Both the position numbers and the translations under genes were made by a program. Shown here piece after piece: positions 1-23,099 of a stretch of 23,099 bases of DNA. Numbering within the stretch: the stretch's first letter is position 1; each line of letters begins with the position of its first letter. Origin of the DNA: a virus; IMG/VR virus record IMGVR_UViG_3300025941_000100, positions 1 to 23,099 of that record. One strand, written 5' to 3'. The notes below the pieces were generated by a model, which was given only the letters and a program-made list of their open reading frames with translations, had not been told where the DNA came from and ran no database searches.

Positions 1-1784
1 TCGGGCTGCGGGGGCGGACCCTGCGGGGGCACCTGGCCACCGGGCGGCAGCTGACCCTGAGCGTTCGGGTCCTGCTGCATCATCTGCTCCTGGGGCCCGT
101 TGAGGATCGTCGAGGTGTCCTTGATCCCGAAGCCGTACTGCAGCACGTAGCGCGCCAGACCGGCCGGGTTGACCACGCCGACCTCGACGAACGGAGCCAT
201 CGCATCGACCAGCTGCAGGGCAGACTGCCGACGGAAGGCCTCGTTTCGAGGCTCGGTCGATCCGCCCTCGACCTCGAAGTCGTAGCTGCCCTGCAGATAG
301 TCGGCGTCATAGTTGACCCACGCCCGCCCCGCCACCGAAGTGATCCGAGCCACCTGCTCGCCGGTCACGAACTGCTGCATCAGGGCGATGATCTTCTCGC
401 CGCAGTCGGCGAGGAAGCTCTCGATCTTGGCCAGCTTGTCGCGGCTACGAGAGTTGGCAGCGTCCTGGATCATCGCCGCCTCGGTGGCGGTGCGGCGGAT
501 CGCCGACTCCGGCTGGCCGCGCTGGTAGTCGCTGACCCCCGACACCGTGTTGATGTCGTCCTCGATCAGCTGGGACTGGTTGTAGAAGTCGGGTGGCGTG
601 CCGATCGAGGGCAGCGGGGCGATCAGACGGCTCGGGTCCTGGTCGCCGAGGGCCGGGACCATCGAGTTGTCGACGTCGGACTCGAGGGCGCGCACCCCGT
701 CCTCGTCGAAGCCGTCGCGGGCGTAGATCCACTTGCGAGCAAAGCGCTTGCGGTGGTTCAGCATCTGGTTGCGGGTCTCGTTGAGCTCCAGCTGGAGGCT
801 CTCGATCGACTCGATCTCGCCCATCGGATAGAAGTTGTCGGTCACCTCGTAGTTGCGCAGCATCAGGAACGGATGCCCGCAGCTGAACGGGATCGGCGCT
901 GGCTTGATCAGGTAGGCGTCCTGCGGGGTGCCCTCGTTGGTGACATCGCCGTCCAGACAGAACGTCGAGACCTCGTTGCGCTTCAAGTCGTAGAACTCGA
1001 TGATCTCGCAGTAGCTGATCGCCCCCTCGTCGGGGGTGTCCTCGTTGGCCCGCCCGTCCTCGTCACCCTGGCCCATGCTGATGAAGCGCTGCTGGCTGGC
1101 GATCGCCCGGCGCGCCTTGGGGTCGTAGCGACTGTCGACCTTGGCGTCCTGGATCGGGCGCCAGATGCGCTGAGCGATCCAGCGCATCTCGCGCGGCAGG
1201 CGGGCGTCGGGGTCGACGAACATGTCGTAGACCGATATGCGCTCGAGGTAGGGGCGGTCGGCGATGACATCGGTCGACTCGCTCTCGACGTTGCCGGGCA
1301 TCGGCACCCGGTCATCGATGCCCTCCTGGTCGCCCTGCTCGATCTTGTTCTCGGTGCCCATCTCGCCGGTCGCCTTGACCTCGGGCGGCTTGGTGAAGCG
1401 GTAGCCGCACTTGATCCAGCCGTGCCCGGCGAGGATCCAGTCGTCGACGGCGAGGCGGATCTCGTCCTGGAAGTGGTGACAGCGCCAGAGGTAGTTGAGG
1501 ACCTCCTCGACGATCACCGCCATCGGAGCGTTCTCGGGCTTGCGAGCGTTGACCACGAAGCGCGGGTTGTTGATGGCGACGGCCGGGGCGATCACGTTCT
1601 TGGTGGCGAACACGAGGTTCACGACGAGACGATCGTTCTTGTCGGCGGCGGCGTACTGCTTGCCCCGGTAGAGCTCGATCATCCGGTGCCAGAGATCGTC
1701 GTAGTTGTCCGAGCGCCAGCGCTTGGAGCGCTCGACCTCGTCGCGGGCGAACTGCAGCTTGTCAGTCAGCTTCATCGGCGGCAT
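1..1784 (-). CDS. Putative portal protein (partial, C-terminus off the window)
   Basis: About 594 codons are open from an ATG at 1784 to the left edge with no stop. Portal proteins form the dodecameric ring at the capsid vertex through which DNA is packaged and to which the tail attaches. The call rests on position directly downstream of TerL on the same strand, a length above 590 residues, and the general look of portals: an N-terminal region (MPPMKLTDKL...) rich in charged helices, a mid-protein segment with GEIESIESLQLELNETRNQM, a helix rich in Ala, Ile and Lys near the C-terminal third, and a Pro/Gln-rich tail in the last visible residues. An in-frame TGA just upstream of 1784 fixes the start at this ATG or the ATG three codons later; GGTGAG precedes the former. 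Family assignment is by context more than by a diagnostic motif. Confidence 0.75.
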   Translation of the reverse strand, partial: MPPMKLTDKLQFARDEVERSKRWRSDNYDDLWHRMIELYRGKQYAAADKNDRLVVNLVFATKNVIAPAVAINNPRFVVNARKPENAPMAVIVEEVLNYLWRCHHFQDEIRLAVDDWILAGHGWIKCGYRFTKPPEVKATGEMGTENKIEQGDQEGIDDRVPMPGNVESESTDVIADRPYLERISVYDMFVDPDARLPREMRWIAQRIWRPIQDAKVDSRYDPKARRAIASQQRFISMGQGDEDGRANEDTPDEGAISYCEIIEFYDLKRNEVSTFCLDGDVTNEGTPQDAYLIKPAPIPFSCGHPFLMLRNYEVTDNFYPMGEIESIESLQLELNETRNQMLNHRKRFARKWIYARDGFDEDGVRALESDVDNSMVPALGDQDPSRLIAPLPSIGTPPDFYNQSQLIEDDINTVSGVSDYQRGQPESAIRRTATEAAMIQDAANSRSRDKLAKIESFLADCGEKIIALMQQFVTGEQVARITSVAGRAWVNYDADYLQGSYDFEVEGGSTEPRNEAFRRQSALQLVDAMAPFVEVGVVNPAGLARYVLQYGFGIKDTSTILNGPQEQMMQQDPNAQGQLPPGGQVPPQGPPPQP

Positions 1785-1787
1785 CGC

Positions 1788-2003
1788 TCACCATCCGTAG
1801 GTAGAAGACGGCTCGACGTCGACGCCGAGCACCCGGTCCCCCAGCACCTCGGCCCGCTTCTCGGCGATCGTCGAGTTGTGGAACCGAGAGCGGGTGTAGC
1901 CACCACCACCGACGAAGGCGTAGCCGACCGAGCGCACCCGGCAGTTGAAGCACTCGGTGCGATCTTCTTCGGACGGCTTGCCGCACCGGCAGCGGATCCT
2001 CAT
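1788..2003 (-). CDS. Small zinc-ribbon protein between TIG protein and portal
   Basis: This 71-aa protein starts at the ATG overlapping the stop of the TIG-domain gene (ATGA) and ends 3 bases before the portal start, so it is translationally coupled to both. The N-terminus holds C5-x-C7 and C18-x2-C21, a probable four-cysteine zinc site (CRCGKPSEEDRTECFNC). The rest is a Gly-rich turn (GYAFVGGGGYTRSRF) and an acidic tail. A longer reading of this frame extends upstream, but that part is a shadow of the TIG gene with poor composition. I do not recognise a function. Its place between packaging and portal genes suggests a head or DNA-packaging accessory, which is inference. Confidence 0.7.
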   Translation of the reverse strand: MRIRCRCGKPSEEDRTECFNCRVRSVGYAFVGGGGYTRSRFHNSTIAEKRAEVLGDRVLGVDVEPSSTYGW

Positions 2004-2368
2004 GTAACGGTGTAGGTCTTGGCGGTCGTCGAGAACAGGGTGCCATTGCGCACGTTGACCGACACGGTGCCCGCCACCATCCCCGACAGCGGCATCACGA
2101 AGGTGACCGAGGTGGCCGACACGAACGTGGTCGCCTGGTCGACGCCGTTGATCGTCACCTTGGTGAACCCGGTGATGTAGCCGGTGCCGGTGCAGGTGAC
2201 GGTCTGGTTGGCCGCACCGTGCACGCCGGTCGTCGGCGAGATCGAGGTGAGGACGGGGGTGCTCGGCTTGGTCGAGCCGCGGTAGTTGATCCGCTGGTTG
2301 GTGAAGCGGGCCTTCCACGAGCCTCGATTCACCCGACGCTGCTTGTGGTACCGGGCGAGTGTGGTCAT
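2000..2368 (-). CDS. IPT/TIG (immunoglobulin-like) domain protein
   Basis: 122 aa, starting at an ATG that overlaps the TerL stop (ATGA). Residues 1-35 are a basic tail rich in Arg/Lys/Gln. Residues about 38-122 read as one IPT/TIG beta-sandwich: 'PVLTSISPTTG' is the classic first strand and turn, followed by 'VTCTGTGYITGFTKVTING' and 'TSVTFVMPLSGMVAGTVSVNV'. IPT/TIG folds in phages usually occur in tail tube, head-decoration or receptor-contact proteins. Sitting between TerL and portal, with a basic anchor and a single Ig-like domain, it could decorate the capsid surface, but no homologue search was possible. The fold assignment is good; the role is inference. Confidence 0.75.
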   Translation of the reverse strand: MTTLARYHKQRRVNRGSWKARFTNQRINYRGSTKPSTPVLTSISPTTGVHGAANQTVTCTGTGYITGFTKVTINGVDQATTFVSATSVTFVMPLSGMVAGTVSVNVRNGTLFSTTAKTYTVT

Positions 2369-3981
2369 CTCTGACTCCTGACGTAGTGGCGACCGATCGG
2401 CTCTCGCTCGACCGGGACGGCGGAGACCCGGTCGAGCTTGCCGAACATCATGCGCTCCATATAGCCCCAAGTACCGGGCGGGGGCTCATTAATCGGCTGG
2501 AACTCACGTAGCCACACATACTTCAGCATCTGGGCAGCGATCGCCAGGGCCATCACCCGGTCGTCGAACGGGGAGCCGTGCATCTTGCCATCGCCTTCGC
2601 GGATGAAGGTGCGGAGCTCGGCGATGCAGTCGGCGTCGTGGACGTGCAGCTGGCCCTCGCGCAGCGCCTGGTTGAGCTCGTCGATGGCGAGCGGCTTGGT
2701 GATCGTCGTGGTCCGCCAGCCGAGCACGTCGCTCGACTGGGCCCTGACCTTGGACTGGCTGCGCGAGTGGTACAGCGGCGAGTACATCATCCGCGCCAGC
2801 GCCTTGTTGGTGGTCAGTCCGTGGTTGTTGGATTCCACCCCAACGAGAGCGTTGTTGTACCAACGGCCGAGGTTGAACACCACGTCGGTGCCAAGCAGGT
2901 CGGCGTCGACCCGGTCGTGGAAGCAGGCGACGACGTCTCGGGACTTGGCATCAACGACATAGGCGACCGAATAATCGCCGTGCTCAAGCCCTTCAGCCAC
3001 GTCCACTCCGATGGCATAGCGTGCTCCCTCCTCGGGGTATCGCCAGACCCGCAGCGGGCCGTTGGGCTGGATGTCGAACTCTCGACCCTCCGGCCCGCTG
3101 ACCAACCTGCCCCGCTCGGGCTGGGCCGAGGTCATCGCCCGCAGCGTCTCGACGTTGAACACCGGGTGACCGGAGCGCAGGAAGGCCTCGTCGGGATCGT
3201 TGGGATATTCTTGGGCCAGCTGCCAGTCCGGCAAGTCGCGACGCTTGGACTCGTACCACTCCTCATCGCGGTCGCCAGACCACCACGGGAAGAAGATCCC
3301 CTTGAAGCGGTTGGTGTTGTTCTGGCTCCCGACCCACAGCTTGTGGAACAGGTTGCCCTCGCCGTGAGCGGTGCCGAGCATGATCACCCGGCCACCGACG
3401 TCGGCGATGGGCTCGATCGCCGCCCACGCCTCGTCGGAGTTTGGCAGGAGACCGAGCTCGTCTACGACAACGGTGTAGACCGTCTCACCGCGCGCTGGGT
3501 CAGAGGCGCTGGGGAGGGACTCGAGGTAACTCTCGTTCGACATGGCCATGCGTGTCTGGTTGACCTGAACGACTGGGCCCCGGTACTTCATCCAGGCGGG
3601 GAGGAAGCGACCGCCATACTTCGCTTTGTCGAGGAGCTTGACCGCATCGCGCTCCGTCTTCGAGAGCATCACGATCGCGCGGTCGGGATAGAAGAACGTC
3701 AGCCAGAAGCAGTAGGTGGAGATCAGCGTCGAGAACCCGATCTGGCGGGCCTTGAGCGCAACGGTGTAGCGCTCGGAGATCCACAGGTAGACCGCCTCGA
3801 CCTGGGCGTCGAAGAGCTCGAAGTTGATCCGGCCCCGCTCGGGGTGGCGGATCCACCAGTAGTTGGCGCAGAAGTAGCGGAACGCCTCGACCTTGTCGTC
3901 GTCGCTGGAGGTCTTCCACGCCGGAGCGACCTTGCGCCACTCCCGCTCCTGCAGAAGCTCCTCGAGGGTGTAGTCGCTCAC
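2365..3981 (-). CDS. terL: Terminase large subunit (ATPase and nuclease)
   Basis: 538 aa, a usual length for TerL, the motor that cuts concatemeric phage DNA and pumps it through the portal. The N-terminal ATPase shows a Walker A-like P-loop KARQIGFST at residues 78-85 (the R-Q-x-G-x-S/T variant typical of terminases), Walker B VYTVVVDE with D174/E175, and a coupling motif around MLGTA 201-205. The C-terminal RNase H-like nuclease has GVDVAEG (D327), GVESNNHG (E383) and SPFDDRVMAL (D473/D474), the three acidic positions expected for the metal site. The start is GTG at 3981, overlapping the stop of the 53-aa gene (GTGA). The protein appears complete and intact. Confidence 0.95.
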   Translation of the reverse strand: MSDYTLEELLQEREWRKVAPAWKTSSDDDKVEAFRYFCANYWWIRHPERGRINFELFDAQVEAVYLWISERYTVALKARQIGFSTLISTYCFWLTFFYPDRAIVMLSKTERDAVKLLDKAKYGGRFLPAWMKYRGPVVQVNQTRMAMSNESYLESLPSASDPARGETVYTVVVDELGLLPNSDEAWAAIEPIADVGGRVIMLGTAHGEGNLFHKLWVGSQNNTNRFKGIFFPWWSGDRDEEWYESKRRDLPDWQLAQEYPNDPDEAFLRSGHPVFNVETLRAMTSAQPERGRLVSGPEGREFDIQPNGPLRVWRYPEEGARYAIGVDVAEGLEHGDYSVAYVVDAKSRDVVACFHDRVDADLLGTDVVFNLGRWYNNALVGVESNNHGLTTNKALARMMYSPLYHSRSQSKVRAQSSDVLGWRTTTITKPLAIDELNQALREGQLHVHDADCIAELRTFIREGDGKMHGSPFDDRVMALAIAAQMLKYVWLREFQPINEPPPGTWGYMERMMFGKLDRVSAVPVEREPIGRHYVRSQR

Positions 3982-4139
3982 GGTTCGAGCACGTCGATGC
4001 GGGTCTCGTGGTCGGCGAGGGTGGCCTCGGTGGCGTCGATGCGGGCGATGATCTCGGCGATCTGGCGCTGCAGGTCGAAGAACGCCCGGCGCTCGGCCGG
4101 GGTGTTGCGGGCCTGGAAGCCGCCCTCGGTATTGGTCAC
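3978..4139 (-). CDS. 53-aa coiled-coil protein between TerS and TerL
   Basis: A GTG start at 4139 overlaps the TerS stop (GTGA) and the TGA at 3978-3980 overlaps the TerL GTG, so it is locked into the terminase operon by overlaps on both sides. The product is mostly helical with a heptad-like pattern from residue 17 on (FFDLQRQIAEIIARIDATE, then ATLADHETRIDVL), consistent with a short coiled-coil oligomer. No family is recognised beyond general resemblance to SlyX-like or similar short coiled-coil proteins. It may bridge the terminase subunits or be part of the packaging complex; this is inferred from gene order only. Confidence 0.65.
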   Translation of the reverse strand: MTNTEGGFQARNTPAERRAFFDLQRQIAEIIARIDATEATLADHETRIDVLEP

Positions 4140-4588
4140 GGTGCCTCGGCGAGGGCCCGCTTGGTCATCAGATCGAGCTCGGAGTCGGTGAGCATGCCGA
4201 GGGCCCGGCCGGTGACCTGGCGCTCGGGACTCATCTCGCGGATCGCTTCGAGGTACAGCTTGGCCGCAGATACGTGGCGCGGATTGCGCACATCGGCAGC
4301 TGCCTCGTAGAGGGCGTCGAGCACGGCCTGGCGCTTGTCGAGGTCGCCGATGACCTGGTCGGTCTCGCCCTGCCAGACCTCGCGGAACTCCCGGTCGTGC
4401 TTCCAGTTGTAGAGCGTCTTGACGTGGACGTCGATCATCCGGGCGAACTCGGCCTCGGTGGGCGGGTTGCGTGCCGTCGGCGGCGTGGTCAGCCACTCGA
4501 TGTAGCGCATCTTCTCCGGGTTCTGGCGGACCGGCTCGTACATCTTGGACACGCCGCCATTGTGCACGACGAGGAGGGTCTTGACCAT
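4136..4588 (-). CDS. terS: Putative terminase small subunit (HTH)
   Basis: 150 aa from ATG 4588 (an internal ATG at 4543 is an alternative; neither has a convincing Shine-Dalgarno sequence). Residues about 35-60 form a helix-turn-helix of the phBC6A51-type seen in phage TerS proteins: NPPTEAEFARMIDVHVKTLYNW followed by KHDREFREVW. The rest is helical and would oligomerise. TerS recognises the packaging site and delivers DNA to TerL. The call depends on this HTH and on being the first gene of the TerS/53-aa/TerL/portal run. It is read divergently from the ribbon-helix-helix gene, with only 28 bp between the starts. Confidence 0.75.
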   Translation of the reverse strand: MVKTLLVVHNGGVSKMYEPVRQNPEKMRYIEWLTTPPTARNPPTEAEFARMIDVHVKTLYNWKHDREFREVWQGETDQVIGDLDKRQAVLDALYEAAADVRNPRHVSAAKLYLEAIREMSPERQVTGRALGMLTDSELDLMTKRALAEAP

Positions 4589-4609
4589 CCCTGCGAGTGA
4601 GTGTATGCT
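4581..4609 (+). promoter_or_regulatory. Sigma70-type promoter, probably leaderless
   Basis: TTGACC (4581-4586) and TATGCT (4604-4609) are separated by exactly 17 bp, a near-consensus vegetative promoter. The predicted transcription start falls at 4616-4617, on the ATG of the ribbon-helix-helix gene, so the message would have no 5' leader; there is also no Shine-Dalgarno sequence upstream of that ATG. Leaderless mRNAs are common in Actinobacteria. The -35 box overlaps the start codon of the divergent TerS gene. Confidence 0.65.
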
Positions 4610-4616
4610 TAGACTC

Positions 4617-4772
4617 ATGAAGTCAATCACCCCGGCCGACGCCAAGGTGAGCGTGCAGCTACGGCTCCCGCTGCCGCTGCGCAACCGCCTCGTCGTCGCC
4701 GCCACCCGCCGCGACATCTCGCTCAACCAGATGTGCCAGGAGCTCTTGGAGCAGGGAGTCAACGGCGAATGA
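4617..4772 (+). CDS. Ribbon-helix-helix (Arc/MetJ-type) small regulator
   Basis: 51 aa. Residues about 9-17 form a beta strand (KVSVQLRLP), followed by helix PLRNRLVVAATRRD, a turn ISLNQ and helix MCQELLEQGV, which is the RHH layout of Arc, CopG and HicB C-terminal domains. Such proteins bind operator DNA as dimers through the strand. It is the first gene of the rightward early block and follows its own near-consensus promoter. A short imperfect dyad GACTCATGAAGTC (4612-4624) overlaps the start codon and could be an operator for autoregulation; this is inference. The stop overlaps the next ATG (ATGA). Confidence 0.75.
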   Translation: MKSITPADAKVSVQLRLPLPLRNRLVVAATRRDISLNQMCQELLEQGVNGE

Positions 4773-5254
4773 AGATCGTCGGCATCGACCCCGGCGTGAC
4801 CGGGGCACTGGCATTGCTCGACGGCGACGATGTGCGGGTCTACGACATGCCCCGCGACACCGACGGGATCGCCGGGGTCACGGTCTACCGGCTGATCTCC
4901 AAATGGGACCCGGCCGAGGTCTACATCGAGCGGACCCACGCCATGCCGATGAACGGCTCGAAGGCGACCTACAGCCTCGGCGACACCAACGGCTCCCTGC
5001 GCACCGCCGTGCACATCCTTCGGATACCTCTGATATGGGTGCCGTCGCTGAAGTGGCAGAACGAGTTCAGCCTGCGCAAGCCCGGCCTCACCGACGCCGA
5101 GCGCAAGAACCGCTCGCGCTGGCGGGCCCAGGAGCTCTTCCCGACGCTGGCCGACCAGCTGATGCGGATCAAGCACCACAACCGCGCCGAGGCCCTCTTG
5201 ATCGCCGAGTACGGACGGCGCACCTCGATCACCAAGGCGGTGACCAATGCCTGA
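4769..5254 (+). CDS. RuvC-like Holliday junction resolvase
   Basis: 161 aa. The N-terminal KIVGIDPGVTGALALL carries the first RNase H-fold aspartate (D7) with the typical DPG-x-TG turn; the second acidic residue is E54 in VYIERTHAMP; the C-terminal HHNRAEALLIAEYG (136-149) matches the conserved D/H-x-x-A-E/D-A-x-L-x-A helix with E141 as the last metal ligand. This is the layout of RuvC-family endonucleases that cut four-way junctions. The ATG at 4769 overlaps the upstream stop, ruling out the longer upstream reading. It probably resolves recombination or replication branches before packaging, in concert with the exonuclease and SSB-like genes downstream. Confidence 0.88.
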   Translation: MKIVGIDPGVTGALALLDGDDVRVYDMPRDTDGIAGVTVYRLISKWDPAEVYIERTHAMPMNGSKATYSLGDTNGSLRTAVHILRIPLIWVPSLKWQNEFSLRKPGLTDAERKNRSRWRAQELFPTLADQLMRIKHHNRAEALLIAEYGRRTSITKAVTNA

Positions 5255-5486
5255 GGACGAACGCCTACGAATCCCGCTGAAGCGCAGAGCGACGTGCGAA
5301 CTGTGTGACGGAGAGCTCGACGTGCAGGCCAAGGGCGTGCACCAGTGGACAGCGGGCTGGGTCCGCCAGCGTGCAGGTGGCGGTGGCCACGGCGTGTCGT
5401 GCCCGGTGCGCAGCCATCGCTGGGCCCACGGCGACTGCGTCGACCAGCTGGCCGCAGGACAACTACTGCAAGGAGCACTGTTTTGA
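5247..5486 (+). CDS. Small zinc-binding protein
   Basis: 79 aa, ATG at 5247 overlapping the RuvC-like gene by 8 bases. Candidate zinc ligands are C17-x2-C20, H32, H48, C52, H57, H61 and C64 (segments ATCELCDGELDVQAKG and HRWAHGDCVDQL). The spacing of a CxxC knuckle followed by H and a C-terminal H-x2-C resembles the small HNH-like or zinc-ribbon proteins found in actinophage early regions. Catalytic competence cannot be judged. AGGAG near its 3' end (5471-5475) serves the next gene. Confidence 0.7.
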   Translation: MPEDERLRIPLKRRATCELCDGELDVQAKGVHQWTAGWVRQRAGGGGHGVSCPVRSHRWAHGDCVDQLAAGQLLQGALF

Positions 5487-5641
5487 GCGGCGACCATCGG
5501 CGCTACGAAGACCGCGACCAACCGCTGGTCTGCACCTGCGAGCGCCCGATCCCAGAGCACATCGGCCTGTTCGACGCCTGGCAGTGCTTGCGCTGCCTCC
5601 GCAAACTCCATCACACCCATCAGCAAGGATCACCGACATGA
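5483..5641 (+). CDS. 52-aa zinc-knuckle protein with TTG start
   Basis: A TTG at 5483 overlaps the upstream TGA (TTGA) and has a good Shine-Dalgarno AGGAG at 5471-5475, 7 bases upstream, which decides this unusual start. The product has two CxC/CxxC knuckles, VCTCERPIPEH and WQCLRCLRKLHH, giving a probable four-cysteine zinc site plus nearby histidines. The stop overlaps the ATG of the next gene. No named family is recognised. Confidence 0.65.
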   Translation: MSGDHRRYEDRDQPLVCTCERPIPEHIGLFDAWQCLRCLRKLHHTHQQGSPT

Positions 5642-5844
5642 CCGACACGTTCAGCCCCGAAGCGATCATCGAGCAGGCCCGCGAGGGCCTCAGCATCATC
5701 GACCGCCAGATCACCTCGATGCGTGAAGAGCGCAAGATCCTCGGCGATCACATCGCCCAAGCGCTCGAAGACCGCAAGCCGCTCGCCCGCATCGTCGCCG
5801 CCGCCACCCCCCGATCCCGCAAGGCGCGGTCCAACGGTGAGTGA
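5638..5844 (+). CDS. 68-aa coiled-coil protein
   Basis: ATG at 5638 overlaps the upstream stop (ATGA). Residues 8-48 are strongly helical and amphipathic (EAIIEQAREGLSIIDRQITS, then MREERKILGDHIAQAL), followed by a basic tail (ATPRSRKARSN). It looks like a short coiled-coil DNA-associated accessory protein. Function not recognised; position directly before the exonuclease suggests it belongs to the same operon. Confidence 0.65.
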   Translation: MTDTFSPEAIIEQAREGLSIIDRQITSMREERKILGDHIAQALEDRKPLARIVAAATPRSRKARSNGE

Positions 5845-7084
5845 CGGCGTCAGCCTCGAAGAGCTCAGCGACGACCCGACCCCGCTCGACTTCCGCCGGG
5901 CCAACGGGGCGCCGATGGTGGTGCGCCCCGACGACCCGACGAAATGGGACCGCTACTCGCGGCCATCGGGCTGGGGCAGCGACCTCGACGACGAGTCGAA
6001 CCTCGTCACCTGGAAGATCGACCGGGCGATGGAAGGGGTGGCCTCGGACCCGTCGATCTGCGCCATCGTCGCCAGCAACCTCGGCAACAAGCAGGGCGCC
6101 AAGGAGCGACGCGAGCGTGCGATCCAGCGCGGCCGGGGCGACGAGGCAGCCGACATCGGCACGGCGCTGCACAAGATGACCGAGCGGGTCGAGCGCGCCG
6201 ACGGGTTCTGCGCCCCCGAGCCATACGCCTCCGACATCGCCGAGTACCTCACCTGCCTGGACCACGCCGGGCTGACCTCGGAGTACATCGAGTGCCACCT
6301 GGTCAACGACGAGATGCGCGCCGCCGGAACAGCCGACCGCATCTACCGGGCCCACCGCCCGCTGATGGTGCCGGGCTTCGACGTGATCGTTCCGGGCCAG
6401 TTCATCCTCGGCGACCTCAAGACCGGCAAGCGCCTCGACTACTCGCTGCCCGGCTTCGCCATCCAGCTGGCGCTCTACTGCGACGCCGTGTTCTACGACG
6501 TCGCCACCAACGTGCGCTCGCCGCTGCCGGACAACATGCGCACCGATGTCGCACTGCTCGTGCACATGCCCGCCGGGCAGATCAACTGCGAGTTCCACTG
6601 GATCGACCTGCAGGTCGGGCGCGAGGGCGCCGAGATCGTGCGCCGGGTGCGGGCGTGGCGCAAGCGCGACGACTTCACGCAGCCGTTCCGCTACCCGCCC
6701 AGCGACGAAGAGGCGCTGCTGACCACGCCGATGGAACAGCTGGTCCACGGCAACTTCGTGCCGCACGACCCGGACCTGCAGGGCATCGACACCGAGGCCT
6801 GGGTGCAGGCGATGTCGACCTGGGCGCAGGACCGGATCAACACGATCGGCACCTCGGCCGACGCCCGCACCCTGCTGATGCGCCAGTGGCCGAGCGGGGC
6901 GCCAACCATTCGCCAGGGCGGCATCACACCCGCCCAACTCTCGGCGGTGCTCGACCTGCTCGACACCATCGAGGGGGCATTTGACCTGCCCTTCCCTGCG
7001 GGTGACCCCAGGGTGGAGTGGGACCGGGGGCTTCATTCCGACGCCCTACCACGTAACAACGAACCAAGGAGCAACGTGCCATGA
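5837..7084 (+). CDS. PD-(D/E)XK exonuclease (RecB/Cas4-like)
   Basis: 415 aa from GTG 5837, overlapping the previous stop region by 8 bases. Motif I-like GTALHKMTE lies at 108-116, motif II GTADRI at 164-169 (D167), motif III GDLKTGK at 192-198 (D193, K195), and the QLALY helix follows at 210-214. This is the order and spacing of RecB-family nucleases, and similar proteins in actinophages are annotated Cas4-family exonucleases. The cysteine cluster that holds the Fe-S centre in true Cas4 is not evident, so this is better described as RecB-like. It would resect double-stranded ends to single strands for recombination, with the SSB-like protein encoded next as partner. An ATGA overlap couples the two genes. 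Confidence 0.85.
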   Translation: MSDGVSLEELSDDPTPLDFRRANGAPMVVRPDDPTKWDRYSRPSGWGSDLDDESNLVTWKIDRAMEGVASDPSICAIVASNLGNKQGAKERRERAIQRGRGDEAADIGTALHKMTERVERADGFCAPEPYASDIAEYLTCLDHAGLTSEYIECHLVNDEMRAAGTADRIYRAHRPLMVPGFDVIVPGQFILGDLKTGKRLDYSLPGFAIQLALYCDAVFYDVATNVRSPLPDNMRTDVALLVHMPAGQINCEFHWIDLQVGREGAEIVRRVRAWRKRDDFTQPFRYPPSDEEALLTTPMEQLVHGNFVPHDPDLQGIDTEAWVQAMSTWAQDRINTIGTSADARTLLMRQWPSGAPTIRQGGITPAQLSAVLDLLDTIEGAFDLPFPAGDPRVEWDRGLHSDALPRNNEPRSNVP

Positions 7085-7563
7085 GCATTTCCAAAGAAGC
7101 GAACGACTTCCTGATGCAGGCGGGGGGCAAGTCCTTCCCCTTCGAGAAGCTGAACGACGTCATCATGGGAGAGGTGGTCTCGGCCGAAGTCCGCCAGCAG
7201 ACCGACCTGGAGACGGGCGAGAAGCTGGCCTGGACCGACGGATCGCCGCGGATGCAGCTGGTGATCACGCTGCAGACGGCGCTGAAGTCGACCGACGAGG
7301 ACGACGGGCAGCGCACGATCTACGCCAAGGGCGGCAACTTCGACGTCGCCGAGGGCGAGGGGATGTCGATGAAAGCGGCGATCGGCAAGGCCGTGCGAGA
7401 CGGCGGGGGCACCGGGCTCAACCCCGGCGACCAGCTGGCCGTCGCCTACACCGGCAACGGGGTCCGCAAGAACCGCGGCTTCAACCCGCCGAAGCTGTAC
7501 TCGGCGTCGTGGAAGCAGGCCACCCCGGCGTCGGTGTCGGGCAAAGACCTCTTCGACGACTGA
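7081..7563 (+). CDS. SSB-like single-stranded DNA-binding protein
   Basis: 160 aa with a clear Shine-Dalgarno (AAGGAG near 7069) and an ATG overlapping the exonuclease stop. The N-terminus MSISKEANDFLMQAGG, the segment VSAEVRQQTDLETGEKLAWT and DGSPRMQLVITLQT resemble a family annotated in actinophages as ssDNA-binding or SSB-like, as I recall it. The beta-strand-rich body fits an OB fold, and the last residues KDLFDD form the short acidic, aromatic tip that bacterial SSB uses to recruit partners. It would protect single strands made by the exonuclease and the replication fork. Confidence 0.75.
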   Translation: MSISKEANDFLMQAGGKSFPFEKLNDVIMGEVVSAEVRQQTDLETGEKLAWTDGSPRMQLVITLQTALKSTDEDDGQRTIYAKGGNFDVAEGEGMSMKAAIGKAVRDGGGTGLNPGDQLAVAYTGNGVRKNRGFNPPKLYSASWKQATPASVSGKDLFDD

Positions 7564-8279
7564 TGGGCTGGGGGGACGCGCAGGGCGGGCGACCGCGCAA
7601 GCTCTACGTTCGGCGGCGGGAGGACTACCCGCCGCCGAACCCCCAGCCGACGCCGTGCCGGATCTGGCAGGGGTCGGTCGATCGCTTCGGATACGGCAGG
7701 GTCCTGGTCCACACCACGGACGACAAGCGCCGCCAGATGACGGCCAGCCGCTGGATCTGGACGATGGCCAACGGCCCGATCCCGAAGGGCCTGGTAGTCC
7801 GCCACAAGTGCGACAACCCGCCGTGCTTCCGCCTATCGCACCTCGAGCTCGGGACCTACAGCGACAACAACAACGACGCCGCCGAGAGAGGTCACCTCGG
7901 TGCGCCGTCCAAGCTGCCCCCCAGCCTGATCGAAGCCGTCAGGCTGGGCCGGGCAGCGGGGCTCTCGTACCCCAAGATCTACGACGACTGGCCCGAGATC
8001 AAGCGGCTGGTCACGATCCGCGGCCTGCGCTGGATCGGCAAGAAACTCGAGAACGGGTGGGTTCCCGCACCACCCCTGCCCGAGGGCTACAGTCCACGAC
8101 CACACGCCGCAGCCACACGGCGTGTGAGTCCCGAAAAGGAAGAAGCCGCTGCGAAGTACGCAGCCTGGCGGACCGAACGGAACGGAACACACGATGACCG
8201 ACTCGATCGAGACAGCGATGCTGGAAGCCCACCGGGCCGGGCTCTCCGTGATCCCACTGAAGGCGAACAAGCGTCCTGA
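7563..8279 (+). CDS. HNH endonuclease
   Basis: 238 aa, ATG at 7563 sharing its A with the SSB-like stop (TGATG). Residues about 33-110 form an HNH domain of the phage homing type: CRIWQGSVDRFGYGRV, MTASRWIWTMANGPIPKGL, then VVRHKCDNPPCFRLSHLELG with H81, C83, C88 and H93, and TYSDNNNDAAERGHL containing the catalytic-loop asparagines (102-104). The C-terminal part is an alpha-helical, charged extension that overlaps the Prim-Pol start by 86 bases. Such genes can be free-standing homing endonucleases that insert next to replication genes, or nicking partners of packaging. Here the position between SSB and Prim-Pol favours a homing-type insertion. Confidence 0.85.
   Translation: MGWGDAQGGRPRKLYVRRREDYPPPNPQPTPCRIWQGSVDRFGYGRVLVHTTDDKRRQMTASRWIWTMANGPIPKGLVVRHKCDNPPCFRLSHLELGTYSDNNNDAAERGHLGAPSKLPPSLIEAVRLGRAAGLSYPKIYDDWPEIKRLVTIRGLRWIGKKLENGWVPAPPLPEGYSPRPHAAATRRVSPEKEEAAAKYAAWRTERNGTHDDRLDRDSDAGSPPGRALRDPTEGEQAS
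8101..8126 (+). other. Inverted repeat inside the HNH gene
   Basis: Arms CACACGCCG (8101-8109) and CGGCGTGTG (8118-8126) are perfect 9-bp complements with an 8-base loop. It lies near the 3' part of the HNH gene, about 70 bases before the Prim-Pol ATG, with no T-tract after it. It may tune translation of the downstream gene or be an attenuator; chance within GC-rich coding DNA is also possible. Confidence 0.4.
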
Positions 8280-10458
8280 CGTCGTCAGCTGGCGCGAGTA
8301 CATCGAGACCCAGGCCGACCTGCTGACGGTGCAGCGCTGGGCCAAGCGGACCGAAGGATTCGCCATCATCTGCGGCGGGCCGACGCGGCTGCAGGTCCTC
8401 GACTTCGAGGGCCGATTCATGGAGCACATGGACGAGCTCCGCTCCCGGCTCGGTGAGCACGCCAGCGTGTTCGAGTCATGGCTCGACGGGTACTTCGTCG
8501 TCACACCGGGCGGCGGGTTCCACGTCGCCGTGCACGTCGAAGGCGAGGCGCAGGAGGGCAACACCAAGCTGGCCTCGGACGGGTCGGGGATGACCCTGGT
8601 AGAAACCCGTGGCCACGGCGGCTACGTCGTGGCAGCGCCATCCAACGGAACGACTCACCCCACGGGCCAGCCGTGGGTGCAACAATCGGGATCGTTCGAC
8701 ACGATCGCCTGGGCCACGGCGGGACAGTGGCAGGCAATCTGTGCAGCGATCTCCACATTCGACGCCGTGGCAGCGTCGGAGACCCCGCCCGAGGCGCTAC
8801 GTGTTCCGGCGCTGCCGGGCGGGGTCTCACTCTCGAGGATCGAGCACACCGACTCGTGGATCGACGGGGTGCAGCTGCCACCGATGGACATGGTCCTCGA
8901 CAACAACGGCTGGAGCTACGAGCACTCCGACGAGTTCCACAGCTACTGGGCGCGGCCGGGCAAGGACCCGCGCGAGGGCCACTCGGCGACGATCAACGCC
9001 AAGGACCGGCTCTACGTGTTCTCCTCGAACGCACACCCGGTGCCGACCTCGGTGAACAACCAGACCTACGATGTCATCGACGTCCTGGGGTGCTACCAGC
9101 TGGGTCAACTCCCCTCCCAGTCGGAGCGAGTCGAGATCCTCCGCAATCTCGCCGGGATATCGGGCCAGCCGCGGACGCCTCCTTCGACGTCCGACGGTTG
9201 GCTCTCCGACGACTTCTGGACCGCTACACCGTGGCTGGAGGCAATCCGCGCCGCGGCCCACGGCAACGGCAAGTGCCCGGAAGGCCTGCTCGGTGCGGTG
9301 CTCTCGGCCTACTCGGTGCGGGTTCCCTCCTCGATCCGGGTGGCACCGATCGTGCACGGAGTGGCCTCACCGCTCAACCTCTACGTCGCACTCTGCGGGC
9401 CCTCGGGCTCGGGGAAGTCCTCGACAATGGCGATGGCGCAGCAACTCTGCGACGCCTACGACGACGAGTCCTACCACTACGGAGTCAACCTGCGCAGCGG
9501 AGAGGGGCTGGTGACGGAAGCGATCGTCAAACAGGTGGTCAAGCGCGGCGAGCCAGAGCCACCACCCCGCTACCTGCTCGGGCTGCAGGTGGAGTTCGAC
9601 GAGGGCAAGACGCTGGCGGTGCAGAACGACCGCTCGGGCGCAACGATGGTCCCCTACTTGACGACGGCGTGGTCGGGCCAGCGGGGCAAGCACGTCGGCG
9701 GGACGAAGGCTGCGGGCAGCGAGAAGTTCCCCGCAGACATGGTGCGAGTGTCGCTGGTACTGGGGGTTCAGTACGGCGTAGCGGGCTCGTTGTTCACGGG
9801 GGACGTCGAGAGCCTCGGATTTCCTGGTCGGTTCCTCTACTTCGGGATGGACAACCCTGGCCCGAAGCTGAAAGCTGGCGAACAACGTCGCGTCGTGCCG
9901 CTGATACTGCCTCGGTACTACCCCGGTGACGCCAGCCGCGCGATCGGTGAGATGGTCTTCCCGCTGGAGGTACAGCAGGAGGTTCTGGACTGGGACTACG
10001 CCCGTTCCACGGTGGGAGGCCTCGCCATCGACGGGCACCGGATGCTCCTGCGACTGCGTCTTGCCTGCCTCCTGGCCCTGATGGACCGTTTCGCGCAGCC
10101 AGAGCCCCTCCACTGGCAGCTGGCTTCCGAGATCGAGGCGCACTCCCTCTGTACGAGATCACGGGTTCTTGCTGGAGTATCGGAGGTTGCTGTAAGGAAC
10201 GCCCGTGCCGCAGGACGGATGGACGCGATTCGAGAGAACGAGAGGCATCTCAGCTGGATCGAGGAGCGTGCAATCAGCCTGGCCAAGGCGGTGCACGATG
10301 AACCGCTTACAGCGCGACAGGTCAAAGATCGTTTCCGCAAAGAGAAGCGCCAGCTGATCCCGGAAGTAGTTCAGTATGCCATTGAGCGCGACTGGGTCGT
10401 ATATCGCACCGAGGGGGCAGCAAAGCTGCTCGTGCCGGGTGAGAGCCAGCCTTCGTGA
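8194..10458 (+). CDS. Primase-polymerase (Prim-Pol) fused to ATPase/helicase-like domain
   Basis: 754 aa. Residues about 1-190 are an archaeo-eukaryotic-type Prim-Pol domain: LEAHRAGLSVIPLKANKRP, the metal-binding LQVLDFEG (D70, E72), the histidine of TPGGGFHVAV (H110) and GHGGYVVAAPS (140-149). Residues about 340-640 form a P-loop ATPase with Walker A GPSGSGKS (402-409) and a Walker B-like VEFDEG (466-471), similar to DUF3987-type helicase-like domains that often follow Prim-Pol. The C-terminal 80 residues look like a winged-helix (EPLTARQVKDRF..VVQYAIERDWVVYRT). It would synthesise primers and drive fork or origin opening. A nearby non-coding repeat region begins at its stop codon. Codon choice in the last roughly 100 codons is less GC-biased than before. 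Confidence 0.85.
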   Translation: MTDSIETAMLEAHRAGLSVIPLKANKRPDVVSWREYIETQADLLTVQRWAKRTEGFAIICGGPTRLQVLDFEGRFMEHMDELRSRLGEHASVFESWLDGYFVVTPGGGFHVAVHVEGEAQEGNTKLASDGSGMTLVETRGHGGYVVAAPSNGTTHPTGQPWVQQSGSFDTIAWATAGQWQAICAAISTFDAVAASETPPEALRVPALPGGVSLSRIEHTDSWIDGVQLPPMDMVLDNNGWSYEHSDEFHSYWARPGKDPREGHSATINAKDRLYVFSSNAHPVPTSVNNQTYDVIDVLGCYQLGQLPSQSERVEILRNLAGISGQPRTPPSTSDGWLSDDFWTATPWLEAIRAAAHGNGKCPEGLLGAVLSAYSVRVPSSIRVAPIVHGVASPLNLYVALCGPSGSGKSSTMAMAQQLCDAYDDESYHYGVNLRSGEGLVTEAIVKQVVKRGEPEPPPRYLLGLQVEFDEGKTLAVQNDRSGATMVPYLTTAWSGQRGKHVGGTKAAGSEKFPADMVRVSLVLGVQYGVAGSLFTGDVESLGFPGRFLYFGMDNPGPKLKAGEQRRVVPLILPRYYPGDASRAIGEMVFPLEVQQEVLDWDYARSTVGGLAIDGHRMLLRLRLACLLALMDRFAQPEPLHWQLASEIEAHSLCTRSRVLAGVSEVAVRNARAAGRMDAIRENERHLSWIEERAISLAKAVHDEPLTARQVKDRFRKEKRQLIPEVVQYAIERDWVVYRTEGAAKLLVPGESQPS

Positions 10459-10492
10459 GGTGGGGGGACGGTGGGGGGACCGTCCCCCCACC
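10459..10492. repeat. G6/C6 repeat cluster 1
   Basis: GGTGGGGGGAC occurs twice in tandem (10459-10469 and 10470-10480, an 11-bp period, one helical turn) and then inverted as GTCCCCCCACC (10482-10492). The second and third copies make a perfect 23-bp palindrome around C10481. It starts at the base after the Prim-Pol stop, so it could form a very stable hairpin at the mRNA end, although no T-tract follows. Confidence 0.8.
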
Positions 10493-10513
10493 CCGCGCGA
10501 AATCGGGCACAGC

Positions 10514-10529
10514 TACCGATATATCGGTA
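10514..10529. promoter_or_regulatory. 16-bp perfect palindrome, operator candidate
   Basis: TACCGATATATCGGTA reads identically on both strands, with an A/T core of six bases. It directly abuts the -35-like TTGCAT at 10530-10535. A perfect A/T-cored palindrome next to a promoter is typical of a dimeric repressor or activator site. The binding protein is unknown. Confidence 0.55.
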
Positions 10530-10557
10530 TTGCATCGTACCTGGTAAATACTAAACA
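10530..10557 (+). promoter_or_regulatory. Weak promoter candidate in control region
   Basis: TTGCAT (10530-10535) and TAAACA (10552-10557) are 16 bp apart, with A/T-rich spacer end. Match to consensus is modest. It would transcribe through the second repeat cluster toward the gene at 10992, possibly also making an untranslated leader or origin transcript. Confidence 0.3.
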
Positions 10558-10591
10558 GCTTCAACGGCCGCTCGTAACTGTACCCACGCGT

Positions 10592-10634
10592 GGTGGGGGG
10601 ACGTCCCCCCAGGTCCCCCCACCTGGTCCCCCCA
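10592..10634. repeat. G6/C6 repeat cluster 2
   Basis: One forward copy GGTGGGGGGAC (10592-10602) is followed by three inverted copies of GTCCCCCCA at 10603-10611, 10613-10621 and 10626-10634. The forward copy and first inverted copy make a perfect palindrome centred between 10602 and 10603. Together with cluster 1 there are seven copies of TGGGGGGAC in about 175 bases, three forward and four reverse. Confidence 0.8.
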
Positions 10635-10635
10635 C

Positions 10636-10652
10636 ACTCCGCTGAGCGGAGT
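10636..10652. repeat. 17-bp dyad after the repeat cluster
   Basis: ACTCCGC (10636-10642) and GCGGAGT (10646-10652) are perfect complements around TGA. It lies one base after the last G6/C6 copy and could be a hairpin or a dimeric protein site. Confidence 0.5.
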
Positions 10653-10846
10653 ATCGGCTTCTTCGTGCTCTTCTATCCGAAGCATTCGGGCCATCCGCCG
10701 CCACTCGCTCTAGAAACTGTCTCTCCCACCTGCAATCAATCATTCCAGCGTATGGGGCCCCGAAAAGCCCAAATCTGCAATCACATGATTTTGTACCCAG
10801 GCCACACCCTTCTTGCTTCCACCCAGTACTCCCGCTCGTGGCCCAG

Positions 10847-10867
10847 GTGGGGGGGGTGGGGGCAGGG
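10847..10867 (+). other. G-quadruplex-like G-run
   Basis: Runs of eight G (10849-10856), five G (10858-10862) and three G (10865-10867) are separated by T and CA, preceded by GGT. With four usable G-tracts this matches the pattern of a potential intramolecular G-quadruplex on the plus strand. It lies in the control region, 125 bases before the next gene. Confidence 0.5.
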
Positions 10868-10875
10868 CCGACCCG

Positions 10876-10930
10876 CATAACCCCTGGTAGATGGCCATAT
10901 CGGCCGACGAAGGTGGACATAACCCCTGGT
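10876..10930 (+). repeat. Two 13-bp direct repeats spaced 42 bp
   Basis: CATAACCCCTGGT occurs at 10876-10888 and identically at 10918-10930. The 42-bp centre-to-centre distance is four turns of B-DNA, placing both copies on the same face of the helix, as for cooperative regulator sites or iterons. They lie 62-116 bases upstream of the ATG at 10992. Confidence 0.65.
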
Positions 10931-10991
10931 CAGAGCACTAAGTAGACCGATCGGGATGGTCCGTATCGGCAGGACACAGGGAGATAGAACG

Positions 10992-11795
10992 ATGAGCGAT
11001 ACCAGCACGATGGTGCCGACGGCCGACCCCAAGGCGGTAGCCCAAGCCACCGCGGTAATCGGGGCGGTTGGCACCTGGTCGGAATGGATGACGGAGCACG
11101 CGGATGCCTACTTCGTCACGATGATCGACCAGGTGACGACAGCACTGGCCACGGTCGCCCCGAGCGTGACCAGCGCCTATGGCGTGTGGTCGGCCGAGCA
11201 CCCAACATGGGAGCGCAAGCGCTTTACGGCGACGGATTGGGTGACCGCGGTGGGCAACCAGCGCGGCGAGGCATGGGAGATCGACAGCATCGATCTGGCC
11301 AGGTTGACGATCCCGTTCGGGCTCGCACTCTGGGGCCATACCACGGGATCGATGGCGCACTACTTGAAGGTGTGCACGAACGATCTGACAGGTACGTACG
11401 GCGTGCGTGACATCGATGGCTACCTGGCCTGGTTGCCCAAGCGCTCCGAGTACCAGATGACGAATGACAAGGGCAAGCGCGTGGACATCGCGGTGCGCTC
11501 GCAAGAGGCGATCGATGCCGACGAGGCCAAGTCCGCGGCCACCAAGGCCAAGGTCAACCGCAAGGCGGAGTACAACCTCACCGGCTACGTGTGGGACACC
11601 ATCGCCGATCCCAAGGCGTTCGCCACGACAAAGGACTATGTCAAGCGCCTGGTCGCACTTGAGCACGACTTCTCCGCCTTCGTGGCCTCCCAGGTGGCCG
11701 CGCTCGGTGACGAGGGCAAGTCGGCCAAGCGCGAGATCGCTAAGCAGGTATCCGACGCCACCAAGCCCAAGGCCACACCGCGGGCCAGCAAGTAG
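10992..11795 (+). CDS. Unrecognised 267-aa protein downstream of the control region
   Basis: Starts at ATG 10992 with Shine-Dalgarno GGGAG at 10979-10983; an upstream in-frame ATG at 10956 lacks one. No signal peptide or membrane segment is seen. Tryptophans are frequent in residues 28-120 (TWSEWMTEH, YGVWSAEHPTWERKR, TDWVTAVGNQRGEAWEID). Residues 165-200 are charged and helical (EAIDADEAKSAATKAKVNRK), and the last 40 are Lys/Ala-rich, ending PKATPRASK, a plausible nucleic-acid-binding tail. It is monocistronic, flanked by the control region and strong hairpins, which hints at high or separately regulated expression. I do not recognise the family; an initiator or origin-binding role would be speculation from position. 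Confidence 0.8.
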   Translation: MSDTSTMVPTADPKAVAQATAVIGAVGTWSEWMTEHADAYFVTMIDQVTTALATVAPSVTSAYGVWSAEHPTWERKRFTATDWVTAVGNQRGEAWEIDSIDLARLTIPFGLALWGHTTGSMAHYLKVCTNDLTGTYGVRDIDGYLAWLPKRSEYQMTNDKGKRVDIAVRSQEAIDADEAKSAATKAKVNRKAEYNLTGYVWDTIADPKAFATTKDYVKRLVALEHDFSAFVASQVAALGDEGKSAKREIAKQVSDATKPKATPRASK

Positions 11796-11801
11796 CAGCT
11801 A

Positions 11802-11846
11802 GATAGGCCGCGATCCCCTGATTTCTAAGGGGGATCGCGGCCTATC
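11802..11846 (+). terminator. 17-bp perfect hairpin after the 267-aa gene
   Basis: Left arm 11802-11818 (GATAGGCCGCGATCCCC) pairs perfectly with 11830-11846; the loop is 11 bases. It begins 6 bases after the stop codon. No U-run follows, so it may be a terminator of the U-less type reported in actinobacteria, a transcript-end protector or a processing site. Confidence 0.6.
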
Positions 11847-11857
11847 GCCGCGTCTTT

Positions 11858-11881
11858 CCGCGTCCCCCAACGGGGGCGCGG
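11858..11881 (+). terminator. Second hairpin in tandem
   Basis: CCGCG-T-CCCCC (11858-11868) pairs with GGGGGCGCGG (11872-11881) with one bulged T and a 3-base AAC loop. It follows a TCTTT stretch and lies 12 bases after the first hairpin. Confidence 0.5.
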
Positions 11882-11890
11882 CATCGTCGC

Positions 11891-11972
11891 GTCCAGGCAG
11901 CGAATGGGCTCACGCACCTGGACCGAGTGGATCTCGGGGGCAGTTTCGTAATCCACAACACCCCATGAGCCC
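11891..11972 (+). ncRNA. Candidate structured leader RNA with pseudoknot
   Basis: GTCCAGG (11891-11897) and CCTGGAC (11917-11923) enclose a 19-base loop. That loop contains GGGCTCA (11906-11912), which is complementary to TGAGCCC (11966-11972) downstream, allowing an H-type pseudoknot. Between them, CCGAG/CTCGG (11923-11927 with 11933-11937) competes with GTGGAT/ATCCAC (11927-11932 with 11951-11956), so two exclusive folds exist. The element ends 22 bases before a Shine-Dalgarno sequence. It does not match a tRNA or a riboswitch class I know; predictions are by eye. Confidence 0.4.
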
Positions 11973-12010
11973 GCCAGCAATCACATCAGTACATGAGGAG
12001 ACCGATAGCC

Positions 12011-12469
12011 ATGTCCATCACCATCACGGCCACGTTCGAGTGCGCCACCATCGACGAGTTCACGGAGTGCCTCGCCATCATCCGCGACAACGAGCCAGCC
12101 ACGCTCATGATCACAGGATCGGTCAGGTTCATCCCCGACCCGGACCAGACGCCACCCTTCGGTATCGCCCGCTCAGAGGCCTTTGCAAAGGCCGCTGAGG
12201 CGATCCAGGACCAGGACGTGCATGAGTGGCCGGAGATGCTCGAGGAGGCCACTCAGCTGTGGGTCCACGCGCTCGTCGCATGGGTCCGCGCCCACATCAC
12301 CGCGGGCCCGCTCACCGAGGTCAGCGACATGACGATGTACCAGGCGTTCAGGCGCTTTCATGAGCGCGGCGTGGAGTGCGGGGTCGGCGACCTCACCGAG
12401 AGCCTCGAGCAGGACAGCTGCCTGCGCGGTGCGTTCCGCGATGCCAAGGGTGCGCAGGTGCCGCTGTGA
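12011..12469 (+). CDS. Unrecognised 152-aa protein
   Basis: ATG 12011 has the Shine-Dalgarno GAGGAG (11995-12000); the ATG at 11993 in the same frame lies before it and is rejected. The N-terminus SITITATFECATIDEFTECL is beta/alpha in pattern, then a Pro-rich link (RFIPDPDQTPPFG), an acidic helical region (EAFAKAAEAIQDQDVHEWPE) and a helical second half with three Cys. Members of this size with 'ITATFE..TIDEF' starts look like small single-domain phage proteins, but no function is assigned. It heads a three-gene run coupled by GTGA overlaps. Confidence 0.75.
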   Translation: MSITITATFECATIDEFTECLAIIRDNEPATLMITGSVRFIPDPDQTPPFGIARSEAFAKAAEAIQDQDVHEWPEMLEEATQLWVHALVAWVRAHITAGPLTEVSDMTMYQAFRRFHERGVECGVGDLTESLEQDSCLRGAFRDAKGAQVPL

Positions 12470-12594
12470 GCCTGCTCTGTAGGTTCCGTCGTCATCGTCA
12501 CTGCAGCGGCCATGTGAAGGGCCGCACCGCCAACGGCAAGATGGCGTTCGCCATCTGTGACTGCACCTGCCACGTCGGGATGGTGGCGCTGTGA
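12466..12594 (+). CDS. 42-aa Cys/His-rich mini-protein
   Basis: GTG at 12466 overlaps the preceding TGA (GTGA) and the stop at 12592-12594 overlaps the next GTG. The sequence carries C5, H10, H12, C13, H16 and then CDCTCH at 31-36, plausible ligands for one or two zinc ions. It is basic at the N-terminus (CRFRRHRHC). Too short for family assignment; support comes from the double overlap and the cysteine pattern. Confidence 0.55.
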   Translation: MSLLCRFRRHRHCSGHVKGRTANGKMAFAICDCTCHVGMVAL

Positions 12595-12761
12595 CCGTGC
12601 TCCATTGGCTCGGCTTCATCGTCTTCGTGATCCTCAGCTACGCGGCGAGGATCTCGACGATCGGGCTGGCCCAGAAGCTCCGCCGTCCGAAGCGCTCCCG
12701 CTTGTCCCCACAGCAGGACTGGGACCGCTTCATCAACTCAGAGTTCAAGCACAAGCCATAG
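12591..12761 (+). CDS. 56-aa single-pass membrane protein
   Basis: GTG at 12591 overlaps the previous stop. Residues 4-22 (LHWLGFIVFVILSYAARI) form one membrane helix with the short N-terminus outside or in the membrane; residues 28-56 are basic and polar (QKLRRPKRSR, then QQDWDRFINSEFKHKP), probably cytoplasmic. No family recognised. A strong hairpin begins 17 bases after its stop. Confidence 0.6.
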   Translation: MTVLHWLGFIVFVILSYAARISTIGLAQKLRRPKRSRLSPQQDWDRFINSEFKHKP

Positions 12762-12777
12762 CCCCAGCTACTGCGAT

Positions 12778-12809
12778 CGAGCCCCATCCCCGTTAGGGGG
12801 TGGGGCTCG
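12778..12809 (+). terminator. Operon-boundary hairpin A
   Basis: Left arm 12778-12791 (CGAGCCCCATCCCC) pairs with 12796-12809, 14 bp including one G-U pair, with loop GTTA. It is followed by CGTCGTTCTC, which is weakly T-rich, and then by the leader AACCAGACAAGGGAGA of the next gene. Its right arm and the following bases closely match the hairpin at 14330. Confidence 0.65.
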
Positions 12810-12850
12810 TCGTCGTTCTCACAACCAACAACCAGACAAGGGAGATACCA

Positions 12851-13015
12851 ATGACCTACCTCAAGTGCTTCCGCTGCGAAGCAGCAGCTACCGGGCTGTA
12901 TGCCCATCACTCGGGCTCGCATGATCGTGCCTGCGACATCCATCGTGGCGTCTGCCACGATGGATGCTGGCCTGCCGAGGCGCGCGACGAGCGTTATCAG
13001 GCGGTGACGCGATGA
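12851..13015 (+). CDS. 54-aa zinc-finger-like protein
   Basis: ATG 12851 follows the leader AACCAGACAAGGGAGA (12830-12845), which supplies the Shine-Dalgarno and rules out the upstream in-frame ATG. Probable ligands: C6-x2-C9 (CFRC), H20, H21, C29, H32, C36, H37 and C40 (ACDIHRGVCHDGC). It looks like a compact treble-clef or zinc-ribbon module. Function unknown. The stop overlaps the next ATG (ATGA). Confidence 0.65.
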   Translation: MTYLKCFRCEAAATGLYAHHSGSHDRACDIHRGVCHDGCWPAEARDERYQAVTR

Positions 13016-13200
13016 GCCGTCATCACCTCACGCCCGACGAGTTCAACGTCTTCTGGGCGATGATCGGCGCGGTCGTGCTGATCCCGGCGTTCATCATGTG
13101 GATGCTGCGCCGACTCGAGCGCGAGAGCCAGCGTGAATCGTGGCGCCAGGCAGACATCCGCGGCCGCATCGAAGCAAGGAACCAGCATCATGACCGCTGA
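13012..13200 (+). CDS. 62-aa single-pass membrane protein
   Basis: ATG 13012 overlaps the previous stop. Residues about 12-31 (VFWAMIGAVVLIPAFIMWML) are a membrane helix, followed by a basic, charged helix (RRLERESQRESWRQADIRGR). N-out/C-in orientation is expected by the positive-inside rule. A second single-segment protein lies two genes upstream. Function unknown. Confidence 0.65.
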   Translation: MSRHHLTPDEFNVFWAMIGAVVLIPAFIMWMLRRLERESQRESWRQADIRGRIEARNQHHDR

Positions 13201-13507
13201 CCATCACCAGGAGTTCCTCGACACCATGACCGAGGTCAGCGGCTCGCTGCCGCCGGTTGTCGTGGCGGTCATCGACCAGGTCATCGATGCCGTCGTCGCC
13301 AGGCTGGGCGAGTCGCCCGAGGCGTGGCGCGGGGCGATCGAGGTGATCACCCTGGTGATGAAGGCCATGATGATGGGGCGCGAGGACCCCGACGACCCGG
13401 TGATGCTCAACGTCAACGAGACGATGATCGGGCTGATCATCTCCACGCTGGCTGCCTCACCGTGGAGTCGGGTGGCGATGAATGCGCGTGCGGAGCGTGA
13501 GTCATGA
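13190..13507 (+). CDS. Unrecognised 105-aa helical protein
   Basis: ATG 13190 overlaps the membrane-protein gene by 11 bases and has AAGGA about 10 bases upstream. The protein is nearly all helix with hydrophobic stretches (LPPVVVAVIDQVIDAVVARL, 20-40, and ETMIGLIISTLAASPW near residue 83), methionine-rich in the middle (MKAMMMG), and the C-terminus is short and basic. It might associate with membrane, but neither stretch is clearly transmembrane. The stop overlaps the next ATG (ATGA). Confidence 0.7.
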   Translation: MTADHHQEFLDTMTEVSGSLPPVVVAVIDQVIDAVVARLGESPEAWRGAIEVITLVMKAMMMGREDPDDPVMLNVNETMIGLIISTLAASPWSRVAMNARAERES

Positions 13508-14091
13508 CCACACAGCGCGAGCGCATCGAGGCGACAGCTACCGATGTGCGCTCGCGCTTCACGCTCGACGCGTACATCAGGCGTGCCATCGCCGAGCAGA
13601 TCAACAGCCAGTGGGCGCTCAGCCTGCGCGCAGAGCAGGCGGACCGGGCAGACCGCGCCGAGACGATGATGTCGACGTTCGACTATCACTTCGCCAAGCG
13701 CTACCTGCTGCACCCTGCCGAGCGCGACAAGGCGCGTGCCGCGCTGGCCGCGGTGCCGACCAACATCCGCTCGGACCTCGAGCTCCAGGCATCTCGCCTC
13801 GCCACCGGGGTGTACCGCCATCTCGGTGCCGAGGAGCGCCGCCGCATGGCCGAGGTGAGATGCATGCTCGCCGATGCGATCATGCATCTCGACGCGTTGG
13901 AGTTCAGCGAGTGCAAGCGTCAGATCGTCGATGCCGACCACGCCATCAACTACCTGCTCAGCGCGGCGCGCAATGCCGACCGCGCCACGCGGCGCAAGCT
14001 GGAGACGGACACGCTCCTGCGTGAGCGTCTCAACGTGGTCAGCCGCCATCTGCGTGCCGATGCGGCAGCGCTCAGATCGGTGGCCCTATGA
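13504..14091 (+). CDS. Unrecognised 195-aa alpha-helical protein
   Basis: ATG 13504 overlaps the previous stop. The product is almost fully helical and highly charged (for example RAEQADRADRAETMMSTF and LQASRLATGVYRHLGAEERR), with His and Arg spread through the C-terminal half (EFSECKRQIVDADHAINYLL, then SRHLRADAAALRS). No catalytic motif, signal peptide or membrane helix is seen. It could be a helical-bundle structural or DNA-binding accessory. Coupled to the next gene by ATGA. Confidence 0.75.
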   Translation: MTTQRERIEATATDVRSRFTLDAYIRRAIAEQINSQWALSLRAEQADRADRAETMMSTFDYHFAKRYLLHPAERDKARAALAAVPTNIRSDLELQASRLATGVYRHLGAEERRRMAEVRCMLADAIMHLDALEFSECKRQIVDADHAINYLLSAARNADRATRRKLETDTLLRERLNVVSRHLRADAAALRSVAL

Positions 14092-14288
14092 GTCACTACG
14101 TGCTGGCGGTACCAGTGGCTCTCGACGACTACGCCTCATGGGCCCCATTCGCCGATGACACGGGGATGGGCTACCGCGGGATGGATGCCGACGGCAACGA
14201 GCGGATCATCATGCTGCACCCGAGCGACGAGGGGCTGAAGCTCTTCGTCGACGGTGAACTCATGAGCACGTACCGGGTCGGTGGGTAG
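14088..14288 (+). CDS. Unrecognised 66-aa protein
   Basis: ATG 14088 overlaps the previous stop. A compact beta-rich sequence (MSHYVLAVPVALDDYASW; GYRGMDADGNERIIMLHP; KLFVDGELMSTYRVGG) with no cysteine. It ends the operon that begins at 12851. Function unknown. Confidence 0.65.
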   Translation: MSHYVLAVPVALDDYASWAPFADDTGMGYRGMDADGNERIIMLHPSDEGLKLFVDGELMSTYRVGG

Positions 14289-14329
14289 TGGCGATTTCGA
14301 CAACCAGCCCCTGACCAGCAACCACATGA

Positions 14330-14359
14330 GAGCCCCTTCCCGGCAACGGGGAGGGGCTC
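14330..14359 (+). terminator. Operon-boundary hairpin B
   Basis: GAGCCCCTTCCC (14330-14341) pairs with 14348-14359, 12 bp with one G-T pair and loop GGCAAC. The stretch GGGGCTCGTGGTCGTTCTC that follows almost repeats the one after hairpin A (GGGGCTCGTCGTCGTTCTC), so the two boundaries are related sequences. Confidence 0.65.
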
Positions 14360-14452
14360 GTGGTCGTTCTCTGGCTCAGCGTTCCGAGCTCTCTCGGCGC
14401 GCTCAGCCGGTGCACGACCGTGCATCGGGAACCAACCAGACAAGGAAGAACC

Positions 14453-16066
14453 ATGCCAGATACGCAAGCAATCGCCCGCGCTCAGATCGTGGCCGCAATG
14501 GCCGCAGCACGAGGGCAGGTGATGACCGCGGACGAGTCGATCCGCCGTCACAACGAGAACACGCGGGCGATGTTCCTCGCCTCCAACCCGGACACGCCGC
14601 TGGAGGAGGCGCGTGACGTGCTCGACGCGGCGATCACCGCCGCCAACGAGTACAACACGACGCAGCGCCTGTTCCACCACCGCCCCGGTGATGGTGCGAT
14701 CGCCACCAACGCCGTGATGCACGACCTGTTCGGGCAGCTGCTCGGGATGAAGACGTGGGTCCAGGATCCACAGCAGCTGAACGTCGAGATCGGCTGGAAG
14801 CAGAACAAGCTCGTGCCCTGGGGGCTGTGCAAGCTGCCCCCCGAGTTCGGGCGCAAAGCGGTGATGGAGATCGGCGCCGGTAGCGACCCGGTCTACGGGT
14901 CGGTGCTGCGCCTGTCGGTGTCAGCGGTGAAGAAGGTGCAGGCCGCGGTCGAGGAGCTCTTCGACCGCGTCGCCCGGTACCTCGACGAGAACTCGATCTA
15001 TCGCGGCAAGGCGGTCTTCGCCACCGAGGTGCCGCAGTTCATCGACCTCAACAAGCCAGCCAAGGAACTGGTCTTCACCGCCCGCACCTGGGACCGGCTC
15101 AACCTCAAGCTGTTCAGCCTCATCGAGAAGGAGGGCATCCACATCGAACTGGGCAACGACGGCAAGATGATTATCTGGCTCGAGGGTGACTACGGCGTCG
15201 GCAAGTCGGAACTGATCGACCAGCTGACGCGCCTGGCCATCGCCCACGGGTTCGGGGTGGTGCAGTGCAGGCCGGAGGACAACTTCGACTACGCCCTGCA
15301 GATGGCGCACATGAACAATCCGCGCAACTTCGTGTTCCTTGAGGACGCCGAGTCGATCGCCGGGGTGACCAACCCCTTCGACGTCTCCAAGGTCCTCGAC
15401 CAACTCGATGGCTCGAAGGCCAAGACGTTGCGTCAGACCGTGTTCGTGTTCACCACCAACCACATCGAGAAGATCACCAAGGGATCGACCCGATACGGCA
15501 GGACCGAGGCGATCATCCACCTCGGCAACCTCGACCGCGAGGCGTGCGAGCGCCTCGCCTACATCGAGTTGGGTGACACCCTGGCCGACGACGTCGACTT
15601 CGACCGCGTCTACGCGGCGATGGGTGGGATCGTCCTCGACGACGGGGGCCTGCCCGCCCTCAGCGACGAGGGCGGTCTCATCTTCAAGGCCGAGGCCGAC
15701 ATCACCCCGGCGTTCATGCGCCAGGCGTTCAACTACGCCAAGACGGCCAGTGCGATCCGTCACGGGCTCGGGCGCAAGGTGACCACCGAAGACATCCTCG
15801 CCGGGGTCGACGACCAGACGGAGCAGCTGGCGATTCACCGCAAGGCGCCAGAGGCCAGGCCGCGCGAGGCACTCAGTGCCTCGCTCAGCAATGCACTCAG
15901 CCCGATGGTGCAGAGCGTCGTCAGGGGAATGCTGGAGAGCTACACCCCGACCATCTACGAGCAGGCCCGCGAAGCGGCGGACTCGGTCGTGGAGTCCCGC
16001 ATCCACGGGGCGGCGATCAACCGCGAGGCCGACGGTGAGACCTGGGCGCGGGTGTCGACCCAATGA
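14453..16066 (+). CDS. AAA+ ATPase
   Basis: 537 aa, ATG 14453 after the leader AACCAGACAAGGAAGA (14434-14449). The AAA+ core in residues about 235-440 has Walker A GDYGVGKS (245-252), Walker B FVFLED (293-298) and sensor 1 ending FTTNH (N336), followed by TRYGRTEAIIHLGNLDRE, which resembles the arginine-finger region of FtsH/ARC-type ATPases (SRPGRxE-like). The N-terminal 230 residues are an unrecognised domain and the C-terminal 100 are helical. It likely remodels or unfolds a protein partner, or helps phage replication; no substrate can be named. It heads a run of unknown genes to 17513. Confidence 0.85.
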   Translation: MPDTQAIARAQIVAAMAAARGQVMTADESIRRHNENTRAMFLASNPDTPLEEARDVLDAAITAANEYNTTQRLFHHRPGDGAIATNAVMHDLFGQLLGMKTWVQDPQQLNVEIGWKQNKLVPWGLCKLPPEFGRKAVMEIGAGSDPVYGSVLRLSVSAVKKVQAAVEELFDRVARYLDENSIYRGKAVFATEVPQFIDLNKPAKELVFTARTWDRLNLKLFSLIEKEGIHIELGNDGKMIIWLEGDYGVGKSELIDQLTRLAIAHGFGVVQCRPEDNFDYALQMAHMNNPRNFVFLEDAESIAGVTNPFDVSKVLDQLDGSKAKTLRQTVFVFTTNHIEKITKGSTRYGRTEAIIHLGNLDREACERLAYIELGDTLADDVDFDRVYAAMGGIVLDDGGLPALSDEGGLIFKAEADITPAFMRQAFNYAKTASAIRHGLGRKVTTEDILAGVDDQTEQLAIHRKAPEARPREALSASLSNALSPMVQSVVRGMLESYTPTIYEQAREAADSVVESRIHGAAINREADGETWARVSTQ

Positions 16067-16067
16067 G

Positions 16068-16077
16068 AGGAGGTGAG
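16068..16077 (+). promoter_or_regulatory. Consensus Shine-Dalgarno for the 52-aa gene
   Basis: AGGAGGTGAG matches the anti-Shine-Dalgarno end of 16S rRNA almost completely, with about 6 bases to ATG 16080. It is the strongest ribosome binding site seen in this window and implies high translation. Confidence 0.8.
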
Positions 16078-16079
16078 AA

Positions 16080-16238
16080 ATGAACGTCGGAGAACTGAAG
16101 AGTGACCTCGACAACTACGGCGACCACGTCACGGTGATCGTTCGCCGTGAGGTCGGTGACGACATCGAGGAGTCGGACATCCAGGAAGTCGATGACCAGA
16201 CCACGCCCGATGGCGTGTACGTCGTCATCATCGTCTGA
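16080..16238 (+). CDS. 52-aa small phage protein
   Basis: Too short for many callers, but it has a near-perfect Shine-Dalgarno (16068-16077). The N-terminus MNVGELKSDLDNYGDHVTV resembles the 'TVxELIxxLxxxxxDxxVxV' pattern of many small phage proteins; the tail is acidic and hydrophobic (DDQTTPDGVYVVIIV). It sits 14 bases after the AAA+ stop, so is probably co-transcribed with it. Function unknown. Confidence 0.75.
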   Translation: MNVGELKSDLDNYGDHVTVIVRREVGDDIEESDIQEVDDQTTPDGVYVVIIV

Positions 16239-16244
16239 CAGTCA

Positions 16245-16282
16245 CGCGGCGGCAGGTTGGATTTGCCCAACCTGCCGCCGCG
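16245..16282 (+). terminator. Operon-boundary hairpin C
   Basis: Perfect 16-bp stem: 16245-16260 (CGCGGCGGCAGGTTGG) with 16267-16282, loop ATTTGC. It starts 6 bases after the stop of the 52-aa gene and is followed by the leader AACCAGACAAGGAGA (16297-16311). No U-run follows. Confidence 0.65.
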
Positions 16283-16317
16283 CCATCTGCAATCACAACC
16301 AGACAAGGAGAAAGCTA

Positions 16318-16704
16318 ATGACCAAGACACCTGAACGCCTGTGGAAGGGCGAAGAACTGGCGGTCTACGAGTACCTCGAGTGCGGCGCGCTGCAGCACAA
16401 CTGGATCCTCGTGGAGTCCAAGCACTGGGAGGGCAGCTTCGGCGAGAAGATCACTCGGCGCTGCATCCAGTGCAACGCCGAGCGTCGCCAGCTGGTGATG
16501 CGCGACAGCCGCAGGGTGCTGTCCAACTACTACGTGTACCCGCCGCGCTACCGATTCGCCAAGGGCGAGCGGCCGTCGCGGCTGGACATGCTGTTGATGA
16601 TGACGGACACCAAGCGGCGCAAGCGCTTCACGCGCGAGGCCGAGATCAGCCACACCAAGCCGACGGCACTGGCCAGAAGGGAGGTGAAGGGCAATGGACG
16701 ATGA
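16318..16704 (+). CDS. Zinc-ribbon protein, 'C..H-W..C-x2-C' actinophage type
   Basis: 128 aa, ATG 16318 behind Shine-Dalgarno AAGGAG. C22, H27 (ECGALQHNW), C49 and C52 (RRCIQCNAERRQL) give the zinc site, and the aromatic YYVYPPRYRFAKGERPSRLD follows. From memory, this pattern (aspartate/cysteine, H-x-W, R-C-x2-C-x2-R/E-R, then a Y-x-Y-P segment) recurs in small proteins of actinophages and actinobacterial mobile elements, where it is annotated hypothetical or zinc ribbon. The C-terminus is basic. Probably nucleic-acid binding. It overlaps the next gene by 11 bases. Confidence 0.75.
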   Translation: MTKTPERLWKGEELAVYEYLECGALQHNWILVESKHWEGSFGEKITRRCIQCNAERRQLVMRDSRRVLSNYYVYPPRYRFAKGERPSRLDMLLMMTDTKRRKRFTREAEISHTKPTALARREVKGNGR

Positions 16705-17353
16705 GCCCAAGGTCCGCGGGGTCGTGTTCGGCTTCGGCGACTTCGACTCGGTCGACCCCGAGTACGCCGCTGGGGCCGAGGTCGACTTCAGCGTCGGCTT
16801 CGAGGAGATGTACGACCACGCCATCACGATGGCGCGCGAGCACAAGGCCGAAGCGGTCGTCGCCGGGCCCGCCGATCTCGAGGACCAGTGCCTCGTGGTC
16901 ATGCCGCAGGGCAGCTTCCACTGCCCGATCCGCCAGCTGTGCGACGGCATGGCGATCAACCCGCCGGAGGCGATCGCCATCTCGCTGCAGACACTGAGAC
17001 CGGTGATGGGTAAGCCCATCGCCGTGCTGGTGCTGTTCGAGACGGTGTTCCGTGTCCAGCAGCAGGGTCAGGCCCGCCCGGCGCGGGGCGAGATCGCCGA
17101 GCTCTGGCACGCCGGTACCGACGTCAACATCAAGGAGGCACTGACCGTGATTGTGGCCACGCCCGCCCGCGTCGCCGTCGAGTTCATGCCGTACCACTAC
17201 GGCGACGGCTCGGTGGTGTGGGACGAGGGCAGCCGCCGCGACCTCTACAGCACCGACGGCTGGCCCGACATCGGAGTCGATGACGGGACCGGGGTCACCG
17301 AGGCGGTTCGTGCCGCATTCAGCGAGGAAGGAGGACCAGATGGATCTGAGTGA
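16694..17353 (+). CDS. Unrecognised 219-aa protein
   Basis: ATG 16694 with a GGGAGGTGA Shine-Dalgarno just upstream, inside the preceding gene. The sequence has alternating strands and helices (VRGVVFGFGDFDSVDPEYAA; VVAGPADLEDQCLVVM; KPIAVLVLFETVFRV; LTVIVATPARVAVEFM) and an acidic C-terminus, suggesting a globular cytoplasmic protein. Two cysteines only; no nucleotide-binding or catalytic motif is evident. Function unknown. Confidence 0.78.
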   Translation: MDDEPKVRGVVFGFGDFDSVDPEYAAGAEVDFSVGFEEMYDHAITMAREHKAEAVVAGPADLEDQCLVVMPQGSFHCPIRQLCDGMAINPPEAIAISLQTLRPVMGKPIAVLVLFETVFRVQQQGQARPARGEIAELWHAGTDVNIKEALTVIVATPARVAVEFMPYHYGDGSVVWDEGSRRDLYSTDGWPDIGVDDGTGVTEAVRAAFSEEGGPDGSE

Positions 17354-17513
17354 TCACGAGCTCGAGCTCATGGCCGTTGACATTGGCTCGGCGATCACCG
17401 CGATCGTGCGCAAGACAGAGCGCACAGGACAGGACCAGGGCGTGGACGAGCACCGACAGCTGCTCGGCCGCGTCCTCGAAGAACAACTGAAGCGCAGGCG
17501 CGCCAGCGCCTGA
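17340..17513 (+). CDS. 57-aa helical protein
   Basis: ATG 17340 overlaps the preceding gene by 14 bases and has a strong Shine-Dalgarno, GGAAGGAGG. Sequence: an acidic N-terminal helix (MDLSDHELELMAVDIG), then SAITAIVRKTERTG and a basic amphipathic helix (LLGRVLEEQLKRRRASA). No family recognised. Closed by hairpin D. Confidence 0.65.
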   Translation: MDLSDHELELMAVDIGSAITAIVRKTERTGQDQGVDEHRQLLGRVLEEQLKRRRASA

Positions 17514-17519
17514 CACCAG

Positions 17520-17554
17520 CAGGGCCCGCTCGGTGCGCTACCGAGCGGGCCCTG
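17520..17554 (+). terminator. Operon-boundary hairpin D
   Basis: Perfect 15-bp stem, CAGGGCCCGCTCGGT (17520-17534) with 17540-17554, loop GCGCT, starting 6 bases after the stop of the 57-aa gene. It is followed by AACCGGAATCAAGGAGA (17567-17583), a variant of the shared leader. Confidence 0.65.
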
Positions 17555-17591
17555 GCGTCAGCCCCGAACCGGAATCAAGGAGACAACAGAA

Positions 17592-17960
17592 ATGATGACA
17601 CGAGAACAGGTGATCGACAAGATCGCCGAGATATTCATCAACCACTCGGACAGCGAGGGCTCATGGGAGGGAGCCGACATCTGCGAGGCGGTGATGGGGT
17701 TCCTCACCGATGAGGGCCGCGACCGCCTCGCCCAGTGCGGGGTGTGCTCGACGTGGTGGCCGGTTGCCATCTACGACGACTGCCCGTACTGGGACGACCA
17801 TGACTGCGGTGGCTGCGGCAACCGCAACGACGAGTGCAGCTGCGACGACTGTCCCGACTGCGGCATCTACCAGGATGACTGCGAGTGCCCGCGCTGTACC
17901 AAGTGCGGCGAGACGGCGCGCAACTGCACGCACTCCGTGGAGGAGGCGGTGTTCCAGTGA
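17592..17960 (+). CDS. Cys-rich 122-aa protein, multiple CxxC knuckles
   Basis: ATG 17592 after an AAGGAG Shine-Dalgarno. Residues 1-45 look like a helical domain (TREQVIDKIAEIFINHSD...ICEAVMGFLTDEGRDR). Residues 49-112 carry 14 of the 15 cysteines, at 49, 52, 64, 72, 75, 82, 84, 87, 90, 97, 99, 102, 105 and 112, with many acidic residues (DECSCDDCPDCGIYQDDCEC). This could bind three zinc ions or more, or act as a metal store. No known family matches from memory. The stop overlaps the next GTG. Confidence 0.75.
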   Translation: MMTREQVIDKIAEIFINHSDSEGSWEGADICEAVMGFLTDEGRDRLAQCGVCSTWWPVAIYDDCPYWDDHDCGGCGNRNDECSCDDCPDCGIYQDDCECPRCTKCGETARNCTHSVEEAVFQ

Positions 17961-18166
17961 GCGACAGCCGCAACTTCCGCAGTGATCGCCACAGCCTCTA
18001 CTGCGGGTGGGTGGTCGCTCAGCTGATGGTGATGACCAAGCTGTGCGTGCGCCCCGTCGGCGACGAGGACGGCAACTGGCTACCTCGTGTGCGCTTCATC
18101 ATGCCCGATCCGAAGCAGTCCTTCGAGCTCGAGATACCAGAGCCCGACCCGGACTGGTTCCGCTAA
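17957..18166 (+). CDS. Unrecognised 69-aa protein
   Basis: GTG 17957 overlaps the preceding TGA (GTGA). Two cysteines, a hydrophobic middle (YCGWVVAQLMVMTKLCVRPV) and an acidic, Pro-rich end (ELEIPEPDPDWF). Last gene of the rightward block. Function unknown. Confidence 0.65.
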   Translation: MSDSRNFRSDRHSLYCGWVVAQLMVMTKLCVRPVGDEDGNWLPRVRFIMPDPKQSFELEIPEPDPDWFR

Positions 18167-18172
18167 CCAACC

Positions 18173-18216
18173 AAGCCCCCGCAACTGACTGACTCCTCGG
18201 TCAGTTGCGGGGGCTT
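18173..18216. terminator. Intrinsic terminator at a convergent boundary
   Basis: Perfect 17-bp stem: 18173-18189 (AAGCCCCCGCAACTGAC) with 18200-18216, loop of 10 bases, running into TTTT. It starts 7 bases after the last rightward gene and separates it from the leftward lysis block. The right side works best for plus-strand transcripts; the minus strand has no T-run, but the hairpin is symmetrical. Confidence 0.9.
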
Positions 18217-18276
18217 TTGCGCGCCCCGAATTATGCCGTTGGGGGCAGTAGATCGCGCCGCAGCGGCGGGAAGGGG

Positions 18277-18701
18277 CTATTCGGGCTCGTCGATGTCGTG
18301 CTGGGTGATGTCGTCGTGCTGCTGGTCGATGTCGATGTCGTCACCTCCGTGGTCGTGGTTGAGGAACTTGAGGATGTGGTTGGCGTGGAAGATGTCGTCG
18401 ACGATGTGCTGGTCGGACTCACGCTTGAGCTTGTGGATGGCGGCACGGAAGTCGTCGTTGATGTCGGCACCTCCGTCGTCGTGGTCGTCGTGGCGACGAC
18501 AGTGTTGGGGACGCAGTCGGGGCAGGTCGTGGTCGTTGAGCCAGCCGCGGTCGTAGAGGCCATAGGCGACGTTGAAGTGGTGCTGGTACCAGGCTGGGTC
18601 GTGGTAGTTGGCGATGGTGGCCAGTACCCACTTCCAGCCGTTCCCGCGTAGAACAGCACGGTGCCGATGACGGCGGCAACAACCAGCGCGAAGCGCTTCA
18701 C
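18277..18701 (-). CDS. Membrane-anchored His/Asp-rich protein, apparently frameshifted
   Basis: Two frames overlap. Frame A (GTG 18701 to stop at 18231) begins MKRFALVVAAVIGTVLFYAG, a good membrane anchor with normal codon choice, then becomes a long Thr/Ser run. Frame B (ATG 18705 to stop at 18277) starts poorly but from about 18640 reads NGWKWVLATIANYHDPAWYQ, then FRAAIHKLKRESDQHIVDDI, a structured His/Asp-rich sequence with third positions nearly all G/C. The natural reading joins A's anchor to B's tail by a -1 shift near 18640-18650. It may be a programmed shift, a recent indel, or a sequencing error; an overprinted pair is also possible. Both starts overlap the upstream stop. It closes the lysis block. 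Confidence 0.55.
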
Positions 18702-18892
18702 TCATCTCTCCGATCGATCCGACGCCAGCTGAACACGTTCTCGATCGGCAGCACGCCGACCATCACCATCCCGACAGCGAGCTGTCCGAGCCGCTCCTCG
18801 GGGTTGACGAGGGCGTTGCCGATCACCCAGCATCCCAACCCGAACACGATGAGGCGCCGCACGAACGTGAAGACGACCTCGGCGGTGGACAC
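18698..18892 (-). CDS. Two-segment membrane protein, holin candidate
   Basis: 64 aa, GTG at 18892, two bases after the endolysin stop. Residues about 5-28 (EVVFTFVRRLIVFGLGCWVIG) and 37-53 (QLAVGMVMVGVLPIENV) are membrane segments, with a charged link PEER and a basic C-terminus WRRIDRR. Small size, two helices, charged tail and adjacency to the endolysin fit a class II-type holin, which would make the pore for lysis. The small membrane protein at 19892-20083 is a rival candidate. Confidence 0.6.
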   Translation of the reverse strand: MSTAEVVFTFVRRLIVFGLGCWVIGNALVNPEERLGQLAVGMVMVGVLPIENVFSWRRIDRRDE

Positions 18893-18894
18893 AT

Positions 18895-19662
18895 CTACTT
18901 GCCGACCTTGGCGTGCCGGGCCGATGCGGTCTGGTTGCCGTAGATCCCGTCGACGACCACGCCGAGCGCCTTCTGGGCGACCCTGGTGGCGGCGTCGGTC
19001 TTGGCACCGAACTGCCCGTCGGGAACGATCGTTACCACGTACTCGTTGCGCAGGATCGTCTGCCACCAGGTGACGCGGCCATCGGGTGCACCGCTCATCT
19101 TGGTCGAGGCGTCGGTCGCCCCCTGCTTGAACGATGGGCTGCCCGGCGGTGTCGCCAGCACCTCGGGTGGGTGCGGTGCGTGACCGGGCAGTGAGAACGC
19201 CTGCAGCACCCACGGTGCGGTGCGCCAGCGCCGCGAGGCGGGGATCTCCGCTGGCTGGATGTGCCACGGCTCGTTGCCGATCATCTTGAACGAGCGCAGC
19301 CCGTAGGAGGCGAGGCGCTCCTCCATCCACGCCCACGACAGGTTGGGCACCGTGTCGATGGCGACGGCTCCGCCGCTGACACCGTCAGCGGGGAAGCCTT
19401 CGTGGTTCGAGTTGCCGGGCGCGGCGAAGCCAGTCGGTGGCGGGTTGGGCTGGATGCGCCAGCCCGTGCCCACCCCGAGGTGCACGCCCTGGGTCAGGGC
19501 GTACTGCATCAGCGCCGAGTAGCGCCGCCAGAACTCGGGATGCAGGTTGTACACCGTTCGCCTGGTCTGGTACTGCTCGATGGTCAGCATCGTGCCCATG
19601 CCTGCCACCCCGGCCCCGTCCTGGGCGTACCCGTAGGGGTACGTGTTGGGCGGGACCGTCAC
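18895..19662 (-). CDS. Endolysin: M15-type peptidase with peptidoglycan-binding domain
   Basis: 255 aa, GTG start overlapping the preceding stop (GTGA). The peptidase domain carries GTGWRIQPNP, NSNHEGFPADG with H87, AVAID with D103 and GNEPWHIQ with E131 and H134: the H-D-E-H zinc and catalytic set of VanY/DD-carboxypeptidase (M15) enzymes. The C-terminal segment around 210-250 (PDGQFGAKTDAATRVAQKAL, then GVVVDGIYGNQT) matches a PG_binding_1 repeat (FG..T..A...Q...G...DG..G..T). It would cleave stem-peptide links in the host wall. There is no signal peptide, so it depends on a holin. Confidence 0.88.
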   Translation of the reverse strand: MTVPPNTYPYGYAQDGAGVAGMGTMLTIEQYQTRRTVYNLHPEFWRRYSALMQYALTQGVHLGVGTGWRIQPNPPPTGFAAPGNSNHEGFPADGVSGGAVAIDTVPNLSWAWMEERLASYGLRSFKMIGNEPWHIQPAEIPASRRWRTAPWVLQAFSLPGHAPHPPEVLATPPGSPSFKQGATDASTKMSGAPDGRVTWWQTILRNEYVVTIVPDGQFGAKTDAATRVAQKALGVVVDGIYGNQTASARHAKVGK

Positions 19663-19760
19663 TCGTCGTCCTCCTCGTCGATGTCCTCGTCGGCGTCGAC
19701 GTCCGGCTCGGGCACCTCATCGGGATCGACAGCTGGTTCGTACGGTGGCGTGTCACTCAT
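19659..19760 (-). CDS. 33-aa acidic peptide
   Basis: ATG 19760 with an excellent Shine-Dalgarno (GGGGAGGTGA) at the end of the previous gene, and a stop overlapping the endolysin GTG. The product is very acidic (DVDADEDIDEEDDE) with a Pro-rich start. Its main role may be to couple ribosomes into the endolysin, or it may be an acidic partner of the basic 42-aa protein just upstream; both are inference. Confidence 0.55.
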   Translation of the reverse strand: MSDTPPYEPAVDPDEVPEPDVDADEDIDEEDDE

Positions 19761-19763
19761 GGT

Positions 19764-19892
19764 TCACCTCCCCTTGCGGGCTTGGGCGTTGGAGATCTTG
19801 GCAGCCTTCGTCTTGGAGTAGCCCTTGTTCTTCAGCGCCTCGTACACCTTCGGCTTCTTGACCGAGGGACCGGGCGTCTTGCCGCCGGGCAT
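19764..19892 (-). CDS. 42-aa basic protein with 'SKTKAAKISNA' motif
   Basis: ATG 19892. The sequence MPGGKTPGPSVKKPKVYEAL followed by KNKGYSKTKAAKISNAQARK matches, from memory, a common short actinobacterial and phage pattern (P-x-V-K-x-P-x-x-Y-E-A-L...G-x-S-K-x-x-A-A-x-I-x-N-A) of unknown role. Possibly a helix-turn-helix nucleic-acid-binding module. It sits between a membrane protein and the acidic peptide. Confidence 0.7.
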   Translation of the reverse strand: MPGGKTPGPSVKKPKVYEALKNKGYSKTKAAKISNAQARKGR

Positions 19893-20083
19893 CAGTCCCC
19901 CGTGGTCAGTGCTACCCAGCCGAGCGCCATGCAGGCGAACCCACAGACGATCAGCAGCCAGCTGTAGTCCCACGTCGACGAGCGCGCGGCGATGAGACGT
20001 ACTGCTTCGATCACGAACAGGATGAACGCCACCAGGAACATGATCTCCCCGAACGCGTTCGAGGTCATGATCTCGGCGAGCAT
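19892..20083 (-). CDS. 63-aa two-segment membrane protein
   Basis: ATG 20083 (a GTG one codon upstream is equally possible). Segments FGEIMFLVAFILFVIEAVRL and WLLIVCGFACMALGWVALTT are clear membrane helices, joined by AARSSTWDYS. Small two-helix proteins like this in actinophage lysis or tail regions are often called membrane proteins or holins. It lies three genes upstream of the endolysin, so it is a second holin candidate. Confidence 0.72.
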   Translation of the reverse strand: MLAEIMTSNAFGEIMFLVAFILFVIEAVRLIAARSSTWDYSWLLIVCGFACMALGWVALTTGD

Positions 20084-20292
20084 CACCGATGAACCTGTTT
20101 GGCTGACGTCGGCGAACCCTTGCCGCGGCCATGCTCCCCGCCGAGGGCGTTACCCATGGAGTCCCGGGTTGTGTAAGCGAACCGCTTCTTCGGCATCGGC
20201 TTGGCCTTGCCAGCGGTCGACTTCGAGGCGCGGGGTGCACCCGCCTGCCCCGGTGTTCCGTACTTCTTCGGCGGTGGCTGCTTCGTGGCCAT
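20083..20292 (-). CDS. 69-aa basic, low-complexity protein
   Basis: ATG 20292, AAGGAG upstream. Rich in Lys, Pro, Gly and Ser (KQPPPKKYGTPGQAG; KSTAGKAKPMPKKRFAYTTR) with no hydrophobic core, so probably disordered and nucleic-acid or virion associated. The stop overlaps the following gene. No family recognised. Confidence 0.65.
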   Translation of the reverse strand: MATKQPPPKKYGTPGQAGAPRASKSTAGKAKPMPKKRFAYTTRDSMGNALGGEHGRGKGSPTSAKQVHR

Positions 20293-20660
20293 CACTTCTC
20301 CTTCGGTGACGACGCCTTCGCAGCTTCGGCGATGGCATCAGAGTGGGCCTGTACCGAGCCGACGTCGCGGATCTTGTCGGCCCATGCCTTCGCCGACTCG
20401 GACGGCTCGGGGTTGGGTGGCCACTGATCCTGGTAGTCGGGCCGTGACTTCGGCGTCTCGCCGCCCTGACCTGACGGCGGGGTGGCCTTGCCCTTGGCGG
20501 CGGGCGAGTCGTCCGGGTACTTGGCCTTGTCGATGTCGGCGACCTCGCCGTAGGCGTTGGGCATCGCCTCGATCGGGTGCTCCTCGCGGCTGACGCTGCG
20601 CTTGTTGGCGTCCTTGGCCATCTCGTTCTGGGCGGTGGTGCCCTTGGGCTCATTGCTCAT
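20292..20660 (-). CDS. 122-aa polar, Pro/Lys/Glu-rich protein
   Basis: ATG 20660 with AAGGAG about 12 bases upstream, a long spacing. The sequence is polar and probably disordered until residue 85 (NEPKGTTAQNEMAKDANKRS; PPSGQGGETPKSRPDYQDQW), then a short helix (SAKAWADKIRDVGSVQAHSD). Function unknown; probably a minor virion or assembly protein from its place after the fibre genes. Confidence 0.7.
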   Translation of the reverse strand: MSNEPKGTTAQNEMAKDANKRSVSREEHPIEAMPNAYGEVADIDKAKYPDDSPAAKGKATPPSGQGGETPKSRPDYQDQWPPNPEPSESAKAWADKIRDVGSVQAHSDAIAEAAKASSPKEK

Positions 20661-20680
20661 GATGAATTATTTCTCCTTGT

Positions 20681-21367
20681 TCAAGTTATTGGTGGGCCGG
20701 AAGAATCAGTTGTCAATGTTCCCGCTGCTGTCAGGGTCTTACCCAGACCGGAGTCGTCCGTAGTCTGCGGCCCGTTGCGGAACTGGTAGTTGGCCCACAG
20801 TCCCGACGTCTTCACCGCGGCGTAGGTGGCAGCCTCGGCCTGGAGCTCGGCGTCGGTGAGGGCGACGTCCCACACCTTGACCGCGGCGATCGAGCCGTTG
20901 AGGAAGTTGTTGAACCCGTTGTTGCCGATGAAGAACGTGTTGGCGTTGTTCGGCCCGGTGACGGTCGCGTTTGCAGCGGTGGCCTGGACCCATGAACCGC
21001 CCGCCACCTTGTAGCCGAAGAGTTCGCCGCCCGCGCTGGTGTCGTTGACGGTCGCCATGTACACCCAGGTGCCGACCGTCATGTTGAGTCCGCTCGGGAA
21101 CGCCGCGCCGCTGGTGCCGTCGCGTCGGAGGCTGGTGCCGTCGGCGGTGGTCGACAGGTAGTAGTAGTTGGTGGAGGCGTCGTCCTGTCCGATGAAACAG
21201 GTGATGGCGTTGCGGTCGACGACGATCTTGGCCCAGCAGCACATCGTGTGCGTGCCGCCGAGGCCGGACGCGCTGCGGCTGTACTTGTCGCCGACGGCGT
21301 CGAAGCGCACCGCTCCCGTGGCGAGGGTGGTCTTGCCTGAGGCGACCGCCCCGATCGTCATGGTCAC
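20681..21367 (-). CDS. LamG/concanavalin-like domain protein
   Basis: 228 aa from GTG 21367 (AGGCG about 6 bases upstream); ATG 21361 is the alternative. The whole protein reads as a beta-jelly-roll: VRFDAVGDKYSRSASGLGGT, MCCWAKIVVDRNAITCFIGQ, LNMTVGTWVYMATVNDTS, and NFLNGSIAAVKVWDVALTDA, the last being the typical LamG edge strand and 'DVALTDAEL' helix. Such domains bind sugars or surfaces, and in tails serve host recognition. It follows the collagen-like fibre, so a tail or appendage protein is likely. Confidence 0.8.
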   Translation of the reverse strand: MTMTIGAVASGKTTLATGAVRFDAVGDKYSRSASGLGGTHTMCCWAKIVVDRNAITCFIGQDDASTNYYYLSTTADGTSLRRDGTSGAAFPSGLNMTVGTWVYMATVNDTSAGGELFGYKVAGGSWVQATAANATVTGPNNANTFFIGNNGFNNFLNGSIAAVKVWDVALTDAELQAEAATYAAVKTSGLWANYQFRNGPQTTDDSGLGKTLTAAGTLTTDSSGPPIT

Positions 21368-21376
21368 GCGACACGC

Positions 21377-21390
21377 CTATTCATGAATAG
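21377..21390. repeat. 14-bp perfect palindrome between tail genes
   Basis: CTATTCATGAATAG is fully palindromic and A/T-rich in an otherwise G/C-rich block. It lies between the LamG gene start and the fibre stop and could be an operator or a weak hairpin in the transcript. Confidence 0.45.
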
Positions 21391-21398
21391 ATCTACAT

Positions 21399-22907
21399 TC
21401 ACGCGAGGTCACCCATGAGATACCACTGGTCGGTGCCGGTCTTGACGAGGGTGGCTGCCGAGTAGCGGGCGCGGAATGCCAGCGACGGTGTCGAGTTGAC
21501 GGTGACACCGGAGCCTTGGGCGACGGTGACGATGCCGACACCGATCCCGATGATCGTGATCTGCGTGCCGGTCGGGAAGGCGACCGAGCTGTTCGGTGGC
21601 ACGGTGACGGTGACCGCGCTGGCGTTCGAGCAGGTGATCAGTTTGCTGGCATCGGTGAGCACCAACGTGTAGGTGGTGCCGGTCTGTGCGTTGATCGCCA
21701 GGTTGACCTTGGCATCGGTCAGCGTCTTGTTCGTCAGCGTCGCGGTCGCGGCGTCCTTGGTGGCGTCGGATGTGTTCGACACGTTGCCGAGACCGACCGT
21801 CGTAGCAGTCGGCGCCGTCCACCCGGCTGCACCGTTGAGCCACGTCGAAGCACCCGCACCGTTGGAGCCGGGTGTAATGCCCGGCGCCGTCGTCGTGGTC
21901 GAGAACAGGCTGGACGACTGCGCCGACGACAGGGACTGGAGTGCGATCTTGCCCGCCGAGATGGTGCCACCCGATGTAGCCAGAGCGACGGTGATCTCCC
22001 AGTAGGCACCCTTGTCCACCGAGTCGGCGGTCACGTTGAAGATGGCGTACTTCGACGCGTCTGCGTAGTCCTGCACGTACACCTGGAACCCGGCCTTGAT
22101 CCGACCGAGTCCGACCGCCACGTTGAGGCCGTCGACGGTGGTCTCCATGATCCACAACTTGGTGCTCGACGTGAAGGTGGCGTTGTTGCCGCGGATCTGG
22201 CTGCCGGTCGGCGGCTCGGTGGCGGTGGTCGAGAGCATGAACGGGAAGACTCCGCTCACCGCAGCTGCAGCTGACGGGGGCAGCGCCCACGTCGCGTCGT
22301 CACGCAGCATCCGCCCCGAGCTAGTACCACCCGGTGTCGGCACCGCGCCCTTCGTCGACACGGTGAAGTCGGAGATGTCGAGGGTGCGGTTGGCGGCGAG
22401 GCTGCCACCCCCTGTCAGCGGAGCGGTCGTCGAGATCGTCGTCGCCGCTGCTGCCGCACCGAGCGTGGTCAGCATCGCTGCCGTGGTGGTGTCGTCGAGC
22501 ACCGTCTTGGCTGCGGCGGTGACCACGCCCGTGTCGAGCATCCACGTTGCACCGCTGCCGCTGACGACGATGTCGCCCTTGTCGCCATCGGTGACAGCGC
22601 CACCGCTGGGGGTCTGCCAGTTGGTGTCGTAGTTGGTGCTCGAGATCTTGGTCAGCACCTGCCCGGTGGTGCCACCGGTCGCCACGCCGGGGCCCGTTGC
22701 CCCCGTCGCCCCGTCGGCGCCAGCTGGCCCTGTCGGTCCCGGCACCGTCGACGCTGCGCCCGTCGCACCCGTCGGACCCGTCGCCCCAGTCGGCCCCGTT
22801 GCTCCCGTCGGTCCGGTCGGGCCAGCAGGGCCGGTCGCTCCCGGAGGACCGGGCACCGGGTCGGGGAAGGTCTTGGTATCGCCGATGTACGTGCAGTCGA
22901 TGGTCAT
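21399..22907 (-). CDS. Tail fibre with collagen-like repeats
   Basis: 502 aa, ATG 22907 overlapping the previous stop (ATGA). After a short head ([19 protein letters not shown]), residues about 20-74 are Gly-X-Y repeats ([20 protein letters not shown] and more), forming a collagen-like trimeric rod. The middle is beta-rich and repetitive ([40 protein letters not shown], typical of phage fibre stalks), and the C-terminal part is a beta-sandwich ([20 protein letters not shown]). It probably mediates host attachment. The repeated TG-rich codons make recombination easy in this stretch. Confidence 0.88.
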
Positions 22908-23099
22908 GCGAACTCCGCGAGTAGTACGCCAGCCGAGTAGGTGTCGACACCGAGGCTGGGGATGGTGATGTTGGTGCCGGTGAAGTCCTTGCGCCAGTAC
23001 ACCGCACCGGTCACGAACGGGAAGCCGCTGTGCATCGTCGTCGGCTGCACGCCGGTCTTGTTCCAGCCGGTGACGTTGCCGTAGGGGTTGGGACCGACC
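22904..23099 (-). CDS. Partial tail-related protein (N-terminus off the window)
   Basis: Only the last 64 residues are visible; the frame is open to the right edge and the stop overlaps the fibre ATG (ATGA). The visible part is beta-rich ([20 protein letters not shown], then [12 protein letters not shown]). It is probably another tail or fibre protein from its position, but too little is seen to name it. Confidence 0.6.

Follow-up and report, generated by a model that had tools for sequence, protein, structure and literature searches.

An inverted-repeat array directly downstream of a phage primase-helicase gene: a likely replication origin with an exchangeable repeat word

The primase-helicase gene and the adjacent array

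We analyzed a 23,099-nucleotide stretch of DNA, called the window below, from an IMG/VR phage record (IMGVR_UViG_3300025941_000100). It encodes the large subunit of the terminase, a portal of the P22/SU10 type, and a primase-helicase of 754 residues, in which the Pfam domains Prim-Pol (PF09250, E 5e-13) and DUF3987 (PF13148, E 1.5e-9) were found. A gene of HNH endonuclease (PF13392, 7560-8279) was located just 5' of the primase gene, as also in the relatives L004 and L005; it possibly encodes a homing or an origin-related nuclease.

The full-length AlphaFold model of the primase-helicase was poor (mean pLDDT 40), and the C-terminal model alone was used. AlphaFold2 arranged the last 109 residues as helix-helix-helix-strand-strand with a mean pLDDT of 82, and structure comparison matched this model to winged-helix chains (Z up to 9.0, rmsd 2.5 over 77 residues). 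The C-terminus is predicted by the model to be a winged helix; this fold is common, and the matches are no evidence of function. The features of the locus are as follows (F, forward; R, reverse).

8194-10458, + strand: Prim-Pol/DUF3987 primase-helicase, 754 aa (Pfam domains), proposed origin-binding initiator
10219-10455, + strand: winged-helix region, residues 676-754 (AlphaFold2), proposed repeat-reading domain
10461-10634: array as a whole, seven exact copies of TGGGGGGAC, 3 forward and 4 reverse
10461-10469, + strand: iteron F1 (TGGGGGGAC), cluster 1, exact match
10472-10480, + strand: iteron F2 (TGGGGGGAC), cluster 1, exact match
10482-10490, - strand: iteron R1, cluster 1, exact match; F2 and R1 form the palindrome 10470-10492
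10514-10529: palindrome TACCGATATATCGGTA, between the clusters, inside the feature
10517-10535, + strand: conserved spacer motif CGATATATCGnTAnnGCAT, within the AT-rich 10516-10560, kept in relatives
10594-10602, + strand: iteron F3, cluster 2, exact match
10603-10611, - strand: iteron R2, cluster 2, exact match; F3 and R2 form an 18-bp perfect palindrome
10613-10621, - strand: iteron R3, cluster 2, exact match
10626-10634, - strand: iteron R4, cluster 2, exact match
10636-10652, no strand: palindrome ACTCCGCT-G-AGCGGAGT, directly 3' of cluster 2

The original prediction had described seven copies, three forward and four reverse, in about 175 bases after the Prim-Pol/ATPase gene. Exact matching confirmed these copies as well as their position, with the first iteron starting 3 bp past the stop codon (gene end 10458). 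The predicted 11-bp period of cluster 1 held in part, the start-to-start steps being 11 and 10 bp, as did a perfect palindrome of 23 bases, which is an 11+1+11 structure (10470-10492) with an unpaired centre. A further palindrome, given as 20 bases, failed on length: the perfect palindrome covers 18 bp (10594-10611). The palindromes at 10514-10529 and 10636-10652 had been missed.

The start-to-start steps in cluster 2 are 9, 10, and 13 bp. The order of copies is F-F-R in cluster 1 and F-R-R-R in cluster 2, and cluster 2 without its last copy (F-R-R, steps 9/10) mirrors cluster 1 (F-F-R, steps 11/10). Between the clusters (10461-10490 and 10594-10634) lie 103 bp, including a 45-bp segment (10516-10560) with 60% AT against a window mean of 34% (genome 66% GC). 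We propose this AT-rich spacer with CGATATATCGnTAnnGCAT as the putative unwinding element; its melting is inferred. When 300 dinucleotide-shuffled windows served as the null model, the word occurred on average 0.32 times per whole window and never more than once within any 175-bp stretch. The seven-copy array is real and not due to chance, and its mirror layout and position are likewise directly observed.

Apart from the array, only a single further copy of TGGGGGGAC was found when both the window and the 31.5-kb relative G002 were searched. This eighth copy, at 7569, lies within the HNH-endonuclease reading frame (TGG GGG GAC = W-G-D) and is present in L004, L006, and L013 as well. It was rejected as a second site, being coding sequence: L004 keeps it though its own array word differs, and it is therefore a coding coincidence. 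GC skew, a check suggested by the original prediction, was uninformative; no clear switch was found at the array in the window.

Other repeats were also observed in the window. A long G tract (GTGGGGGGGGTGGGGG, 10848-10863), present in L007 as well, lies downstream of the array, before the next gene starts, and is outside the iteron pattern. Two intergenic copies of a 57-base inverted repeat, GAGCCCC...GGGGCTC (12764-12820 and 14315-14371, 75% identical), were found, as were tandem 9-base repeats (22666-22841), which encode a collagen-like G-X-Y stretch in what is probably a tail protein, on the minus strand.

Arrays with other words in related loci

Relatives with 55-82% identical primases had an array in the same place with a different word; the presence of such arrays is shown by direct comparison. 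The array of L004 (primase 82% identical) was composed of TGGGGGGCC and TGGGGGGGCC plus the reversed CAGCCCCCCA, i.e., TGGGGGG(G)CC/CT; the array word was TGGGGGAC in L010 and L011 (primase about 61% identical) and TGGGGACT in L005 (55-58%), while L007 contained TGGGGGGGCT-like copies. The array of G002, which is 99.97% identical over the window, was unchanged. Motif CGATATATCGnTAnnGCAT was present in the inter-cluster spacer of L010, L011, and L005; in L004 it follows cluster 1. The sequence of the palindrome at 10636-10652 was partly retained in L007 and L010, but its pairing was not.

The L007 contig (G001) demonstrated 99.8% identity with G002 over 18.8 kb, with 34 of the 40 differences packed in window positions 10589-10922, where the array word differs. 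G001 and G002 were identical over 10923-25686; therefore, a binding protein of altered specificity is not encoded there. The G001 contig breaks off within the array and lacks the primase, so the winged helix of L007 is not on the contig.

Contigs stop in or just past the array at the end of L004, at the end of L005, and at the start of L007; hairpins, or strain variants of the cassette described below that confuse assembly, are possible causes. G001 (L139 and L140) overlaps G002 (L141 and L142) on either side, with 100% identity over 191 bp at one end and 99.8% over 18.8 kb at the other. This suggests a phage genome of about 46.3 kb that is circular or circularly permuted; G006, at 46.5 kb, is of similar size.

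No match to the primase region was obtained by blastn among INPHARED phages, and the Prim-Pol search of genome contigs revealed no confirmed relative. A genome-wide pattern search for the spacer motif CGATATATCGnTAnnGCAT produced at least 117 hits in 257 Gb, which by our own estimate is about the chance level for 16 fixed bases, and the motif was rejected as a genome-wide pattern. Strikingly many of the genome-contig hits (L022-L118) were in Actinomadura genomes. Loci L014, L016, L019, and L020 contained the motif only, with no array around it, and no Prim-Pol match was found in the genomes of L014, L019, and L020, which were checked. L019 (about position 4398) and L020 (about 6487), both in 83-kb virus records, have in common a ACCGATATATCGGTAGTGCATG stretch that is similar to the spacer of the window and seems to be non-coding. 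A lone TGGGGGGACtcTCCCCCCA palindrome was observed at 1512-1531 of L001, a 16-kb contig without a Prim-Pol match.

Relatives detected in INPHARED by tblastn were only 24-34% identical. In 13 of the 15 fetched loci (TinyDot, Reyja, Dulem virus 32, prophiGD12-2, phiGD17-1, prophiGD05-1, Santhid, Tarzan, Jojo24, Hibiscus, DelRio, BetterKatz, and TPA4), the 300 bp that follow the primase-helicase stop contained 6 to 11 copies of one 7-mer, a count exceeding that in every other 300-bp stretch of the locus; such an excess was also found in several Mycobacteriales prophages. The words were CCTGGAA (Reyja, Santhid, Jojo24) and GTGGACA (Tarzan, Hibiscus) in the Gordonia group; CCGTGGACA in TinyDot; CGTGGCC in Dulem virus 32; TGTCGGC, GTGTCAG, and GTGGAGG in Mycobacterium prophages; TTGCTGG in DelRio and BetterKatz; and TCGGAAC in TPA4. 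No array was detected after the primase-helicase gene of Arthrobacter phage Eileen, also fetched; in CL31, GTGTGGT was repeated 8 times, yet richer stretches occurred elsewhere in the locus. Two-cluster arrays, each with a word of its own, were present at this position in distant phages of Gordonia, Mycobacterium, and Tsukamurella and in many mycobacterial prophages, and in most of the INPHARED arrays two clusters flank an AT-rich stretch.

In genomes of Mycobacteriales and allied groups, approximately 16-18 of 28 loci had arrays as judged by eye, including CGGGGGGAC (L165) and GGGGGAC (L176); no array was detected in about 10 of the 28. Among 80 looser IMG/VR relatives (L201-L280), most were without a detected array, and 12 of the 65 testable loci were scored as arrays. 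Many of these hits align over the Prim-Pol domain alone, and the low rate therefore reveals little about full-length relatives. Five or more copies were found at 16 of 315 control ORF ends, a looser criterion than that of the IMG/VR scoring.

A strict test required the exact 6-mer pattern u-u-u' / 20-200 bp / u-u'-u', that is, F-F-R / F-R-R. None of the 117 control genome loci (879 kb) contained it; it was present in 27 of 140 primase loci (4/7, 5/15, 6/28, 5/10, and 7/80 by set). Where the gene end was mapped, the matching sites follow the primase-helicase gene, with the exception of L227. Spacings were mirrored in most strict matches (DelRio 8,11 / 11,8; L167 8,12 / 12,8; L207 11,6 / 6,11), which would fit two identical protein assemblies in opposite orientation. 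The thresholds of both the repeat-array and the strict-pattern tests were set after the array of the window was known, and the controls supply the background; the relatives are not independent, and the counts are not probabilities.

Annotated hypothetical genes directly after the primase-helicase gene (e.g., TinyDot gp58 and Reyja gp57) overlap the arrays. Such genes, several of which lie over proposed origins, were found in L148 (4730-5080), L150 (4721-4951), L151 (4751-5485), L152 (4766-5017), L155 (4748-4978), L156 (4724-4996), L157 (4721-4951), and L158 (4724-4996); it is possible that they are not real genes.

Covariation of the word with the C-terminus

In 13 M. abscessus-type prophage loci, three words were found (the labels GGTGTCA and CTGACAC denote one word, GGTGTCAG), and the protein cores were 95-100% identical in all 78 pairs. 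The last 90 residues were 97-100% identical in same-word pairs and 41-47% or 77% identical in different-word pairs. Of five Gordonia phages, Tarzan and Hibiscus were 93-95% identical to Reyja, Jojo24, and Santhid over the whole protein; the last 90 residues were 74-76% identical in the compared pairs of different word class and 96-100% identical in pairs of one class. Sharp differences between near-identical proteins with different words were confined to the last 70-90 residues, approximately, and the array.

The same was evident at the DNA level. In the pairs L192/L199 and Tarzan/Reyja, identity was 92-100% before this cassette, 47-86% in a segment reaching from about -200 to +200/+300 relative to the stop codon, and 84-98% beyond it. 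No dip in DNA identity around the stop was found in the same-word pairs L194/L192, L193/L199, and Tarzan/Hibiscus. In L195/L198, divergence persists for about 1 kb past the array. The word covaries with the C-terminus, and in two pairs the flanks are near-identical on both sides.

The strongest covariation is that of distant relatives, not that of the window's family, in which the winged helix has diverged no further than the remaining protein: the window and L010 share 62% identity both in the last 90 residues and over the whole protein, and for L004 the values are 79% and 82%, respectively. This counts against our reading, as do the loci without a detected array, the extended divergence of L195/L198, and the GC skew without a clear switch. 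The family offers few arrays, some truncated at contig ends, and its members are too few and too divergent for the covariation test to be repeated in it.

The proposed origin, alternative readings, and known systems

The array is likely a replication origin that the neighbouring primase-helicase reads through its winged helix, and this domain and the array are likely exchanged as a unit; this is inferred from sequence alone, without binding, replication, or coverage data. The original prediction of a candidate origin or initiator-binding array is supported by comparative evidence, and its function is not shown experimentally. We favour this reading because the array stays while its word changes as a set, because arrays are present in distant relatives, and because the word covaries with the winged helix. 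Absence of the array from relatives, which the prediction had named as one possible refutation, was not borne out; relatives keep it.

According to the proposed mechanism, the primase-helicase would bind the TGGGGGGAC repeats via its C-terminal winged helix, the 10-11-bp steps placing neighbouring sites on one helix face. The ATPase part would form assemblies of opposite orientation at the two clusters, which border the AT-rich CGATATATCG spacer; the assemblies would melt this spacer, and the Prim-Pol domain would prime both forks of a bidirectional replication. The winged-helix end of the gene and the array would form a specificity cassette of roughly 450-500 bp, swapped between replication genes that are near-identical in other respects. 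Protein binding, spacer melting, priming, replication in both directions, and why the cassette is exchanged are all inferred. Escape from nucleases (by analogy with PLE satellites, for which it is documented), and avoidance of satellites or of competition between co-resident phages are possible drivers of cassette change.

A bolder reading, which may prove wrong as readily as right, is that actinobacterial Prim-Pol phages share a mirror-image iteron origin, with word and winged helix exchanged as a cassette to give mutually exclusive replication specificities. If true, these specificities could protect against origin-targeting nucleases, satellites, and competing phages, comparable to the immunity groups of repressor-operator systems.

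Among the alternatives, the repeats might be operators for a phage repressor or another regulator of the downstream gene (10956 onward). In favour of this, the inverted repeats lie between two same-strand genes and adjoin 320 bp of non-coding sequence, part of which is conserved as far as the next gene. However, the word is absent elsewhere in the window or G002 save for the one coding coincidence, and sites scattered in the manner of stoperators are not seen in these sequences; the word of G001 is changed, yet its sequence over 10923-25686 equals that of G002, which leaves no room there for a changed regulator; the word tracks the C-terminus of the primase-helicase itself in the better-sampled relatives; and we failed to find a sigma-70-like promoter in 10300-11000. 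We consider operators very unlikely.

About as unlikely is an RNA or cruciform role, in which the array would terminate or structure the primase transcript or form a hairpin recognised by shape, as proposed for pRN1. Positions 10456-10660 fold as one long stem between cluster 1 and cluster 2 (-113 kcal/mol, z -6.5), and the Prim-Pol plasmid pRN1 requires a 100-nt stem-loop 3' of its replication gene (PMC4234260). The mirror layout of inverted iterons, however, yields such pairing automatically, which accounts for the fold, whereas pairable arms need neither one common word seven times nor fixed-step direct repeats (F-F, R-R). The only terminator-like match was a separate 5-pair hairpin (10641-10658), no T run of an intrinsic terminator was found after either iteron-made palindrome, and a DNA-binding domain changes together with the word. 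Help from a cruciform at the origin is still possible.

A mobile REP/BIME-like palindrome or a functionless repeat expansion is all but excluded: G-rich inverted repeats of similar look are known as bacterial REP elements and the isolated TGGGGGGACtcTCCCCCCA palindrome occurs in the unrelated contig L001, but the same post-gene position and mirrored layout recur with different words at only 24-30% primase identity, and the array was not found elsewhere in these genomes.

If the array is indeed an origin, the origin of a broad phage group would be predictable from sequence alone, with the reader protein and its domain named. An organisation called unique to PICI satellites in 2018 (PMC6092414) would be extended to complete phages. 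Pairs of near-identical initiators differing in reading head and target word provide a data set for winged-helix recognition and for the question of why phages change replication specificity. No phage origin of this type was described in the open-access literature searched, which leaves most subscription journals outside coverage; the original prediction's statement that no known phage origin looks alike needs tempering, as SaPI/PICI satellites are similar (PMC6092414).

The alpha protein of phage P4 is a single primase-helicase whose winged helix binds origin repeats (PMC4234260). The window protein is likewise a single primase-helicase with a predicted winged helix, for which repeat binding is inferred; the P4 primase is of the TOPRIM type, whereas that of the window is Prim-Pol (PF09250). 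P4 also needs a second site, crr.

ORF904 of pRN1 combines an archaeo-eukaryotic primase and a helicase with a C-terminal winged helix, and the origin is located directly downstream (PMC4234260). The window resembles it in the Prim-Pol protein, the predicted C-terminal winged helix, and the downstream position of the putative origin; a long stem-loop 3' of the replication gene is also present, as a consequence of the inverted iterons. However, the pRN1 origin is described as a stem-loop without iterons, while the window has seven, and the pRN1 helicase is stated to be SF3, which is not established for the window protein.

In PLE, the satellite of ICP1, the DNA-binding domain of RepA changes together with the origin, the remainder of the protein being conserved; module swapping was inferred, and escape from an origin-directed nuclease was documented as a driver (PMC8263062). 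The relatives of the window show the same covariation with the remaining protein conserved. PLE differs in having an N-terminal RepA_N domain, three semi-palindromic iterons of about 30 bp, and no comparable primase domain.

The closest layout is that of SaPI/PICI elements, in which the initiator gene is followed immediately by two iteron sets with an AT-rich region between them (PMC6092414) and the C-terminal domain of SaPI Rep recognises the iterons directly downstream of the rep gene (PMC7581432). The array of the window is also located immediately 3' of the putative initiator gene, and its clusters flank an AT-rich stretch; C-terminal recognition is inferred from the predicted winged helix and the covariation in relatives, without binding data. 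In contrast to satellite islands, the window belongs to a tailed phage with terminase and portal (another contig of its family measures 46.5 kb), its initiator is Prim-Pol fused to the DUF3987 ATPase, and the mirror F-F-R / F-R-R layout and the winged-helix/array exchange are described here. Because the phage has its own structural genes, it is not a PICI; by layout, the window likely carries a PICI-like origin, its origin function being inferred.
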